Below are positions 1 to 64,000 of a stretch of DNA of 64,000 nucleotides, piece after piece. Under the pieces are notes generated by a model, which saw nothing but the letters and a program-made list of their open reading frames with translations, made no database searches and was not told the DNA's origin. The stretch lies in the NCBI GenBank assembly GCA_022843485.1, contig JALHNM010000003.1, positions 1 to 64,000 on the forward strand. The letters run 5' to 3'. Within the stretch, counting starts at the first letter, position 1. Every line of letters starts with the position of its first letter. The position numbers were made by a program, and so were the translations under genes. This stretch comes from Fimbriimonadaceae bacterium. Its GTDB lineage: Bacteria; Armatimonadota; Fimbriimonadia; Fimbriimonadales; Fimbriimonadaceae.

Positions 1-2
1 GG

Positions 3-170
3 GCGTGCGGCTCCGGGGCCTTTGTGGCCCTGGGGGCCGTCCCGCTCGCGAGCCCGGCCGAACTCGGCCTCCTGACCGGCCGCGACGAGCCCCCGCGACG
101 GTTGTTCGCCGTCACCGGCCCCCCGCCGGCGGTCTACGGGGCGCGGGGTGGGGCTAGACGGGCGGCCTGA
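3..170 (+). CDS. C-terminal fragment of an unidentified protein
   Basis: The open frame enters from the left edge and ends at a TGA at 168-170. It encodes about 55 residues starting ACGSGAFVALG and ending ARRAA. Nearly every codon ends in G or C, as in the real genes nearby, whereas the other two frames stop early or look non-coding. It runs convergently into ruvC and overlaps its end by 17 bases. The product cannot be identified from this tail. Confidence 0.5.
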   Translation, partial: ACGSGAFVALGAVPLASPAELGLLTGRDEPPRRLFAVTGPPPAVYGARGGARRAA

Positions 171-624
171 GGGCGAGCGCGATCGCCACCGCGAGGGCGT
201 CGGCGGCGTCGTCCGGCCGGGGCGGCTCGGCTAGCCCTAGCAACCGCTGGACCATGAACTGCACCTGGCGCTTGTCGGCCGCCCCGTTGCCCACCACGGC
301 GAGCTTGACTTCGGGCGGGCTGAACTCCCGGCAGCTCAGCCCCGCTTGCGCGACCACCAACTGGGCCACCCCGAGGGCCTTCGCGACGTCCATCACCGTG
401 GTCTGGTTCTTCGCGAAGAAGAGCCTTTCGGTCGCGGCCGCCCCCGGTTGCAGCCGTCCAACGATCTCGGTGAGGCGGTCGTACAGGAGGCAGAGCCGGG
501 CGGGGGTCTCGACCCGGGGGGTCGTGACCACGCCGTACTCGACGGCGGTGAGGCGGCTCCCCTCGCGGCGGACGACCCCGTAGCCCATCCGCTCGAGCCC
601 AGGGTCAAGCCCGAGCACGACCAC
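154..624 (-). CDS. ruvC: Crossover junction endodeoxyribonuclease RuvC
   Basis: RuvC is the Holliday-junction resolvase that cuts four-way junctions moved by RuvAB during recombinational repair. The protein is 156 residues, the usual family length. It has the RNase H-like fold signature LGLDPG at the N terminus (Asp7), Glu66 in TERLFFAKN, and the C-terminal pair Asp139 and Asp142 in PDDAADALA, so all four metal-binding acidic residues are present. The start is GTG at 622-624; a second GTG two codons later is possible. It lies 3 bases after a small unknown gene that follows motB on the same strand. ruvA and ruvB are not in the window. Confidence 0.96.
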   Translation of the reverse strand: MVVLGLDPGLERMGYGVVRREGSRLTAVEYGVVTTPRVETPARLCLLYDRLTEIVGRLQPGAAATERLFFAKNQTTVMDVAKALGVAQLVVAQAGLSCREFSPPEVKLAVVGNGAADKRQVQFMVQRLLGLAEPPRPDDAADALAVAIALALRPPV

Positions 625-627
625 CGG

Positions 628-900
628 CTAGTGCCCGAGGAGCGCGGTGTCCACCACGCCCACGTACCACGGCCGGCCCACGTCCTCCGGCGACTGGTGC
701 CAGTCGTAGAGGTACCCCTCGACGAGGTCGAGGCTCGAGAGGCGGCGGTCGAGGTCCATCGTCGGAACCCACAGCTCCCGGAGCACCGGGTACCAGTCGT
801 TCGGCAACGGGGGCTGCATGAAGCGGTAGTCGTCGCTCACGTCCACCACGACCACCCGCGCCATGTTGAACGCCCACAAGTTCTCGTCCATGAGTGCCAT
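628..900 (-). CDS. Hypothetical 90-residue protein between motB and ruvC
   Basis: This is a small soluble protein of 90 residues that I do not recognise. It starts at ATG 898-900 with AGGA about 8 bases upstream, lies 52 bases after motB and ends 3 bases before the ruvC start, so it is probably cotranscribed with both. It is rich in Asp, Trp and Tyr (for example ELWVPTMDLDRR and YLYDWHQSPED) and has no signal peptide or membrane segment. Codon use matches its neighbours, which supports it as a real gene. No function can be assigned. Confidence 0.7.
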   Translation of the reverse strand: MALMDENLWAFNMARVVVVDVSDDYRFMQPPLPNDWYPVLRELWVPTMDLDRRLSSLDLVEGYLYDWHQSPEDVGRPWYVGVVDTALLGH

Positions 901-952
901 CGGCGTTGTCCTGACAAAGGTTGGGACGGTCCACCCCGGCGTTTCGCGGCGG

Positions 953-1870
953 CTACATCCCGAGCGCGTCGCGACGGCCCAGGCCCTCTCGGCGCAGGTC
1001 GACGCGGCGCGGGGTCACCTGGCCCGGCATCCGGAACTTGCCCTCGATCGTCGCGCGCTCGACGTCGCCCGGCAGCCCGCCGACGCTCTGGGTCGAGAAC
1101 GAGTACGGCAACAGGATCGTCACGCGGCGGTTGCTGAAGTGGGCGGGGTCCTCTGGCCGACGGGGCTGGGTCGAGCCGAACCCCCGCACGGCCAGGAACT
1201 GACCCTCCGGGACGCCCCCTTCCCGCAGAAGCCGCCGCACCGCGCTGGCCCGGGCACTGCTGAGGTCGAAGTTATCGAAGTCGGGGTTGGGTAGGGGCAA
1301 GGAGTCCGTGTGGCCATCGACGACGATCGGGCGCTTCGTACCGGCGAGGATCGGGGCGAGTCGCGCGAGGACCGCCCGGGCCTGGGGGCGCACCTGGGAC
1401 GAGCCGAGTGTGAAGAACACCTCGCTGTTCGTCTCGGTCTCAGCGAGCTCCACGACCACGCCGTCCGGGGTCACCTTGGTCTCGATCGCCTTCTGGCGGC
1501 CGAGTTCCTTGAGGGTGGGGTCGTCGCTGAGCGCCCCGCGGAGCTGCTCGTCCATCGCCTCCATGATCTTGACTTCGTCGCGCTCGCGGTCGGCCGCGCC
1601 CTCTTGGCCCTGGGGGGTGCGCATCGGGCCCCCGTCCGGGCCGACGTTGACGTTGGTCTTGGGGGGGTTGGCCATGAAGCCGACCGGGTCGCGGAAGTAG
1701 CCCTGGATGAGCTCCTTGGTCTCTTGGGACATCCCCATGATCCACATGACCATGAAGAACGCCATCATGGCCGTCACGAAGTCGGCGAAGGCCACCTTCC
1801 AGGCCCCGCCGTGGTGGCCGTGGCCGTGGACCTTCTTCTTCTTGATGATGATCGGGGTGCCTTCTTGCAC
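953..1870 (-). CDS. motB: Flagellar motor stator protein MotB
   Basis: MotB is the stator subunit that anchors the MotA/MotB ion channel to peptidoglycan. The 305-residue protein has a Lys/His-rich cytoplasmic N terminus, one membrane helix around residues 28-47 (FADFVTAMMAFFMVMW) carrying the conserved ion-binding aspartate Asp30, and a C-terminal OmpA-like peptidoglycan-binding domain with VVDGHTDSLP and an LSSARA...VRRLL helix. The start is GTG at 1868-1870, preceded by a strong AGGGGGAG ribosome site. It lies 23 bases after motA, the classical order. The Asp-type helix suggests a proton-driven or sodium-driven motor, which cannot be decided here. Confidence 0.95.
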   Translation of the reverse strand: MQEGTPIIIKKKKVHGHGHHGGAWKVAFADFVTAMMAFFMVMWIMGMSQETKELIQGYFRDPVGFMANPPKTNVNVGPDGGPMRTPQGQEGAADRERDEVKIMEAMDEQLRGALSDDPTLKELGRQKAIETKVTPDGVVVELAETETNSEVFFTLGSSQVRPQARAVLARLAPILAGTKRPIVVDGHTDSLPLPNPDFDNFDLSSARASAVRRLLREGGVPEGQFLAVRGFGSTQPRRPEDPAHFSNRRVTILLPYSFSTQSVGGLPGDVERATIEGKFRMPGQVTPRRVDLRREGLGRRDALGM

Positions 1871-1893
1871 GTTCTCCCCCTAGGCGGCCGCGG

Positions 1894-2751
1894 TCACGCC
1901 GCGTCCTTCTCCTTGACCGCCTTCTCCAGTTCGACGAAGCCGGGGCGGACGCTCGGGTCGATGTTCCGGCGGGCGAACTCGATGCACGTGATCGGCGACT
2001 CGCCGCGGGCGAAGCTGAACAGGGCGTGGCGGATGCAGTTCATGTACATCCCGTTCTGGCGCACCTGGTTCGAGATCGACTTCGAGATCGGGGCGAGCAC
2101 GACGTAGCCCATGAAGATGCCGAGGAACGTCCCGACGAGGGCCACGGCGACGGACTTGCCGATGAGGGCGGCCTCGCCCCCGATCTTGCCCATCGTGATG
2201 ATGATGCCGAGGACGGCGGCGACGATCCCGACCGCGGGCATGGCGTCGGCGACGTTCTGGAGGGCCTCCGACGGACCGAGCTCCTCGTGGTGGGCGACCT
2301 CGAGGTCGAGCTCCATCATCTCGGAGAGGTCGTGGGGCCCGACGGCCCCCGTGAGGATCACCTTCATCGTGTCGCAGAAGAAGTGGACGGCGTGGTGGTT
2401 GGCCAGGAAGCTCGGGAACTTCTTCATGACCTCGCTCTGCTCGGGCTCCTCGACGTGCTTCTCGAGGCCGAGGAGCCCCTCCTTCCGGGCGATGGTGAAC
2501 AGCTGGTACATCATCTTCAGGAGATCGACGTAGGCGGCCTTGCCGGGGGGGGCCTTGAGCAGGCCCAGGACGGCCTTGATCGTGGCCGTGAGCATCGGCA
2601 TCCCGAACGAGCCGAGGAAGATGCCGAGGGCAGCGCCGAAGATGATGATGAACTCGGTCGGCTGAATAAGGATATCGATCTTGCCGCCGTGCAAGATGTA
2701 CCCTAAGAGGGTACAGACCACCCCCACGATGACGCCGATGAACGCGAACAT
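1894..2751 (-). CDS. motA: Flagellar motor stator protein MotA
   Basis: MotA is the membrane subunit of the flagellar stator; with MotB it couples ion flow to rotation. The 285-residue protein starts MFAFIGVIVGVVCTLLGYIL and shows four predicted membrane segments (near residues 3-20, 30-50, 165-190 and 200-225), with a charged cytoplasmic loop between the second and third. Pro172 in DAMPAVGIV matches the conserved channel proline of E. coli MotA. The open frame continues far upstream through a low-complexity repeat region, but ATG 2749-2751 is the natural start for this family. A GATAAT hexamer 15 bases before the ATG could be its -10. It forms an operon with motB. Confidence 0.95.
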   Translation of the reverse strand: MFAFIGVIVGVVCTLLGYILHGGKIDILIQPTEFIIIFGAALGIFLGSFGMPMLTATIKAVLGLLKAPPGKAAYVDLLKMMYQLFTIARKEGLLGLEKHVEEPEQSEVMKKFPSFLANHHAVHFFCDTMKVILTGAVGPHDLSEMMELDLEVAHHEELGPSEALQNVADAMPAVGIVAAVLGIIITMGKIGGEAALIGKSVAVALVGTFLGIFMGYVVLAPISKSISNQVRQNGMYMNCIRHALFSFARGESPITCIEFARRNIDPSVRPGFVELEKAVKEKDAA

Positions 2752-2818
2752 GCCGAGCCTGGAAGGATTATCGGCGCCCCCCGCCCCGCTCCCCAGGGAA
2801 CCGGCGGAGGGTCCCGGG

Positions 2819-2875
2819 GCGGGTTCGGGGGTCGGGGGTCGGGGTCGGGGGGCGGGGGGCGGGGGGCGGGGGGCG
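2819..2875. repeat. G-rich heptamer tandem repeat, block A
   Basis: This block contains repeated TCGGGGG and CGGGGGG units on the plus strand, about eight copies, lying about 70 bases before the motA start. A transcript of motA that began upstream would carry it as a C-rich leader. The runs of three or more G spaced by one or two bases fit the pattern of a potential G-quadruplex. Confidence 0.75.
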
Positions 2876-3069
2876 TGAGGCGGAAGGGGGGGCGGGGACG
2901 TCTCTTGGTGGAGGGTCCTCCGGCTCGCAGGCCTTTGGCCTGCACCTAGAGGCCAAACTGGCAGAGCCGGGCAAGGTACCCCCAGAGGTCGGAACCCCAG
3001 AGGACGTCTACAGGTGGCCGAGCGGATCGGCCAGAATCCCCGCACACCCGCAACCCGCACACCCAAGAC

Positions 3070-3129
3070 CCAACCCCCGACCCCCGACCCCCGAACCCCG
3101 ACCCCCGACCCCCGAACCCCGAACCCCCC
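3070..3129. repeat. C-rich heptamer tandem repeat, block B
   Basis: Repeated CCCCCGA units, with some CCCCGAA variants, run for about 60 bases just before mutL. The unit is the reverse complement of the block A unit, so the two blocks form a long imperfect inverted repeat flanking the centre of the motA/mutL intergenic region. A related block lies after the tRNA gene at 14967-15002. Confidence 0.75.
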
Positions 3130-3183
3130 TCCACACCAATGGCCCTTAGGACGACCGAGATACTCTCCACGCCAGGCCGGCCC

Positions 3184-5079
3184 GTGATCCGGCTCCTCGA
3201 CCCCCACACCGTGAACCAGATCGCGGCGGGGGAGGTCGTCGAACGGCCGGCCTCGGTCGTGAAGGAGCTCGTCGAGAACGCGGTCGACGCCGGGGCGCGG
3301 CGGGTCGAAGTGACCCTCGTCGACTACGGTCGGGCCCGGATCGAAGTGGCGGACGACGGGCACGGCATCCCGGCCGGGGCCCTCGCCCTGGCCCTTGAGC
3401 GGCACGCGACCTCGAAGATCCGCTTGGCCGCCGACCTCCAGGCCGTCGGGACGTTCGGGTTCCGCGGTGAGGCCCTGCCCTCCATCGCGTCGGTCTCGCG
3501 GCTCACGCTCTCGTCCGGGGTCGACGACGGGGGCCGGGCGGTCGTCGTCTCGGAGGAGGGACGACTTGGCCCGGTCGGCTCGGAAGCGGGCCCCCGCGGG
3601 ACGACGGTCACGGTCGAGGGCCTCTTCTCGAACACCCCGGCCCGGCTGAAGTTCCTCAAGTCGGACGCGACCGAGTTGGCCGCCTGCGTCGAGGCGGTGT
3701 CGCGGGCGGCGGTGTCGCACCCGGACGTCCGGTTCGTCTTGCGCCACGAGTCGGCCAAGGGCGCGGTCGGTACCCTGCTCCAGACATCCGGTTCGGGCGA
3801 CCTGCTCACCGTCCTCGCCGAGGTTTGGGGCCGGGAGGTCGCGCGGGCCCTCGTTCCGCTCGAACCGACGGGGGCCACGCTCGAGTCGGGGCTCCGGGTG
3901 CGGGGGTACGTGAGCCCGCCCCACGTCACGCGGCCGACCCGGGCACTCCAATGGGCGTTCGTGAACGGCCGTCCCGTGCGCTCGAGGCTCTTGCAGGCGG
4001 CGCTCGACCAGGCGTTCCGATCGCTCACGCCCGAGCGCCGCTTCCCGGTGGCGGCGCTCATCGTGGACGTAAACCCCGCCCGGGTCGACGTGAACGTCTC
4101 GCCCACCAAGAGCGAGGTTCGGTTCCAGTCCGAAGGGGCGGTGTTCGACGCGGTGCGCCGGGCGGTCACGTCGGCCTTGCTCGCCTTCGGGATGGTGCCC
4201 AGCGCCGACGGTCTCGCCGCCGCCAACGCCGCCCTCCGCGAGGCCCGGGCCGAGAACCCGCTCGTCGGGCTGTTCGGCGGCGCTGGGGGGCCTGGCGGGT
4301 TTGGGGCCCCTGGCTCGGAGGCCGAAGGGGGGTCGGGAGCAAGCCTTGGGTGGGCTGGGCCATCGTCGCGCACGGCGTTCGAGGCGGCCCTGGCGGGCCA
4401 GGCCCCGCTCGGGCCGTTCGGAGGTCTGGCGGGTGGATCAGCGGCGGCCGAGTCGGGGGCGGAAGGGGCGAGCGGCGGCCGTTCGGCGGCCGAGGAGATG
4501 CTCTCCGGGCTCTGGATCCACGGTCAGATCGACGCCACCTTCATCCTCGCCGAGAACGACCGGGCGATCCTGATCATCGACCAGCACGTGGCCCACGAGC
4601 GGGTGCTCTACGAACGGCTCCGCGAGTCCCGTGGGGGCGGTTCGGTCGAGGTCCAGCGCCTCGTCGTCCCGGAGACCCTGCACGTCGGCCGGGTCGGGGC
4701 GACGCTCTTGGGCGAACGGCTCGCCGAGCTCCGCGCGATCGGCTACGACCTCGAACCGTTCGGAGGGGAGAGCGTGATCGTCCGGGCGGTCCCTGCCCTA
4801 TGGCGGGGGCGGTCGCCGATCGCGGCCCTCGCCGACATGGTCGAAGAGCTCGCCCAGGGCCTCGGACAGGGGTGCCTGACCCAGCTCCGAGACGACGTCT
4901 ACACGATGTGCTCCTGCAAGATGGCGGTCAAGGCGGGTGACCCCCTCGCCCCCGCCGAGATGGAACGGCTCGTCGCCGACCTCGCGCGCACCGAGAACCC
5001 CTACCTCTGCCCCCACGGCCGGCCGATCACGATCGCCCTGCCGAAGGGGGACCTCTACCGCCGGTTCAAGCGGTGCTGA
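3184..5079 (+). CDS. mutL: DNA mismatch repair protein MutL (endonuclease type)
   Basis: MutL couples mismatch recognition by MutS to strand incision and excision. The N-terminal GHKL ATPase domain has AAGEVVERPASVVKELVENA, DDGHGI, ATSKI and GFRGEAL. The C-terminal domain has the latent nuclease metal motif DQHVAHERVLYE, SCKMAVKAGD, CPHGRP and a terminal FKR, so this is the nicking type used by bacteria without MutH. A Gly/Ala-rich linker of roughly 100 residues separates the domains. I chose GTG 3184 (631 residues) because family members begin almost exactly there and a possible -10, TACTCT at 3161-3166, lies inside the longer frame. ATG 3139 would add 15 residues. Confidence 0.95.
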   Translation: MIRLLDPHTVNQIAAGEVVERPASVVKELVENAVDAGARRVEVTLVDYGRARIEVADDGHGIPAGALALALERHATSKIRLAADLQAVGTFGFRGEALPSIASVSRLTLSSGVDDGGRAVVVSEEGRLGPVGSEAGPRGTTVTVEGLFSNTPARLKFLKSDATELAACVEAVSRAAVSHPDVRFVLRHESAKGAVGTLLQTSGSGDLLTVLAEVWGREVARALVPLEPTGATLESGLRVRGYVSPPHVTRPTRALQWAFVNGRPVRSRLLQAALDQAFRSLTPERRFPVAALIVDVNPARVDVNVSPTKSEVRFQSEGAVFDAVRRAVTSALLAFGMVPSADGLAAANAALREARAENPLVGLFGGAGGPGGFGAPGSEAEGGSGASLGWAGPSSRTAFEAALAGQAPLGPFGGLAGGSAAAESGAEGASGGRSAAEEMLSGLWIHGQIDATFILAENDRAILIIDQHVAHERVLYERLRESRGGGSVEVQRLVVPETLHVGRVGATLLGERLAELRAIGYDLEPFGGESVIVRAVPALWRGRSPIAALADMVEELAQGLGQGCLTQLRDDVYTMCSCKMAVKAGDPLAPAEMERLVADLARTENPYLCPHGRPITIALPKGDLYRRFKRC

Positions 5080-5313
5080 ACGGACCCGCGCCGGCAAACC
5101 CCGCACATGCGCATGGGTCTTTCGTCCCTATCACCGTCGAACTTCGGCACGGGCCCTTAAGAAAGCGGGGGCCGGAACCGTTATCCAACCTAGCGAAGAC
5201 AGGTCTCGACGCAGACAACGGCACGACGGGGGCGACCCCGATCACGCAAAGCCACGGGTCTCCCTGAGATCGCCGGGTTGCCTACGAAGAGGCGCTGAAC
5301 TGCGAGGTCTGTC

Positions 5314-5580
5314 GTGAAAATCTCCACCGAACAACTCGAAAAGATCGCCGCCGAGCGGGGTCGCGTGACCCCGACCGGGGCCGAGGTCGACGCCGCCGTG
5401 ATCCGACTCATCGACGCCGACCTGATCCAACAGGTCACCGCCAAGGTCGTCTCGACCCCTGACCGGGACGAGATGGTCGCCGACGTGAAGGCCCGGATCG
5501 AAGCCGGGGCGTACCACGTCAGCTCCGAAGAGATCGCGGACGCCATGGTGCGCCGCGCGATCGCCGACAAGGTCCGCTAA
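5314..5580 (+). CDS. flgM: Flagellar anti-sigma-28 factor FlgM
   Basis: FlgM holds the flagellar sigma factor FliA inactive until the hook is complete, then leaves through the flagellar export channel. This 88-residue protein has the normal FlgM size. Its C-terminal half, with DEMVADVKARIEAGAYHV followed by SSEEIADAMVRRAI, matches the sigma-28-binding region of the family. The N-terminal half is polar and probably disordered, as is typical. The start is GTG at 5314 with a GAGGT ribosome site about 6 bases upstream. It is separated by 234 bases from mutL. Together with motA and motB it shows that the organism is flagellated. Confidence 0.85.
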   Translation: MKISTEQLEKIAAERGRVTPTGAEVDAAVIRLIDADLIQQVTAKVVSTPDRDEMVADVKARIEAGAYHVSSEEIADAMVRRAIADKVR

Positions 5581-5621
5581 GGGCCTGCCCTTCACCCTTC
5601 CCAAGCCGGAAACCTGAGCCA

Positions 5622-5639
5622 GGGGCCGAAGTCGGCCCC
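5622..5639. terminator. Hairpin between convergent flgM and rng
   Basis: GGGGCCG, a four-base AAGT loop and CGGCCCC form a perfect 7-bp stem (with an extra A-T pair possible) between the stop codons of two convergent genes. There is no clear T tract, so it may act as a weak bidirectional terminator or 3-prime end stabiliser. Confidence 0.5.
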
Positions 5640-5643
5640 CCGC

Positions 5644-7401
5644 TTAGCGGCCCGGCAGGATGACGTCCGCCACCGAGAACGCCCGGCGGATGTCCTGGAG
5701 GACGACCTTGACCCGGCCGTCGACGTGCTCCCCGCCGTCTAGGAGCTCGATGTAGTAGCCGCCGTCCGTCCAGCCGATCGCCTTCGAGCCCCCATCGAGG
5801 GCGCTCCGCCGTACGTTGCACTCGAGCACCTGGGCCCGCCGGTACCCCATGTAGCGCCGGTCGAACTCGTCCATCGTGCCCGACGCGATCTCGAAGTCCT
5901 CGAACTCGAAGTCGAAGTTGGCCCGCATGTAGAGGCCCCGCTTGAGCTCGTGCTCGAGGTCCTCGATCGCCTCGCCGTCGCCGCCGATCATGCTCTCGAC
6001 CACCGCGGGGTGGCACTCGACGTAGAACGCGTCGCCCGGGTCGTGCAGCTTGCGCCGCATCTCGCGCTCGATCCACAGGGCGACCGTGTCGCTGCTGGCG
6101 ATCCGGCCCCGCCCTTCGCAGGTCGGGCAGACGGTGGTGATCGCCTCCGTCACGCTCTCGCCCGTCCGCTTCCGTGTGAGCTCGATGAGGCCGAGCGACG
6201 ACACCTTCCCCACCCGCGTCCGGGCCCGGTCCCGTGCGAGCATCTTCTCGAAGTGGTCGAGGAGCCGCTTCCGGTCGGTCGCCTCCTCCATGTCGATGAA
6301 GTCGGCCACGATGATGCCCCCCATGTCACGGAGGCGGAGTTGACGGCAGATCTCCTCGGCCGCCTCCATGTTCGCCTTCATGATCGTCTCGTTGAGGTTG
6401 CTGGAGCCGACCTGCTTGCCCGTGTTGACGTCGATCGCGGTGAGGGCCTCGGTCTCATCGACGACGAGGTACCCCCCGCTCTTGAGGCCGACCTTGTGCT
6501 CCAGGAGCCGGTCCAGATCCTTCTCGACGCCGTAATGGTCGAAGATAGGCTGGTCGCGATCGTAGAGGAAGATCTTCTCCCGGAGCTTCGGGGCGACCAT
6601 CCCCGCGACCAAGCTGACCTTCTCGTACTCCTCGGGGTCGTCGATCACGAGCTTGTCGATCTCGTCGCCGAACACGTCGCGGATCGTGCGGTAGAGCAAG
6701 GTCTGGTCGCGGTGGACGACGGCGGGGGCCCGAAGCTTCTTGGCTGCGTCGAGGACCTGGCCCCAAAGCTGCTGGAGGAAGGCCACGTCGGCTTGGAGCT
6801 CGGCCACAGTGCGGCCCTCACACTCGGTGCGCAGGATCACGCCGAATCCGGGCGGCACGATCTTCTCGCCCACCCGGCGCAGGCGATCCCGTTCCTTGCG
6901 GTCCTCGATCTTGCGGCTCACGCCGAGGTGGTTGCCCTCGGGCATGAGCACGACGTAGCGGCCGGGCAGGCTGATGCGGGTCGTGACGCGGCTCCCCTTC
7001 GTCCCGCGAGGGCCCTTAGTCACCTGGACCATGAGCTCCTGGCCGGGCTTGATGAGCTCCTTGATCTTCCTCCGTCGCAACTCACTGCGCCGGACGCTGG
7101 CCGGGCTGTTGTCGCCGACGTCCTCGGGGATGATGTCGGCGACGTAGAGGAACGCGTTGCGCTCGAGGCCGATATCGACGAAGGCCGCGTCCATGCCGGG
7201 CAGCACGTTCTGGACGATGCCCTTGAAGATGCTCCCGACGACCCGCTCTTCCCGCTCGACGCGGTACTCCATGAGTTGGCCGTCCTCAAGGACGGCGATG
7301 CGGGTCTCGCGATTGCCGCTGTTGACGATGATCTCGATGCGCTGGGGCGGTCCGCCCGAAGCGAGGCCCGCAGGGCGGGTCGTGCGTTGACGTCTTCTCA
7401 A
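5644..7401 (-). CDS. rng: Ribonuclease G/E family protein
   Basis: RNase G/E cleaves single-stranded RNA in rRNA maturation and mRNA decay. The 585-residue protein has an N-terminal S1 domain (GSIFKGIVQNVLPGMDAAFV), the RNase H-like and catalytic DNase I-like regions with the metal ligands in ALTAIDVNTG and GGIIVADFIDME, and the Zn-link cysteines in CPTCEGRG near the C terminus. There is no long RNase E scaffold tail, so RNase G is the better name. The frame stays open to 7728, past the divergent gene, but no ATG occurs before residue 25 of the domain. TTG 7399-7401 with AGGA 8 bases upstream is the best start. Confidence 0.93.
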   Translation of the reverse strand: MRRRQRTTRPAGLASGGPPQRIEIIVNSGNRETRIAVLEDGQLMEYRVEREERVVGSIFKGIVQNVLPGMDAAFVDIGLERNAFLYVADIIPEDVGDNSPASVRRSELRRRKIKELIKPGQELMVQVTKGPRGTKGSRVTTRISLPGRYVVLMPEGNHLGVSRKIEDRKERDRLRRVGEKIVPPGFGVILRTECEGRTVAELQADVAFLQQLWGQVLDAAKKLRAPAVVHRDQTLLYRTIRDVFGDEIDKLVIDDPEEYEKVSLVAGMVAPKLREKIFLYDRDQPIFDHYGVEKDLDRLLEHKVGLKSGGYLVVDETEALTAIDVNTGKQVGSSNLNETIMKANMEAAEEICRQLRLRDMGGIIVADFIDMEEATDRKRLLDHFEKMLARDRARTRVGKVSSLGLIELTRKRTGESVTEAITTVCPTCEGRGRIASSDTVALWIEREMRRKLHDPGDAFYVECHPAVVESMIGGDGEAIEDLEHELKRGLYMRANFDFEFEDFEIASGTMDEFDRRYMGYRRAQVLECNVRRSALDGGSKAIGWTDGGYYIELLDGGEHVDGRVKVVLQDIRRAFSVADVILPGR

Positions 7402-7551
7402 ACCGGTGTTCCTGTGGCCGCTCAAGGCGAGACCGGCGGGCGGGCGGAAAGCGCAGGGCTCTCGACGCGGGCCTCCCGGGACCTGTCGGCTAGGCGAGTC
7501 TACCGGGTTCGGCCTACTCACCCCCGGCGAACGGGCCGGTAACCTCGCGAC

Positions 7552-7878
7552 GTGCCGGTCTACGAGTACCGATGCCGGGGGTGCGCCCGCAAGGTCACGC
7601 TGCTGGTCGGGATGGTCGCCGCCCCGGACGACGAGACGTGCCCCCACTGTGGGGGGACCGACCTGGTCAAGCTCGTGAGCCGCTTCCGGCGGGGACGCAC
7701 GGAGGACGACCGGGTCGACGAGATGCACGACCGCCTCGAAGTGGCGGGCGATCCCGAGAGTCCGACCGCCATGCGGGCCATTCTTCGGGAGATGGGCAAG
7801 GCGATGGACGAGGACATGGCCGACGACATGGAGGAGCTCTTCGAGACGGACATGGAGACCCCGGAGGACGCCCCGTGA
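7552..7878 (+). CDS. FmdB-type zinc ribbon protein
   Basis: This 108-residue protein begins MPVYEYRCRGC and has a second pair CPHC, giving the four-cysteine zinc ribbon typical of the FmdB/CxxC_CxxC regulatory family. The remainder is acidic and helical (EEMG, MADDMEEL) and is probably a partner-binding tail. The start is GTG 7552 with TAACCT at 7540-7545, a spacing of 6, which fits a leaderless transcript. Its stop overlaps the start of tdk as GTGA, so the two are translated together. The function of the family is not firmly known; some members are annotated as putative regulators. Confidence 0.8.
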   Translation: MPVYEYRCRGCARKVTLLVGMVAAPDDETCPHCGGTDLVKLVSRFRRGRTEDDRVDEMHDRLEVAGDPESPTAMRAILREMGKAMDEDMADDMEELFETDMETPEDAP

Positions 7879-8459
7879 AGCCGCTCGGCCAGATCACCGT
7901 CGTGTGCGGGAGTATGTTCGCGGGCAAGTCCGAGGAGCTGATCCGCCTCGCCCGGCGAGCGCTCTACGCCAAGAAGAAGGTGAAGGTCTTCAAGCCCGCG
8001 CTCGACAACCGGTACGACGCCCAGATGGTCGTCACCCACGAGGGGGTGCGGCACGAAGCCGTACCCGTCGTCTCGGTCGAGGAAATGCGGGGCCTCATCG
8101 AGCCCGACACGGAGGTCGTACTCATCGAGGAGGCGCAGTTCTTCGACCCCTCCATCGTCGATCTGGTGACCCAACTCGCCGATTCGGGCCGAGAGGTTGT
8201 GCTCGCCGGGCTCGACCAGGACTTCCGAAGGGAGCCGTTCGGCCCCATGCCCACCTTGCTCGCGATCGCGGACGAGGTCGTGAAGCTCCGGGCGATCTGT
8301 GTGAAGTGCGGCCGGCCCGCCAGCCACACCTACCGCCAGATCGACGGCCGCCCCGCCCATCGGGACGACCCGGTCGTGCTCATCGGGGCGACCGAGGTGT
8401 ACGAGGCCAGATGTCGGGCGTGCCACAAGGTTCGGGGCGCCGGACGGCCGAAGCGGTAG
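7875..8459 (+). CDS. tdk: Thymidine kinase
   Basis: Thymidine kinase phosphorylates thymidine to dTMP in the salvage pathway. The 194-residue protein has the P-loop GSMFAGKSEEL near the N terminus, the EEAQFFD box in the position of the family DEAQFF motif, a lasso segment ending in YRQIDGRP, and two cysteine pairs (CVKC and CRAC) for the structural zinc. The start is GTG 7875-7877, overlapping the preceding stop as GTGA. A pyrimidine-nucleoside phosphorylase for the same salvage route is encoded at 32.7 kb. Confidence 0.95.
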   Translation: MKPLGQITVVCGSMFAGKSEELIRLARRALYAKKKVKVFKPALDNRYDAQMVVTHEGVRHEAVPVVSVEEMRGLIEPDTEVVLIEEAQFFDPSIVDLVTQLADSGREVVLAGLDQDFRREPFGPMPTLLAIADEVVKLRAICVKCGRPASHTYRQIDGRPAHRDDPVVLIGATEVYEARCRACHKVRGAGRPKR

Positions 8460-8523
8460 GCCAACCGGTCCGTTCACCGGAAACCGGGCTCAAGGCGATC
8501 CCAGAAGACCCGAGACTTTCAGT

Positions 8524-8961
8524 ATGGAGTCGCTGACCCCCCGACCCGCCCCCGTCACGGCCTCGGCCGTCTGCGACCGACTGCGAGACCCCTTGCTGAA
8601 GGCGGCGTGGGACTCGATCTTGGCCTCGTGGACGGAGGGGAGCGAGTACCAGCGGGCCGAGCTTCTGCGCTGGGTGCGAGACAGCGCCGAGCACTTCGCC
8701 CAGTTCGCCGAGGACGTCCAGGACGAAGAGGAGCTGAACCTCTACGTCGGGCTCCGGTTCATCGAGGCGATGAGCCAGTGGCAGATGCTGAACACCCAGA
8801 TCAACTACCAGGTGGCGAGGCGCGGGTTCGCGGACCCGGTCCTCCAGTACAAGTCCCTCCTCCTCAGCACTGTGACGGACGCCCTCGCCCAGATCGTGCC
8901 GCCGAGCCAGATGGATGCGATCCGAGGCGTGATCGCCACCCCGTTCCCCCGGGCAGCCTAG
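8524..8961 (+). CDS. Hypothetical helical protein
   Basis: This is a 145-residue soluble protein that I do not recognise. It appears almost entirely alpha-helical (ELLRWVRDSAEHFAQFAEDV, EELNLYVGLRFIEAM) and has no signal peptide, membrane span or cysteine motif. It starts at ATG 8524, 64 bases after tdk, and is followed 72 bases later by the pullulanase gene with its own promoter, so it may be read from the tdk transcript. GC-rich third codon positions support a real gene. Confidence 0.7.
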   Translation: MESLTPRPAPVTASAVCDRLRDPLLKAAWDSILASWTEGSEYQRAELLRWVRDSAEHFAQFAEDVQDEEELNLYVGLRFIEAMSQWQMLNTQINYQVARRGFADPVLQYKSLLLSTVTDALAQIVPPSQMDAIRGVIATPFPRAA

Positions 8962-9033
8962 CGAACAACCCCACCCGGCGAGCCGACCCGGCGCGAGACC
9001 AATCAGTGAACCCATAAGGGTACGCTGATGGTC

Positions 9034-11646
9034 GTGCACGTTCGCTCGATCTCCTGCGAGGTCAGGGGGGCCGGTCTCCTCCTCGCCGCCCTCGTCGCGC
9101 TTCCGGCCTCGGCCCAACGGATCGACCATGAGGACCCAGCGTTCCTTGACCGCTGGGGCGAGGTCCGGGTCTGGGTCGACCCGCCACTCCGGCCCGAAGA
9201 CATGGCCGGTCGGTTCACGGTGACCAGGGACGGGCAGGTCGTCGCGGTCAAGGCAGTTCGGGCGGAGGGAGAGCCGACCCGAGCCCGCGTCCTCCCGCGA
9301 ACCCCCGGGCGAGTCACCTTGCCCGGCTCGTTCCAGAGCGCCCTCGGCGGCACGGAGTGGAACCCGGACGGTGAGGAGACCCAGATGACCGAGGACCGCC
9401 CCGGCGTGTTCTCCCTGGTCGTCACCCTCCCCAAGGGCCAGTACCAGTTCAAGGTCGCCCGGGACGGGAGCTGGAACGAGAACTACGGGGTCGGGTTCGA
9501 GCGGGGTGGGGGCAACATCCCCCTCTCGGTCCTGCGCGACGGGACCGTCGTCAAGTTCGTCGTCGACTTCAACCGCAAGACCGTGGTGAACTCGATCGAC
9601 CACCCCTCCGAGGTCACCGCGCCCGAGCGGGCCCCCGAGCGGCCCAAACCGGCCGAGCCCACCAAGTTCCACGTCGCCGTCCTCGAACTCGAGCGGCCGT
9701 TCGCCCCCGCCCACGTCGACGACGCGATCCTCGTCCGTCACGATGGCAAGACCCGCCGCGTCTACCCTCGCGAGGTCCTCTCCGACCCCGCGTTCACCTA
9801 CTCCGGCCGCCTCGGCGCGGTCTGGGCGAAGGAGAAGACGACGTTCAAGGTCTGGGCGCCCGTCGCGAGCAGGGCGTCCGTCCACCTGTTCCCCGGACAG
9901 AACGGCCCCGCGTCGAGGGTCGTCCCCATGCGGCGGAACCGGGAAGGGGTGTGGGCTGTCGACGTGCGCGGAGACCTGCACGGCACCTTCTACCAGTTCG
10001 AGTTCGAATCGCTCGGCCGGCGACGGATCACCCAGGACATCGAGTCGAGGGCGGCGAGCCGCGACTCGAGCCGCTCGATGGTCGTGGACCTCGACCGGAC
10101 CGACCCGCCGGACTGGCCGAGCGAGCCGAAGCTCCGCCACCGGCACCAGACCGACGCCGTCCTCTACGAGCTCCACGTGCGCGACTTCACGGTCCACGCC
10201 GACAGCGGGGTTCGCCGGACCGCCCGAGGCAAGTACGCGGGCATGGCGGCCCGTGGGACCCGCCTCCCCGGAACCGACGTCCCCACGGGCCTCGACTACC
10301 TCGCCGACCTCGGCGTCACCGACGTCCACCTCCTCCCGATCCAGAACTTCCTCACGAGCAGCGACGAGGAGTACACGTGGGGCTATGCGACGAACCTCTT
10401 CAACGTGCCCGAAGAGACGTACAGCGAGACTCCCGGCGATCCGGTAGGCGTGATCCGTGAGTTCAAGACGATGGTGCGGGAGATGCACCGAGCCGGGCTA
10501 CGTGTGGTCCTCGACGTGGTCTACAACCACACCTGGCCACCGGAGGGCGAAGGGTCCGCGTTCTGGCAAACCGTCCCCTACTACTACTTCCGCACCAACG
10601 ACCGAGGCGACGTCCTGAACGAGTCGGGGGTCGGCAACGCCCTTCACGACGAGCGCCCGATGGTGGGCAAGTTCGTCCGGGACAGCCTGCTCTACTGGCT
10701 AGAGGAGTACCGGATCGACGGGTACCGGTTCGACCTGATCGGGATGCACCAGCCCGAGAGCGTCCGCGACTGGGCCCGAGCCATGCGGGCGGTGCGCCCC
10801 GACGTCGTGCTCTACGGGGAGCCCTGGACGGGCGGCGGTCCGACCCGGTTCGGCAAGGGCGCGCAACGCGGGAGTGGGGTCGCCGTGTTCAACGACCGGT
10901 TCCGAGGCGTGTTCCGAGGCGACTTGGACGGCACCAACGCCGGGTTCGTCATGGGCGGTGGGGGCGACGCGGGCCTCCTCTGGCGGGCGATGACCGGTTG
11001 GGTCGACTCGGGCCCCGAAGTCGGGGACGGGTTCACGGACTCTCCGACCGAGACGGTCAACTACGTGTCCGCCCACGATAACCTGACCCTCATCGATCGG
11101 ATTCACCGTGTGATCCCGGCTGCCGACAGCGAGACGACCCAGGCCGCCGTCCGGTTGACCGGCGCGGCAGTGCTCCTCGCGCAGGGCCTTCCGTTCCTCG
11201 AAGGTGGGGCTCAGATCGGCCGCACCAAAGGCGGGAACGGGAACTCCTACAACGCAGGCGACGAGGTCAACGGCTACGATTGGTCCAAGCTCCCGGCCTG
11301 GAACGAGACCAACGCCTACTACCGGGGCCTGATCGACCTCCGCCGTCGCCACAACGCGTTCCGGATGGTCGACGCCGACGACGTTCGGAAGGCTGTCAAA
11401 CCGCTCGGGCCGACGACCGGGCGCACCGAGACCCTCGCCTACACGATCGACGGGAGCGTGTCGAGATCGCTCTATCGAGAGTATCTCGTGGTGCTGCACG
11501 GGAGTCTTGCCCCGGGGATCCTGACGCTGCCGCCCGGCGAGTGGAAGGTCCTGGTCGAGGGGCGAAAGGCCTCGGCGACCCCAACCGGCACCGCGAGCGG
11601 CCTCGTGACCTTGCCCCCCCTCGGAGCGCTCGTCCTCGCCCGGTGA
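9034..11646 (+). CDS. pulA: Secreted pullulanase / glycogen-debranching GH13 enzyme
   Basis: This 870-residue enzyme should cleave alpha-1,6 branches in pullulan, starch or glycogen outside the cytoplasm. It has a signal peptide (GLLLAALVALPASAQ), an AMPK/CBM48-like glycogen-binding domain near residues 100-160 (LPKGQYQFKVARDGSW), a second beta-sandwich, then the GH13 barrel: YTWGYATNLF (pullulanase YNWGYDP box), DVVYNHT, nucleophile Asp567 in GYRFDL, acid Glu596 in LYGEPW and Asp682 in SAHDN. TACGCT at 9021-9026 lies 7 bases before GTG 9034 but only 1 base before ATG 9028, so the GTG is the likelier leaderless start. A strong hairpin follows the stop. Confidence 0.92.
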   Translation: MHVRSISCEVRGAGLLLAALVALPASAQRIDHEDPAFLDRWGEVRVWVDPPLRPEDMAGRFTVTRDGQVVAVKAVRAEGEPTRARVLPRTPGRVTLPGSFQSALGGTEWNPDGEETQMTEDRPGVFSLVVTLPKGQYQFKVARDGSWNENYGVGFERGGGNIPLSVLRDGTVVKFVVDFNRKTVVNSIDHPSEVTAPERAPERPKPAEPTKFHVAVLELERPFAPAHVDDAILVRHDGKTRRVYPREVLSDPAFTYSGRLGAVWAKEKTTFKVWAPVASRASVHLFPGQNGPASRVVPMRRNREGVWAVDVRGDLHGTFYQFEFESLGRRRITQDIESRAASRDSSRSMVVDLDRTDPPDWPSEPKLRHRHQTDAVLYELHVRDFTVHADSGVRRTARGKYAGMAARGTRLPGTDVPTGLDYLADLGVTDVHLLPIQNFLTSSDEEYTWGYATNLFNVPEETYSETPGDPVGVIREFKTMVREMHRAGLRVVLDVVYNHTWPPEGEGSAFWQTVPYYYFRTNDRGDVLNESGVGNALHDERPMVGKFVRDSLLYWLEEYRIDGYRFDLIGMHQPESVRDWARAMRAVRPDVVLYGEPWTGGGPTRFGKGAQRGSGVAVFNDRFRGVFRGDLDGTNAGFVMGGGGDAGLLWRAMTGWVDSGPEVGDGFTDSPTETVNYVSAHDNLTLIDRIHRVIPAADSETTQAAVRLTGAAVLLAQGLPFLEGGAQIGRTKGGNGNSYNAGDEVNGYDWSKLPAWNETNAYYRGLIDLRRRHNAFRMVDADDVRKAVKPLGPTTGRTETLAYTIDGSVSRSLYREYLVVLHGSLAPGILTLPPGEWKVLVEGRKASATPTGTASGLVTLPPLGALVLAR

Positions 11647-11660
11647 CGAGACAAAAGAAT

Positions 11661-11687
11661 AGACCCCCGAACATGCTTCGGGGGTCT
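11661..11687. terminator. Bidirectional intrinsic terminator
   Basis: An 11-bp perfect stem, AGACCCCCGAA and its complement around a CATGC loop, sits between the convergent pullulanase and MerR/BldC-like genes. On the minus strand it is followed by TATTCTTTTG, a reasonable U tract, so it suits the regulator gene best; the plus-strand side lacks a T run. Confidence 0.8.
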
Positions 11688-11712
11688 AACCATTGCGGGA
11701 CTTTCGACCCGA

Positions 11713-12243
11713 TCAGGACTGCGGGGTGCGACCGTGGGCTTCGACGAACTTCACGACCGAAGAGAGACGAAACCGTCTCTGGCCACCTTGGGTCCTATGG
11801 TGGTCTAACCATCCGCGGTTCGTGTACCGCCGCACGGTAGCGGGGCACACTCCGAGCAGGCGGCTCGCTTCTTCAAGGGTCAACTCCGGGTCGAGCAAGC
11901 GCCGGATGAGATCCTGGCGCGTCTCCTGGAACCCGCCTTGATAGTAGTGCGCGGTCACGGAGTCGTTGAAGAACTGGCCGAGGAACCCGATGGTTCGCGG
12001 CAGGTTCTCCAACACCGCCTTAAACTCATGGTCGATGACCTGCTCCTCAGGCTCGGTCTTGACTCGTCGGGGCCGGGGGGCACTCAGCGCCGTCTTGCGG
12101 AACCGGACGCCTTTGGAGGCCGGTTCGGTAACGATCGCGCTGGCCGAAGTCGCACCGCCGTTGCGGTTCGCGCCGGTCGGGTTCGTGTCGAGGAAGGCAC
12201 TCTCAATGTAAGCGAGCGGGTCGAAGTCTTTCGGTGTGGCCAT
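11713..12243 (-). CDS. MerR/BldC-like helix-turn-helix protein
   Basis: This 176-residue protein carries a winged helix-turn-helix of the MerR/BldC/excisionase type at its C terminus: LTLEEASRLLGVCPATVRRY, then GGQRRFRLSSVVKFVEAHG. The N-terminal 70 residues are polar and low in complexity, and the middle is a helical region (FKAVLENLPRTIGFLGQFF). I chose ATG 12241-12243 with GAGGA 4 bases upstream; TTG 12258 would add five residues. A TATATT hexamer a few bases upstream is a plausible -10. It stands alone, divergent from nothing and ending at a strong terminator. It is likely a DNA-binding regulator; its targets are unknown. Confidence 0.8.
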   Translation of the reverse strand: MATPKDFDPLAYIESAFLDTNPTGANRNGGATSASAIVTEPASKGVRFRKTALSAPRPRRVKTEPEEQVIDHEFKAVLENLPRTIGFLGQFFNDSVTAHYYQGGFQETRQDLIRRLLDPELTLEEASRLLGVCPATVRRYTNRGWLDHHRTQGGQRRFRLSSVVKFVEAHGRTPQS

Positions 12244-12305
12244 GTGTCCTCGATCCAATATACACCGACTCCTGCGAACGTGGACTGTAAATGTGCGGGG
12301 CGAGG

Positions 12306-13313
12306 TTAAGAAACGAACATCGAGTCGCCAAAACTCAGGAACCTATAACGGCGCTCTACGGCTTCACGATACGCGTCCATCAGAGCCTGGTGTCCAGCGA
12401 GGGCCGCGAGCATCATGAGCATCGTCGTGCGGGGCATATGGAAGTTTGTGAACATCCCGTCTACCACGCGGAATAGAAACCCTGGGGTGATGTAGAGGTC
12501 CGTGTCCCGTTCGCCGGCTACGAGTTGTCGCGGCCCGACGGCCATCGACTCGAGGGTCCTCACGCTGGTGGTCCCGACGGCGATGACCCGCCCCTCGCAG
12601 TCCGCCACCGCGTCCGCCGTCGCCTGGGGGACGCGGCACCGCTCCCCATGCATCCGGTGGGCGAGCGGGTCGTCCGCGCTGATCGGCCGGAACGTGTCGA
12701 TCCCGACGTCGAGCGTGACCCGCGCCGTCCGCACCCCGAGAGCCTCGAGTTCGGCCAGAACCTCCTCAGTGAAGTGGAGGCCGGCGGTCGGCGCTGCCGC
12801 ACTGCCCGGCGTTGAGGCGTAAACGGTCTGGTACCGCTCGGGATCCTCGATCTTCGTGCGCACGTACGGCGGCAGCGGGGTCTCGCCCAGGGCGGCGAGT
12901 GCCTCCCGGACGTCGCCGGGCGCGGTGAACCGGAGCAGCCGCCGCCCCTCGCCAAGGTCTCCGAGGACGGTCGACTCGAGCCCCGCGCCGAACGAGACCC
13001 GCTCCCCGGGGCCCAACTTCCGAGCGGGCTTGGCGAGCGCTTCCCATCCATCCTCGCGCTCCCGAAGCAGGAGCAGTTCGACCCGCCCTCCCGTCGGTCG
13101 CTCACCGAACAGCCGCAGCGCTGAGACCCGGGTGTCGTTCATCACGAGCAGGTCCCCGGGGGCAAGGAGCCGCGGGACGTCCCGGAACGCAAGGTGCTCG
13201 ACCTCGCCGGTCTGTCGGTCGAGCCGGAGCAGGCGCGACGCCGCCCTGTCCGCTAAGGGTTCCTGGGCGATCAACTCCTCGGGGAGGTCGTAGTCGAGAT
13301 CCTCGAGCCGCAT
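12306..13313 (-). CDS. queA: S-adenosylmethionine:tRNA ribosyltransferase-isomerase QueA
   Basis: QueA transfers and rearranges the ribosyl group of S-adenosylmethionine onto 7-aminomethyl-deazaguanine in tRNA, giving epoxyqueuosine. The 335-residue protein has family sequence from end to end: DYDLPEELIAQEPL, LLVMNDTRVSALRLFG, PTAGLHFTEE, TLDVGIDTFRPI, HRMHGERC and TNFHMPRTTMLML. The start is ATG 13311-13313, 7 bases after a DUF2905 gene, an arrangement seen in many genomes near ruvB and queA. No other queuosine genes lie in the window. Confidence 0.96.
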   Translation of the reverse strand: MRLEDLDYDLPEELIAQEPLADRAASRLLRLDRQTGEVEHLAFRDVPRLLAPGDLLVMNDTRVSALRLFGERPTGGRVELLLLREREDGWEALAKPARKLGPGERVSFGAGLESTVLGDLGEGRRLLRFTAPGDVREALAALGETPLPPYVRTKIEDPERYQTVYASTPGSAAAPTAGLHFTEEVLAELEALGVRTARVTLDVGIDTFRPISADDPLAHRMHGERCRVPQATADAVADCEGRVIAVGTTSVRTLESMAVGPRQLVAGERDTDLYITPGFLFRVVDGMFTNFHMPRTTMLMMLAALAGHQALMDAYREAVERRYRFLSFGDSMFVS

Positions 13314-13320
13314 CGCTCCG

Positions 13321-13551
13321 CTACCGCCTCAGCCAGGCCACCAGCCAAAGGACCCCGGTCAGCAGGAGGCTCAGAAGCACCATCGTGACGATCGGGACGT
13401 AGACGCTCACCCCTGGCCGCTCGACCACGGCGTCCCCCGGCAACCGGCCCGGCCGGAACCCAGGGAACGCCACGCCGACCCACCAAACGAGCGCTCCCAC
13501 GGCCGTCACGCCCAGCCCCACCATGACCATCAGCCGCCCGATGTCGCGCAT
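13321..13551 (-). CDS. DUF2905 family small membrane protein
   Basis: This 76-residue protein has two membrane helices (GRLMVMVGLGVTAVGALVWW and YVPIVTMVLLSLLLTGVLWL) separated by the conserved DUF2905 segment GRLPGDAVVERPG. The function is unknown, but the family is commonly adjacent to queA or ruvB, as here. I chose ATG 13549-13551 because MRDIGRL is the typical start and GGGAGGG precedes it; longer frames add 12 or 27 residues without similarity. It is the first gene of the DUF2905-queA operon and is transcribed away from the secreted protein gene at 13633. Confidence 0.85.
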   Translation of the reverse strand: MRDIGRLMVMVGLGVTAVGALVWWVGVAFPGFRPGRLPGDAVVERPGVSVYVPIVTMVLLSLLLTGVLWLVAWLRR

Positions 13552-13632
13552 CGCCCTCCCAGCCGTCCTATGGTACCGGTCGCGCATCCATCTGGCGCGG
13601 GAGGCCAGTAGAATCGCCAAGGAGCAACCCAA

Positions 13633-14328
13633 ATGACTCGAGCCATCGCCCTCATCGCCCTCGTCACCGCCGCCGGCCTCGCCTCGGCCCAGTCCGCCTG
13701 GACACTCAAGCGCACCGCCACCGCGGGCGAGACTCTCCGCTACACCCTGGAAGTCCAGACCGAGTTCGCCGGGAACCCGATCACCTACCGCGCCACCATG
13801 GTCGATAAGATCGTGCGCGTCGGCGAGGACGGCACGATCGAGACGAGTTCCGAACAGCAGGACGGCAAGCTCGTGATGGACGGGAACGAGATGGACGCCC
13901 CGGCCGAGGTCGGCGCCCTCGCCACGATCACCTATGGCCCGACCGGGCAGGTCGCCAACGTCGTAGGCGACATGGTCGACGACGGGGCTTGGCGGATGGC
14001 CGTGCTCGAAGCGTTCGTCTGGCCCCAGGGCGAGGTCTCGGCGGGCACGACCTGGGAATCGACGACCACCGGGGACGAGGCCAAAGGCACCAGGGACACC
14101 AAGACCACGTTCACCGTGGCCGGTTCGGAGACCGTCGGCTCTCGTGAGACCGTGAAGGTCGACTACAGCGCGACCGAGACCGCCGGCTCGACCCCGGCGT
14201 CGACGAAGGGGACCGTCTGGCTCGACGCCAAGACCGGGGCCTTGGTCAAGCGGGTCACCGAGTGGAAGAACGTGCCCATCGCCGGCCAGATCCTGGACGG
14301 CAAGGTCACGATGACGCTGGTCGAGTAG
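13633..14328 (+). CDS. Exported hypothetical protein
   Basis: The 231-residue protein has a clear signal peptide (IALIALVTAAGLASAQ) with cleavage after AQ or ASA. The mature part is Thr-rich and predicted all-beta, with phrases such as AGTTWESTTTG and TGALVKRVTEWKNVP that resemble secreted lipocalin-like or DUF6263-like proteins of planctomycetes and relatives; this resemblance is tentative. The start ATG 13633 has AAGGAG 10 bases upstream and a TAGAAT hexamer before that, so it is a leadered gene. No catalytic motif is visible. Confidence 0.75.
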   Translation: MTRAIALIALVTAAGLASAQSAWTLKRTATAGETLRYTLEVQTEFAGNPITYRATMVDKIVRVGEDGTIETSSEQQDGKLVMDGNEMDAPAEVGALATITYGPTGQVANVVGDMVDDGAWRMAVLEAFVWPQGEVSAGTTWESTTTGDEAKGTRDTKTTFTVAGSETVGSRETVKVDYSATETAGSTPASTKGTVWLDAKTGALVKRVTEWKNVPIAGQILDGKVTMTLVE

Positions 14329-14334
14329 CCGGAC

Positions 14335-14763
14335 TCACGGGACGCCCTCGCCGGCGTCCAAGAACCGGGCCCGCACATCGGGGGGCGGAAGGGGGCACGC
14401 GTCCTTCCGCCCGAACCACCGGTAGCGGTTCCGAGCGACGAACCCGTAGACCCCGTCCCGGATCGGCCTGGGCACGAGGCGGAACACACTGAGCCACGAC
14501 CACGGGGCTCCCAGCCGGGCCGCGATGCGCAAGGCGGCCTCCGACTTCGTGTGGACACCCGCCTCGTCGACCAGAAGCACGCTCCCGAGCCCGCTGGCCG
14601 TCGCTTCACCCACCAGCGACCGGGCGGCGGCCGATTGGAGCGAGGCGAAGCGGAACTCCCCCTTCCGGTCATGGTGCAGGACGAACTGGACGCTCCGGTC
14701 GCACAGGTTGCAGACCCCGTCGAACAGCACCACCGGCCCCTCGCCCCGTTGCCCTTCGTCCAC
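14335..14763 (-). CDS. DCC family thiol-disulfide oxidoreductase-like protein (DUF393)
   Basis: This 142-residue protein contains the DCC family signature FDGVCNLCDRSVQFVL, a thioredoxin-like CxxC redox motif, followed by RFASLQS and an RLVPRPIRDGVYGFVARNRYRWFG segment, all typical of DUF393. The role is probably a small thiol-disulfide exchange activity; substrates are unknown. I chose GTG 14761-14763, with TACCCT 9 bases upstream, over GTG 14826, which adds 21 residues of low similarity. It is convergent with the exported protein at 13633. Confidence 0.85.
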   Translation of the reverse strand: MDEGQRGEGPVVLFDGVCNLCDRSVQFVLHHDRKGEFRFASLQSAAARSLVGEATASGLGSVLLVDEAGVHTKSEAALRIAARLGAPWSWLSVFRLVPRPIRDGVYGFVARNRYRWFGRKDACPLPPPDVRARFLDAGEGVP

Positions 14764-14848
14764 CTTGGTGGAAGGGTACCCACCCCCCGCCCGGTTCCCT
14801 GCCGCTAGGCCCCGCCCCGAAACCACGTCCTGCGCCCGGCGGACAGTC

Positions 14849-14857
14849 TGGTATCCT
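14849..14857 (+). promoter_or_regulatory. Extended -10 promoter of tRNA-Val
   Basis: TGGTATCCT is an extended -10 element (TGn followed by TATCCT) whose end lies 9 bases before the first base of the tRNA. That spacing would start transcription a few bases upstream of the mature 5-prime end. No convincing -35 is seen. Confidence 0.45.
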
Positions 14858-14866
14858 GGATCGATC

Positions 14867-14941
14867 GGGCGGTTAGCTCAGCGGTAGAGCACTTCGTTCA
14901 CACCGAAGGGGTCACAGGTTCAAATCCTGTACCGCCCACCA
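14867..14941 (+). tRNA. tRNA-Val (anticodon CAC)
   Basis: The sequence folds into a complete cloverleaf: acceptor GGGCGGT pairs with ACCGCCC, the D arm is GCTC...GAGC, the anticodon stem CTTCG pairs with CGAAG around the loop TTCACAC with anticodon CAC, and the T arm ACAGG TTCAAAT CCTGT is perfect. The discriminator A at 14938 is followed by an encoded CCA at 14939-14941. It reads GTG, a very frequent valine codon in this genome. The only tRNA gene I found in the window. Confidence 0.97.
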
Positions 14942-14966
14942 CCTTTTCTCGAACAGGCCCCTCGGG

Positions 14967-15002
14967 CCGAAACCCGAAACCCGAAACCCGGAACCCGACC
15001 CC
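14967..15002. repeat. Short CCCGAAA tandem repeat
   Basis: About five copies of a heptamer, CCCGAAA with CCCGGAA and CCCGACC variants, lie between the tRNA and the TfoX-like gene. The unit is closely related to the CCCCCGA repeats at 3070-3129, suggesting a recurrent intergenic repeat of this genome. Confidence 0.7.
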
Positions 15003-15003
15003 T

Positions 15004-15333
15004 TCACCGCTTCCGCTTCTTGCGAACCGCCACCGCCACGGCAAGGTCGACCCACTCGGCGACCTCTTCCGGCCCGAGCCCCCCGGGGAGCTCTCGGTAC
15101 GGCATCGGACCGCCGCTCGGCCCCTCGACCACCCACTGCGCCGCCCCGACCGCGTCGAACCGAGGGTCGAGCTCGGCGTCGGTCTTCAGGTAAAGCCTGT
15201 CGTCGTCCACGACCGCGAAGAACACGCCCTCGCAGTACACCCCCACCCCGCCGAACATCTTCCGCGACGTGATCGGGCGCACCGCTTCGAGCGGGGCGAG
15301 CAGACGACGAACGCCCTCGTCCGTGACCGGCAT
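15004..15333 (-). CDS. TfoX N-terminal domain protein
   Basis: This 109-residue protein matches the TfoX N-terminal domain, with TSRKMFGGVGVYCEGVFFAV, LYLKTD and a short basic tail (VRKKRKR). In gamma-proteobacteria TfoX regulates competence, but free-standing N-terminal domains in other phyla have no established role. I chose ATG 15331-15333 because the family starts MPV and because TAGCCT at 15340-15345 lies 6 bases upstream, matching the leaderless pattern. It is divergent from nadB. A ComEA homologue at 30.5 kb is the only other competence-type gene here. Confidence 0.85.
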   Translation of the reverse strand: MPVTDEGVRRLLAPLEAVRPITSRKMFGGVGVYCEGVFFAVVDDDRLYLKTDAELDPRFDAVGAAQWVVEGPSGGPMPYRELPGGLGPEEVAEWVDLAVAVAVRKKRKR

Positions 15334-15387
15334 CCGCACAGGCTACCGCCCTCGGCGACGGGGGCACAACGGATACACTGACCCTTC

Positions 15388-16905
15388 ATGCGCTTCGACC
15401 GGTTCGACACGCTCGTCGTCGGCAGTGGGCTCGCCGGGCTGACCTTCGCCCTCAAGGCCAGCGCTTTCGGACGCGTCTGCGTCCTCACCAAGGCCGAGAT
15501 CACCGACAACAACACGAACTGGGCTCAAGGCGGGATCGCCGCCGCCGTGGGGGAGAGCGACGACTGGCACCTTCACGAAGAGGACACGCTGGTGGCCGGG
15601 GCGGGGCTGTGCGACCCGGCGGCCGTCCGCTTCCTCGTCCAGCGGGCACCCGAGGCGATCGACTGGCTGCGCGGCCTCGGGGCCCGGTTCGACCTCGAGC
15701 TCGGTCGGGAGGGGGGGCACAGTCGGAACCGCATCGTCCACCACGCCGACCGGACGGGTTGGGAAGTCGAACGGGCGGTGAGCGAGGCCGTCCGGCGCGA
15801 CCCCAACATCACGGTGCTGGAGAACGCGTTCGTCACTCGGCTGCTCAGGCACGGGGGGCGGGTCGTCGGATTGGCCGCCCACCTCGGGGACGCGGGGCTC
15901 CGAGGGTATCTTGCCCGGGCCGTCCTGCTGGCGACCGGGGGCTGCGGCAAGCTCTACTCCCACACCACCAACCCCCGAGTCGCGACGGCGGACGGCATCG
16001 GTCTCGCTTCGGGCGTCGGTGCCGAGATCCGGGACATGGAGTTCATGCAGTTCCACCCGACGACGCTCTCGCACCCCCAGCGGTCGGGCTTCCTCATCAC
16101 CGAGGCCGTCCGGGGGGCGGGGGGCACGCTCCGGAACCACCGCGGCCGACGGTTCATGTACGACTACGACGACCGGCTCGAGCTGGCCCCGCGAGACGTT
16201 GTGGCCCGGGCCATAGAGTCCGAGCTCAAGCGGCTCGAGACGTGGTGCGTCTACCTCGACACGACCCACCTCTCGCCCGAGCGGCTGCGCCACGAGTTCC
16301 CGACCATCTGGGACGCGCTCCGGGGGCTCGGCATCGAGATGGAAAAGGACTGGGTGCCGATCGTGCCCGCCCAGCACTACTCGTGCGGCGGCGTCGTCAC
16401 GGACCTCGAGGCGCGAACGTCCGTGCCCGGCCTCTACGCGAGCGGAGAGGTCGCCCGGACGGGCGTCCACGGCGCCAACCGGCTCGCATCGAACAGCCTC
16501 CTCGAGGCGATCGTGTTCTCGACATCCGCAGCCGAAGCAGTCGCCCGCGAACAGGAACCGGTGGTCGAGGAGGCCGCGCTCGACCTCTCGCCGCCGCACT
16601 GTCCGCTCGAAGGCGAGACGATCCCGATCCGGCACACCCTCCAGCGGACGATGGGGGGGGGCCTTGGAGTCTTCCGAACGACCGCTGGGATGGAGGCGGC
16701 AAGGACGAAGGTCGCCGAACTGACTGCCCATTTCGACTCGCTACCGGGGGCTGAGTTCTCGGCCTACAGCCGCGAGGCCCACAACCTCCTCGTCGCCGCC
16801 AAGTACGTGGTCGAAGGAGCATTGGCGCGGCGGGAGAACGTCGGCCTGCACTTCAACGCCGACCTGCCTGACCCTGCAGCTGCGGGCCCCGCCCCTCGGG
16901 CCTGA
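15388..16905 (+). CDS. nadB: L-aspartate oxidase
   Basis: NadB oxidises L-aspartate to iminoaspartate with FAD, the first step of de novo NAD synthesis. The 505-residue protein has the N-terminal dinucleotide-binding motif VVGSGLAGLTFAL, the NTNWAQGGIA segment, HSRNRIVHHADRTG, MQFHPTTL, the active-site region AQHYSCGGV, and HGANRLASNSLLEA, all diagnostic for the family and distinguishing it from succinate dehydrogenase flavoproteins. TACACT at 15374-15379 lies 8 bases before the ATG, so a leaderless transcript is likely. nadA and nadC are not in the window. Confidence 0.95.
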   Translation: MRFDRFDTLVVGSGLAGLTFALKASAFGRVCVLTKAEITDNNTNWAQGGIAAAVGESDDWHLHEEDTLVAGAGLCDPAAVRFLVQRAPEAIDWLRGLGARFDLELGREGGHSRNRIVHHADRTGWEVERAVSEAVRRDPNITVLENAFVTRLLRHGGRVVGLAAHLGDAGLRGYLARAVLLATGGCGKLYSHTTNPRVATADGIGLASGVGAEIRDMEFMQFHPTTLSHPQRSGFLITEAVRGAGGTLRNHRGRRFMYDYDDRLELAPRDVVARAIESELKRLETWCVYLDTTHLSPERLRHEFPTIWDALRGLGIEMEKDWVPIVPAQHYSCGGVVTDLEARTSVPGLYASGEVARTGVHGANRLASNSLLEAIVFSTSAAEAVAREQEPVVEEAALDLSPPHCPLEGETIPIRHTLQRTMGGGLGVFRTTAGMEAARTKVAELTAHFDSLPGAEFSAYSREAHNLLVAAKYVVEGALARRENVGLHFNADLPDPAAAGPAPRA

Positions 16906-16906
16906 G

Positions 16907-18694
16907 TCAGCGGCCGTCGAGGAGCCGTACCGGCAGCCGGGGGGTCTCCGGGAGTGGGGGCACCGGCCCGCCGAGCGGCACGACCCGCGCCTGGCAAGGG
17001 CCGGGCCCGGCCGGGCGGTACTGGACCACCGTCGCCCCGTCGGCGGACGTCGTCTCGAGCGAACCGAGGTTGACGAGGCCCTCGAGCCGCAGGGGCCGGG
17101 GCGCGGAAAGGCGCAGGGGGCCGTCCACGTCCGGACCAGCCTGCCACTCGATCAGGAGGCCGGTCGCCGCCCGGACCCGGTGGGACGAGAGCACCCGGAC
17201 CGGGCTCGCGAGGGCCCTACCCCAGGGGTCGAGCCCGGCGGGGTCGAAGAGGGCCGTCGTCAACCACCCTAACCCCGGGTCGCCGACCCTGGACGCCTCG
17301 AGCCCGCGCTTGGCTTGGTAGAGCCGCAGCCCGACCTCGCACGCCAACCCCGCCCGGAGCATGACGCCTTCCAGGCGGGTCGGGGCGGAGTCGCTGAGCG
17401 CACACGCCGCCGCGAGCGCCGCCCCCGCGCGGGCCGTCGCGTCGGGGTCTGCCCCCACCAGCCGCCATGCCCGCCAGTCCCGACGCCAGAGGAGGCTCGT
17501 CAGCAGGGCATCTGGGTTCGCGGCCGTCTCCCCCCCTCGCCGGAGGGCCTGAAGGAGCAGGGCATAGGCGCCGACTTCCGCCATCCCAGTTCCGCTCGGG
17601 CCGAAGGGCAGGCGGGCTTGGCTCACGGGCTCGGTCGAATAGGGGGCGGCGGCCAGGAAGGTGTTCACCACGTCGAGGGCTTTCCGCGCGAGAGAGGGGT
17701 CGCTCGTCGCGAGCAGCGACGAACCCGCCGCTGCCAGAACCCGGGGCTCGCTCCCTTCGGTCAGAGCGGGCAACTGCGAGGGTTCCCCCATCGTCACCGG
17801 TCGCCCGGGAGGCACCTGGCGCAACGGAAAGCGCACGCTGACGCGGGGCCCGGCCGCATAGACTTGCGGACCGCAGGGCAGGTCTGCGCCCGAGTCCCGC
17901 ACCTCCGTCTCGACCCGGATGCCGTATCCCCCTTGGGCGGCGAGCACGAGCGGGACGGGCAACCCGACCCCCGGCCGGTCGTACACCCAGGTCGCGATGA
18001 GGACACCGGGCTCGAACCGGACCTGCGTCTCGACCGGCACCGGGACCGCCCCCGTCCAGAACGCTTCGTGGTCTCTGACCCGCCTGGCCACCGCCCCGAG
18101 CGCACCCGTGGAGGCGGTCGCGAGCGGCCGCACCCCCAGCGGCAGGCAGACACGGACCCACCCGCTATGGTCGCCCACCGTCTTCAGCGTCCAGTCCCCC
18201 GGCCGACCCTCGACGACGAGTTGGAGCGGGGCGTCCTCGCCGACCAAGAGCACGGGCGGCTGCCGATCAGTGAAGCTGACGACGATCCAGGGCGACTTGG
18301 GGGTCGGGATCCCCTCGCCGTAGGTGGTCTCGCCGGTCGTGAGATAGGGCGCGTTGAGGCTCGAGAGGGACAGGCGGAGCCCGCGCTCAAGATAAACGGA
18401 CCATCCGGGCGCCCGGAGGTTGACCCGAATCTGGCTCGGCGACCCCTTGGCCCCCGCTGCTCGGTACCAGGCGACCTGGTCCGAGGACCGCGTCCGCTTG
18501 AGCCCCGCGAGCGGCGCGGGCCAGCGGAAGGTATCGCTGGTCGGGCTGAGGGCCCGGAACCCAGTGGCCTCGATCGTGAACCCGGGGACCTGGGGGACGT
18601 GGGAATAGCCGAAGCGGCCGAACGGCTGGCCAACGGCCGCCACGGCGAGGGCCAAGCCGACCCAGCTAGTCGAAGCTCGTGCCCAGGAGCTCAA
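16907..18694 (-). CDS. Large exported protein of unknown function
   Basis: The 595-residue protein is last in a run of four exported-protein genes. It has a short hydrophobic N terminus (WVGLALAVAAVGQ) consistent with a signal peptide, a beta-rich first two thirds, and a helical part around residues 330-480 (ALDVVNTFLAAAP, AYALLLQALRRGG, AGAALAAACAL) that resembles an alpha/alpha-toroid fold. I do not recognise a family. The start is TTG 18692-18694, preceded by GGAGGT 7 bases upstream, and it overlaps the end of the barrel gene by 29 bases, so they are translationally linked. Its stop is 1 base past the nadB stop on the other strand. Confidence 0.75.
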   Translation of the reverse strand: MSSWARASTSWVGLALAVAAVGQPFGRFGYSHVPQVPGFTIEATGFRALSPTSDTFRWPAPLAGLKRTRSSDQVAWYRAAGAKGSPSQIRVNLRAPGWSVYLERGLRLSLSSLNAPYLTTGETTYGEGIPTPKSPWIVVSFTDRQPPVLLVGEDAPLQLVVEGRPGDWTLKTVGDHSGWVRVCLPLGVRPLATASTGALGAVARRVRDHEAFWTGAVPVPVETQVRFEPGVLIATWVYDRPGVGLPVPLVLAAQGGYGIRVETEVRDSGADLPCGPQVYAAGPRVSVRFPLRQVPPGRPVTMGEPSQLPALTEGSEPRVLAAAGSSLLATSDPSLARKALDVVNTFLAAAPYSTEPVSQARLPFGPSGTGMAEVGAYALLLQALRRGGETAANPDALLTSLLWRRDWRAWRLVGADPDATARAGAALAAACALSDSAPTRLEGVMLRAGLACEVGLRLYQAKRGLEASRVGDPGLGWLTTALFDPAGLDPWGRALASPVRVLSSHRVRAATGLLIEWQAGPDVDGPLRLSAPRPLRLEGLVNLGSLETTSADGATVVQYRPAGPGPCQARVVPLGGPVPPLPETPRLPVRLLDGR

Positions 18695-20690
18695 GGCCCA
18701 ACCTCCGCGTCCGCGTGGAATAGCTCACCCCGACCTCGCGGAAACCGATACGGTAGCCGAGCACGAACGTGTCGTCGCGATACGAGTCCGAGCCGAACCG
18801 GTCCGCGAAGAACCCGTAAGTGAACCGCCAGGCGCTTGAGAACCGGTAGTTGAGCGACAGTGTGCCGCTCACTCGGTCGGCGTCGAGGCTTTGGCTCAGG
18901 AACCCCCGCAGAGTCATCGGGCCCGTCGTGTAGAGCGACTCGGTCGTCAACCGGTGGCGTCCGAGGAACGACTCGCTGACGCCGTCTTGGACGAAGTCGT
19001 ACGTCGTCTGGAGCAGGAGGCCGCGGGTGGGGGTGGTCGAGAGCGTGAGGTTGGCGGTCTGGACGAACCCGGTGCGGGTCTCCTCACCGACGATCCGCGA
19101 CAGGGTGTAGGAACCCAGGAGGCTGGCCGAGGGGCCCAGCCGAAGGCTACGGCTGTCGAAGCGCGTGTTGAGAGCGGCCCCGCGCTGAGTCTGGTCGGTG
19201 AGACCGGTGAACCGGCGCTGGAAGGCGCTCACGCCCGCCGTGAGCGAGAAAGGGACCCCGCGGATCGGCACCGGGTCGCGCTCGAAGCTGAGCGACTGTT
19301 GGTCGCTGGTGAACCGCTCGCCACGGATGCTGCGCCCGTACTGGGACGCGAGGTTGAGCCGGTAGCCGCCGATCCGCCGGTTGAGGTTGGCGTTCGCGAA
19401 GAGGCTCCGGTTCGCCGGGAGGTCGACCTGCGCGGACAGGCTCGTGTCCCGGTTGGGCTGCCAGAACTGGCGGAGGCCGACGCCCCAGTCGTCCCTGGCA
19501 AGCCCCGTGAACGTGAGCCCACCCTCCATCTCCGCCCCCCGGTTCCAGTTGGACTCGAAGTCGAGGTAGGTGCCGCCCGTCGCCCCGAGGCCGTTGCCGA
19601 ACCGGTTGCCGTACCGGAAGCGGAGCAGGCTCGTGGCCCCCGGGTCCAGGCGAAGGTAGTACGGGTAGTTGACCGCGAGGCTGCTGTTCGACACGTTGAC
19701 GAACTGCTCGGTGACCACGGGGCTCGAGGTTCGGGTGTCGAGTTGGAAGAGGGGGAGGGACATCACGTTCCGCCCGCTCACGATGAGGTTGGCCTTCTGG
19801 AACTGGATCCCGCGGCTGGGGACGACGACGGCTTTGCGGCCCTCGACGACGGACGGGGCGTCTTCGATGTTCAGGAAGACGAGCATCGCCATGCTCTGCT
19901 CGGTCTCGGACGTCTTGAACCCGGAGGGGCTGATCTCGACCAGCCGGAGGCGGGGCTGCTGGAGCGTGCGCATCGAGACCGTGTGCCCGAGGGCGAGTGC
20001 CACGGGCACGGTGACCGACTCCTGGGCGAACCCGAACCCACGGCGCTGGTCGAGGCGCATGTAGACCTCGCGGAAGTCCATCGTCCGCCCCCCGATCGTG
20101 ACCCGTGCGCCCCGGGCGCGAAGGTCGTAGGAGGCGGGCCGGAGCTGGAGGGCGTCGGCGGCGACCTCGACCTCTCGGTACCGGAGCTTGGCCCCTTGGT
20201 CGTTCGACAGCGCCTCGAGCACTCGGTGCTGGCTGCTGTACACGACCTTCTCGGGTGCCGCGACCTCGATGAACTCCCGGGCGCTGCTGAGGATCGAGGC
20301 GTCGGCCACGAACTCGACCTCGAGCGAGCCTTGGGCGTTGAGGTTGAAGACGCTGGCCCGGACCTTGCCTGTGCCAGCGACGCTGGGGGCCGTGAGGATG
20401 GCCCGGGCGAACCCGCCCTGGGTGGGGACGACGTTACGCGAGCGGAACGTGCCCTTGTCGGTCTCGAAGACGACCTGCGTGCCGTCGCGCACGAACCGCC
20501 CGTTGTCGTCCCGAACCTCGGCGGTGACGGTGAGCGTGCTCTGACCGTCGGCGAGGGCGATCCCCGGGAACGCGGAGAGCGTTACCGAGGCCTGTTGCGC
20601 CTGGGCACCGACCCCGGCGAGGACGGTGAGGAGGCCAAAGGCCCATCGAAGGCCCTGGCCCCGACCCGTGGTGGACGAGTCGGGGCGCAT
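18666..20690 (-). CDS. Ig-like domain plus outer-membrane beta-barrel protein
   Basis: The 674-residue protein has a signal peptide (GLLTVLAGVGAQAQQ), an N-terminal invasin/Big-1-like Ig domain near residues 35-130 (LADGQSTLTVTAEVRDDNGR, GTQVVFETDKGTF), an OstA/LptA-like stretch near 150-230 (LRYREVEVAADALQLRP), and then about 400 residues of alternating short beta strands with aromatic residues, ending GLELLGTSFD. This layout resembles an LptD-type or related barrel and implies an outer membrane. It is 6 bases after the large exported protein gene and precedes the unknown 595-residue protein, all on one strand. The transport or assembly function is inferred only. Confidence 0.75.
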   Translation of the reverse strand: MRPDSSTTGRGQGLRWAFGLLTVLAGVGAQAQQASVTLSAFPGIALADGQSTLTVTAEVRDDNGRFVRDGTQVVFETDKGTFRSRNVVPTQGGFARAILTAPSVAGTGKVRASVFNLNAQGSLEVEFVADASILSSAREFIEVAAPEKVVYSSQHRVLEALSNDQGAKLRYREVEVAADALQLRPASYDLRARGARVTIGGRTMDFREVYMRLDQRRGFGFAQESVTVPVALALGHTVSMRTLQQPRLRLVEISPSGFKTSETEQSMAMLVFLNIEDAPSVVEGRKAVVVPSRGIQFQKANLIVSGRNVMSLPLFQLDTRTSSPVVTEQFVNVSNSSLAVNYPYYLRLDPGATSLLRFRYGNRFGNGLGATGGTYLDFESNWNRGAEMEGGLTFTGLARDDWGVGLRQFWQPNRDTSLSAQVDLPANRSLFANANLNRRIGGYRLNLASQYGRSIRGERFTSDQQSLSFERDPVPIRGVPFSLTAGVSAFQRRFTGLTDQTQRGAALNTRFDSRSLRLGPSASLLGSYTLSRIVGEETRTGFVQTANLTLSTTPTRGLLLQTTYDFVQDGVSESFLGRHRLTTESLYTTGPMTLRGFLSQSLDADRVSGTLSLNYRFSSAWRFTYGFFADRFGSDSYRDDTFVLGYRIGFREVGVSYSTRTRRLGLELLGTSFD

Positions 20691-20696
20691 CGCGGA

Positions 20697-23576
20697 TTAT
20701 CGGACGACGTTGACCGGGACGACCTTGCGCACCCGTTCGCCGTTCGGGGTCTCAGCCAAGATCTCGACGCGGTAGACGCCCGGGGCCACGGCCCGGTTCG
20801 CTTGGTCGCGCAAGGCCCAAGTCACTGTGTTCTGACCGGCGCTGTCGGATCGGCCACGTGTGACCGTGAAGACCTCGCGCCCGTTGCCCGAGAGCACGCG
20901 GACGGTCACCAGGGCATCGGCCGAGAGGGCATAGCTCACCGAGACCGGCGCGTTGTTGTCGCGTCCGGGCCGGGAGACGACGACGTTCCCGATCACCGGA
21001 CGGGCCGACCCGCTGGTGTCCACGTTGAGCTTGAACTCACGTGTGCCGGCTTCGGGGACACGGAACGTGAAGCCGGAGGTCGAGCGCAGGTCGCGAGTCT
21101 CTCCCGTCGCCACGTCCGTGAGTCGGAACCGCACGTTGCGCGGGACGGACGGCAGGTTCGGCCAGGTGATCGTGACGTCGCCCGGCTTGGCGGCGTTGAC
21201 CTTGACCTTCCACTCCAGGGCGCCCGGCTTACTGTCGATCGCCTGGGCGAGCCGGGTGGGCTGGCCGTTCGCGGTGTCGGCGATGAAGAGCTCGACAGGT
21301 GCGTTCGGCGCCGTCGGCGGCTTCATGATCGTCTCGCGTTGGGCTCGCTTCTGGTCGGCGACTCGCCCGACGTAGTTCGTGGCGTCGACGCCGTCTCCGG
21401 TCCGGGCGGAGAGTTGGAGCCTCCACTCGCGCTCGGTCTGGCGCCAGGTCGTCTCGACGGTCCTCGAGTTCGGCAGGCCTTCGATGAAGACCGGCGGCAT
21501 CGAGATGGTGCCGGGCTTGAAGGCGTTCCAGAACACGAAGTAGCCCCGGTGCGGCAACAGGACGTCCGTCGGGCCCGTGGTGTACGAGTAGCTCCCGCCG
21601 TTGGGAAGGCTCGGGTCGGGCTGGAAGAACGCGAGGCTCGACTGCACGAACCCGGCGTTGACCGCGTCGATCCAGGTCAGGGCGCGCTCGGGGGCGTCCT
21701 CGGCGACCACGACGAGGTTGGCGAGCGGAATCGAGTAGCTGTAGGGGTTCCCGATGAGGTTCCAGCCTTGCCGGAGCCTGATCGGGAGGCCGCCGCTCGC
21801 TTGGTCGGTTGGCGTCTGTGCCCCTTCGAGCTGGTAGCCCGCGAGCGAATCGTTCAGCACGAGCCAGTACCCGACGCCACGCTCGACGGTCTGCGCGGGG
21901 ACGTAGCCGAACTGGTCCGGGTCGTACCGGTAGGCCACGAAGTCGGAGCCGAGCCCGAGCTTCAGGATGTCCTCGAAGGACGTGTCCTGGAACGTGTACG
22001 GGATCGAGACGAGGTTCGCTCCGGCGGGAAGGTCCAGTCGAGGGGTCGCCGAGATGCGGACGGTGCCGCTGATGGTCTTGGTCGGGCCCGGGGTGGGCGT
22101 GACCGTGACCGAGTACGGGGCTTCGCCGAAGGTCGAACCGTCGGCCACCACGGACCAGTCGATCGAGGCGATCTGGTTGGCGGCCACGCGGTCGAGGGTC
22201 TTCACGCCGACCAAGTCGCCGTTGGGGAGAGTGTTGAACGACTCACCCGGGCCGAACACGAGACCGCTGCGGGCCGGGAGCTGGAGCGAGAACCTGACGT
22301 TCCTCAGTTCGACCTCTCGGTCGAGCTGGGAGTACTGGTTGTCCAGGTACGCCCGGAACGTCATCGGGTTCGGGGTGAGGCCGTTCTGCCCGTCGGGGTT
22401 CGGCGTCACGAGCTGCGGGGCGTCCAGGATGATCGAATAGGGGTCGAGGTAGTTCGCGACCGACCAGCTTGACCTCACGTAGTGGATGATCTCGCGCCTC
22501 CCACCGATGGCCGTCGTCTGGGAGGGGAACCGCTGGACGAACGTCGTCTCGTTCAGGAAGATGTCGGCCTCTTCGAGCGGGGCCGGGTTGTTCGGCGAGT
22601 CCCCGAACACGTTGAGCCGCACGTTGCCGCCGATCGAAAGCCCTGGGGCCGTGAAGTTGCCGTAGTTGCCGATCAGGAACAGGTCGGCCGTGCTCGCGTC
22701 TGGGGTGACGGCCGTGTCCGGCAGGTTATCGATCCGGATCCCGTACGGCACGGTTTGGCCGTAGAGGAACTTCGCGTACGGCGGGAACTTCGGGTTGAAC
22801 CGGTCGTACCGCCGCTCGTTGCGCACCGGTCGGCCGGTGGGGAGCACGGTGAGCCCGATGTAGTCGTCGTTCGGCACCGCCAGGTTCTTGATTCGGCCGG
22901 AGGCCGTCCCGAGGTAGGAGTTCGACTGGTTCGTGTTGTCGAACGGGTCGAGGTTGAAGCCGGACAGGCGGGTGCCGGTGTAGAGAGCGAAGAGGATCCC
23001 CAGCCTCTGCGCCTCGTCCTGGAGGTTCAGCAGCGTCCACCTGAGGCGGACGGCGTCCCCGACGATGCGCATCTCGAGCGTCGCGTCGACGTCGGCGTCG
23101 GCCCAGCCCACCTCGGCGTAGCGGAAGCTCGCACCGACGAAGGACTTATAGAACCCGCCGCTCCCGAAGAGGACGGACTGAGCGTTCGTGTCTCCGTTCT
23201 TGAGGATCTTGACGTAGCCGAAGTCGCCCGGATCCCTGGGCATGCCCGTCGAAAAGGCCATCAGGTCGTCGAGCTCGGTCTGGACGGAGCCCTCGGGGCC
23301 AGCCATGAACCCGAGGCCGCCCACGGCGTCGATCGTGCGAGCGCTGGGAGCATAGCAGGGGCCGTTCTCGCCGCCGTACGTCACCGACCCGCTCAGACCG
23401 ATGGCCCCGCGGACCAGGTCGTTCCCAATAAGGTAAATGCCGTAGTCGGACGTGTACGGCTCGGTGTTCTCCGGGTCGATACACTCGAAGAGCCAGCCCG
23501 TCGTCTGGGCGTGGGCGGGCACGGCCAGCAGGAGCGCCAGCGCGGCGGAAACGACACCAATGTACTTCTTGAGCAT
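20697..23576 (-). CDS. Large exported protein with FlgD-type C-terminal Ig domain
   Basis: The 959-residue protein has a standard signal peptide (GVVSAALALLLAVPAHAQ). The body is beta-rich, with a region of alternating Gly/Pro/Asn segments and a middle part (RLDLPAGANLVSIPYTF, RQGWNLIGNPYSY) of the type common in large secreted surface proteins. The C terminus (TVTWALRDQANRAVAPGVYR) matches the FlgD-like Ig fold used as a C-terminal domain in many exported proteins, including type IX secretion cargos. No enzyme motif was found. It probably localises to the cell surface with the adjacent barrel protein, whose gene begins 6 bases later. Confidence 0.75.
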   Translation of the reverse strand: MLKKYIGVVSAALALLLAVPAHAQTTGWLFECIDPENTEPYTSDYGIYLIGNDLVRGAIGLSGSVTYGGENGPCYAPSARTIDAVGGLGFMAGPEGSVQTELDDLMAFSTGMPRDPGDFGYVKILKNGDTNAQSVLFGSGGFYKSFVGASFRYAEVGWADADVDATLEMRIVGDAVRLRWTLLNLQDEAQRLGILFALYTGTRLSGFNLDPFDNTNQSNSYLGTASGRIKNLAVPNDDYIGLTVLPTGRPVRNERRYDRFNPKFPPYAKFLYGQTVPYGIRIDNLPDTAVTPDASTADLFLIGNYGNFTAPGLSIGGNVRLNVFGDSPNNPAPLEEADIFLNETTFVQRFPSQTTAIGGRREIIHYVRSSWSVANYLDPYSIILDAPQLVTPNPDGQNGLTPNPMTFRAYLDNQYSQLDREVELRNVRFSLQLPARSGLVFGPGESFNTLPNGDLVGVKTLDRVAANQIASIDWSVVADGSTFGEAPYSVTVTPTPGPTKTISGTVRISATPRLDLPAGANLVSIPYTFQDTSFEDILKLGLGSDFVAYRYDPDQFGYVPAQTVERGVGYWLVLNDSLAGYQLEGAQTPTDQASGGLPIRLRQGWNLIGNPYSYSIPLANLVVVAEDAPERALTWIDAVNAGFVQSSLAFFQPDPSLPNGGSYSYTTGPTDVLLPHRGYFVFWNAFKPGTISMPPVFIEGLPNSRTVETTWRQTEREWRLQLSARTGDGVDATNYVGRVADQKRAQRETIMKPPTAPNAPVELFIADTANGQPTRLAQAIDSKPGALEWKVKVNAAKPGDVTITWPNLPSVPRNVRFRLTDVATGETRDLRSTSGFTFRVPEAGTREFKLNVDTSGSARPVIGNVVVSRPGRDNNAPVSVSYALSADALVTVRVLSGNGREVFTVTRGRSDSAGQNTVTWALRDQANRAVAPGVYRVEILAETPNGERVRKVVPVNVVR

Positions 23577-23589
23577 GTTCGGTTCCGGT

Positions 23590-23620
23590 GGGCCCCCGCC
23601 CGAGTGTCGGGTGGGGGCCC
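23590..23620. terminator. 14-bp intercistronic hairpin
   Basis: GGGCCCCCGCCCGA pairs over 14 bp (one G-T pair) with TCGGGTGGGGGCCC around a GTG loop. It lies between the CsgG-like gene and the 959-residue protein gene, 13 bases before the latter's ATG. With no T tract it could be an attenuator, a partial terminator or an mRNA stability element. Confidence 0.55.
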
Positions 23621-23647
23621 GGTCGTTCGTCGTCCCTTACCCCTAGG

Positions 23648-25594
23648 TTAGGGGTTCACCGCCCGAGTGATGCGCCGAGCCGAGCTGAACACGTACCGTC
23701 GTCCCGAGCTATCGGCGACCGGGCCTGGCCGGTCGTCCGGGTTCCTGGCCCCGACCCTCCAGAAGAGAGTCGGAGAGCCGGGGAAGATCGTGGCCGTGTT
23801 GATCGTGGGGGAGCTCACTTGTGCGCCTCCGGGCGACACTAGATCGACGAAGGGATCGGTCGTGAAAGTTCGCCCGTTCGGGAAGTCCCCTCGATCGGAG
23901 ACCTGGACGACGTACTCGAGCGGCACGCTCGCGACCGGCCCTCGGACCGAGGCAAAGACGAACTTGATCGGCACCTGCACGACCTGGTTGTCCTGCGGGC
24001 TCAAGAGCGTCGGCCGGTTCAGCGGCGTCGCTTGGCCTTGGGCCGAGACCCGAGACGAGGCGAAGTAGCAGAACTCCTCGCCGCCCGTGGTGCCGCCAGT
24101 GGTCCCGCCCGTCCCGCCGGTGGTGCCACCGGTCGTCCCGCCCGTGGTGCCGCCGCCGGTCGTACCGCCGCCGGTCGTACCACCGCCCGTCGTTCCGCCG
24201 CCTGTCGTCCCGCCGGTGTTCCCGCCGCCCGGCAGGTCGAGCGCCGAGACGCGGTAGATGACCTCCACCGAGTAGGTGTACGGCGTGCCCGCAACGGCCG
24301 GGCTGGTTTGAACCGCTTCCGTCAGCTCAGGGTCCGTGATGTTACACGTCGTCCCCCCGACCTGGCCGTTGAAGTCGTACCAACCTGCCCCTCGGTACGA
24401 CGCGAGGGCATCGTCGAAGGTCGAGGACTGGTTCGCGGCCGCGACGGCGACAGGCGTGTCGCCGACGCCGTCCCGCCAAACCTGATACTGGAAGGGTCCG
24501 AGGTTCGTGCCGCGGAAGAAGGCGTCCCGAGTCCAGCTGACCTTCACCGCGGGGATGTCGTTCCCGAGGACCAGCGACTCGGCGGTCACGTTGTTCACGC
24601 CGTCCTGGTTCCCGCCCCGGCCCTGGAGGAGGAGGAACCCGAGCAGGAGCACGACAAGGACGAGCGAGATGACGGTGGAGTTGTCCCCTCGGGCCCGGGA
24701 GCGGGCGGGTTGGGCCTCACCCCCGCGGCTCCAATTGGCCCGGAGTTCGGGGACGTCGAAAATGGCGCGGACCTTGTCGCCCGGCTGGATGCCGCGCGTC
24801 GACCGGGTGGTCTCGAGGAACGCAGAGTCGGGGTCGACCTCGCGGATGATCGCTTCGGCCACTTGCTGGTTCCCGCGGGTCACGATAAGCCGCTGGCCGT
24901 CCTTGAAGCCGGCCCGTGCGCCCTTGTTGATGAGGGCGCGGGTGTTCAGCGTGTTGAGGATCGTCGCCGAGGGGAGCGTGCGGGCGTTGATCTGGGCGAC
25001 GGCCTCGAAGGCGCCCTTCGCCAGCGCCGCCTTGACGAGGTCCTCGTCCGAGACGTCGGCGCCGAGTTGGTCGGAGTCCGCCCCGAGCGCCGAGCCGTTT
25101 ACGGTCATGCCGGACGCGACGTCCCACACGACCACGCGAAGGAGGACTTGGGCCTTACGGGTCTCGCCGTTCTTGACGATACGCCAGTTGACGATCTCGC
25201 CCGTGACGCCGCTGGAGGCCTGGAGGGCCTGACCGATCCGGACCACGTCGCGGCCGGACGTCACCGGCGGCTGCACACGCAGGTCGCGCGTCTGACGGTC
25301 CACCGTCGCCGCGGCGATGACTTCGACCTTGCCGGTCCGGGCGAGCTCTTCCGACATCGCCTCGCTCGCCAGTCGGCCGACGGGCAACGTCGCGTCCTTC
25401 GAACGGTTCGTGAACTCGAACACCGCCCAACTGGGGAGCGTCTCGAGCTGAGCCAGGGCCGTCTGGGCCCCCGCCAACGCCAGTACCGACAAGGTCACGA
25501 ACGCCTTGGCGAAGGCGATGACGGCGCCAAGCGCCCCCCTCGTCCCCCGTCCGCCCGCTCTGCTCCCGTTTCGCATCGTCCTTAGCCTGATCAT
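23648..25594 (-). CDS. CsgG/TolB-like exported protein with Gly-Thr linker
   Basis: The 648-residue protein opens with a signal-type segment (FVTLSVLALAGAQTALAQ), then a CsgG/TolB-N-like alpha/beta domain (WAVFEFTNRSKDATLPVGRL, ELARTGKVEVIAAATVDRQ) near residues 60-220, a probable second small domain, one membrane helix (VISLVLVVLLLGFLLLQ) near 300, a fibronectin-like region, a pure Gly/Thr repeat of about 50 residues, and a final beta domain. CsgG-like domains occur in curli secretion and lipoprotein activators. It is first in the four-gene run and has its own promoter. ATG 25592-25594 is preferred; ATG 25576 is possible. Confidence 0.75.
   Translation of the reverse strand: MIRLRTMRNGSRAGGRGTRGALGAVIAFAKAFVTLSVLALAGAQTALAQLETLPSWAVFEFTNRSKDATLPVGRLASEAMSEELARTGKVEVIAAATVDRQTRDLRVQPPVTSGRDVVRIGQALQASSGVTGEIVNWRIVKNGETRKAQVLLRVVVWDVASGMTVNGSALGADSDQLGADVSDEDLVKAALAKGAFEAVAQINARTLPSATILNTLNTRALINKGARAGFKDGQRLIVTRGNQQVAEAIIREVDPDSAFLETTRSTRGIQPGDKVRAIFDVPELRANWSRGGEAQPARSRARGDNSTVISLVLVVLLLGFLLLQGRGGNQDGVNNVTAESLVLGNDIPAVKVSWTRDAFFRGTNLGPFQYQVWRDGVGDTPVAVAAANQSSTFDDALASYRGAGWYDFNGQVGGTTCNITDPELTEAVQTSPAVAGTPYTYSVEVIYRVSALDLPGGGNTGGTTGGGTTGGGTTGGGTTGGGTTGGTTGGTTGGTGGTTGGTTGGEEFCYFASSRVSAQGQATPLNRPTLLSPQDNQVVQVPIKFVFASVRGPVASVPLEYVVQVSDRGDFPNGRTFTTDPFVDLVSPGGAQVSSPTINTATIFPGSPTLFWRVGARNPDDRPGPVADSSGRRYVFSSARRITRAVNP
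24080..24231. repeat. In-frame GGTT tandem repeat
   Basis: About 150 bases of tandem 12- to 15-base units encode (GGTT)n and (GGGTT)n in the CsgG-like protein. Copies differ at silent sites, which indicates selection on the peptide rather than recent slippage. It is probably a flexible linker between domains. Confidence 0.8.
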
Positions 25595-25726
25595 CGTGCT
25601 ATCCCAAGCGACCTGTGCCCTCCGGGGCCTCCCGGCGCGACTCCCCACTTTAGCAGAAACTGCCAGGGGCGGGCAACGATCGATCGTCACCGGCCCCGGC
25701 AGACTGCCCTGGGGTACAGGCTGCCG

Positions 25727-25735
25727 AGTATAGCA
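25727..25735 (-). promoter_or_regulatory. Extended -10 promoter of the exported-protein operon
   Basis: On the minus strand the sequence reads TGCTATACT, an extended -10 (TGn TATACT), about 130 bases before the start of the CsgG-like gene and directly after coaE. No clear -35 is visible, which is usual for extended -10 promoters. Confidence 0.55.
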
Positions 25736-25755
25736 CGACCGCCCTTCCGCTGCGC

Positions 25756-26310
25756 CTAGGTCAGACCCTGGCGGGCCGCCTCGGCGGCCACAGACTCAAT
25801 GACGTCGTCCATCGGGCGGTTGGTTCGGACGATCGCGTCGGCGAAGGCGCACTTCACGCGTGTCGGGAGCTGGGAGGCGACCAGCCGTCGGGCCGCGTCC
25901 TCGGACCCGAGCCGGGCCGTCAGCCGCCGGAGCTGCTCTTCCGGCCCGCACGTCACGACCCAGACGCGGTCGAACGCGGGGTGTAGGCACGTCTCGATGA
26001 GGAGCGGGACTTCGACGACGTCCGCCCCACACGTGAGCACGGCCCGGGCGACCGCCGGGTGGACGATGGCGTTGAGCCGCCGGCGAGCGGTGGGGTCGGC
26101 GAGGACCAGGGCCCGCAGGCCCTCCCGGTCGAGCGGGGAGACGCCGAGCGCAGCCTCGACCTGCCGAGCGACCTCCGGGGACGAGACCGCCCCGGCCGCT
26201 ATGTCGTCGGCCGAGGCGGTCTTCGCGCCCATGCCCGCCAAGAGCGCGAGCACGGTCGACTTGCCCTCAGCCGCGCCGCCGGTCAGGGCGACGAACGGGC
26301 GTCGGGCCGT
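25756..26310 (-). CDS. coaE: Dephospho-CoA kinase, apparent ACG start
   Basis: CoaE phosphorylates dephospho-CoA, the last step of coenzyme A synthesis. The 184-residue frame has the P-loop TGGAAEGKST, SADDIA, the HPAV box and DVVEVPLLIE followed by VWVVTC, all typical. It is in frame with rpsA immediately after its TAG, and there is no ATG, GTG or TTG before the P-loop. The first candidate is ACG 26310-26308, exactly 6 bases after a perfect AAGGAG formed by the last rpsA codons; CTG 26286 would remove the first beta strand. ACG starts are rare but known. A sequencing error of one base (T to C) is the main alternative. Confidence 0.85.
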   Translation of the reverse strand, partial: TARRPFVALTGGAAEGKSTVLALLAGMGAKTASADDIAAGAVSSPEVARQVEAALGVSPLDREGLRALVLADPTARRRLNAIVHPAVARAVLTCGADVVEVPLLIETCLHPAFDRVWVVTCGPEEQLRRLTARLGSEDAARRLVASQLPTRVKCAFADAIVRTNRPMDDVIESVAAEAARQGLT

Positions 26311-26313
26311 AGG

Positions 26314-28017
26314 CTACTCCTTCGACTCTTCGTCGTCGGAGCCCGCCTTGAGCAGCCCCTTGAGGCCGGCCAGGCGCTCGCCGATCGTCGCGCCGCCGGT
26401 GGGGGTGCGCATCGTGGCCTGCGGGGCCTCGGTGCTCTGCTCGCGGTGCATCGGTCGCCGACCGCGGCCGCGGTCGCCGCCGGGCCCGCCCATCGGCCCG
26501 CCGCGCCGGTCGCGGTTGCCGTAGCTGTAGTCCGCGCCCGGCTGGGCGCCGTCGCGGAGGCTCAGCACCATCCGCCGGTCCTCGGCCCGAAGGTCGATGA
26601 TCACCGGCTCGATGTCCTGGCCCTCTTCGAGCACCTCGTTCGGCTTCTTGACCCGCTTGTTGCTGCACTCGCTCAGCGGGAGGAACGCCTCGGCGCCCTC
26701 GGGGAGCCGGACGAAGGCGCCGCTCTGGACGATGCGGCTGACCTTGACCTGGATCTTCTGGCCCTGCTTATAGTTGTCCTTGATGAGGTTCCAGGGGTCC
26801 GGGAGCACCTGGCGCAGGCCAAGGCTGACCCGACCCGAGCCCTCGTCGAGCCGAAGGACCATGACGTTGATGTCGTCGCCCTCCTTGAGGACCTCCTTCG
26901 GGTGGTCGATGCGGTACCAGCTCATCTCGCTGATGTGCAGGAGGCCGTCGATCCCACCGAGGTCGACGAAGGCGCCGTAGTCCGTCAGCCGGCGCACGGT
27001 GCCCGGCATCACGTCCCCGACCTTCGTGTTCCCGAAGATGTTCTGCTTAACGTTGTCCCGCGACTCGTCCTCGGCCGCCTTGTTGCTCAGGACGACCTTG
27101 CGCCGCTCCCGGTCGACCTCGATGATCTTGACCTTGAGCGTCTGGCCGAGGAACTTCTCGATGTTCCGGAGCCGCCCGTTGCCGACGTGGGTCGCCGGGA
27201 CGAAGCCCCGGACGCCGATGTCGACCACGAGCCCGCCCTTGACCCGGTCGACGACCTGGGCCTCGAAGACCTTGCCCTCGTCGAAGGCGTCGAGCACCCT
27301 GAACCAGGTTTGGTCGAAGTCGGCCTTGCGCTTGGAGACGATCGGGTTGCCCTCGGCGCCGCTCGTCTTGATGACCACGACCTCGAAACGGTCGCCGGGT
27401 TGGACGATCCCCACCGCCGTGTCGACGTTGAGGTCGGTGAGTTCGCTGAGCGGCACGACGCCCTCGGCCTTGGTGCCGAGGTTGACGAAGACACGGTCCT
27501 TCTCGACCTGGATGACCTCGGCGTCCATCCGGTCGCCCCGGTTGATCCCCTTACTCGACTCGCGCTTGCTGTCGTCCGTGTCGAGGCTGGCGAGCGCCTG
27601 TTCGAACAGGTCCTCGTCGCTCGGCGTCGGCTCGGGAGCGGCCTTCGCTTCCGGGGCCGGAGCGGGCTCCGGCGCGGCGACGGCCTCGGGCTCGGCTACC
27701 GGCTCAGCCGCAGGCTCAGCGACGGCCACCGTCTCGGGAGCGGCTACCGGCTCGGCGGCAGGCTCTGGAGCGGATACCGGCTCAGCGGCGGGCACGGCCT
27801 CGGCCGAGGGCGCGGGGTCGGGCGTGGGCGCCGCTTCTGGGGCGCTCACGGCTTCGGGGGCGGTCGCCGGCTGCTCCGGCTCGGAGGCGGGGGTCGCAGC
27901 CTGGACGTCGGCCGACGGTGATTCCACCACCGGCTCGGGACTCGGCGCGACGCCACTCGCTTCGACGGCCGACGGCGCTTCGGCCGGGCCAGTGGTCGTC
28001 AATTCTTCGTCGTTCAT
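26314..28017 (-). CDS. rpsA: Ribosomal protein S1 with Ala/Pro/Glu-rich N-terminal extension
   Basis: S1 binds mRNA on the small ribosomal subunit and aids initiation. The 567-residue protein has four S1 domains: GDRMDAEVIQVEKDRVFVNL (from about residue 160), GKVFEAQVVDRVKGGLVVDI, DVMPGTVRRLTDYGAFVDL and GQKIQVKVSRIVQSGAFVRL, followed by a short Gly/Arg-rich tail. The first 150 residues are a low-complexity extension of Ala, Pro, Glu and Val with repeated AEPVAAPE-like units and no counterpart in standard S1. The start is ATG 28015-28017. A TACAAT -10 at 28077-28082 and a GC-rich hairpin in the leader (28031-28063) precede it. coaE follows directly. Confidence 0.92.
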   Translation of the reverse strand: MNDEELTTTGPAEAPSAVEASGVAPSPEPVVESPSADVQAATPASEPEQPATAPEAVSAPEAAPTPDPAPSAEAVPAAEPVSAPEPAAEPVAAPETVAVAEPAAEPVAEPEAVAAPEPAPAPEAKAAPEPTPSDEDLFEQALASLDTDDSKRESSKGINRGDRMDAEVIQVEKDRVFVNLGTKAEGVVPLSELTDLNVDTAVGIVQPGDRFEVVVIKTSGAEGNPIVSKRKADFDQTWFRVLDAFDEGKVFEAQVVDRVKGGLVVDIGVRGFVPATHVGNGRLRNIEKFLGQTLKVKIIEVDRERRKVVLSNKAAEDESRDNVKQNIFGNTKVGDVMPGTVRRLTDYGAFVDLGGIDGLLHISEMSWYRIDHPKEVLKEGDDINVMVLRLDEGSGRVSLGLRQVLPDPWNLIKDNYKQGQKIQVKVSRIVQSGAFVRLPEGAEAFLPLSECSNKRVKKPNEVLEEGQDIEPVIIDLRAEDRRMVLSLRDGAQPGADYSYGNRDRRGGPMGGPGGDRGRGRRPMHREQSTEAPQATMRTPTGGATIGERLAGLKGLLKAGSDDEESKE

Positions 28018-28074
28018 AGAGCGTGACCTGGCGCGGTGGCGGGGCCCTCAGGGCCCGCCTGGCGCCACTGAGCC

Positions 28075-29511
28075 CTATTGTAGCGTATCTCCGATTCGGC
28101 CCCCGGCCCAAACGTCGGCTGAAGACGAACGAAACCGGGCGAAAGCCTCGGAAAGGTCGGCGGCTCCGGGCTCGAACCGCTCGCCGGGCCTCCACGCCCT
28201 CCCCGCCGCCGACCGGACGTCCGGCCAGACCCCTACCCCCACCCCCGCGAGGAGGGCGGCCCCGACGGCCGGCCCTCCCACCCCAGCCCCCGACACCTCG
28301 CACGGGACCCCCGTAGCGTCGGCCAGCGACTGGGCCCAAAACCGCCCCTGCGCCCCGCCCCCGGTGAGTCGCAGCGCCGACGGCCGTCCGGCCACTCCGG
28401 ACACGAGCTCCAGAGCCTTCGCGAGGGAGAACGTGACCCCTTCGAAGACCGCCCGAGCGACGTGGCGCCGGTCGTGAGACAAAGTGAGCCCCAGGAGCGC
28501 CGCCCGGGCCCCTGGCGCCACGACCGGGCACCGCTCCCCGGCCAGAGCAGGGACGAACGTGAGCCCGTCGGCCCCCGGCGGGGCCCCGGCGGCGAGCGCC
28601 GCCATCTCGTCGAAGCTCGCTTCCGGGAACCAGACGTCCCGAGCCCAACGGACCGCGCCGCCGCACGACAGGACGACACCCATGACGTGCCAACGGCCGT
28701 CGGCGTGGGCGAAGGCCTGCAACGAATCCGGGACGCCTTCGGGCATCGCATCGAGCCCGGCGAACACCACGCCGCTCGTGCCGAGGCTGACGCTCACGAC
28801 GCCCGGGCCTACGGCCCCGACCTCGACCGCCCCGGCCGCTTGGTCCCCCGCCCCAGCCACCACGGGCACACCGTCCTGTGTCTCCCCCGTCACCTCCCAC
28901 GACTCGCGGACCACGGGGAAGAGCGACGGGACGAGTTCCAGGCCCAGGATCCCTTCGACCCACCATTCGCGCGCGCGAACGTCGAAGAGCCCGACCCCAG
29001 AGGCGTCGCTCGGGTCCGTCGCCGCCTCGCCGGTCAACCGGTACCGGACGAAGTCCTTTGGCAGGAGCGCCCGGGTCGCCTGCCCGAAGCGGCTCAGCTC
29101 GTTGTTCCGCATCCACAGCAGCTTGGGCGCTTGGAACCCAGTCAGCATCGGGTTGCCGGTGACCTGCCGCACCCGGTCGGCGCCCAAAGTCGCCTCGATC
29201 TCACGGCACTCCTCGCGGGTGCGCTGGTCACACCAGATCGGGGCGGGCCGCAAGACGCGATCCTCGGCGTCGAGGACGACCGCCCCGTGCATCTGGCCGG
29301 TGAGCCCGATCGCGTCTACGTCCGTGCCCAAGCGGCCGAGGCACGCCTGGACCCCCGCCCACCACTCCTCCGGGTCCTGCTCGGCCCAAAGCGGGTGAGG
29401 GGTCTGGAGGGTGAGGGGTTCGGACGCTTCGGCGAGCGTGACCCCTTGGTCGTCGACGAGGACGGCCTTGACCGCGCTCGTGCCCACGTCGACCCCGAGC
29501 AGCCTCGCCAT
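28075..29511 (-). CDS. xylB: FGGY-family carbohydrate kinase, xylulokinase-like
   Basis: This 478-residue sugar kinase is most like xylulokinase, which phosphorylates D-xylulose at O5. It has the N-terminal ATPase motif LGVDVGTSAVKAVL, the substrate-binding GLTGQMHGAV with the usual MHG triad, WCDQRT, and the C-terminal FGGY-type ATP motif RLTGGGAQGRFWAQ. Bacterial glycerol kinase motifs are absent. I chose ATG 29509-29511 rather than upstream candidates because a -10 TACACT (minus strand, 29519-29524) lies 7 bases before it. It is divergent from ppx/gppA with only 25 bases between the two starts. Confidence 0.9.
   Translation of the reverse strand: MARLLGVDVGTSAVKAVLVDDQGVTLAEASEPLTLQTPHPLWAEQDPEEWWAGVQACLGRLGTDVDAIGLTGQMHGAVVLDAEDRVLRPAPIWCDQRTREECREIEATLGADRVRQVTGNPMLTGFQAPKLLWMRNNELSRFGQATRALLPKDFVRYRLTGEAATDPSDASGVGLFDVRAREWWVEGILGLELVPSLFPVVRESWEVTGETQDGVPVVAGAGDQAAGAVEVGAVGPGVVSVSLGTSGVVFAGLDAMPEGVPDSLQAFAHADGRWHVMGVVLSCGGAVRWARDVWFPEASFDEMAALAAGAPPGADGLTFVPALAGERCPVVAPGARAALLGLTLSHDRRHVARAVFEGVTFSLAKALELVSGVAGRPSALRLTGGGAQGRFWAQSLADATGVPCEVSGAGVGGPAVGAALLAGVGVGVWPDVRSAAGRAWRPGERFEPGAADLSEAFARFRSSSADVWAGGRIGDTLQ
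28077..28082 (-). promoter_or_regulatory. Candidate -10 of the rpsA-coaE operon
   Basis: TACAAT on the minus strand overlaps the stop region of xylB, about 60 bases before the rpsA start. The leader it would produce contains a GC-rich hairpin with GGGCCC arms near 28031-28063, which could take part in S1 autoregulation; that is inference only. Confidence 0.45.
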
Positions 29512-29518
29512 GGGCCCG

Positions 29519-29528
29519 AGTGTACACT
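29519..29528. promoter_or_regulatory. Palindromic bidirectional -10 element
   Basis: AGTGTACACT is a perfect 10-base palindrome, so both strands read TACACT. The plus-strand hexamer is 8 bases before the ppx/gppA ATG and the minus-strand hexamer is 7 bases before the xylB ATG. Both genes are therefore predicted to be leaderless and driven by one shared symmetric element. Confidence 0.65.
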
Positions 29529-29536
29529 GGCACCCC

Positions 29537-30466
29537 ATGGTCAAGGCCGTCGTCGACGTCGGGTCGAACTCAGTCCTCCTCGTCGTCGCCGAACGGACCG
29601 CGGACGGGTGGCGTCAGCTCGCGGAGACCTCCGAGGTGACCGGCCTTGGCAAAGGGACGAAGACCACCGGCCGACTCGGAGAGCCAGGGATGGCCGACAC
29701 GCTAGCGGCACTCCAGCGCGCCTTCGCGATGGCGACGTCGTTGGGGGCGGAGTCCGTGGCGGCGGCGGCCACGATGGCGGCGCGGATCGCGACCAACACC
29801 TCCGAGTTCCTCGAACGGGCCGGGGCCCAGGGCACGCCCGTGACGGTGCTGAGCGGCGAGGCGGAGGCCGAGCTTGGCTTCCTGGCCGTGGCCGGTGACC
29901 CATTGTTCGCGGCGGTCGAGACCCTCAGCATCGTCGACCCGGGCGGGCACTCGACCGAGCTCGTCACCGCTCATCGGCGCGGGGACGGGTGGGACGTGGC
30001 GTTCCGCCGGAGCTACCCGATCGGCGCGCTGGCCCTCCGCGAAGGGTCGCTGGCACCCGACGCTCCCGGCTTCCCCGAGCGCCTGGCCGCCGTGGCCGAG
30101 ATCGACCGGGCTATCGGTCTCGAGTACCGGCCCCACACCGCCGGCACGGTCGTGACCCTCGGCGCGACGGGCACGAACCTCGTCTCGATCCGCGAAGCCT
30201 TGACGAGTTGGCAGCCGGAGCACGTCCATGGGGCGTGGCTCGACTTCGAGGAGGTCAGCAAGGCGGTCGGGTGGCTCAGCGGGCTGGGGGACGCCGCTCG
30301 CCGGGCGGTGGTCGGCCTCGAACCTGGTCGCGAGCACACGATCCACGCGGGGGCGCTCATCCTCGAGCGGTTCCTCTACGCGCTCCACGTCCTCGGCTGC
30401 ACCGTGAGCGTGCGCGGGTGGCGCCACGCGCTGCTCGAAACTCCCGAAACGCTCGCCCTCCGCTAG
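29537..30466 (+). CDS. Ppx/GppA phosphatase family protein
   Basis: Ppx/GppA enzymes hydrolyse polyphosphate or guanosine pentaphosphate. The 309-residue protein has the family actin-like fold motifs AVVDVGSNSVLLVVAE, an SGEAEAELGFLAVAG segment holding the catalytic Glu, IVDPGGHSTELV for phosphate binding, and a C-terminal VTLGATGTNL stretch. It lacks the long C-terminal HD-like domain of E. coli Ppx, so it is the short form, and polyphosphatase versus GppA activity cannot be decided. ATG 29537 follows the shared -10 by 8 bases. Confidence 0.88.
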   Translation: MVKAVVDVGSNSVLLVVAERTADGWRQLAETSEVTGLGKGTKTTGRLGEPGMADTLAALQRAFAMATSLGAESVAAAATMAARIATNTSEFLERAGAQGTPVTVLSGEAEAELGFLAVAGDPLFAAVETLSIVDPGGHSTELVTAHRRGDGWDVAFRRSYPIGALALREGSLAPDAPGFPERLAAVAEIDRAIGLEYRPHTAGTVVTLGATGTNLVSIREALTSWQPEHVHGAWLDFEEVSKAVGWLSGLGDAARRAVVGLEPGREHTIHAGALILERFLYALHVLGCTVSVRGWRHALLETPETLALR

Positions 30467-30526
30467 ACGCTTGGCCACTTTACGGCCGACTTTGGACGCG
30501 GATACCATGACATGAGAGGTCGTGTC

Positions 30527-30943
30527 ATGAGTTTCTTCCAGGGGATGTCCGGTCGGCAGAAAGTGGCGACGACGGGGCTGGTCGCCGCGTCGGTCCTGGC
30601 CGTGGGCTTCGTCGGCCAGCGACAGCTCTCGACGCCGCCGCAGAGCGCTGCGCAACCTCTGCTTTCGACGTCCCGGACGACCGACGGCCCGACCCCCCGG
30701 CCTCCCGTCGCTTCGATAAAGAGTGAGCGCGCCCCTGCCCGCCCGGCCTACGGTTCGGTGTCGCTGAACAGGGCGAGCCAGCAGGAACTGGAGACGCTCC
30801 CTCGCGTGGGCCCCGCCATCGCCCAGCGCATCATCGCTTACCGGCAACAGAACGGCGGGTTCAAGACGATCGACGAGTTGGACAACGTCAAGGGGATCGG
30901 CCCCAAAACCCTCGCCCAGATCCGGCCGTACGTCCGCCTGTGA
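30527..30943 (+). CDS. comEA: ComEA-like helix-hairpin-helix protein
   Basis: ComEA-type proteins bind DNA outside the membrane for uptake in natural transformation. This 138-residue protein has an N-terminal membrane anchor (KVATTGLVAASVLAVGFVG), a Pro/Ser/Thr-rich spacer, and a C-terminal double helix-hairpin-helix: LNRASQQELETLPRVGPAIA, then FKTIDELDNVKGIGPKTLA. I chose ATG 30527 because GAGAGGT lies 6 bases upstream and TACCAT at 30503-30508 would start transcription just before it. Its stop overlaps the methyltransferase start as GTGA. A DNA uptake role is inferred; no comEC is present in the window. Confidence 0.85.
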   Translation: MSFFQGMSGRQKVATTGLVAASVLAVGFVGQRQLSTPPQSAAQPLLSTSRTTDGPTPRPPVASIKSERAPARPAYGSVSLNRASQQELETLPRVGPAIAQRIIAYRQQNGGFKTIDELDNVKGIGPKTLAQIRPYVRL

Positions 30944-31557
30944 GCGAGCGTTGGCCGGCCCTTGACGACCCCGGGTTCTCGGCGTTCTGGGCGGACTACC
31001 ACCGGACGGTCGAGGCGAAGGGTCTCAACCCTTTCCTTTCGATCCTGGAACCGCTCTTGCCGCCCCCGGGCGTGGCGCTGGACCTCGGTGCGGGGACGGG
31101 GCGGCACGCCGTGTGGCTCCTGGAGCGCGGCTGGCGCGTCGAGGCCGTGGACGCCGACCCGGAGGCCCTGGCCGCCCTCACCGAGCGAGTCCCGGTCGGG
31201 AGTCCCCTGACACTCCAGGCCGCCTCGTTTGAGGAGGCGACGTTCCCCCCTTGTCGGCTCGCCCTCTGCGTGTTCAGCCTGTTCTTCACGCGGCCCGAAT
31301 CGTTCGAAGACGTCTGGCAACGGCTCGTGACGGCGATCGAGCCGGGTGGGGTGTTCGCCGGGCAGTTCCTCGGACCGAGCGACGAGTGGGTCGGTACCGG
31401 ACTCTCCGTCCACTCCCGGGCCGAACTCGAGGCGCTCCTCACCGGGTTCGAAGTCCTGCACTTCGAAGAGATCGATCGCCCGGGCCAGACCGCGGAAGGG
31501 ACGCCGAAGCACTGGCACGTCTTCCATGTCGTGGCGCGACGCACCCACGCGCGCTAG
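30940..31557 (+). CDS. SAM-dependent methyltransferase (class I)
   Basis: The 205-residue protein has the class I methyltransferase core: the glycine-rich SAM site VALDLGAGTGRHAVWL, the acidic loop VEAVDADPEAL, and CVFSLFFTRP at motif IV, resembling TehB/UbiE-type small methyltransferases. The substrate is unknown. The GTG start at 30940 overlaps the comEA stop, so the two genes are translationally coupled. No methyl-acceptor clue comes from the neighbours. Confidence 0.8.
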   Translation: MSERWPALDDPGFSAFWADYHRTVEAKGLNPFLSILEPLLPPPGVALDLGAGTGRHAVWLLERGWRVEAVDADPEALAALTERVPVGSPLTLQAASFEEATFPPCRLALCVFSLFFTRPESFEDVWQRLVTAIEPGGVFAGQFLGPSDEWVGTGLSVHSRAELEALLTGFEVLHFEEIDRPGQTAEGTPKHWHVFHVVARRTHAR

Positions 31558-31635
31558 GCCTCAAGTCCCAGGCTCCAGGTCGGCCTCCGTCTTACGGCAC
31601 GGACGTGCGTCTACCGCCCCCGGTACCCTCGGCCG

Positions 31636-32652
31636 ATGCCGATCCGACCGATGGAGTGGGCGGGTGACCACCTTCGCCTCCTGGACCAGCGCCGCCTCCC
31701 GCTCGAGGAGGTGTGGCTCGAACTCCGGACGTGGGAGGACGTGCGTGACGCCATCCGGGACATGGCCGTGCGCGGCGCCCCGGCGATCGGGGTGGCCGCC
31801 GCCTACGGTCTTGCGCTAGCCGCCCGGTCCCTGCACGACACTTTGCCGGGTCACGCGCGAGTCGAACGGGAGCGGTCGAGCCTGGAGCCGGCCAGGGCCG
31901 GGCTCGCCGCCTCCCGGCCAACGGCGGTCAACCTCTTCTGGGCACTCGACCGGGTGATGGCGCTGCCCGACATGGGCCCGGAGGCCGTACTCAGCGAGGC
32001 CCGGGCGATCGAGCGCGAGGACCTCGAGATGAACCTCGCCATCGGCGAGCACGGCGCAAGCCTCGTCCCGGCCGGGGCGAGGGTGCTCACGATTTGCAAC
32101 ACGGGGAGCCTCGCCACAGCCGGCCACGGCACCGCGCTCGGCATCGTCCGCACCGCCTATGCTCAGGGCAAGGTCGCCCACGTGACCTCGTGCGAGACGC
32201 GGCCCCGCCAGCAAGGGCTGCGCCTCACCGCGTGGGAGCTCATGCGGGAGGGAATTCCGTTCTCGTCGATCGCCGACTCCGCCGCCGCAAGCCTGATGCG
32301 CTCCGGGCGGGTCGACCTTGTCGTGGTCGGCGCCGACCGCATCGCAGCGAACGGCGACACCGCCAACAAGATCGGGACCTACGCGCTCGCGGTGGCGGCC
32401 CGGTACCACGGTGTTCCCTTCGTCGTGGCCGCCCCAAGTTCGACCCTCGACCCCTCGCTGGCGACGGGCGACGGCATCCCCATCGAAGAGCGTGACGCCA
32501 ACGAACTGACGGAGACGGAGGGCGTCCGCGTCGCCCCGATCGGCTGTCCCGTCTTCAACCCGGGGTTCGACGTGACCCCCGGCGAACTGATCACGGCGAT
32601 CGTCACGGAGCAAGGCGTGCACCGCCCCCCGTTCTCGTTCGGCCCCGGCTAG
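31636..32652 (+). CDS. mtnA: Methylthioribose-1-phosphate isomerase
   Basis: MtnA converts 5-methylthioribose 1-phosphate to 5-methylthioribulose 1-phosphate in the methionine salvage pathway. The 338-residue protein is full length and has IRDMAVRGAPAIGVAAAYG near the N terminus, the catalytic cysteine Cys154 in ICNTGSLAT, and the catalytic Asp234 in VVGADRIAANGDTANKIGT. This distinguishes it from the related eIF2B subunits. TACCCT at 31624-31629 is 6 bases before the ATG, fitting a leaderless start. Other salvage genes are not in the window; the nucleoside phosphorylase next to it acts on pyrimidines. Confidence 0.95.
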   Translation: MPIRPMEWAGDHLRLLDQRRLPLEEVWLELRTWEDVRDAIRDMAVRGAPAIGVAAAYGLALAARSLHDTLPGHARVERERSSLEPARAGLAASRPTAVNLFWALDRVMALPDMGPEAVLSEARAIEREDLEMNLAIGEHGASLVPAGARVLTICNTGSLATAGHGTALGIVRTAYAQGKVAHVTSCETRPRQQGLRLTAWELMREGIPFSSIADSAAASLMRSGRVDLVVVGADRIAANGDTANKIGTYALAVAARYHGVPFVVAAPSSTLDPSLATGDGIPIEERDANELTETEGVRVAPIGCPVFNPGFDVTPGELITAIVTEQGVHRPPFSFGPG

Positions 32653-32721
32653 CCCCCGGTAGAACGATCCAGACCAGGTCACTCGCATCGCACCGCCTGA
32701 CGGCCGGGCCACAATGCCGGG

Positions 32722-34050
32722 ATGGACGTTCGCGCGCTGATCGAGGCCAAGCGGGACGGGCGCGCCCACTCGAGCGACGACCTAAGGGCCCTCGCACGGG
32801 GGGCGGCGGACGGCTCGATCCCGGACTACCAACTCGCGGCGTGGCTCATGGCCGCGTACCTGCGGGGTCTCTCGCCCCAGGAGACCGCCGACCTCACCCT
32901 CGCAATGGCGGAGAGCGGCGAGCGGCTGGACCTCACTGGGCTCCCAAAGCCCTGGCTCGACAAGCACTCGACGGGCGGGGTCGGAGACAAAACGACCCTC
33001 GTCGTGCTCCCCGTCCTCGCCGCTTGCGGCCTGACCGTCGTCAAGATGAGCGGCCGGGGCCTCGGCGTGACGGGCGGGACGATCGACAAGCTCGAGAGCG
33101 TCCCTGGGTTCCGCACCGACCTCTCCCCCGAGGAGATGAAGGACCAAGCGGCCAGGATCGGCGTCGCCCTCACCGGACAGACGCCAAGGCTCGCCCCGGC
33201 CGACAAGGCTCTCTACGCCCTGCGCGACGTGACGGGCACGGTCGCTTCCGTGCCCCTCATCACTGCGAGCGTCCTGAGCAAGAAGATCGCGGGCGGGGCG
33301 GAGACGGTCGTGCTGGACGTGAAGTGCGGGAGCGGGGGGTTCATGCACAGCCCCGCGGAGGCGACGGCCCTCGCCGAGTCGCTCGTCCGGGTGGGTTCGC
33401 TGGCCGGGCTCACCGTCCGGGCCCTGGTCACCGACATGGATCAGCCCCTCGGCGCGGCGGTCGGCAACGCGCTCGAGGTCAAGGAGGCGCTGGCCGTGTT
33501 GGCGGGGTCTCGCTCGGCCCGATGGTCCGGGGGCCCTACCGCCCGGTTCCGCGATCTCTGCCTGACCCTTGCCGGGCAAGCCCTCGAGGCCGTGGGCCGG
33601 GGCGACCGAGCGACGGCCGAGGAGGTGCTCGCCTCAGGCGCCGCCTTGTCCAAAGCCCGGACGTGGTTCGAGGCGCAGGGGGCGGATCCCTCCGTCTTCG
33701 ACCGGGAGGACTGGCTGTGCGCCCCCGTCGTGGTGACCGTGCCCGCCCCGGCGTCGGGCTTCCTCTCGCGCCTCGATGCGCGCGAGGTCGGGGAGGCGGC
33801 TCTCGGCCTCGGTGCGGGACGGGCGACGAAGGCCGACACGATCGACCCCCGCGTCGGGCTCGTTCTGCGGGCCAGCGTCGGCGAGAGGGTCGAGCGGGGA
33901 GAACCACTGATCGAGGTGCACGCCGCGACCACCGAGGCGGCGGCGGCGGTCGCGACCCGGCTCGCCTCGGCGGTCTCGGTCTCGCCCGATCCCGTGACCC
34001 CGCCTCCCCTCGTGCTGAGCCGGATCGAGGGCCCGCGGACCGGCGGTTAG
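32722..34050 (+). CDS. Pyrimidine-nucleoside (thymidine) phosphorylase
   Basis: This enzyme splits thymidine and related pyrimidine nucleosides with phosphate into base and sugar 1-phosphate. The 442-residue protein contains the family signature WLDKHSTGGVGDKTTL (KHSTGGVGDK at residues 81-90), SGRGLGVTGGTIDKLES, the LSKKIAGGAETVVLDVKCG block, and the C-terminal PYNP domain. It could be called deoA or pdp; substrate range cannot be read from sequence. The start ATG 32722 has CACAAT 6 bases upstream. Its TAG shares two bases with the TAA of the convergent membrane protein gene. Confidence 0.93.
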   Translation: MDVRALIEAKRDGRAHSSDDLRALARGAADGSIPDYQLAAWLMAAYLRGLSPQETADLTLAMAESGERLDLTGLPKPWLDKHSTGGVGDKTTLVVLPVLAACGLTVVKMSGRGLGVTGGTIDKLESVPGFRTDLSPEEMKDQAARIGVALTGQTPRLAPADKALYALRDVTGTVASVPLITASVLSKKIAGGAETVVLDVKCGSGGFMHSPAEATALAESLVRVGSLAGLTVRALVTDMDQPLGAAVGNALEVKEALAVLAGSRSARWSGGPTARFRDLCLTLAGQALEAVGRGDRATAEEVLASGAALSKARTWFEAQGADPSVFDREDWLCAPVVVTVPAPASGFLSRLDAREVGEAALGLGAGRATKADTIDPRVGLVLRASVGERVERGEPLIEVHAATTEAAAAVATRLASAVSVSPDPVTPPPLVLSRIEGPRTGG

Positions 34051-35117
34051 CCCGCGAGCCGCTGGAGCGACGAACGGAACCGAGCCTGGGACCGGGACCC
34101 CGGCTTCCAGCGCACTCCGAACGCCGCTGCCAGCCCCACCAACGCCGCCCCGACCCCGATCCAGAGGGCCCTGCCGACCACGATGGAGGCCCACCGCACC
34201 GGACGAGGCGCCGCCACCGCATTGGCCGTCGCCGTGGCAGTCTCGCTCACGCGGAGCGACGCGGCGAGCAATCGCTGTTCAAGGTCCGGGCCGACCTCCG
34301 CCCACGCCCTTGCTTGGGCTGGGACGTCCCCCACCTGGGTCAGAAAGTCGCCCGGACTGTAGATGTAACCCAGATAGGCGTCAGAGGCCAGCCACCAGGA
34401 CATATCCTGGTCGCTCCGGGGGGCCATCAAGGGGGCCCAAGTGGTCCCGCCGACCCGGTAGCCCCCCAGCCAGACCTTCAGGCGAGGATCGACGACGGTC
34501 ATGTTCACCAGCCGCAACCCGACCGGCACTTCGGTGTTTTGCGCGGCACGGCTGATCCGTCGGACCGAGTCGGCGTACTGTTTGTACTCGGCCGCGATGT
34601 GGGCCTGGCCCCTCGCATCGGCGAGGGCTTGCTGGTCCGAGACCAGGCGACCGTCGGTTGGCCGGAAGACCGATCCGTCCGACGCAACCCACGCCAATCC
34701 AATGGACACAGCCAGGCTCGCGCCGGCCAGGACCCAAGGTCGCGGGAACGACCTGCCGACGAGGAACACGATTCCCAGCGCGACCGCGAGGAAGATGCCG
34801 AAGCTCCTAAGGTCGGGCAGAGTCACGAAGATAAGGTGCCACCCGACGAACGTCGCCGCCAAGAGCCCGACGCCGCAGAGGGCTACCCGCACCGCGGTCG
34901 AACCCCGGCGAGGGACCAGCGCCTCGGGCGGGCCGAAGTCGAGCACCGCCGCCCGCGCGGCCGCCTCGGGGCCCAGCCCGGCCTCGACCAAGGACTGCGT
35001 CGCGTCAGAGAGATGGGACTCGGCCTCGCGGACCGTCGAGACGAGTTCGGCCTCGGTCGTCTTCCCGCTCAGGTGACGGGCCAGCTCGACCTTGTACCAG
35101 GCGACGTAGTCAAACAC
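34047..35117 (-). CDS. Membrane protein with HAAS-like N-terminal domain, PadR partner
   Basis: The 356-residue protein starts with a helical cytoplasmic domain of about 70 residues (YKVELARHLSGKTTEAELVS, EAESHLSDATQSL) resembling the HAAS/DUF1700 domain often encoded next to PadR regulators. Four membrane helices follow around residues 78-140, then an extracytoplasmic region of about 170 residues and a final helix (IGVGAALVGLAAAFGV). The exact family is uncertain. It overlaps the PadR gene by 8 bases and is surely cotranscribed with it. By analogy with such pairs it may sense or answer envelope stress, but that is inference. Confidence 0.8.
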   Translation of the reverse strand: MFDYVAWYKVELARHLSGKTTEAELVSTVREAESHLSDATQSLVEAGLGPEAAARAAVLDFGPPEALVPRRGSTAVRVALCGVGLLAATFVGWHLIFVTLPDLRSFGIFLAVALGIVFLVGRSFPRPWVLAGASLAVSIGLAWVASDGSVFRPTDGRLVSDQQALADARGQAHIAAEYKQYADSVRRISRAAQNTEVPVGLRLVNMTVVDPRLKVWLGGYRVGGTTWAPLMAPRSDQDMSWWLASDAYLGYIYSPGDFLTQVGDVPAQARAWAEVGPDLEQRLLAASLRVSETATATANAVAAPRPVRWASIVVGRALWIGVGAALVGLAAAFGVRWKPGSRSQARFRSSLQRLAG

Positions 35118-35451
35118 CGCTGTCCTCCGCCCGTTTCGGCGATCCGGAGAGCACGCCCTGGACCGCCTTGACGAAGCCCTCGAACTGGCTCGTGCGGGTC
35201 GCGAGTTCGCCCCGGCCGCCCTCCGTGAGCGTATACACCCGTCGGGCCGGCTTCCCGTCCTGCGCCTCCCATTCCCCGACGATCAGCCCCGCCTCCTCCA
35301 GCGAGCGCAACGCCGGGTAGAGCTGCCCCTCCCCGGCCCGGAGCAAGTCGCCGGAGCGGTCACGGATGAGCCGGACGATCCCGTACCCGTGCAACGGCCC
35401 CTCGCTCAGAGCCCCCAACACCAGGCTTTCTAGGTCAGTCTTGAATCGCAT
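35110..35451 (-). CDS. PadR family transcriptional regulator
   Basis: The 113-residue protein is a minimal PadR regulator: FKTDLESLVLGALSEGPLHG, YGIVRLI, GEGQLYPALRSLEEAGLI and RRVYTLTEGGRGEL form the winged helix-turn-helix, with a short C-terminal dimerisation helix. PadR proteins are usually autorepressors released by a ligand. It starts at ATG 35449-35451 with AGAGGT upstream and TATAGT as a likely -10, and a TACCTCT inverted repeat brackets that promoter. It is the first gene of a two-gene operon with the HAAS-like membrane protein. Confidence 0.92.
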   Translation of the reverse strand: MRFKTDLESLVLGALSEGPLHGYGIVRLIRDRSGDLLRAGEGQLYPALRSLEEAGLIVGEWEAQDGKPARRVYTLTEGGRGELATRTSQFEGFVKAVQGVLSGSPKRAEDSGV

Positions 35452-35454
35452 CGA

Positions 35455-35490
35455 TACCTCTGTGATTACTATACATCTCGCTGAGAGGTA
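35455..35490 (-). promoter_or_regulatory. PadR promoter and candidate operator
   Basis: TACCTCT at 35455-35461 and AGAGGTA at 35484-35490 form a perfect 7-base inverted repeat spaced by 22 bases. Within the spacer the minus strand reads TATAGT, a good -10. One arm also supplies the ribosome site of padR. Autoregulation by PadR binding here is a reasonable inference. Confidence 0.5.
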
Positions 35491-35517
35491 GCGGGTCGCC
35501 GCGGGTGATCTCGCTGG

Positions 35518-35560
35518 GCCATAGGACCTATAGGCCTCATAAGACCTATACGCCCTATCG
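35518..35560. repeat. CCTATA-type degenerate tandem repeat
   Basis: Five imperfect units such as CCATAGGA, CCTATAGG, CTCATAAGA, CCTATACG and CCCTATCG follow one another with a period of about 9. The block is AT-rich compared with its surroundings and runs into the maf stop codon. Confidence 0.5.
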
Positions 35561-36145
35561 CCCTCGGCTCAAGCCGCGCCCCAACGCCCCCAAAGCCTCT
35601 TCAAGCCGCTCCAGCGGCAGGCCGATGACGTTCGAGACGCTCCCCTCGACCCGCTCCACGAACGGCCGGGCCCCTCCTTGGAACCCGTAGGCCCCCGCCT
35701 TGTCCATCGGCTCCCCGGTCGCGACGTAGGCCCCGATCTCTCCCTCACTCATCGCCTTGAAGGTGACCCGGGTCGCTTCGGTGAAGGCGCTCAGCCCCCC
35801 CGGCCAGACCAGGCACACCCCCGTGATCACCGTATGCGTCCGGCCGGACAGAAGGCCGAGCATGCGACGGGCGTCGGCCTCGTCGAGCGGCTTCGCCAGT
35901 TGCGACCAGCCCGCCTCGCCCTCAAGGGCCACAACCGTGTCCCCTCCGATCACCAGTGCGTCGGGGTGTCGCTCGCGCACCGCCAGCGCCTTCTCGCGGG
36001 CAAGCCGCTGGGCCGTCACCCACGGGTCGTCGTCGGTCAGCGCGTCCTCGTCCACGTCGGCGGGGTCGACCGTGAACTCAGGCACGAGCTCGCGCAACAG
36101 GTCGCGACGACGGGGCGAGGCGGAGGCGAGCACGACGGGCCACAT
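35555..36145 (-). CDS. maf: Maf-like nucleoside triphosphate pyrophosphatase
   Basis: Maf proteins hydrolyse non-canonical or damaged nucleoside triphosphates (dTTP, UTP or methylated forms). The 196-residue protein has the family signature VLASASPRRRDLL at the N terminus, then ALVIGGDTVVAL, KPLDEADARRML, SGRTHTVITGV, and DKAGAYGFQGGA, all typical. ATG 36143-36145 is the family start; the frame is open further upstream but without similarity. It is divergent from the DegT gene and ends at an unusual AT-rich repeat. Confidence 0.93.
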   Translation of the reverse strand: MWPVVLASASPRRRDLLRELVPEFTVDPADVDEDALTDDDPWVTAQRLAREKALAVRERHPDALVIGGDTVVALEGEAGWSQLAKPLDEADARRMLGLLSGRTHTVITGVCLVWPGGLSAFTEATRVTFKAMSEGEIGAYVATGEPMDKAGAYGFQGGARPFVERVEGSVSNVIGLPLERLEEALGALGRGLSRGR

Positions 36146-36259
36146 CGCCCCGAGCAGACCCGGACCCAACGCCCCGGCTAGGTCCCGCACCTCCGACAAG
36201 GCCCATCGCCGGGCACCGGAACCCCCTTCGGCGACGGCTCCGGCTAAACTAGACTGACT

Positions 36260-37381
36260 TTGCGAGTCCCCTTCCTCGACCTCACCTCCCAATACCGCGA
36301 AGTGAAAGACCGGATCGACGCCGACGTCGCCGAGATTTTCGCCACGAGCGCCTTCGTCCTCGGTAAGCACAACCGGGGCCTCGAGGAGGAGATCGCATCG
36401 CTCCACCGGGTCAAGCACGCCATCGCCGTGAACAGCGGCACGGACGCGCTCCGGATCGCGATGCAAGCGACCGGGATCGAGTGCGGCGACGAGGTGATCA
36501 CGACCGCCTTCAGCTTCGTGGCCACGATCGAAACCGTCGTGCAACTCGGGGCCCGGCCTGTGCTCGTCGAGATCGACCCGGTGACCTACAACGTCGACCC
36601 GGCCGCGATCGAGGCCGCGATCACCCCGAAGACCAAAGCGATCCTCCCGATCCACCTCTTCGGCCAGCTCGCCGACGTCGTGGCGATCAAGGAGATCGCC
36701 GACCGCCACGGGCTGTTCGTGCTCGAGGACGCGGCCCAAGCCATCGCCGGGGAGCGGGACGGGGTGCCGACCGGACACTGGGGCCGGGCATGCGGGATCA
36801 GCTTCTACGTGACCAAGAACCTCGGCGCCGCAGGCGACGGGGGCCTCATCCTCACGAACGAGGACGAGGTCGCCGAACGCAGCCGGAGCCTCCGGGTGCA
36901 CGGGATGGGCCGCGAGCGCTACTACTACGACGAGGTCGGCTACACGAGCCGGATGGCCGAACTCCAGGCGGCCGTCCTTCGGGCCAAGCTCACCCGACTC
37001 GCCGATTGGAACGCCCGGCGCTCCGAGCTCGCGGCGATCTACTCGCACGAACTCGCAGGCGAGGGCCTTACCCTCCCCACCACCGCACCCGGGAACAACA
37101 ACACCTGGCACCAGTACACGGTCCGCCACCCCCACCGGGACGCGCTCGCCGCATTCCTCAAGGAAAACGAGGTCGATTCGGCCATCTACTACCCGGTGCC
37201 GCTCCACCTCCACAAGCCTTACGCCCACCTCGCCCAGGGCCCCGGGAGCCTCCCGGTCACCGAACGGGTCTGCCAGGAGTGCCTGAGCCTGCCCATCCAC
37301 GCCCATCTCAGCGACGAGCAAGTGCGGTTCGCGGCGGCAAAGGTCCGGGAGTTCTGCCGCAGCCACGCCGTCGCGCGTTGA
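36260..37381 (+). CDS. DegT/DnrJ/EryC1/StrS aminotransferase
   Basis: This PLP enzyme family makes amino sugars for surface polysaccharides or secondary metabolites. The 373-residue protein has VPFLDLTSQYREVKDRID, AVNSGTDALRIAM, VITTAFSFVAT, LEDAAQAI and the PLP lysine Lys186 in SFYVTKNLGAAGDGG, in the region expected, and HAHLSDEQV near the end. The keto-sugar substrate cannot be told. The start is TTG 36260; TAAACT at 36245-36250 lies 9 bases upstream. A TIGR03790 gene follows 26 bases after its stop, probably in the same transcript. No other sugar-nucleotide genes are adjacent. Confidence 0.9.
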   Translation: MRVPFLDLTSQYREVKDRIDADVAEIFATSAFVLGKHNRGLEEEIASLHRVKHAIAVNSGTDALRIAMQATGIECGDEVITTAFSFVATIETVVQLGARPVLVEIDPVTYNVDPAAIEAAITPKTKAILPIHLFGQLADVVAIKEIADRHGLFVLEDAAQAIAGERDGVPTGHWGRACGISFYVTKNLGAAGDGGLILTNEDEVAERSRSLRVHGMGRERYYYDEVGYTSRMAELQAAVLRAKLTRLADWNARRSELAAIYSHELAGEGLTLPTTAPGNNNTWHQYTVRHPHRDALAAFLKENEVDSAIYYPVPLHLHKPYAHLAQGPGSLPVTERVCQECLSLPIHAHLSDEQVRFAAAKVREFCRSHAVAR

Positions 37382-37407
37382 ACGGTGCGGCCGACTGGCC
37401 AGGAACG

Positions 37408-38490
37408 ATGCGCATGACCCTCGCCCCGCTCGCCCTCCTCGTCGCCCTCGGTTGCCAGCCGCCCAAGACCTTCACCCCCGCCGAACAGGCCCAGGCCCGG
37501 CGGGTGCTCCTCGTCGTCAACAAGGCGAGCAGGGACAGCCAGGAGGTCGGCGCCCACTACCGGGCCAAGCGGGGCATCCCCGCCGAGAACGTGGTCACCA
37601 TCGACGTCTCCCCCGCCGAGGACGTACCCCTTCTGGACTACGTCAAGAAGATCGAGGACCCGGTCAAGGTCGCGATCAACGGGTCGAAGTCGCGCATCGA
37701 CTTCATCGTCCTCACCAAGGGCGTCCCGATCCGCCTCGGCGGGCCGGGGGGCCGTTCCGTCGACGCCCTGCTCGCCTCCTACCGGCTCGACTTCAAAGCG
37801 ATGGACAACCCGGACCAGGAGTCCATCAAGCGGTCCATCAGTCCTTACTTCAACCGGAACGAGCCGTTCGACAGCTCGAAGTTCAACATGTTCCTGGTCA
37901 CCAGGCTCGACGGGTACACAGCCGCGGACGCGAAGCGGCTCGTCGACAACGCGCTGGCGGCCAAAGAAGAGGACGGGCTCTTCTTCTTCGACCAGGCCGG
38001 CAACCGGACCGACGCGGGCTACGGCGAGCTCAACTCCGCCCTCGCGACGGCCGACGGCACCCTGAACGCCCGCGGGTTCAACTCCCGCCTGGAAGCGACC
38101 TCCGCATTCGTGGCCCCCTCGCAACCGCTCATGGGCTATGCGAGTTGGGGGAGCAACGACGCCGACTTCGGCCTTGAGACCTACCGCAAGCTACGGTTCA
38201 AGCCAGGGGCGATCGCCGAGACGTTCGTCTCGACCAGCGCGCGGACGTTCGAACGGGTCGAGGGAGGGCAGAGCGTCATCACGGACCTCATCGCTCAAGG
38301 GGTGACCGGAGTCAAGGGCTACGTCAGCGAGCCGTTCACCTTCGCCCTCGCCCGGCCCGAGATCCTGTTCGACCGCTACACCCGAGGCTACAACCTGGCC
38401 GAGTCGTTCTACATGGCCTCGCTGGTCGCGAAGTGGAAGGACGTCGTCATCGGCGACCCCCTCTGCCGCCCCTACCCGCAGAAGCGTTAG
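37408..38490 (+). CDS. TIGR03790 family protein
   Basis: The 360-residue protein has a short hydrophobic N terminus ending LLVALGCQ, so it is probably exported and may be a lipoprotein. It contains the segments VLLVVNKASRDSQEVGAHY, RGIPAENVVTIDVS, IDFIVLTKGVPIRL and LMGYASWGSND that are characteristic of the TIGR03790 family, which has no known function and is frequent in Armatimonadota, Acidobacteria and similar groups. The family resembles caspase-like or gingipain-like folds only distantly. ATG 37408 has AGGA just upstream; ATG 37414 is also possible. Confidence 0.85.
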   Translation: MRMTLAPLALLVALGCQPPKTFTPAEQAQARRVLLVVNKASRDSQEVGAHYRAKRGIPAENVVTIDVSPAEDVPLLDYVKKIEDPVKVAINGSKSRIDFIVLTKGVPIRLGGPGGRSVDALLASYRLDFKAMDNPDQESIKRSISPYFNRNEPFDSSKFNMFLVTRLDGYTAADAKRLVDNALAAKEEDGLFFFDQAGNRTDAGYGELNSALATADGTLNARGFNSRLEATSAFVAPSQPLMGYASWGSNDADFGLETYRKLRFKPGAIAETFVSTSARTFERVEGGQSVITDLIAQGVTGVKGYVSEPFTFALARPEILFDRYTRGYNLAESFYMASLVAKWKDVVIGDPLCRPYPQKR

Positions 38491-38573
38491 CGCGGAGTTG
38501 GGCCCGGCTTGGTGGAGATTGGGCGCTGTCCTGGCCCAGTTCGCCTGAGGCCGGTCGGCGAACCGGATGCTCG

Positions 38574-39575
38574 TCATCCGATGGAAGCGCCTCGCATGCT
38601 CTCGCGGCGCAGGAGCCAGAGGAGGACGGGGGCGCCAAGGACGGCGGTCACCGCCCCGAGCGGGAGCTCGGTGCCGGGGCTCAGGCGTTGGGCGACCAGG
38701 TCGGCGGCCAAGAGAAGCCCCGCTCCCACCAAAGTGGACGCGGGGAGGCCAACCCGCAGGTCCGGCCCGACCAGCCTTCGGGCGATATGCGGCGCGACAA
38801 GGCCGAGGAACCCGACCACGCCGACCGCCCCGACCGCGACGGCCGTCGCCACCGTCCCCGCTCCCAGCACCCACCCCCGGAGGGACCGCCCGTCCACACC
38901 CAGCCTTCCCGCCGAGAACTCCCCGAGGGCGAACACGTTCAACTCGCGCGACCGGCCCCAGAGCACGGCCGACGCCGCCGCGAGCACGACCGCCAAGAGG
39001 GCGACCCTATCCCAGAACATCGGGGTCGTGCTCCCCAGCAGCCACCGTAGGACCCGCCCGGTGTCCTCCCCGGCCAGATAGAGGTTGAGGGTCGTCACCC
39101 CCGAGAGGAGCGCCCCGACCACGACCCCCGCGATGAGCAGCCCGACGACGCTTGAGCCCCCCTCACGCCTAGCGAGCGCCAGGACGAGCAGCAAGGCCCC
39201 AACCCCGCCCACGACCGACCACGCCATGAGCCCGAGCCCCGCTTCCAGACCCAGCAGGACGGCCAGGGTGCCCCCCGCCGCCGCACCGCTCGAGACCCCG
39301 ACGATGTAGGGGTCGGCCAACGGGTTCCGGAACAGCGCCTGGAACGCCGCCCCAACCGCCCCCAGGATCGCCCCGACCAGCAAGCACGCGCACGCCCGGG
39401 GCAGTCGGACCCGCCATACGATCGCGTTCGCCGGCCCCCCCCCGTCGACGTCGCCCCGGAGAATCTGGGACACGACCTCGGCCGGGCCGAGCCACACCGC
39501 CCCGCCGAAGCCGACATAGACCACGAACGCGACCGCGACCAACGCCCCGAGCCCCAGGAGCCGTGACCCACGCAC
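38574..39575 (-). CDS. FecCD-type iron or cobalamin ABC transporter permease
   Basis: This 333-residue protein is the membrane component of a siderophore, heme or vitamin B12 importer. It has about nine or ten membrane helices and the family motifs RLPRACACLLVGAILGAVGA, NPLADPYIVGVSSGAAAG, and GVVGFLGLVAPHIARRLVG for ATPase contact. I chose GTG 39573-39575 because CATAAT lies 6 bases upstream and the length then matches the family. The frame stays open beyond the divergent aspC start but has no similarity there. Partner ATPase and binding protein genes are not adjacent, so they must be elsewhere. Confidence 0.9.
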   Translation of the reverse strand: MRGSRLLGLGALVAVAFVVYVGFGGAVWLGPAEVVSQILRGDVDGGGPANAIVWRVRLPRACACLLVGAILGAVGAAFQALFRNPLADPYIVGVSSGAAAGGTLAVLLGLEAGLGLMAWSVVGGVGALLLVLALARREGGSSVVGLLIAGVVVGALLSGVTTLNLYLAGEDTGRVLRWLLGSTTPMFWDRVALLAVVLAAASAVLWGRSRELNVFALGEFSAGRLGVDGRSLRGWVLGAGTVATAVAVGAVGVVGFLGLVAPHIARRLVGPDLRVGLPASTLVGAGLLLAADLVAQRLSPGTELPLGAVTAVLGAPVLLWLLRRESMRGASIG

Positions 39576-39642
39576 GGACCGATTATGCGGTCTTCCGGCA
39601 CGGGTCGCAGCCGCCGCACCGCCCCCGGGTAACCTGCCGGTC

Positions 39643-40821
39643 GTGGCGACTCTGAAGTTGGCGGCGCGGTGTGGGCTCTTGAAGCCGTCGCCGACGCTGG
39701 CGATGACCGCCAAGGCCCGGCGCCTTCAGTCCGAGGGGCACGACGTCGTGAGCTTCGCCGCGGGCGAACCCGACTTCAACACGCCCGAGCCGGTCTGCGA
39801 AGCGGCGATCAAGGCCCTGCGCGACGGGGTGACCAAGTACACGCCGTCGGCCGGGCTTCCCGCCTTGCGCCAGGCCGTGGCCGCCAAGCTCAGCCGTGAG
39901 AACGGGCTCGCCTACGACCCGGACCAGGTCGTCGTGAGCTGCGGGGCCAAGCACAGTGTCTTCAACGCCCTCCAAGCGCTCATCGACCCGGGCGACGAGG
40001 TCTTGCTCCTCGCGCCCTACTGGATGACGTACCGCGACCAGATCCTGCTGGCGGGCGGGGTGCCTGTGACCGTCGCCGCGGAGGCTCGCGAGGGGTTCGT
40101 GCCGTCCATCGACCGCCTTCGAGAGGCCGTCACCCCCCGGACGAGGGCCCTGATCCTGAACTCGCCCTCGAACCCGACGGGCGCGACGTTCTCACGGGCG
40201 CAACTCAAGGAGCTCGCGGCCCTCGCGATCCGGCACGATCTGTGGGTCGTGAGCGACGAGATCTACGAGCGCCTGACCTACGACACCCCCCACACGAGCC
40301 TAGCCGCCCTCGGCCGGGACGTCGCTGAGCGCACGGTCACCGTCACGGGCTGCTCGAAGACGTACGCGATGACCGGGTGGCGCATCGGCTTCGCCGCCGC
40401 CCCGCGGCCGGTCGCCCAAGCGATGTCGAACCTGCAGGACCAGGTGACGAGTAACCCCACCAGCTTCGCCCAGATGGGTGCGATCGCCGCCCTCGAACTC
40501 GGGCCCGAGTCGGTCGAAGCCATGCGAGAGGAGTTCCTCCGCCGTCGCGACCAGATGTGCCAACGGCTCCGGGCGATCCCCGGGGTCACCCTCGATACGC
40601 CCAGCGGGGCGTTCTATTGCTTCCCCGACGTCAGCCCGTTCCTCGAACGCTTCGGCGACGACGTCGGTTTGGCCGATTTCTTGCTCGAAGACGCTCTCGT
40701 CGCCACGATCCCCGGCTCCGTGTTCGAAGGACCCGGGCACCTGCGGCTCTCCTACGCCGCAAGCCCGGCCGACATCGAAAAAGGGCTCGAAAGGGTCGCG
40801 GACTCGCTCGCCAAGCTATGA
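39643..40821 (+). CDS. aspC: Class I aspartate aminotransferase
   Basis: This PLP-dependent transaminase exchanges amino groups between aspartate and 2-oxoglutarate. The 392-residue protein has FAAGEPDFNTPEPV, KYTPSAGLPALRQAV, the NSPSNPTGATFS loop, VVSDEIYERLTYD, the PLP lysine Lys239 in GCSKTYAMTGWRIGF, and the C-terminal LRLSYA, which place it in the thermophilic-type aspartate/prephenate aminotransferase group. TAACCT at 39630-39635 is 7 bases before the GTG start. Its TGA overlaps the rnc ATG as ATGA. Aspartate produced here could feed NadB, but that link is only metabolic. Confidence 0.93.
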   Translation: MATLKLAARCGLLKPSPTLAMTAKARRLQSEGHDVVSFAAGEPDFNTPEPVCEAAIKALRDGVTKYTPSAGLPALRQAVAAKLSRENGLAYDPDQVVVSCGAKHSVFNALQALIDPGDEVLLLAPYWMTYRDQILLAGGVPVTVAAEAREGFVPSIDRLREAVTPRTRALILNSPSNPTGATFSRAQLKELAALAIRHDLWVVSDEIYERLTYDTPHTSLAALGRDVAERTVTVTGCSKTYAMTGWRIGFAAAPRPVAQAMSNLQDQVTSNPTSFAQMGAIAALELGPESVEAMREEFLRRRDQMCQRLRAIPGVTLDTPSGAFYCFPDVSPFLERFGDDVGLADFLLEDALVATIPGSVFEGPGHLRLSYAASPADIEKGLERVADSLAKL

Positions 40822-41543
40822 TCCCCAAGACGATCCCCCTCAAGGACGAGGCCCTGTTCCGCCTCGCGACCTGTCACCGCTCCGCCGTCGCCGACTCCGT
40901 CCGCGACAGCTACGAGCGCCTCGAGTTCTTCGGGGACTCCGTGCTCGGGCTCGTCGTGGCCCAGTACCTTTACGAGCACCACACGGATTGGGACCAGGGG
41001 ATGATGAGCAAGGCGCGCTCGAGCGTCGTGCAAGAAGGGCCTCTCGCAGAGACCGCCCTCAAGCTCGGCCTCGACCGTCACCTGGTGCTCAGCGCGAGCG
41101 AAGAGTCGACCGGTGGTAGACAACGTCCAGCGGTGCTGTGCGACATCTTCGAGGCCATCATCGGGGCGATTTATATCGAATCGGGCTTAGAGAAAGCGAG
41201 ATGGTTTATACTCGAACAGCTCCACCCGTTCCTGATGCAAGTGAGCGCGGGCGACGTCAGCCCGAACGACTATAAGTCGCGGCTCCAGGAAGTGGCCCAG
41301 GCCAAGTGGAGGCGGACGCCGAACTACCGGATAACCGGAGAAGGAGGCTCGGCCCACGAGCGTCGCTTCTTCGTCCAGGTCCTCTTCGACAACGAAGTCC
41401 TCGGCGAAGGGACGGGGCGGTCGAAGAAGGAGGCCGAGCAAGCGGCCGCCCGCGACGCCCTCGAGGCCATCGAACGGGTTCAACGAGCCCGAGAGCTCCA
41501 CCGCCTCGACCCCGGCGACGGGTACGGGGCTTCCGGCATTTAG
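40818..41543 (+). CDS. rnc: Ribonuclease III
   Basis: RNase III cuts double-stranded RNA in rRNA maturation and mRNA processing. The 241-residue protein has the signature ERLEFFGDSVLGLVVA, the second acidic site CDIFEAIIGAIYIESG, and a C-terminal double-stranded RNA-binding domain (DYKSRLQEVAQ, RRFFVQVLFDNEVLGEGTGR, KKEAEQAAARDALEAI). The ATG overlaps the aspC stop by four bases, so the two genes are coupled. A short C-terminal tail of about 20 residues follows the binding domain. Confidence 0.95.
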   Translation: MIPKTIPLKDEALFRLATCHRSAVADSVRDSYERLEFFGDSVLGLVVAQYLYEHHTDWDQGMMSKARSSVVQEGPLAETALKLGLDRHLVLSASEESTGGRQRPAVLCDIFEAIIGAIYIESGLEKARWFILEQLHPFLMQVSAGDVSPNDYKSRLQEVAQAKWRRTPNYRITGEGGSAHERRFFVQVLFDNEVLGEGTGRSKKEAEQAAARDALEAIERVQRARELHRLDPGDGYGASGI

Positions 41544-41553
41544 ACCACTTTTT

Positions 41554-41579
41554 CCGGGCCCGGACGAACATTGGCCCGG
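41554..41579 (+). terminator. Hairpin downstream of rnc
   Basis: CCGGGCC and GGCCCGG form a 7-bp stem around a 12-base loop shortly after the rnc stop, followed by AGTTTG. A second 7-bp hairpin (41612-41631) lies in the leader of the PEP-CTERM gene. Neither has a full T tract, so the terminator call is moderate. Confidence 0.45.
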
Positions 41580-41651
41580 AGTTTGATGTCATAGTCGTTA
41601 ACCTAGACCGTCGCCCGTGCTTGAACGGGCGCGATTCTACGAGGGGTAACG

Positions 41652-42416
41652 ATGAAGAGAGCACTCAGGGGCCTAGCGGCCCTAGTGTCGTTGGGGATCT
41701 GCGTTAGCGCCTTCGCTCAGGTCGAGCCGAACGCCTTCCTTAACCGACACGCCTACACGAAGTCGGAACTGAAGAGCCAGGTGAAGGCCGACCCGGCCGT
41801 CGCCGACCGTTACATGCGGCACTTCGGCAAGTCTAAGGAGGAGGTCGGCCAGATGATCGACGGCCTCACCCTCGCGCGGCTCCCCGAGGGCGGCGTGTTC
41901 GTGGTCTACAACGTGCCCGGGTGGTCCGAACTCCGCGCCCAGACGCGCTACATGCGCAAGGGCACGCTCGTCTGGCAGGACGCGACCGGCCGGCCGATCC
42001 TGAAGGCCTCCTGCGGGAACCCCCTCGTCCGTGGCACCGACATCGGCCTCACGGGCGCTGACAAGACCCAGACCATCAGCGGGGCGCAGAGCATGCCGAG
42101 CGCGACGGCGAGCGAACTAGGGCTGCCCGAGACGAACGTCGTCGGCATCCGAGGCGAGGCCCTTGTGCCGAGCCTGCCGGAAGTCAGCGCCGCCGAGTTG
42201 GTGTCGGTGGTCCCCAGCGCCCCGTTCGTACCCGCCGCCCCCGCGGCGATCGGTGGCCTCGGACTCAGCTGGCTCGCGATCCCGGGGATCATCGGCACGT
42301 TCGCCCTGCTCGACCAAGGCAACACGCCGCCGCCCGTGCCCGAGCCCGCCTCGCTGACGGTCCTCGCCGCCGGCCTTGGCCTACTCGCCGCCCGCCGGGC
42401 CAAGCGAAAGGCCTGA
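41652..42416 (+). CDS. PEP-CTERM sorting domain protein
   Basis: The 254-residue exported protein has a signal peptide (GLAALVSLGICVSAFAQ) and a textbook C-terminal sorting tail: VPEPASLTVLAAGLGLLAAR followed by the basic RAKRKA. Exosortases recognise this PEP motif, helix and basic tail. The body is unknown: a basic helical part near residues 30-80 (YTKSELKSQVKADPAVADRYM) and a proline-rich part before the tail. ATG 41652 has GAGGGG 6 bases upstream. No exosortase or polysaccharide gene lies near, so the sorting machinery must be encoded elsewhere. Confidence 0.88.
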   Translation: MKRALRGLAALVSLGICVSAFAQVEPNAFLNRHAYTKSELKSQVKADPAVADRYMRHFGKSKEEVGQMIDGLTLARLPEGGVFVVYNVPGWSELRAQTRYMRKGTLVWQDATGRPILKASCGNPLVRGTDIGLTGADKTQTISGAQSMPSATASELGLPETNVVGIRGEALVPSLPEVSAAELVSVVPSAPFVPAAPAAIGGLGLSWLAIPGIIGTFALLDQGNTPPPVPEPASLTVLAAGLGLLAARRAKRKA

Positions 42417-42422
42417 CGCCCC

Positions 42423-43532
42423 TCAGACGGGCACGGAGACCAGCGTCGGACTCGGTTCGGCGTTGAGGCTCTCGTGCCCGTCGGCGGTCACGGTCACGAT
42501 GTTCTCGATCCGGACCCCGAACCGACCAGGCAAGTAGACCCCGGGCTCGACGCTGAAGCAGTTCCCGACCGCGAGCGGGACGGCGTTGCCCTCCGTCATG
42601 TAGGGCGGCTCGTGCCCGCGCATCCCGATGCCGTGCCCGGTCCGGTGGACGAAGGCTTCGCCGTAGCCCGCCGCCACGATCTCGGCCCGGGCCGCCCGAT
42701 CGACCTCCTGGCCCGCAACGCCTGGCCGCACCGCCCCCCGCCCGGCCATGAACGCCCGGTGGACGACCGCGTAGACCTCTCGTGCGCCCTCGGGTGGCTC
42801 TCCGAGCGCGACCGTCCGCGTGATGTCGCTCAGGTACCGGTCCACGACGCACCCAAAGTCGATGACCACCACGTCCCCGGCCTCGAGGCACCGGTCGCCG
42901 GTCTCGTGGTGCGGCTCGGCGGAGTGTGGACCGCTCGCGACGATGCAGAACACCGGCTCTCCGCCGCCCCTCAGCATCTCGTCCTCGATGACCCGCGCCA
43001 CGTCGAGCTCCGTCATCCCTGGCCGGAGTTGGGCGAGAGCAGGGGCGAGCGCCTCGTCCGCCACCCGCCCCGCCGCACGCATCGCCTCAAGCTCCCCGGG
43101 CTCCTTGACCGCGGTGAGCCCGGTCAACACCTCGAGGCCGGGTTGGAACCGCGCGCTCGGAAGGACGCCCTGGACCGAAAGCAACACCGACGCCCGCATC
43201 TCGTCGTCCACCGCCACGCCCGCTTCGGCGAGGCCCCACTCCTCGGCCAGCGCCCGGACAAGGGCGGTGGGGTCCTCCCCGTCTCGCCAGGCCCGCACGT
43301 CGTCGATCCCGCACCGCTGCGCGTGGGTAGCGGAAAGCGCCGGCGCGAGCAGGGCCGACCGACCGTCCTCGTGGACCGCAAGGATCATGAGACGCTCGTG
43401 GCCGTCCTCGAAAAACCCGGTCAGGTAGCCCATCGTCTTCTCCGCGCTCGCGAAGTACGCCCCAAGCCCCGCCTGCCGCAAGGCTTGGGCAAGGCGAGGG
43501 ACGCGGTCGGCGGGAACGGAGGACTGGGCCAT
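42423..43532 (-). CDS. M24 family Xaa-Pro aminopeptidase
   Basis: This 369-residue metallopeptidase should remove N-terminal residues before proline. The N-terminal creatinase-like domain covers about 140 residues and the C-terminal pita-bread domain carries the five metal ligands: DFG in VVVIDFGCVV, SDITRT, HRTGHGIGMRGHE, SVEPGVY and VRIEN. PepQ or PepP-like names would both fit, as the preference for di- or longer peptides cannot be read. TACGAT (minus strand, 43541-43546) is 8 bases before the ATG, fitting a leaderless start. It is convergent with the PEP-CTERM gene. Confidence 0.92.
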   Translation of the reverse strand: MAQSSVPADRVPRLAQALRQAGLGAYFASAEKTMGYLTGFFEDGHERLMILAVHEDGRSALLAPALSATHAQRCGIDDVRAWRDGEDPTALVRALAEEWGLAEAGVAVDDEMRASVLLSVQGVLPSARFQPGLEVLTGLTAVKEPGELEAMRAAGRVADEALAPALAQLRPGMTELDVARVIEDEMLRGGGEPVFCIVASGPHSAEPHHETGDRCLEAGDVVVIDFGCVVDRYLSDITRTVALGEPPEGAREVYAVVHRAFMAGRGAVRPGVAGQEVDRAARAEIVAAGYGEAFVHRTGHGIGMRGHEPPYMTEGNAVPLAVGNCFSVEPGVYLPGRFGVRIENIVTVTADGHESLNAEPSPTLVSVPV

Positions 43533-43578
43533 CGCCGCCCATCGTACCGACCGGACGTCGACGCCCCCGTCCCCTCGG

Positions 43579-44139
43579 CTAGGACTTGGGCCGGAACTTC
43601 AGAAGCTCGGGCACCTTGCTCCAGGGCACCGTAGCCTTGGTTGCCTCCCCGGAATCAGTCGCCAGGTCCGGTATCGAGCGAGCGTCGACGACCTGACGAT
43701 CCACAAGGACGACGCTCAGGCGGCCCAGTCTGCCGCCCGGACGGGGTGAGAGGAACAAGGCCGTGTGCATCCGCCAGGAGGTCTGGATCACTGACGCAGG
43801 GCCATCGGGGAACTCGTCCCTTAACTCGTCCAGCGGATCGCCGACGCGAAGCCCGGACGCCAACGCTTTGCCGTCGAGGGCCGTCCCAGACCCTCGAGCG
43901 GCCTTGAGGTGCTTCGCGAGGGCCGCCTCTGCGGCGGCGTTCTGCCGGAACAGCTGGTCGGTGGTGTCGCCGACAAGGGCCTTCATGTCCGTCTCCGTCA
44001 GCGTCACCTTCCGCTTCGGAGGCGTTTCCGTCTGGGCCTCCTGCGGCACAGCGGGGCCCTCGCACCCGACGAGTACGAGGACAGATGAGAGGAGCGCGGC
44101 CCCGACGAGACGACTCGGGCTCAATCGTTGGGTAGGCAT
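43579..44139 (-). CDS. Lipoprotein of unknown function, last gene of overlapping cassette
   Basis: The 186-residue protein has a lipoprotein signal (LLSSVLVLVGCEGP, lipobox LVGC). The mature protein starts with a helical stretch (DMKALVGDTTDQLFRQ), then a compact domain with GLRVGDPLDELRDEFPDGP and RLSVVLVDRQVV. The same domain occurs in the lipoprotein at 46478-47113, so the two are paralogues. ATG 44137-44139 is preferred because it sits just before the lipid signal; it overlaps the preceding Cys-rich gene by 19 bases. Function unknown. Confidence 0.75.
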   Translation of the reverse strand: MPTQRLSPSRLVGAALLSSVLVLVGCEGPAVPQEAQTETPPKRKVTLTETDMKALVGDTTDQLFRQNAAAEAALAKHLKAARGSGTALDGKALASGLRVGDPLDELRDEFPDGPASVIQTSWRMHTALFLSPRPGGRLGRLSVVLVDRQVVDARSIPDLATDSGEATKATVPWSKVPELLKFRPKS

Positions 44140-44537
44140 GTCCCCTGCACCCGGCACTGCGAGTTCGCGTTCGGACCGGACACACCCAGCCTCAAGTTGC
44201 CGCTCGGCGGTATGAAAGGCGGCCAGGCCACACAAGGGCCGAGCAGAACGAGGTTACCGACCTGGCCAGTTTTGCAGGCCCATGGACATTGGAACGTCGG
44301 GCACAGGTACTGACAACAGTAGCCCGGGGACGGGGTGTTACAGCAGTTAAACGGTAAGGTCTCTACTGCGTCGTTACATGTGGCAGGCTCCAGGCAGTTC
44401 TGAGGGCCGTTCTCGCACTGCTCGTACAGTTCGGGAAGACACTGCACATCCCCCTGCCCGAGGGCAGGACGGCCGCCCCAGAACAGGGCCGTTCCAAGGG
44501 CGAGCAACCCGACCGCGTGCGCCGTGGCCCGGTTCAC
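44121..44537 (-). CDS. Exported cysteine-rich protein
   Basis: The 138-residue protein has a signal peptide (VGLLALGTALFWGGRPALGQ) and a mature part of about 110 residues holding some 13 cysteines, in groups such as CLPELYEQC, CNDAVETLPFNCC, GYCCQYLC and CPWAC. It is therefore probably disulfide-stabilised outside the cytoplasm or could bind metal. I know no matching family. The start is GTG 44535-44537, overlapping the preceding stop as GTGA, and its own end overlaps the lipoprotein start. Codon use matches neighbours. Confidence 0.7.
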   Translation of the reverse strand: MNRATAHAVGLLALGTALFWGGRPALGQGDVQCLPELYEQCENGPQNCLEPATCNDAVETLPFNCCNTPSPGYCCQYLCPTFQCPWACKTGQVGNLVLLGPCVAWPPFIPPSGNLRLGVSGPNANSQCRVQGTCLPND

Positions 44538-45154
44538 GGCTCGCTCCTCGTCGGTTGGTACCACGACTCGAACAGGATGCGAGGGACGCCCGCCCGCCGT
44601 GTCGTCTCGACGGCTCCCGAGACCTGAAGCTCCACGAGCACCGGCCCCCGCTGTTGGTCGCCCTCTTCGGGGAAAAAGTACCGCATGTCGAAGACCTGAT
44701 CGACAACGATCGCGTAGCTCCCTTCCCGGGCCGTAGCCTCTTCGATCGTCGTCGAGTAGTCTTGGAACAGCACCCCTCGATCGCGGTGCGACGGGGCACG
44801 CCAAAAGAACCCGGTTCCGGCCGGGTTCTGACGTCCCCTTCGGGTCCGCCACCCCTCACGGTGGGCAGGCGACCACACCACCCGCGAGTAGTCAGGCCCA
44901 AGGACGGGTTCTAGTAGATTCGGCTGCCGGAGGACTCGAGGGGTAATCGATCCCCATCCCGGAAGGTCCTCCCAGACGTCGTGGTCCACACCGTACAGCG
45001 CCATCGCTTGGTGGAGGTCAGCCATGTTCCGGTGCGAGTCGGCCATCTGGAGGGCTCGAGCGTCCGGACCGAGGACACTAAACGCCACCGCCGAACCCAC
45101 GAGACCGCAAACCGCCGCCCAAGTCGCTCGCGAGGCACGCGGGTCGAGGGTCAC
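44534..45154 (-). CDS. Pseudopilin-like membrane-anchored protein
   Basis: The 206-residue protein has one N-terminal helix (WAAVCGLVGSAVAFSVLG) followed by a polar helix, RALQMADSHRNMADLHQAMA, then YGVDHDVWEDLPG. This resembles the typical end of pseudopilin helices in related phyla (CLSNLKQ...YAQDYDE), but the prepilin peptidase motif GFTLIE is missing. The rest, which includes SRVVWSPAHREG, GTGFFWRAP and REGSYAIVVDQ, is beta-rich. The GTG start at 45154 overlaps the preceding TGA. It is best described as a degenerate pseudopilin or pilin-fold relative, at moderate confidence. Confidence 0.65.
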   Translation of the reverse strand: MTLDPRASRATWAAVCGLVGSAVAFSVLGPDARALQMADSHRNMADLHQAMALYGVDHDVWEDLPGWGSITPRVLRQPNLLEPVLGPDYSRVVWSPAHREGWRTRRGRQNPAGTGFFWRAPSHRDRGVLFQDYSTTIEEATAREGSYAIVVDQVFDMRYFFPEEGDQQRGPVLVELQVSGAVETTRRAGVPRILFESWYQPTRSEP

Positions 45155-45363
45155 GGGGTCACCCTCTCCAGTAAGGCCTGGACCGCTTGAGCACGAATCT
45201 CTGGGGACGCCCCGGCTTGCGGACAAGCCGTCCCCTCTCGCTCCGTGCCGAAGGCGGGCGGGCGGGGGATCCAACCTTTGGCACCCAATGCAAGCACCCA
45301 CAACGACGCCCCGAGCCAGAGGCACATAACGTGTCCGGGACTCAACGAGTTAAGCAGCTTCAT
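45151..45363 (-). CDS. Small membrane protein, first gene of overlapping cassette
   Basis: This 70-residue protein has an N-terminal hydrophobic segment (GHVMCLWLGASLWVLALGA) and a polar tail with AFGTEREGTAC and RAQAVQALLERV. It starts at ATG 45361-45363 and its TGA overlaps the GTG of the pseudopilin-like gene. It opens a chain of four genes linked by GTGA or longer overlaps. No family is recognised. Confidence 0.55.
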   Translation of the reverse strand: MKLLNSLSPGHVMCLWLGASLWVLALGAKGWIPRPPAFGTEREGTACPQAGASPEIRAQAVQALLERVTP

Positions 45364-45598
45364 GGCAGTTCTAATCGTACGCGACTTCTCGGAAGGGCAC
45401 GTATCCCCCCCCCCGCATTGGGCCTAAAGTCCCGATGAGATTCCGTTCAGCTGGGCCAAGGATCGCCACCCGGTCGCACTGCGCGCCGTGGCCGCCGCCG
45501 GGCTCGAAACCGGTCACGCTTCGTCACGCTCTGGAAAACGGAACCGTTATGGAACGGTCGGTACAACCCTCGACACGGCCCGAAGCCGGACAAAACCA

Positions 45599-46399
45599 AT
45601 GAAACTTCGCACTCACCTCGTCTCTCTGGCCCTTGGGCTCGCCGCTGCCGCCTCGGCCCAGACCTACTACACCGTCGACACTGTGAACGACGTCCTCTAC
45701 CAGATCAACCCGACCACGGGCGTCGCTACTCCTGTCGGTCCGCTCGGCGTCGACGTCGACCAGATCGACCTCGCCTGGCACAACGGTGCCCTCTATGGAA
45801 AGAGCGTCTCGACGGTCAACGGCGTCCGGCTCTACCAGATCGTCACGACCGGCGCCTGGGCGGGCTATGCGATCCCGGGCGGCGCGCTCAACGGCGGCGG
45901 TTACGTCGGGGCCGAGGCGGCCGGGCTCGCCTCGAACGGGGCCGGGCTCTTCTTGAGCTACTCGAACCAGCCCCCGGTCAACTTCTTCTCGCTCAGTTTC
46001 GCACCGGTGAACCCGATGACGGGCACCCTCGGCGCGTCGTCGGGGCTGTCTTCGGACATCGACGCGATGGGGTTCGCGTCGGGTCAGTTCTACGGGATGG
46101 ACGTCATCGCCCCGGGCGCAGGGTGCCTGCTCTACCGGGGCGCGGCCTCGCCGACCATCTTCGTCGGGTCGATGACCTACGACACGACCCTCGCGTCGAA
46201 CCCGGTCGACCTTGAGACCTACACGAGCGCCTTCCTCATCGCGATGGGCCAGACCGGGCGCAACCTGGTCCAGGTCAACCGCACGACCGGCGCCCGCGGC
46301 ACGGTGACTCCGATCACCGGCATCCCAGGCAACGCCTTACTCCGGGGCCTCGCTCGCGACCCAGGCTGCCGCAGCTGGCTCTGGATCCCGATCCACTGA
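45599..46399 (+). CDS. Exported protein of unknown function
   Basis: The 266-residue protein has a signal peptide (LVSLALGLAAAASAQ) and a repetitive beta-rich body: YYTVDTVNDVLYQINPTTG, IDLAWHNGALYGKS, IDAMGFASGQFYGMD and LIAMGQTGRNLVQVNRTTG look like successive blades of a beta-propeller of the kind seen in PEP-CTERM and other surface proteins. Unlike many such proteins it ends without a sorting tail. ATG 45599 is the natural start; the region before it contains a GGAACCGTTAT motif shared with the flgM upstream region. A strong terminator follows. Confidence 0.75.
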   Translation: MKLRTHLVSLALGLAAAASAQTYYTVDTVNDVLYQINPTTGVATPVGPLGVDVDQIDLAWHNGALYGKSVSTVNGVRLYQIVTTGAWAGYAIPGGALNGGGYVGAEAAGLASNGAGLFLSYSNQPPVNFFSLSFAPVNPMTGTLGASSGLSSDIDAMGFASGQFYGMDVIAPGAGCLLYRGAASPTIFVGSMTYDTTLASNPVDLETYTSAFLIAMGQTGRNLVQVNRTTGARGTVTPITGIPGNALLRGLARDPGCRSWLWIPIH

Positions 46400-46427
46400 C
46401 CTTCTCTCCTTCGCTCGCTCTCTCCCG

Positions 46428-46449
46428 CCCCCGGCCCTTCGGCCGGGGG
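46428..46449 (+). terminator. Intrinsic-type terminator
   Basis: CCCCCGGCC and GGCCGGGGG form a 9-bp perfect stem around a CTTC loop 28 bases after the exported protein stop. It is followed by TTCGTGCTTTG, a modest T-containing tract. Confidence 0.7.
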
Positions 46450-46477
46450 TTCGTGCTTTGTCCCTTTGGCGCCCTGG

Positions 46478-47113
46478 TCACTGGGAGCGGCGCGTAACTG
46501 TCTCGGACTCGAGCCGGTCCAGGCGCCTCATGACCTCGCCCCACCGCATGGGGGCTACGGACACGAGGTTGGGCTCGGAGGAGTCCGTCACGCTCGACGT
46601 CCGCACGACTTGACCGTCCGTGAGATCGACCCGAAACTGCCGGAGCGGCTCCCCAGGCCTAGAGCTCTCGAGTATCACCGCGTACGACCGACCGCTGGAC
46701 GGAAAGAACCCGACCGGCCCTTCCGGGTACCGACGCACGAGCTCGGCGAGTGGGTCTCCGACCCGCAGCCCTTCCGCGAGGTCACGGCCGTCGATCCCCC
46801 ATCTCGAGCCCCTGTTCCTTGCGAGGTGCTCGGCGGCCGCGTGGTCCAGCGCCCGGGCCGACCGTTCTGCCTGCTCGCGCCGCCGTCCTTCGGCCGCCTC
46901 GCGGCGGTCGAGCGGGGCGACCGGCGCGGCGGGGTCGGCCGTCGTCAGGTCGGGCCCTGTGACCGGATGGCACGACACGACGAGTCCGCAGAGGGCGAGC
47001 GCCGCAGCCCGAACCGGCCATCCCCAGCCCACCCGGGCGGGGACGCGGGCCGGACGGACGGGCCCTTGATCCGCCTCGGCGGAGCGATGCAGCGATGGGC
47101 TTCGAGTCACCAT
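46478..47113 (-). CDS. Lipoprotein of unknown function, paralogue of the cassette lipoprotein
   Basis: The 211-residue protein has a long basic N terminus and a lipoprotein-type signal (AALALCGLVVSCHP). After a helical basic segment (REAAEGRRREQAERSARA) it carries the domain DLAEGLRVGDPLAELVRRYP...SSRPGEPLRQFRVDLTDGQVV that aligns with the lipoprotein at 43579-44139. ATG 47111-47113 is used; starts closer to the lipid signal are possible since about 33 residues precede the hydrophobic part. It is divergent from the ABC transporter gene. Function unknown. Confidence 0.7.
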   Translation of the reverse strand: MVTRSPSLHRSAEADQGPVRPARVPARVGWGWPVRAAALALCGLVVSCHPVTGPDLTTADPAAPVAPLDRREAAEGRRREQAERSARALDHAAAEHLARNRGSRWGIDGRDLAEGLRVGDPLAELVRRYPEGPVGFFPSSGRSYAVILESSRPGEPLRQFRVDLTDGQVVRTSSVTDSSEPNLVSVAPMRWGEVMRRLDRLESETVTRRSQ

Positions 47114-47182
47114 ACGACCCCTACATAAGCCATAAGGCCCAACCCTCGCCCTGAGTTCCCGGCCCGCGCCACCATTCTTCGC

Positions 47183-49588
47183 GTGAGCTTCGGATCGGGC
47201 ACGGTCTGCCGCCTCGCCCTCGCGGGGATCGCGGTCGCGATGGCCGGCTGTGGCCCGGGCCCCTCCTTGCCCGCCGAGACCGTGCTCACCGTCTGGGGCA
47301 CGACGATCGGTCCCGACGACAAGGGCCAGGCCGACGTTGTCCGCGAGTTCGAGCGCCGCCACCCCGGCGTGCGAGTCCTGACCCTCGGGATGGGCGCGGG
47401 GGGGATGAACCCCCAAAAGCTCATGACCGCCATCGTCGGCGGCACACCCCCCGACGTCGTCTACCAAGACCGCTTCACCGTCGCCGACTGGGCCGCCCGC
47501 GGGGCGTTCGAGCCCCTCGACCCCCTGGTCGAGCGTGACCGCCTCCACGACCCCCGAACCCCGACACCGGACGATTACTTCCCTGCCCCCTGGCGCGAGG
47601 CTAGCTTCGAGGGACGGCTGTACGGGGTGCCCTGGATGGCAGACAACCGCGCTCTGTACTGGAACCGGGCCGTCTTCCGCGAGCGAGCGGGCGACCTCCG
47701 CCGGGCCGGTCTCGACCCCGAACGGGCGCCCCGAACCTGGTTTGAACTCCTCGCGTACAGCCGCGTCCTGACCGAGCGCGCCCCGGACGGGAGGCTGGTC
47801 CGCGCCGGGTTCGTGCCCCTTTACGGGAACTCCTTCTTCGTGCTCTTCGCCCTCCAGGCGGGGGCGCAGGTGATCGGCCCCGACGGCCGCACCGCTACGC
47901 TCGACTCGCCCCAGGCCGAGCGGGCCCTCGAGTTCCTCAAGGACGCCTACGCGATCGTCGGAGGGGTCGAGGAGGCGGGGCGCTTCGCCGCGTCGTTCGC
48001 TGGGCAGGCCGATGACCCCTTCATCAAGGGCCGGGTCGCGATGAAGCTGGACGGGGACTGGTCGCTGCGAGGGCTGGCCCGGTTCGCGCCCGACCTCGAC
48101 TTCGGGGTCGCCCCTCCGCCCGGCCCCGAGGGCCCCTCCGTCACCTGGACGGGCGGGTTCGCCTACTGCATCCCCCGGGGTGCCCGGCACCGCGATCTCG
48201 CGTGGGAGTTCGTCAAGTTCGTCACGAGCGAGGAGGGGCGGCTGCTCGAGTTCCGCGGCCAGGACGAGCTCAACCGCGCCCGGGGCCAGGCGTCGTTCCC
48301 CAGGGTGAGTGCCCACCGCGGGTTCAACGAAGCCGCGCTCGCCGAAGCCCTTCCCCGGCGTCCGTCTTTCGCCGCGGCTGTCCGCCAGCACATGGCGCTC
48401 ATGGTCGTCGCCGAGCCCCGCCCGGTCTCAGTCGCCAGCAGGGCGGTCTGGGACGAGCAAGCTCGGGCCCTCGACCGGACGCTCCGTGGACTCGCGACCC
48501 CCCGCCAGGCCCTCGCCGAAGCCGACCGCCAAGTCCAGGCTCAGCTCGACGCCCACTACCGGCAGGAGGCGTTCCCCGTCGCGGATCTCCGGGTGCCGGC
48601 CGTGCTGGGTCTCTTTGGGCTCGCCCTGGGTGCGGCGCTCTTCGCGGCTCGATTCCGCCGCGCCCGACTCGGGCCGGTCGCCCGGACGGAGGCCGGGTGG
48701 GGTGTGCTCTTCGTCGCGCCGTGGGTGCTCGGGTTCGTGGCGTTCACCGCGGGGCCGATGCTCGCGTCGTTGATCCTTAGCTTCACGCAGTACAACGGCC
48801 TCCAGCCACCGCGGTGGGTGGGGACGGGCAATTACGAGGCGCTCTTCGGGCTTGAAGGCGGGCTGACGGCCCGGGCATTCGGCAACGCGCTCTACCTAAC
48901 CGGCGTCGGGGTACCGCTTGGGCTGGTCACCGGGCTGTCGGTCGCGCTCCTCCTCGACGGGAGGGCGCGGGGTCTGCTCGCCTACCGCGCCGTGGCGACG
49001 TTCCCCACGATCGTCCCTGCCGTCGCGACCGCCGTCCTCTGGGTCTGGATCCTGAACCCGGACCCCGCACAGGGGTTGGTGAACGGCGTCTGGGGGGCCA
49101 CCGTCGGCGAGTGGTTCCGCGTTCCCCCGCCGGGGTGGTTCCAATCCGAAGACTGGGCCAAGCCCGGGCTCGTGCTCCTGGGCCTCTGGGGGGCGGGGGG
49201 CGGGGCCTTCCTCTGGCTCGCCGGGTTGCGGGGGGTCCCCAAAGAGCTTTACGAGGCAGCGGCCCTCGATGGGGCGCGACCGTGGGCACAGTTCGCCGCC
49301 GTCACCCTCCCGATGCTCAGCCCGCTCGTCTTCTTCAACGCGGTCACCGGCGTGATCGCCGCCCTCCAGACCTTCGACGCCCCGTACGTGGTGACGGGCG
49401 GAGTAGGCTCCGGGCCGAACGACGCGCTCGCCTTCCCCGTCAACCGCCTCGTCCAAAGCGGGTTCGCCGACTTCCGGATGGGTCATGCGAGCGCGCTGGC
49501 GTGGACACTGTTCGTGGTCGTGCTGGCCGCGACCGCCGTCCAGATGCTCGTCGGGCGACGGTGGGTGTACGACGAGGCGGGGCCGTGA
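47183..49588 (+). CDS. Fused sugar ABC transporter binding protein and permease
   Basis: One 801-residue protein joins an extracellular solute-binding domain to a MalF-type permease. It begins with a lipoprotein-like signal (ALAGIAVAMAGCGP), then a family 1 binding protein of about 430 residues (GGTPPDVVYQDRF, GVPWMADNRALYWN, GRVAMKLDGDW). A helix at about 470 (LGLFGLALGAALFAARF) leads into six membrane helices with the ATPase-contact EAA loop YEAAALDGARPW. Normally these are two separate proteins. GTG 47183 starts it, and its TGA overlaps the next permease as GTGA. Lack of an adjacent ATPase suggests a shared MsmX-like ATPase. Confidence 0.88.
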   Translation: MSFGSGTVCRLALAGIAVAMAGCGPGPSLPAETVLTVWGTTIGPDDKGQADVVREFERRHPGVRVLTLGMGAGGMNPQKLMTAIVGGTPPDVVYQDRFTVADWAARGAFEPLDPLVERDRLHDPRTPTPDDYFPAPWREASFEGRLYGVPWMADNRALYWNRAVFRERAGDLRRAGLDPERAPRTWFELLAYSRVLTERAPDGRLVRAGFVPLYGNSFFVLFALQAGAQVIGPDGRTATLDSPQAERALEFLKDAYAIVGGVEEAGRFAASFAGQADDPFIKGRVAMKLDGDWSLRGLARFAPDLDFGVAPPPGPEGPSVTWTGGFAYCIPRGARHRDLAWEFVKFVTSEEGRLLEFRGQDELNRARGQASFPRVSAHRGFNEAALAEALPRRPSFAAAVRQHMALMVVAEPRPVSVASRAVWDEQARALDRTLRGLATPRQALAEADRQVQAQLDAHYRQEAFPVADLRVPAVLGLFGLALGAALFAARFRRARLGPVARTEAGWGVLFVAPWVLGFVAFTAGPMLASLILSFTQYNGLQPPRWVGTGNYEALFGLEGGLTARAFGNALYLTGVGVPLGLVTGLSVALLLDGRARGLLAYRAVATFPTIVPAVATAVLWVWILNPDPAQGLVNGVWGATVGEWFRVPPPGWFQSEDWAKPGLVLLGLWGAGGGAFLWLAGLRGVPKELYEAAALDGARPWAQFAAVTLPMLSPLVFFNAVTGVIAALQTFDAPYVVTGGVGSGPNDALAFPVNRLVQSGFADFRMGHASALAWTLFVVVLAATAVQMLVGRRWVYDEAGP

Positions 49589-51273
49589 CGGAAGCCTGGC
49601 TCGGAGGGATCGCGGCGGTCCTGTCGCTGGTGGGGTGGGCGCTGGTCGCAAGAGGTGCGTGGGGGCTGGCCCAGTCTTGGCTCGGACCGATCGGGCCGCA
49701 GCCGGAGAGTGCTAAGGGCGCCTTGTGGTTGGCGCTGACGGCTGGGGCGGCAGCGGTCGTGGTGGCCGCCGGGCTCGTCCCAAGCCGCGGGCAAGGGCTG
49801 ACCGTCCCGCTCGCTTGGCCGGTGTTGCCGCTCGGAAGTTGGGCGCTGGTCGTTGCCGGGCTCGGGCTCCTCTCCGCACTCTGGCGAGCGACCGTCGCCG
49901 GGGGGCCCTTGGCGGCGACGGCCCCGTGGGCGGTCGCGACCCTCATCGCCGGGGCTTGGGCGGTCGCAGACCCCGGCGAGGCCAAGCTCCTGACCGGCGC
50001 GGCGGTCCTGCCGTGGGGGGTTCTGGCGGCGGTGCTTTTGCTGGGCACGGGCTGTGCGGCCTTGCTCGCCCGGGCCGACCGGGGCTCTCGGGGTCGAGCC
50101 AAGGGCGTCCTCCGCCAGGCCGCCCTCATCGGCGCGTCCGCGTTCTTCGCGCTCCCGGTGGCGTGGATGCTGCTCACCAGTTTCCGCGAGCCTGGCGACG
50201 ACGTGGGCGGGCGGCTGCTCTGGCTGCCGATGGTCACCGAACAGCACCAGTACGAGGACCCCAGCCGGCCCCTCGTAGGCCTCTCGGTGCGCGGTCGGGC
50301 TGCCCAAGCCACCGTGCTGAGGCAAGAGGGCGACACGCTCCACCTCGAGCTCGAGCGTCCTTACCCGCTCCGCGGCGAGCGGCTGAGCGTCCCCGCCGTA
50401 GCCACCCAGCCCCTCCTCCGATCTGCCGACGTCGTGACCGCGCGGATCGACGGGCGCGAGGAGCGGGCGTTCGTCATAGGGCGGCTCGTGGGGGGGCGGG
50501 CCGAGGTCGAGACCTTCGCGACGGGCGAGCGGACGACTCTCGAACCCGGCGCCTTCACCCCGGTGCGCCGCCCCGGCCTCCGGGGCGAGACTTACGGCGA
50601 GGCGCTCGAGTGGCTGCCAGAGAGCACCGACTCGGGCCTCGTCACCCTTTCGAACTCCCTCTGGCTGGCAGGCCTGAGCGTGGTCGGCACAGTGCTCAGC
50701 TGCTCGTTCGCGGCGTACGGGTTCGCGCGGATGCGGTTCCCCGGCCGGGCTGCCCTGTTCGCCTTGCTCCTGGCGACCCTGATGCTCCCGAGCGCCGTCA
50801 CTCTCGTCCCTAAGTTCCTCCTCTGGAGGAGCCTGGGAGCGGTCGACACCCTCGTCCCCGTCTGGCTGCCGACCTTCTTCGGGAGCGCCTTCTTCGTGTT
50901 CCTCCTTCGGCAGGCGTTCCTCACCGTCCCGCGCGAACTCGAGGACGCGGCGAAGATCGACGGCTGCACGCCGGTGCGGACCTATTGGAGTGTCGTCCTG
51001 CCCCAGGTCCGGCCGGTCCTCGCCGTGGTCGCGGTCTGGACGTTCATCGGGGCGTGGAACGACTTCCTCGGCCCGCTGGTCTACGTGTCTTCGCCAGAGC
51101 GGCTCCCGGTGGCGTACGCCCTTCAACTCTTCCACGCCGACCGGGGGAGCGATGCGGCCCTCGCCATGGCCGCGGCGACGCTCTCGACAGTCCCGGTGTT
51201 CCTCGTGTTCCTAGTGGGCCTAAGGGCACTTTCGGACGGACTCGTCTGGGCTGGACTTGCCGGTAAGTCTTAG
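49585..51273 (+). CDS. Enlarged MalG-type ABC transporter permease
   Basis: The 562-residue protein is about twice the length of MalG. Its C-terminal 200 residues are a normal CUT1 permease with the EAA loop LEDAAKIDGCTPVRTYWSVVLP. The first 170 residues add about five extra membrane helices (GGIAAVLSLVGWALVARGAW, LPLGSWALVVAGLGLL). A soluble beta-rich insert of roughly 130 residues (residues 215-350, containing LVGLSVRGRAAQATVLRQEG) lies between the first and second permease helices. It pairs with the fused binding protein-permease, so together they form the importer membrane core. Substrate unknown but probably a sugar or oligosaccharide. Confidence 0.85.
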   Translation: MTEAWLGGIAAVLSLVGWALVARGAWGLAQSWLGPIGPQPESAKGALWLALTAGAAAVVVAAGLVPSRGQGLTVPLAWPVLPLGSWALVVAGLGLLSALWRATVAGGPLAATAPWAVATLIAGAWAVADPGEAKLLTGAAVLPWGVLAAVLLLGTGCAALLARADRGSRGRAKGVLRQAALIGASAFFALPVAWMLLTSFREPGDDVGGRLLWLPMVTEQHQYEDPSRPLVGLSVRGRAAQATVLRQEGDTLHLELERPYPLRGERLSVPAVATQPLLRSADVVTARIDGREERAFVIGRLVGGRAEVETFATGERTTLEPGAFTPVRRPGLRGETYGEALEWLPESTDSGLVTLSNSLWLAGLSVVGTVLSCSFAAYGFARMRFPGRAALFALLLATLMLPSAVTLVPKFLLWRSLGAVDTLVPVWLPTFFGSAFFVFLLRQAFLTVPRELEDAAKIDGCTPVRTYWSVVLPQVRPVLAVVAVWTFIGAWNDFLGPLVYVSSPERLPVAYALQLFHADRGSDAALAMAAATLSTVPVFLVFLVGLRALSDGLVWAGLAGKS

Positions 51274-51378
51274 AGTAGACTAACTTCGGTCGGTGCAGCG
51301 GCCGCTCGTGGTTTCGAGCCCGGATTTCTGGCTTGTGTGGGACGATCCCGCGACGGACGTAGACCTTTCGTGTGACCT

Positions 51379-52056
51379 ATGTCCGATAAAAGAACATATT
51401 TTGTCAACCGAAATCTGTCCAGCCTTGCCCCGAGCGAAGCGGCTGTGGTCCGCGAGGCGAGTCGGGGCCTCACGGACCGAGAGATCTGCGGGCGTCTTGG
51501 GATCTCGTCCGGGACAATCGGCACTTACTGGACCCGGATCAAGTCCAAGACGAGGCTCCGGAACCGCGTCGCGATCGTCGCGGCCATGAGCCGGGCCGAG
51601 GCGTCTGCGGATCTCGTCGAGTTCGCCTCTGTGGTGGCAGACCGTCTCGTCGGGGCCCGTAACAACCGGGACTCGCCCGCCGAAGCCCTCCTCGTCCCCG
51701 TCATCGAAGGGCTCTTCGCGCAGTGCCCTCTGGCCGCACTGGTGATCGACCCAGGGGCCCCAGAGGCCGTCGCCACCCGGCCGGCGAAAGCCCTCCTCGG
51801 TGTACGGCCCGCCGACCCCCTGTTCCTGTCTGAGGCGCTGACAACGAAGGACCGCGACGCCCTGATCCAGGCCGCCTGGGGCGTCGCCCTCGCCCGGTCA
51901 CCACAGACGTGCGAGGTCCGTATCGAGTCATCGAACCGGAGGTCGATCGCGCACGCCCTGACCCTTCAGCCGCTCACCACCGCCCCGACGGCCGTGCTCG
52001 CGGTGTTCGACGATGCGGTGCCGACCCACGCCCTCGTCGCGATATCGAAGGACTAG
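51379..52056 (+). CDS. LuxR-type regulator with N-terminal HTH
   Basis: The 225-residue protein has a LuxR/GerE helix-turn-helix at its N terminus (residues 15-62: LAPSEAAVVREASRGLTDRE, ICGRLGISSGTIGTYWTRIK), the reverse of the usual order in which it lies at the C terminus. The C-terminal part (ALVIDPGAPEAVATRPAKAL, LTLQPLTTAPTAVLAVFDD) looks like a PAS-type sensory domain. The signal is unknown. ATG 51379 lies in a somewhat AT-richer stretch than its surroundings. It is convergent with mlaE, sharing stop codon bases in CTAG. Confidence 0.8.
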   Translation: MSDKRTYFVNRNLSSLAPSEAAVVREASRGLTDREICGRLGISSGTIGTYWTRIKSKTRLRNRVAIVAAMSRAEASADLVEFASVVADRLVGARNNRDSPAEALLVPVIEGLFAQCPLAALVIDPGAPEAVATRPAKALLGVRPADPLFLSEALTTKDRDALIQAAWGVALARSPQTCEVRIESSNRRSIAHALTLQPLTTAPTAVLAVFDDAVPTHALVAISKD

Positions 52057-52856
52057 CGCCCTGTGTAGAGCACAGCTGTGAGGACGTAGTTCGCGATGTA
52101 GATGAGGACCATCGTGATCACCACGGTGTTCGTGGTGGCCCGGCCTACGCCGACGGCCCCGTCACGTGTGCGCAGGCCCTGCTGGCACGCCACCGTCGCG
52201 ACGATCAACCCGAACACGACCGTCTTCAGCATGCCGTTCCCAAAGTCGCTCGGTACGACGAACTGCCGGATCGATAGCCAGAATGACCCGTCCGGGACCC
52301 CGCCGACGAACACGCTCACGACGTACCCGCCGATGACCCCGCTGTACATCCCCACCAGCGCAAGGACGGGCAGCATCGTGACGCCCGCAATGAGCCGGGG
52401 CAGGACCAAGTAGTTCGTCGGGTGCACGTTGAGCGACCTCAGGGCGTCGACTTGCTCCGTGACCGCCATCGTCGCGATCTGAGCCGCCATCGCCGAGCCC
52501 GCCCGCGCCGCCACCATGATCCCGGCAAGGACCGGGGCGATCTCGCGGGTCACGGCAAGCCCCACCGTCGCCCCCGCCAGCCCGGACGCACCATAGCGCA
52601 CCAAGATCTCGGCGCTGTAAAGGCTCAGCACCGCCCCCGACGCGAAGGTGGTGAGGGCCACGATCGGCACCGACGCGACCCCGAGGAACGCCATCTGGTC
52701 GACGATCTCCCGGAACTCGACCGGACGACGGAACAGCCGCCTCGCCGCGTCTAGGAGGAGCAAGGTGCACTCGCCCACGAACGTCAGGGCTGCCTCGACC
52801 GCCGAGAACACTCCCCAGCCGCCGACCCGCCCCTTTACCGGCTCGACCTGCGCCAT
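52053..52856 (-). CDS. mlaE: MlaE/YrbE-type ABC permease
   Basis: MlaE is the permease of the Mla system that moves phospholipids between the membranes of diderm cells. The 267-residue protein has about six membrane segments and the family core EIAPVLAGIMVAARAGSAMAA, EQVDALRSLNVHPTNYLVLP, and GVGRATTNTVVITMVLIYI. The first 20 residues are a short basic/hydrophobic lead. TATCCT lies 9 bases upstream of the ATG. No mlaD or mlaF is adjacent, so the partners are elsewhere. Its presence supports an outer membrane. Confidence 0.9.
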   Translation of the reverse strand: MAQVEPVKGRVGGWGVFSAVEAALTFVGECTLLLLDAARRLFRRPVEFREIVDQMAFLGVASVPIVALTTFASGAVLSLYSAEILVRYGASGLAGATVGLAVTREIAPVLAGIMVAARAGSAMAAQIATMAVTEQVDALRSLNVHPTNYLVLPRLIAGVTMLPVLALVGMYSGVIGGYVVSVFVGGVPDGSFWLSIRQFVVPSDFGNGMLKTVVFGLIVATVACQQGLRTRDGAVGVGRATTNTVVITMVLIYIANYVLTAVLYTGR

Positions 52857-52884
52857 GCGTCGGCCAGGATACCGGGCCCCCGAG

Positions 52885-54921
52885 TCAGAGCCGCACCGAG
52901 ACCGGTACGAGCACCTTCACGAGGAGTTGGCGGGTGAAGGTCCGCGAGTTCGGGTCGCCGAGGATGAGGAACACCTCGTTCCCCCGCCGCCCACTGAGCC
53001 GGTACGAGGCGTACCAGTTCCAATCGTCACCCCGATTGACGACCCGGCCACCGATCGCCTCGAACCGTCCGGTGTCCCAGTTGAAGCTCAGCACGTGCTG
53101 CCGCCGGAACCCGCGGAACCGCACGAACTGGGAGCTCGCGTTGAGCTGCAGCTGGTTGATCGGGCGGTACGCCGCGCTGAGCGAGACCTCGTCGTACGCG
53201 GACCCGTCGAACTGGGCCGCGGTGTAACCCAGTCTCCAGCGACGGTACGGGTTCGAGGAGGGCCACCCGATCGTCACGTCGATCTGCCGGTCGGCCGAGT
53301 CTTCGAACCGCGACCAGTTGATGTCGGCCGAGACGAAGTGCCCCGACCGGAGCCCCACGAAGCCGTCGATCTCGAACTCGCGGCGGTAGGGGTCGCCGTT
53401 GAACCGGTCGTAGTACAGGGCGTCGAACGACAGGAAGTGCGTCAGGATGGGGCCGGACTTCGGCTGCACCTCTCGGTTCACGCTGCCCCGAACCCCGCGC
53501 AGGTCGCGCTCCGGCGAGAAGCCGATCCGAGGGAAGAACGACCGCGTGACCTGGTTGTACTCAAGGCTGCGACCCCACCCCCCTTCCCCTTTCCAGACCC
53601 CTGTCGAGAGGCGGGTGCCGGTCTTTCGGACCTGATCCTCGGTGAGTTGCGAGTTGAAGTAGAGCGTGCCCCCGGGGATGCTGCGGTCGAAGTTCAGCTG
53701 AAAGGCGTCCGAGTTGCGGTCCCGTTGCCGGTTGGCCACGTGGGCGAAGGCGACCGAGTCCTTCGCGGTCAAGGCCTGGTTGACGGCGAGGGTCGTCGCG
53801 GTCTGGTTGCCCACGTCCGTGACCCCAAGGAAGCCCACCTGGGTCTTGCCGCCCAGGTTCCCATAGACGTTCACGCCCCCGTCGATCCGGTCGATGCGCT
53901 GGCTGGCAAAGAGCCGCTGGTCGAACCCGGTGGACCGGTACTCGGCGCCCTCCTGGAAGAACGGTCGTGCGTCGTCCACAAGACGTTCGAAGTAAGAGAA
54001 GTCGAGCGACAGGACGCCCTGCTCGACATTGCGGAAGTCGGGGTTGACGGTGCCGACGAACTCGAGGTCCGACCCGAGTGCGGTCTTGAAGTCGAACCCG
54101 GTGTCGGCGACGAGACCCCCGTCCTCGTCGATCCCGGTCACCGCATAGGGCAGGACCTTGATCTCCCGCACCCTCTCGACCGACGGAACCGGGACGCCCG
54201 CCCACTTCGCGGAGTTCCGGAAGTCGCCCCGTGCAGGCTTCCACTCGTAGGTGTTCGACTTGTTCGACCGGTACCAGAGGACGTTGAACAGCAGGTCCCT
54301 CGGGCCGGCGGAAGGCAAGGCCATCGTCGACCAGGGGATCTTCGCCTCGGCCTGCCAGCCGGTCTCGGTCTTGCGGCCTGAGGCCTCGAACTCACCGAGC
54401 CACTCCGTCTTCGCCGCCCGCCCCCCGGAGAGGAAGATGGACGTCGCCCCCCTCGCGTTAACCGCGAACACGTTGGCTGACCGGCCCGTCCCGAAGACGT
54501 CGACCATCAGCCTCATATTGTCGTTCGACCCCAGGCTCACGTTCTGGCGGTACTCGTCGTCCACGATCCGGGTCGGGTCGGTCCGCACCCGCACCGCGAA
54601 GTACAGGAACTGGGCGTCCGAGGTCAACCAGAACTCGGCCACCTCGTCCGAGGCTATAGCCGTGCCCATGTCCCAGAACCCCTCGCGACGCGCGGCGTCG
54701 GGGTACTCCCCGGCATCGATGACGCCGTCGATCCTCGGAGGGCTCGTCGGCACTTGCGACGGCAGGACGTACGGGTCCGTCCCCGGAACGGGTGCTCCCC
54801 CTTGGGCGTTCACCGCTGTGAAGACCGCGACCAACAGGACCGTACACCAGACTCTGAACGCACCCTTTCGACCCACGGGAGCCGATACGGGCGGGGCTTT
54901 GCCGAAGTTTCTTGGGCCCAA
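52885..54921 (-). CDS. DUF5916 family protein with CBM9-like domain and beta-barrel
   Basis: The 678-residue protein has a signal peptide (VWCTVLLVAVFTAVNAQG), a carbohydrate-binding family 9-like domain near residues 60-230 (RIDGVIDAGEY, FWLTSDAQFLYFAVRVRTDP), and a DUF5916-type C-terminal region of outer-membrane barrel strands with NPDFRNVEQGVLSLDFSYFE, the DUF5916 hallmark. Such proteins are common surface proteins of uncertain function, perhaps involved in carbohydrate contact. The start is TTG 54921 with GGGGG before it; GTG 54876 is an alternative closer to the signal. It is divergent from the gene at 54960. Confidence 0.85.
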   Translation of the reverse strand: MGPRNFGKAPPVSAPVGRKGAFRVWCTVLLVAVFTAVNAQGGAPVPGTDPYVLPSQVPTSPPRIDGVIDAGEYPDAARREGFWDMGTAIASDEVAEFWLTSDAQFLYFAVRVRTDPTRIVDDEYRQNVSLGSNDNMRLMVDVFGTGRSANVFAVNARGATSIFLSGGRAAKTEWLGEFEASGRKTETGWQAEAKIPWSTMALPSAGPRDLLFNVLWYRSNKSNTYEWKPARGDFRNSAKWAGVPVPSVERVREIKVLPYAVTGIDEDGGLVADTGFDFKTALGSDLEFVGTVNPDFRNVEQGVLSLDFSYFERLVDDARPFFQEGAEYRSTGFDQRLFASQRIDRIDGGVNVYGNLGGKTQVGFLGVTDVGNQTATTLAVNQALTAKDSVAFAHVANRQRDRNSDAFQLNFDRSIPGGTLYFNSQLTEDQVRKTGTRLSTGVWKGEGGWGRSLEYNQVTRSFFPRIGFSPERDLRGVRGSVNREVQPKSGPILTHFLSFDALYYDRFNGDPYRREFEIDGFVGLRSGHFVSADINWSRFEDSADRQIDVTIGWPSSNPYRRWRLGYTAAQFDGSAYDEVSLSAAYRPINQLQLNASSQFVRFRGFRRQHVLSFNWDTGRFEAIGGRVVNRGDDWNWYASYRLSGRRGNEVFLILGDPNSRTFTRQLLVKVLVPVSVRL

Positions 54922-54935
54922 GCGACCCCCGGCCG

Positions 54936-54943
54936 ACTATAAT
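54936..54943. promoter_or_regulatory. Overlapping divergent -10 elements
   Basis: The 8-base ACTATAAT contains TATAAT on the plus strand (54938-54943), 16 bases before ATG 54960, and TATAGT on the minus strand, 14 bases before TTG 54921. One stretch of DNA may thus serve both divergent genes. No strong -35 was seen on either side. Confidence 0.5.
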
Positions 54944-54959
54944 CATAAGACCCACCGGC

Positions 54960-55268
54960 ATGCTGAACCTGCTCCCCGCCCTGCTGCTCCTGCTCGTGAA
55001 CGGGCCGATCGCGCCCGACCGCGAGTCGGTCGGCATGGATCGGGCCCTGGTTCACCAGGCGCTGCATCGGTCGGTGCAGAGGGGCGTCAGCGCCGCCGAT
55101 CTCATCGCGACGAGCCTTGCGCTGGCCGCGGCCCTGGATCCGGCCGGTCCCGCCGTGGGGCTCCCCGGCCCTACCTCCCGACCCGCCGCGATCGTCCCGG
55201 CGCCCCCCGTACTCCACGCTGGGTACGACCGGAACGCCCCCTCGCGAGCCGGACCCTTCTCGGCCTGA
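54960..55268 (+). CDS. Small exported hypothetical protein before secA
   Basis: The 102-residue protein starts with a hydrophobic signal or anchor (MLNLLPALLLLLVNG). A short helical part (MDRALVHQALHRSVQRGVSA) and a Pro/Ala-rich tail follow. No family was recognised. ATG 54960 lacks a ribosome site but sits 16 bases after a TATAAT. It ends 94 bases before secA and is on the same strand, so both may share a transcript. Confidence 0.6.
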   Translation: MLNLLPALLLLLVNGPIAPDRESVGMDRALVHQALHRSVQRGVSAADLIATSLALAAALDPAGPAVGLPGPTSRPAAIVPAPPVLHAGYDRNAPSRAGPFSA

Positions 55269-55362
55269 ACCTGCCCACCGCTCATGGATCCCCTGCGGGG
55301 TCGGAGCGGCCGTTGCCCCTGCCCTCACCGAGGGCCGACCTCAGGTTCCCCCGAGAAGACAC

Positions 55363-58300
55363 ATGCTAAAGTTCCTCCGCAAGATGTTCGACACGTCCGA
55401 CAAGGACGTCAAGCTGATCGAACCCACGATCGAAGTCATCAACCAGCTCGAGCCGGCGATCCAGGCTCTTTCCGACGAGCAGCTCCGGGCCAAGTCCGAC
55501 GAGTTCAAGGCCCGGATCGGCCGCGGCGAGACCCTCGAGCAGCTCCTCCCCGAGGTCTTCGCGGTCGTCCGCGAGGCCAGCCGCCGAACCCTCGGGATGC
55601 GCCAGTTCGACGTCCAGTTCGTCGGGGGCTGCGTGCTCCACCAAGGGCGCATCGCCGAGATGCGAACGGGTGAAGGCAAAACGCTCGTCGCCGTCGCCCC
55701 GATGGTGCTGAACGCCCTGACCGGCAAGGGGGCCCACCTCGTCACGGTCAACGACTACCTCGCCCGCCGCGACGCGGTCTGGATGGGGCCGATCTACCAC
55801 TTCCTCGGCATGTCCGTCGGCATCATTCAGGGACAGGGCGCGGACAGCGACGAACTCGGGGGGAGCTACCTCTACGATCCGGGCTATCAGCACGAGGACC
55901 CTCGGTACCTCCACTGCCGACCGATCAGTCGGCGCGAGGCCTACCTCTGCGACATCACGTACGGGACGAACCACGAGTTCGGGTTCGACTACCTCCGCGA
56001 CAACATGGCGTTCCAGATCGAGCAGCTCTCGATGAGGGAGTTGAACTTCGCCATCGTCGACGAAGTCGACTCGATCTTGATCGACGAGGCACGGACTCCG
56101 CACATCATCAGCGGCCCGTCAATGGAGGACACGTCAGTCTATAAGGTCGTCGACGCGGTCGTCCGAAAGATGGAGCCCGAGGTTCACTTCACGGTCGAGA
56201 AGAAGAACCATAACGCTTCCCTGACTGAGGAAGGGATGGACTTTGCGGAAGAGGCTCTGGGGCTCGACAACATCGCGAGCGACCCCAAGGTCATGCACCA
56301 CCTTAACGCGGCCGTGCGCGCTTACGGCGTCTTCGAGAAGAACATTGACTACGTCGTAAGGGGGACAGAGGTCGTCATCATCGACGAGAACACCGGTCGC
56401 CCCATGTTCGGGCGGCGCTACTCGGACGGTCTGCACCAGGCACTCGAGGCTAAGGAGGGTGTGGCCATCCAGCGCGAGAGCCAGACGATCGCGGTCATCA
56501 CCTTCCAAAACCTCTTCCGAATGTACAACAAATTGGCCGGGATGACGGGTACGGCCAAGACCGAAGAGGACGAGTTCCGCAAGATCTACGGACTCGACGT
56601 CGTCGCGGTCCCCACGCACCGGAACATGATCCGCAAAGACCAGGAGGACGTGGTCTACAAGACCATGGACGCGAAGATGAGAGGGATCGCCCGGGAGATC
56701 CTGCGGCTCTATACGAAGCAGCAGCCAGTCCTGGTCGGCACCCGGTCGATCGAGATGTCCGAACAAGTGTCGTCTCGCCTCACCCCGGACATGCTTCAGA
56801 AGCTGATCCTTACCGACATGCTCTTCGACAAGGTGAACAACGAGAAGGGTATTGGGAAGGAGGTGAAGCGAGAGGCCGAGCCGATCTTCGCTACCGACCT
56901 CAGTGAACTCGACATGCGGATGATCCAGAACGTGATGCAAACCGCCGGGCTCCCGACGAGTCCGAGCGGTAAGGACGCCACCGCCTGGTTCCTTTCGTTC
57001 CACTCGCTCGATCCCGGCCAGGTCGAGTACCTGGAGGAAGCCCTTAAGCACGGCATTCCCCACAACGTCCTTAATGCGAAGTACCACGAGAAGGAGGCGG
57101 CCATTATCAGCGAAGCGGGCCGCAAAGGTGCGGTCACGATCGCGACGAACATGGCCGGACGCGGCGTCGATATCCTGCTCGGCGGGCGTGTCGCGGACGA
57201 GACGGTCAAGATGGCCCGACGCCAGGAAGAGGAGGACGGCGGGGTCGCCAGCGAGTACGCGGACACGTTCCTGTCCTTCCGCCGCGGCGGCAAAGAGCGC
57301 GCCGCACCGCCGCTACCGCTCGACGACACCGAACGTCGCGAGCTTGCCGAAGACGTTCGGGCCCTCGGCGGCCTCTACATCCTCGGCACCGAGCGCCACG
57401 AGAGCCGGCGGATCGATAACCAGCTGCGCGGACGCGCCGGCCGCCAAGGCGACCCGGGTGAGTCACGGTTCTTCGTAAGCCTCGAAGACATGCTCTGGAA
57501 GATCTTCAACGCGAAGATGATGGAGAACCCCGTGCTTAAAGCGTGGCCGCCGATGGAGGAAGTCCGGGCGAAGTTCATCACCGGCATGATCCTTAAGACG
57601 CAGGAGCGCATCGAGAACCACTTCTTCGAAGCGCGTAAGCACGTCCTTGAGTACGACGACGTCCTCAACGCGCAACGCGAGACAATCTACGGGATGCGCC
57701 GCGAGATCCTGCTCGGGAAGGATTGCGACCCGGACGTCCGAATTGCGATCAGTGAAACGGTGACGGCCGTGTGCGCGACCGGCTACGGGTTCGACCCCGA
57801 GACCGCCCAACCCATCTACGACCACGAGAAGGTCTACGAGCACCTCAACGACATCTTCCCGCTCATCGACACGATGACGTTGGGCGAGTTCTCCGAGATC
57901 GCCCCTGGGCCCGAGATGGATGAGAGGATGGTCGCCGCCGCCACCGAAGCCTTCGAGGCCCGTTCCGCCGAGTTCGGCAAGGATCTTATGGGCCAAGTCG
58001 AGCAGCACGTCATGCTGCGATCGGTGAACGACAAGTGGATGGAGCACCTCCAAATGATCGACTACATCCGCGAGGGCATCGGCCTGCGCGGCTACGGTCA
58101 AGTGGACCCGCTCGTGGCCTACAAACGAGAGACCTTCGACCTCTTCAAGACGACCATGCGTTCGATCCGCGAACAGGCCGTCAAGATGGTCTTCCATGCC
58201 CAGGTCCGGACGGAACAGGAAGCACCGCCCGCGATGGCGCGGATGGACGAGTCCGACGCCCCGGCAAGCGTAACCAACGGGGCCACCAACGGGTCGACTA

Positions 58301-58440
58301 GCGTCGCGATCCAACAGCCCGTCGACGTCGATCAGGTCGATTGGAGCCGTGTCGGCCGGAACGACGCATGCCCATGCGGCAGCGGCAAGAAGTTTAAGTC
58401 TTGCCACTACCCGACCCTGCGCTCCCAAGGCGTCATCTGA
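55363..58440 (+). CDS. secA: Preprotein translocase ATPase SecA
   Basis: SecA drives export of unfolded proteins through SecYEG. The 1025-residue protein has the Walker A site MRTGEGKT near residue 100, TVNDYLARRDA, the DEAD-like VDEVDSILIDEARTP, IDENTGR, GMTGTAKTEEDEF, TNMAGRGVDI, the RIDNQLRGRAGRQGD motif and the C-terminal zinc-binding SEC-C motif CPCGSGKKFKSCHY. It is about 150 residues longer than common SecA. An insertion of about 85 residues lies at 476-562, between SIEMSEQVSSRL and HGIPHNVLNAKYHE. ATG 55363 is the family start. A hairpin terminator follows. Confidence 0.97.
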   Translation: MLKFLRKMFDTSDKDVKLIEPTIEVINQLEPAIQALSDEQLRAKSDEFKARIGRGETLEQLLPEVFAVVREASRRTLGMRQFDVQFVGGCVLHQGRIAEMRTGEGKTLVAVAPMVLNALTGKGAHLVTVNDYLARRDAVWMGPIYHFLGMSVGIIQGQGADSDELGGSYLYDPGYQHEDPRYLHCRPISRREAYLCDITYGTNHEFGFDYLRDNMAFQIEQLSMRELNFAIVDEVDSILIDEARTPHIISGPSMEDTSVYKVVDAVVRKMEPEVHFTVEKKNHNASLTEEGMDFAEEALGLDNIASDPKVMHHLNAAVRAYGVFEKNIDYVVRGTEVVIIDENTGRPMFGRRYSDGLHQALEAKEGVAIQRESQTIAVITFQNLFRMYNKLAGMTGTAKTEEDEFRKIYGLDVVAVPTHRNMIRKDQEDVVYKTMDAKMRGIAREILRLYTKQQPVLVGTRSIEMSEQVSSRLTPDMLQKLILTDMLFDKVNNEKGIGKEVKREAEPIFATDLSELDMRMIQNVMQTAGLPTSPSGKDATAWFLSFHSLDPGQVEYLEEALKHGIPHNVLNAKYHEKEAAIISEAGRKGAVTIATNMAGRGVDILLGGRVADETVKMARRQEEEDGGVASEYADTFLSFRRGGKERAAPPLPLDDTERRELAEDVRALGGLYILGTERHESRRIDNQLRGRAGRQGDPGESRFFVSLEDMLWKIFNAKMMENPVLKAWPPMEEVRAKFITGMILKTQERIENHFFEARKHVLEYDDVLNAQRETIYGMRREILLGKDCDPDVRIAISETVTAVCATGYGFDPETAQPIYDHEKVYEHLNDIFPLIDTMTLGEFSEIAPGPEMDERMVAAATEAFEARSAEFGKDLMGQVEQHVMLRSVNDKWMEHLQMIDYIREGIGLRGYGQVDPLVAYKRETFDLFKTTMRSIREQAVKMVFHAQVRTEQEAPPAMARMDESDAPASVTNGATNGSTSVAIQQPVDVDQVDWSRVGRNDACPCGSGKKFKSCHYPTLRSQGVI

Positions 58441-58446
58441 CTCCGC

Positions 58447-58475
58447 CCCCCTCCCTTATCCACTAAGGGAGGGGG
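58447..58475 (+). terminator. Hairpin terminator after secA
   Basis: CCCCCTCCCTTA and its complement form a 12-bp stem around a TCCAC loop, beginning 6 bases after the secA stop. The following sequence TAACCTCG is not a T tract; TAACCT there may also be the -10 of the next gene. Confidence 0.6.
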
Positions 58476-58491
58476 TAACCTCGCCGAAGCC

Positions 58492-59421
58492 GTGCGACTC
58501 CCCGTCATCGACTCCCACACCGAGGGCGAGCCCACCCGGGTCGTCCTCGGCGACCCCCTCCGCCTCGCTCGGCCCGCGGCAAACCTCCGCCGCGCCCTCG
58601 AAGAAGGACACGACTGGCTCCGGCGCGCGCTCTGCCTCGAGCCTCGCGGCTCAGAGATCGCCGTGGGCGCATACCTGACCGGAGACCCAACCCACGGCTA
58701 TGAGGCCGTGTTCTTCAACAACGCCGGGTACCTCGGGATGTGCGGCCACGCCACGGTCGGCGTGATCGTCTCCCTCGCCCATGCCGGACTCGCCCTCCCG
58801 GGCCCCGTCGAGCTCCGGACCCCCGGCGGCCCCGTCCGCGCCCGCCTCCTCGGCCGATCGGCGGTCGAGTTCGAAAACGTCCCCTCCCGACGTCACCTCG
58901 CCGGGGTCACCCTCGATGTCCCTGGTCACGGGTCCGTCACCGGCGACGTCGCCTACGGCGGCAACTGGTTCTTCCTCGTGTCCAGTCCGAGCCTCGACCT
59001 CAGGCCCGCCAACGCCCCCGACCTTCTCGCCTTCACGCAGGCGGTGATGGGGGCCCTCCGGGATCAAGGCGTCACCGGAGACGGCGGCGCCCCCATCGAC
59101 CACGTCGAGCTCTTCGGCCCGCCCACCCGACCCGGGGCGGACTCGCGGAACTTCGTGCTCTGTCCCGGCGGCCAGTTCGACCGGTCCCCCTGCGGCACCG
59201 GTACAAGCGCCAAGCTCGCCTGCCTCGTCGCCGAGGGCCGCCTCGCTCCGGGTCAGACCTGGCGCCAAGAGGGGTTCGCAGGCGGGGTCTTCGAGGCCGT
59301 GGCCGCCCCGCACCCTGAGGGGGTCGTACCGACGCTCACCGGCCGGGCCTACGTGACCGCCGAGACCACCCTGGTCATCGACCCCGAGGACCCCATGCGC
59401 GACGGCCTCGACTGGCGCTAG
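58492..59421 (+). CDS. Proline racemase family protein, 4-hydroxyproline 2-epimerase type
   Basis: Members of this family interconvert L-proline or hydroxyproline isomers with two active-site cysteines. Both are present: Cys84 in MCGHATVG and Cys234 in RSPCGTGTSA. This points to an epimerase or racemase rather than a trans-3-hydroxyproline dehydratase, which has Thr in place of the second. The 309-residue length and IDSHTEGEPTRVV start are typical. GTG 58492 follows TAACCT by 10 bases. It is convergent with the ybgC-type gene, sharing stop bases in CTAG. The precise substrate is uncertain. Confidence 0.88.
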   Translation: MRLPVIDSHTEGEPTRVVLGDPLRLARPAANLRRALEEGHDWLRRALCLEPRGSEIAVGAYLTGDPTHGYEAVFFNNAGYLGMCGHATVGVIVSLAHAGLALPGPVELRTPGGPVRARLLGRSAVEFENVPSRRHLAGVTLDVPGHGSVTGDVAYGGNWFFLVSSPSLDLRPANAPDLLAFTQAVMGALRDQGVTGDGGAPIDHVELFGPPTRPGADSRNFVLCPGGQFDRSPCGTGTSAKLACLVAEGRLAPGQTWRQEGFAGGVFEAVAAPHPEGVVPTLTGRAYVTAETTLVIDPEDPMRDGLDWR

Positions 59422-59849
59422 TCGGCCGCCGCCCACTCGGCCGGGTCGCGCTCCATCCTCGCGCGCTCCTCCGGCGGGATCGAGACCGGCTTCATCTCCG
59501 GGCCGACGAGGACGTGCCACGTCCAGGCCTGCGTAACGACCGCCCCCGTCGCCCCGTTCACGATCTCATACTCGAACTTCAGCGAGGAGCGCTTGATCTC
59601 GCTCACCCACGTCCGGACGACGATCCACTCGTCGTACTTGACCTCCCCGCGGTACTTCACCCAGACCTCGACGACCGGGAGCTTGAAGCCCGACTCCTCG
59701 AGGCCCTTGTACGTGAACCCCCTCGCCCGGCACCACGCCCCCCGGGCCTGCTCGAGCCAGTACAGGTAGTTCGCGTAGTACGCGTGGCCCATCATGTCGG
59801 TCTCGCCGTAGCGGACCCGGATACGCTCCTCGGTGACGTGTCCGATCAC
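59418..59849 (-). CDS. YbgC-type acyl-CoA thioesterase
   Basis: This hotdog-fold thioesterase hydrolyses acyl-CoA esters. The 143-residue protein has the family active-site stretch YGETDMMGHAYYANYLYWLE with the catalytic aspartate Asp18 as in YbgC, and the strand region FKLPVVEVWVKYRGEVKYDE. The GTG start 59849 is 10 bases after an exported protein gene, in one operon. In proteobacteria YbgC lies with tol-pal genes, which are not seen here. Confidence 0.88.
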   Translation of the reverse strand: MIGHVTEERIRVRYGETDMMGHAYYANYLYWLEQARGAWCRARGFTYKGLEESGFKLPVVEVWVKYRGEVKYDEWIVVRTWVSEIKRSSLKFEYEIVNGATGAVVTQAWTWHVLVGPEMKPVSIPPEERARMERDPAEWAAAD

Positions 59850-59859
59850 GGTCCTGCCG

Positions 59860-60540
59860 TCAGCCCCCGGTTGCCGGCGGCTTCGGCCCGTCGCCGAGCG
59901 TCTCTGGGAGCTCGAGCCCGAACCGCTGGTCCGTGTACTGAACCCAGGCCAACCCCTCGTCCGTCGGATACTCCGATCCCACGTACTGGGTGCCGTCGCG
60001 CGAGACGAACATCCGCACCGTCACGGCCTGCGCCCCGGCCTTGAAGATCATCTGGTACTCCAGAACCGACGCGCCCCGCCACTCGGCCTCGCCCACCTTC
60101 TTGTACTCGACCCGGTCGGTGGGTTGGCTCAGCCAGAACTCCTTGTTCGGCGTCCCCATCAGCCACGTCAGCACGAGGTCGCCCGTCTCCTCCCAGATCG
60201 GCACCGTGTCCATCGGGATGACGGGCATGAGGGTCCGCAACCCGCTCGGCCAGACCTGGAGCGTCCGCTCGCCGTTGCAGTAGACGTCCGGCGCCAGGCG
60301 CCCCAAGGAGCCAACCTCGGGCTTGAACTCGCTCGGCTTCGTGACGACGAGTTCGAAGCGCATCCCTCGGCGCCACTTGAGCTCCTGCACGAACCGCCCG
60401 GGGAAGTTCTCGCTAGTGTTCTCCCGATCGATCTTGAGGGCGATCGTCTCGTGCTTGTTGTAGCTATCCAAGACGGCGAACAGGGCGTCCTTGGGCGAGG
60501 GGTCTTGGGCCAAGAGCGCGAGGGCGGCAAGGGCGACCAT
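59860..60540 (-). CDS. Exported LolA/DUF2092-like protein
   Basis: The 226-residue protein has a short hydrophobic N terminus (VALAALALLAQ) and a beta-rich body (FVQELKWRRGMRFELVVTKP, LAPDVYCNGERTLQVW, RVEYKKVGEAEWRGASVLEY) that resembles the half-barrel of LolA, LolB or DUF2092 outer-membrane lipoprotein carriers, though without diagnostic residues. TACCTT on the minus strand (60548-60553) is 7 bases before ATG 60540, fitting a leaderless start. The thioesterase gene follows 10 bases after its stop. The function is uncertain. Confidence 0.7.
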   Translation of the reverse strand: MVALAALALLAQDPSPKDALFAVLDSYNKHETIALKIDRENTSENFPGRFVQELKWRRGMRFELVVTKPSEFKPEVGSLGRLAPDVYCNGERTLQVWPSGLRTLMPVIPMDTVPIWEETGDLVLTWLMGTPNKEFWLSQPTDRVEYKKVGEAEWRGASVLEYQMIFKAGAQAVTVRMFVSRDGTQYVGSEYPTDEGLAWVQYTDQRFGLELPETLGDGPKPPATGG

Positions 60541-60608
60541 CTCGGGAAAGGTACCTCGATCCTCCGAATTGGAACCCGCCCAGGGGGCTGGCGGGTACCA
60601 TGGGAAGG

Positions 60609-61361
60609 ATGAGGGCCACGCGGGGCGAGGGCGGCGTCCCCTACATCGAGTGGGCCGACGTCGAAGTCGCCTACAACGAGTTCGTACAAGGCCTGAGGGG
60701 GGTCACCCTTTGCGTGCCTCGAGGCGGGTTCGTGTTCCTCTGCGGCCCGACGGGCAGCGGCAAGAGCACGCTCCTCCGCACGCTGACGCGGGAGGTGCAG
60801 CACACCAAAGGCTCGGTGCGCCTCGCCGGTCGCGACCTGGGCAAGGTGAGGCCGGGCGACGTCCCGCTCCTCCGGCGCCAGATGGGGATCGTGCCCCAAG
60901 ACTTCGGCCTCCTCCCGCACAAGAAGGTCTGGGAGAACCTCGCCTACGCCATGCGTGCCGTCGGCAAGACCCGCCGCGAAGTCCGGACCCTCGTCCCAGA
61001 CATCCTCGAACGGGTCAACCTGCTCCACCGGGCCGACGCCTTTCCGAACCAGCTCTCGGGCGGTGAACAGCAGCGGGTCGCCATCGGGCGCGCCCTGATC
61101 AATAACCCGCCCCTCCTACTCGCGGACGAGCCGACCGGCAACCTTGACCCCGACCAGAGCCACGAGATCCTAGAACTGCTTACGGCCCTCAACCTCCGGG
61201 GCACCACCGTCCTCATCTCGAGCCACGACATGCCGATCGTCGAGCGGTTCGGGCGGCGGGTCGTCCACCTGGAACAGGGCCTCGTGGTCGGCGAGTCCGG
61301 CCCGGAGCGCGCCGACCTCGGCCCCACGTCCGCCCCGACCCCGGAGACCGTCGATGCTTGA
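60609..61361 (+). CDS. ftsE: Cell division ATPase FtsE
   Basis: FtsE is the ATPase that works with FtsX to activate peptidoglycan hydrolases at the septum. The 250-residue protein has the Walker A site CGPTGSGKSTLLRTL, IVPQDFGLLP, the ABC signature LSGGEQQRVAIGRAL, LLLADEPTGNLDPD and the switch HDMPIV. I chose ATG 60609 because TACCAT at 60596-60601 lies 7 bases upstream; ATG 60600 would add three residues. The C-terminal tail of about 30 residues is longer than in E. coli. It overlaps ftsX by 8 bases. Confidence 0.94.
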   Translation: MRATRGEGGVPYIEWADVEVAYNEFVQGLRGVTLCVPRGGFVFLCGPTGSGKSTLLRTLTREVQHTKGSVRLAGRDLGKVRPGDVPLLRRQMGIVPQDFGLLPHKKVWENLAYAMRAVGKTRREVRTLVPDILERVNLLHRADAFPNQLSGGEQQRVAIGRALINNPPLLLADEPTGNLDPDQSHEILELLTALNLRGTTVLISSHDMPIVERFGRRVVHLEQGLVVGESGPERADLGPTSAPTPETVDA

Positions 61362-62250
61362 CCGGATCGAGTTCCTGCTCGGCGAGGCCCTCGTCAGCCT
61401 CCGCCGCAACCCCTGGATGAGCTTCGCCGCGATCACGACCTCGGCCATGGCCCTGTTCCTGCTCGGCGGGCTGGCCTACGCCTACAGCGGCCTCGCCGGG
61501 TTCGTCTCGTCGCTCGGCGACCGGATGGAGATGAAGGTCTTCCTCAAGGACAGCCTGCCCGACGAGAAGGCCGCCTCCTTCCGCGACTCGCTCCTGCGCT
61601 TGCCGGGGGTCGCCACCGTGCGCTATGTCCCTCGAGACGAAGGGCTGAAACGGTTCCTCGCCGAGAACCCGAACATCGACGTCACCGGCCTGCTCGACGA
61701 CAACCCGCTGCCGAACGCCTATGTCGTCCGGGTTCGCCAGGCCAAAGACTTCGCCCCCCTCGCCGCATCGATCGCGAGGAAGCCCGAGGTCGAGGCGAAC
61801 GGCGTCAAGTACGCCGCCGCCGAACAGGACTTCCTGACCGACGCCCTGCGCACGATGCCCTTATTGGGCATGACCCTCGGCGGACTGATGCTGCTCACGA
61901 GCGGGGTCCTCATCTACAACGCGATCCGCCTGACCGTCCTCGCCCGTCGCCGCGAGATCCGGATCATGCAACTCGTCGGCGCGACGAGGGCCATGGTCTG
62001 GACGCCCATGCTCATCGAGGGGGTCATCCAAGGCGCCTTCGGCGGGGCCCTCGCCACCCTCGTGCTCTGGTCGGCTCACAACGTCGTCCAACAGACCGTC
62101 GTGCGCAACCTCACGGCGATCGGCACGATGCCCGCCTTCCCGACCGCGACCGCCCTCGCCTGGCTCATCGGGATCGGGGCGGCGTACGGGTTCGTGTGCT
62201 CGTTCGTCGCCGTCCGCGAACCGATGCAGCCGCGGCGGAGGCCCGCGTGA
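61354..62250 (+). CDS. ftsX: Cell division protein FtsX
   Basis: FtsX is the membrane partner of FtsE and passes its signal to cell-wall hydrolases outside. The 298-residue protein has the typical order: a cytoplasmic N terminus (FLLGEALVSLRRNPWM), a first membrane helix, a periplasmic loop of about 110 residues (MEMKVFLKDSL, VATVRYVPRDEGLKRF), then three more membrane helices with RRREIRIMQLVGATRAMVW between. It overlaps ftsE, and its TGA overlaps the M23 peptidase gene. Confidence 0.94.
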   Translation: MLDRIEFLLGEALVSLRRNPWMSFAAITTSAMALFLLGGLAYAYSGLAGFVSSLGDRMEMKVFLKDSLPDEKAASFRDSLLRLPGVATVRYVPRDEGLKRFLAENPNIDVTGLLDDNPLPNAYVVRVRQAKDFAPLAASIARKPEVEANGVKYAAAEQDFLTDALRTMPLLGMTLGGLMLLTSGVLIYNAIRLTVLARRREIRIMQLVGATRAMVWTPMLIEGVIQGAFGGALATLVLWSAHNVVQQTVVRNLTAIGTMPAFPTATALAWLIGIGAAYGFVCSFVAVREPMQPRRRPA

Positions 62251-63383
62251 GGGCCACGGCCCTTCTCGGGCTGGTCGCCCTCCTCCTTTCCGGCCCGCTC
62301 GCCCAGAGCCAGACCCGACCCGCCACCCAACAGAAGCAGGCCGAGCTCCGCAAGAAGTTGAGCGGGGTCCGACATGAGACCAACGAGGTCCGCCAGGAAC
62401 TGCGACAAAAGAAGCGCGAGGTGTGGGTCGTGTCCGAGGAGATGAAGGGCCTCGACACCCAGATCTCAAACCTCGACGAGAAGATCGACGACACCCGGAC
62501 CCGGCTCCGGGAATCCCGCCGGCTCCAGGGTCGGCTCGCCGCGGAGTACGCCGAGGTGTCGCAGGAGCTCAAGAGTAAGCGAGAGGTGGCGGGGCGGCGG
62601 ATCCGGTCGATGTACGTGGACGGGAACGAGTCGGTCCTGTCCGTCCTCGTCGGGGCTCGGGATCTGGCCGACTTCGCGTCCCGCAAGGCCCTCCTCGAAC
62701 GCATCGCCGAACGAGACCGGACCCTCTTCGTCGAGGTCAAGGCCCTCCGAGACGAGGTCGCCTCGCGAAAGGCCAAGCAAGACCGGGTCGTCGCCGAGGT
62801 CCAGGCCCTCGAAGCCCGGCAGCGCGAGCAGCAGGACACGCTCGACACAGCCATGGGACGGAAGGAGTCGCTCCTCGACCGCCTCCGTGAAGAGCGCGAG
62901 ACCCTCGAGGAGGAGCTCGAGGCCATGCTCCAGGAGAGCCGCCGCATCCAGGCCCAGATCCAGGCCTTCCAACGGGCCAACGTCGGCCGCGGCCCGGTGT
63001 ACCGGGGCGGCTTCGCTAGCCCGCTCTCCGGCCGGTTGAGTAGCGGCTTCGGCTACCGGATCCACCCGATCTCACGGACCCGCCGGATGCACACCGGCAT
63101 CGACATCGCCGCCCCCACCGGGTCGCCGATACGTGCCGCCGGCTCGGGCACGGTCATCTCCGCGGGCTGGATGCGGGGGTACGGGCTCACCGTCATCATC
63201 GACCACGGCGGCGGCCGGTCCACCCTCTACGCCCATTGCTCCCGGGTCTTCGTCCGGGCGGGGCAACGGGTGGGCACCGGCGACCGTATCGCGGCCGTCG
63301 GGTCCACCGGGTTCTCGACCGGGCCCCACCTCCACTTCGAGGTCAGGATCGACGGCGTCCCCGTCGACCCCCGCGGCCGTTAA
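62247..63383 (+). CDS. EnvC/PcsB-like coiled-coil M23 peptidase
   Basis: The 378-residue protein is probably the FtsEX-controlled cell-wall hydrolase. It has a signal peptide (LGLVALLLSGPLAQSQ), a long coiled coil (about residues 30-250, rich in Arg, Glu, Gln and Lys) and a C-terminal LytM/M23 domain with MHTGIDIAAPTG and the zinc-binding GPHLHFEVRIDG. Both zinc-binding segments are intact, so the enzyme may be active itself, unlike EnvC, in which they are degenerate. GTG 62247 overlaps the ftsX stop as GTGA. A promoter and riboswitch follow. Confidence 0.92.
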   Translation: MRATALLGLVALLLSGPLAQSQTRPATQQKQAELRKKLSGVRHETNEVRQELRQKKREVWVVSEEMKGLDTQISNLDEKIDDTRTRLRESRRLQGRLAAEYAEVSQELKSKREVAGRRIRSMYVDGNESVLSVLVGARDLADFASRKALLERIAERDRTLFVEVKALRDEVASRKAKQDRVVAEVQALEARQREQQDTLDTAMGRKESLLDRLREERETLEEELEAMLQESRRIQAQIQAFQRANVGRGPVYRGGFASPLSGRLSSGFGYRIHPISRTRRMHTGIDIAAPTGSPIRAAGSGTVISAGWMRGYGLTVIIDHGGGRSTLYAHCSRVFVRAGQRVGTGDRIAAVGSTGFSTGPHLHFEVRIDGVPVDPRGR

Positions 63384-63437
63384 GGCACGAGTGTTAAGGC
63401 CTGGAGGACAAGGGGCCTAATCGGCGGCGACCCCGTG

Positions 63438-63443
63438 TATACT
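63438..63443 (+). promoter_or_regulatory. Candidate -10 before the riboswitch
   Basis: TATACT lies about 30 bases before the conserved part of the c-di-AMP aptamer and 55 bases after the peptidase stop. No good -35 is visible. It would place the riboswitch on its own transcript. Confidence 0.5.
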
Positions 63444-63471
63444 TATGCCGGTGGCCTTTACGGGCCACTCC

Positions 63472-63585
63472 GAGGCCTAATGCCGGGCGACCGGCAACGG
63501 GGGAACCGAGTCAAGGGGTGAATCGCGGCGCGAGTCGTGAAGGGTGGTTCTTGGCCCTAACCCGTCAGCTAACCTCGTCGGCCGA
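63472..63585 (+). promoter_or_regulatory. c-di-AMP (ydaO-yuaA) riboswitch
   Basis: This leader contains the conserved ydaO-yuaA blocks in order: GGGGGAACC (63499-63507), GGGGTGAATC (63515-63524), GTGAAGGG (63537-63544) and the hallmark ACCCGTCAGCTAACCTCG (63560-63577) followed by TCGGCC, closed by GGCC at 63474-63477. This RNA class binds cyclic di-AMP and usually turns genes off for cell-wall hydrolysis, potassium or osmolyte transport. A 6-bp hairpin (CCAGGC-TCT-GCCTGG) overlaps the ribosome site of the next frame, suggesting control of translation. Confidence 0.93.
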
Positions 63586-63618
63586 TGCAAGAACCAGGCT
63601 CTGCCTGGAGGAGGAATC

Positions 63619-63831
63619 GTGGGTCCCGTCGTCCGAACCGTCCCGTCGCGCTGGCACAACGAAGTGTCGATGAAGGCGTGCGTGTCGTTAGGCGCCGTCC
63701 TGCACCGTCTGCCCTTTTCTCCGCCGCCCTTCGTGGGCCAAGCGGGTCTCTCGGTCAGCGAAATCCCTCCTATCCCCCTCTCCGCCCGCCCGGCCCTTTT
63801 CCACCACGCGGGCCGTGGTCGGACGCCGTAG
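63619..63831 (+). CDS. Small protein controlled by the c-di-AMP riboswitch
   Basis: The 70-residue frame begins with GTG 63619 after GGAGGAGG 5 bases upstream, one of the best ribosome sites in the window, directly after the riboswitch. It is rich in Pro, Arg, Val and Ser (VRTVPSRWHNEVSMKACVSL, RLPFSPPPFVGQAGLSV) with about 78% GC at third positions, and ends before a hairpin. I recognise no family. It could be a true small gene or the remnant of a larger riboswitch target such as a hydrolase; an untranslated regulatory RNA is also possible. Confidence 0.5.
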   Translation: MGPVVRTVPSRWHNEVSMKACVSLGAVLHRLPFSPPPFVGQAGLSVSEIPPIPLSARPALFHHAGRGRTP

Positions 63832-63847
63832 GGGACCTCCGAAAGGC

Positions 63848-63881
63848 GCCCGGGGAGCTCGACGATGAGCCTCCCCCGGGC
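63848..63881 (+). terminator. Hairpin after the riboswitch-controlled frame
   Basis: GCCCGGGG pairs with CCCCGGGC over 8 bp, extended by two more pairs past a bulge, 17 bases after the stop of the small frame and before the fabI promoter. It lacks a T tract. Confidence 0.5.
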
Positions 63882-63914
63882 CGCTGTCTCCCCGGCAAGC
63901 GTACAATGCGCTCC

Positions 63915-64000
63915 ATGCTCCTGGACGGCAAGAAGGGCCTCGTCCTCAACGTCACCAACAAGAACTCGATCGGCTGGGCCGTCGCCCGGGCCGCCCACGA
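63915..64000 (+). CDS. fabI: Enoyl-[acyl-carrier-protein] reductase FabI, N-terminal fragment
   Basis: The frame runs off the right edge after 28 codons plus two bases. It reads MLLDGKKGLVLNVTNKNSIG followed by WAVARAAH, the NAD-binding start of FabI (usual form GKKGLVVGVANKNSIAWAIA), which reduces enoyl-ACP in fatty acid synthesis. TACAAT at 63902-63907 is 7 bases before ATG 63915, so the transcript is probably leaderless; ATG 63906 would add three residues. Confidence 0.88.
   Translation, partial: MLLDGKKGLVLNVTNKNSIGWAVARAAH

Follow-up and report, generated by a model that had tools for sequence, protein, structure and literature searches.

A c-di-AMP riboswitch ahead of an unsupported small frame in a Fimbriimonadaceae genome: a candidate free-standing RNA unit

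What can a c-di-AMP riboswitch control when no gene of the known target classes stands behind it? The question is raised by the last few hundred nucleotides of the window (i.e., the whole stretch of 64,000 nucleotides analysed here), where the aptamer is followed by a 70-codon open frame, a strong hairpin and fabI. A first-pass annotation of this DNA had read the frame as an unrecognised small gene served by the riboswitch, with a possible role in the cell wall. Our analysis leads to a different reading, in which we place about as much trust as doubt: the locus most likely forms a free-standing RNA unit that responds to c-di-AMP and descends from a cassette that once joined a riboswitch to a small gene.

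The aptamer, the borders of the unit and its neighbours

The covariance-model search proposed in the first-pass annotation matches RF00379 from end to end (model positions 1-134 of 134; E 1.6e-16, Infernal cmscan; score in Table 1), bearing out the full set of conserved blocks recognised there. The riboswitch is single-copy in this 2.96 Mb genome of the Fimbriimonadaceae (Armatimonadota), as judged by an RF00379 search of the whole genome, and the same genome encodes a c-di-AMP synthase with a DAC domain. Judged from its sequence, the aptamer is a genuine c-di-AMP riboswitch, for which ligand binding is predicted. As had also been annotated, no known target (i.e., an ion or osmolyte transporter or a cell-wall enzyme) stands directly behind it, the next frame having no Pfam or NCBIfam match and the next gene being fabI; its RF00379 membership stands all the same, since such a target downstream is typical of the family and not a defining trait. 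The tail behind the aptamer contains no other Rfam family that we could find. Elsewhere in the window lies a c-di-GMP-I riboswitch (5210-5285, forward strand; 39.7 bits, gathering score 35).

Across the family, RF00379 occurs in 74 of 85 genomes, usually in one to three copies, and 117 riboswitches were collected with their surroundings. About 20 of them have the same tail as that in the window (GATGCAAGAACCRGG...CCYGGAGGAGG) and are here called type II. In nearly all of these relatives a TATAAT-like hexamer (5-6 of 6 matches) precedes the aptamer by 17-36 nt, the counterpart in the window being the -10 element of Table 1. At the other end, the hairpin annotated between the frame and fabI is present and strong, has no T-run and was not called by a terminator scan. 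The riboswitch seems to open a short transcript of its own, from about 63450 to 63885 and apart from fabI. As to what a free-standing RNA should display, the promoter element is conserved, no conserved gene lies downstream, and the closing hairpin is strong but without a T-run.

Table 1. Features of the riboswitch unit and of the fabI promoter, in window coordinates
Feature	Position	Strand	Remark
-10 element TATACT (GTGTATACT) of the riboswitch transcript	63438-63443	+	start expected near 63450
c-di-AMP riboswitch aptamer (RF00379)	63464-63598	+	cmscan 78.3 bits, gathering score 38
GGTTCTTG, 5' strand of the tail pseudoknot helix	63546-63553	+	pairs with CAAGAACC at 8 of 8 positions
GCAAGAACC, 3' strand of the tail pseudoknot, last CC common to the hairpin	63587-63595	+	
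Hairpin CCAGGC-TCT-GCCTGG (CCAGGC/GCCTGG), hides the first GG of the ribosome site	63594-63608	+	covariation, folding energy
Shine-Dalgarno-like GGAGGAGG	63607-63614	+	conserved in type II relatives
70-codon open frame, GTG start, stop ending at 63831	63619-63831	+	not supported as protein gene
CCCTCC, first block of a clade-specific RNA-level element	63765-63770	+	7 of 9 clade members
CACCAC, second block of the same element	63802-63807	+	7 of 9 clade members
Closing hairpin of the unit, strong, no T-run; candidate terminator	63846-63881	+	-26 kcal/mol
TACAAT, own -10 of fabI	63902-63907	+	same arrangement in most of about 20 relatives

The riboswitch could also be the long leader of fabI (63915-64679) and of the FTCD-like gene behind it, fabI being the next well-supported gene on the same strand, with its start 317 nt 3' of the aptamer. 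We consider this very improbable and reject it because fabI has its own -10 in most of the family, just as had been annotated: a TATAAT- or CATAAT-like hexamer precedes the ATG by 6-10 nt in most of about 20 relatives. Moreover, the strong hairpin stands between the riboswitch and fabI, and, as judged by coordinates, no other fabI-bearing genome has the two side by side, the nearest (G041) keeping them 4.7 kb apart; it is the fabI-FTCD pair that is common in the family. With a -10 so near its ATG, fabI itself seems to be leaderless in the family (63902-63915 in the window; fabI loci L126-L148).

On the 5' side the unit follows ftsE, ftsX and an M23 peptidase, as annotated, and a link to the cell wall was proposed from them. 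We abandon this link because the neighbourhood is unique to this genome, with regard to both the M23 peptidase and fabI. In many relatives the type II riboswitches adjoin a divergent sugar-ABC gene, whose product fuses a solute-binding protein with a permease, and an MFS transporter often lies downstream. The best match in the window (about 53-55%) to the ABC gene divergent from this riboswitch in the congener is at 47183-49588 (forward strand), 16 kb from the riboswitch, and no riboswitch remnant was found beside it; the M23/fabI setting is thus peculiar to this genome. The distance to the ABC gene suggests that the riboswitch unit has moved.

The open frame and the slot behind the riboswitch

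If the riboswitch served the 70-codon frame, the latter should evolve as a gene, and the first-pass annotation expected it to be conserved beside the riboswitch, with synonymous bias. This expectation fails in the congener and in sister genera. In the only congener compared the frame has no significant match (the best, with E 0.4, is at another place); the riboswitch and the ribosome site are intact there, but no ATG, GTG or TTG follows within 2-12 nt, although a CTG is present. Codon usage is atypical as well: the frame scores -0.004, where gene pieces score 0.31 ± 0.20 and wrong frames -0.36 ± 0.31. Its score is the best of its six frames and yet below 91% of equal-length gene pieces from the same genome. 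The corresponding frames of eight clade mates all score negatively, whereas five of the six sister-genus genes tested score positively. Substitutions, too, are without codon pattern, the mismatches at the three codon positions being flat in the G000/G010 pair (0.28/0.27/0.29, from few sequences) and also in G016/G041 and G016/G060, with many phase shifts. The sister-genus genes, used as positive control, do show the coding pattern (0.05/0.05/0.23 and 0.30/0.25/0.46). The frame has no match in Pfam or NCBIfam.

Could it still be a real protein of about 70 residues that evolves very fast, with its translation controlled by the riboswitch? We find this rather unlikely. It would agree with the good ribosome site and the canonical start codon behind it in most of the nine clade members, with the similar length of several clade frames (65-71 codons), and with an in-frame C-terminal HHWG or HHAG in G000, G060, G041 and G007 (HH in G053 and G025). 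Some clade members also share short similarities at the protein level, in most members the second block of Table 1 shares the frame of the start codon, the substitutions of one pair (G041/G060) tend towards a coding pattern (0.17/0.18/0.32), and sister genera do carry a small protein gene in the same slot. As the nine clade sequences are mostly MAGs, indel errors could hide a frame. Against this stand the congener, the codon score, the flat substitutions with their frequent phase shifts, and the place of the frame outside the sister-genus protein family. The 70-codon frame is therefore not supported as a gene.

What sister genera have in this slot is a genuine small gene of about 95 residues (about 90-114) with the motif K.R.LLRL.R, for which the members scanned gave no convincing match in Pfam or NCBIfam. 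A six-frame profile search of the 85 genomes gave 28 hits at E ≤2e-9. Of these, 23 lie behind a c-di-AMP riboswitch, one being the second copy of a tandem; the other five have no such riboswitch in front, and two of them contain internal stops (examples of the gene are G011:C35:79794-80078, G024:C1:202905-203213 and G027:C11:416107-416391). So a riboswitch type serving an unrecognised small gene does exist, as the first-pass annotation had it, with the protein being a different one and found in sister genera; the part of the claim that concerns the window frame does not hold. The frame was also tried as a member of this protein family and rejected for want of a match to its profile (A1, -2 bits), and the six-frame search gave no hit in the genome of the window. 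In the congener, a divergent member of the family (E 5.5e-4) follows the second of its riboswitches. Riboswitches were also seen ahead of another set of small proteins (about 120-142 amino acids, several ending in YPFMEYSS or similar; e.g., G002:C1:57540, G005:C1:129383, G023:C97:5624 and G032:C1:2523209). We propose that the unit derives from a family-wide cassette, made of promoter, aptamer, ribosome-site hairpin and small gene, and that the small protein was lost in the clade of the window (five genera), where the slot would now evolve as RNA.

That slot does contain a conserved element. In seven of the nine clade members, the window included, a pattern [ACT]CCTCC-(26-32 nt)-CACCAC lies 129-178 nt 3' of the aptamer, with its blocks in different reading frames in different species. 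The pattern was derived from the sequences themselves before counting; a stricter form of it had six matches in the 85 genomes, five of them behind this riboswitch, compared with one match for a reversed control pattern. Judging by base complementarity, CCUCC can pair with the GGAGG of the same RNA. Five tails of the clade, folded to a consensus, gave short stems only.

The conserved pair of blocks also bears on whether the locus might be a decaying remnant, i.e., a cassette that lost its small gene, was shifted here by rearrangement and has no present function. Such decay would fit the loss of the small protein in the clade, the unconserved frame and the 16 kb between the unit and the ABC gene that it accompanies in relatives. 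However, at least three genera, with FabI proteins that differ by 15-25%, have kept the aptamer, the promoter, the hairpin and the block pair intact, and we regard decay as unlikely. Since the small frame changes in a way unlike that of protein genes, the probable product is the RNA itself, in keeping with a free-standing unit.

The hairpin over the ribosome site

How would such a unit respond to c-di-AMP? The ribosome site annotated before the GTG is present, and the CCAGGC hairpin does overlap it as described, taking the first GG of GGAGGAGG. The tail strand CAAGAACC pairs with GGUUCUUG of the aptamer, in a helix that we regard as the tail pseudoknot of the ydaO fold; the helix is formed in 20 relatives as well, some of its pairs being replaced there by others (for instance, U-A by C-G at pair 6). 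In the hairpin, pairs 3-6 show compensatory substitutions among about 20 relatives. Its outer CC/GG is fixed in 20 loci, and the inner pairs vary on both sides (A-U 9 and G-C 9 at pair 3; G-C 14 and A-U 3 at pair 4; G-C 10, A-U 6 and U-A 1 at pair 5; automated stem parsing missed the hairpin in G041 and G017, where it is visible by eye). This covariation suggests a translational switch. Folding gives -8.8 kcal/mol for the window hairpin, -2.9 without the shared pairs, and -9.8 for the pseudoknot helix. Hairpin and pseudoknot are mutually exclusive at two nucleotides on each side. This points to a control of translation in which the ligand frees the ribosome site, and from it we infer a ligand-ON direction.

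In the mechanism that we propose, the hairpin CCAGGC-UCU-GCCUGG would cover the first GG of GGAGGAGG when c-di-AMP is absent. Upon binding, the aptamer would draw the shared CC into the tail pseudoknot, the hairpin would fall from -8.8 to about -2.9 kcal/mol, and GGAGGAGG would be freed. The freed site could then start translation of a short frame whose sequence is immaterial or, likelier, alter RNA pairing via GGAGG and CCUCC, either internally or with other RNAs. Termination of the unit, like any action in trans, we infer.

Riboswitch-led RNAs in the family and known systems

Candidates for standalone RNAs of another build are found in relatives. A perfect anti-Shine-Dalgarno sequence, CACCUCCU, occurs behind 38 of the 117 riboswitches of the family; the search looked for CACCTCCT within 200 nt 3' of the aptamer, and its two controls, upstream and 600-1000 nt downstream, each gave 0 of 116. 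For the reverse complement of CACCTCCT (i.e., an ordinary Shine-Dalgarno sequence) the count was 6 of 117. An intrinsic terminator, taken as a hairpin of -10 kcal/mol or stronger that has four or more T among the 12 nt behind it, comes next within 25 nt at 31 of the 38 loci. The extended form of the motif, AGCACCTCCTGTTGAGC, is nearly invariant in many genera. The genes behind these RNAs vary (hisB, dnaK, sucD and others, identified from sequence and not by family search); hisB has a TATAAT-like element near its ATG at several of the loci, and in G023 the next long frame is on the opposite strand. Examples are L095 (G006:C5:288807-288947), L079 (G018:C1:1962454-1962593) and L008 (G023:C27:6353-6489); the type is absent from the genome of the window. 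The position of the anti-Shine-Dalgarno mostly just before a terminator, together with the varying neighbours, suggests that the 38 loci are candidate standalone c-di-AMP-sensing regulatory RNAs. We also considered that the ligand opens this anti-Shine-Dalgarno, and dropped the idea, as the difference on folding is too weak to claim (mean unpaired 0.46 in the tail alone, 0.36 at full length and 0.37 in control windows).

It is tempting, and to us somewhat doubtful, to extend these observations to the whole family: Fimbriimonadaceae might use the c-di-AMP riboswitch as the sensor of free-standing regulatory RNAs, of the CACCUCCU type or in the clade version with GGAGGAGG and CCUCC-CACCAC, where c-di-AMP would decide whether the RNA can pair elsewhere, with ribosome sites or with ribosomes. 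If so, the messenger would work through an RNA without a target gene of its own, and this RNA and the small protein of the sister genera would be testable c-di-AMP outputs beyond potassium, osmolytes and cell-wall hydrolases. In the papers searched, no work on this riboswitch in Armatimonadota was found.

The aptamer is the same, at full length, as that of the ydaO/yuaA/kimA riboswitch (RF00379), but here it has no known target gene and the unit looks free-standing. Riboswitches have been reported as trans-acting small RNAs, for example the SAM riboswitches SreA and SreB and the B12-responsive Rli55 of Listeria. The likeness to our unit is an aptamer set in a short RNA of which the tail, and no gene behind it, would be the product; ligands and mechanisms differ, and we take the likeness as a lead only.

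The c-di-AMP riboswitches studied so far are OFF switches, the translational one of Corynebacterium glutamicum included (PMC9960051, PMC6488665). The latter, at nlpC, has a cell-wall peptidase as its target; its authors discuss a CTCC/GGAG pairing and propose control at the ribosome site (PMC9960051). It has the aptamer family and the ribosome-site control in common with the window, where no target is recognised, the hairpin is built differently and the direction is putatively ON. In Bacillus thuringiensis, c-di-AMP turns OFF the potassium transporter kdpFABC by transcription termination, through an aptamer of the same family (PMC6488665); in the window, by comparison, that aptamer leads to a ribosome-site hairpin and to no transporter.
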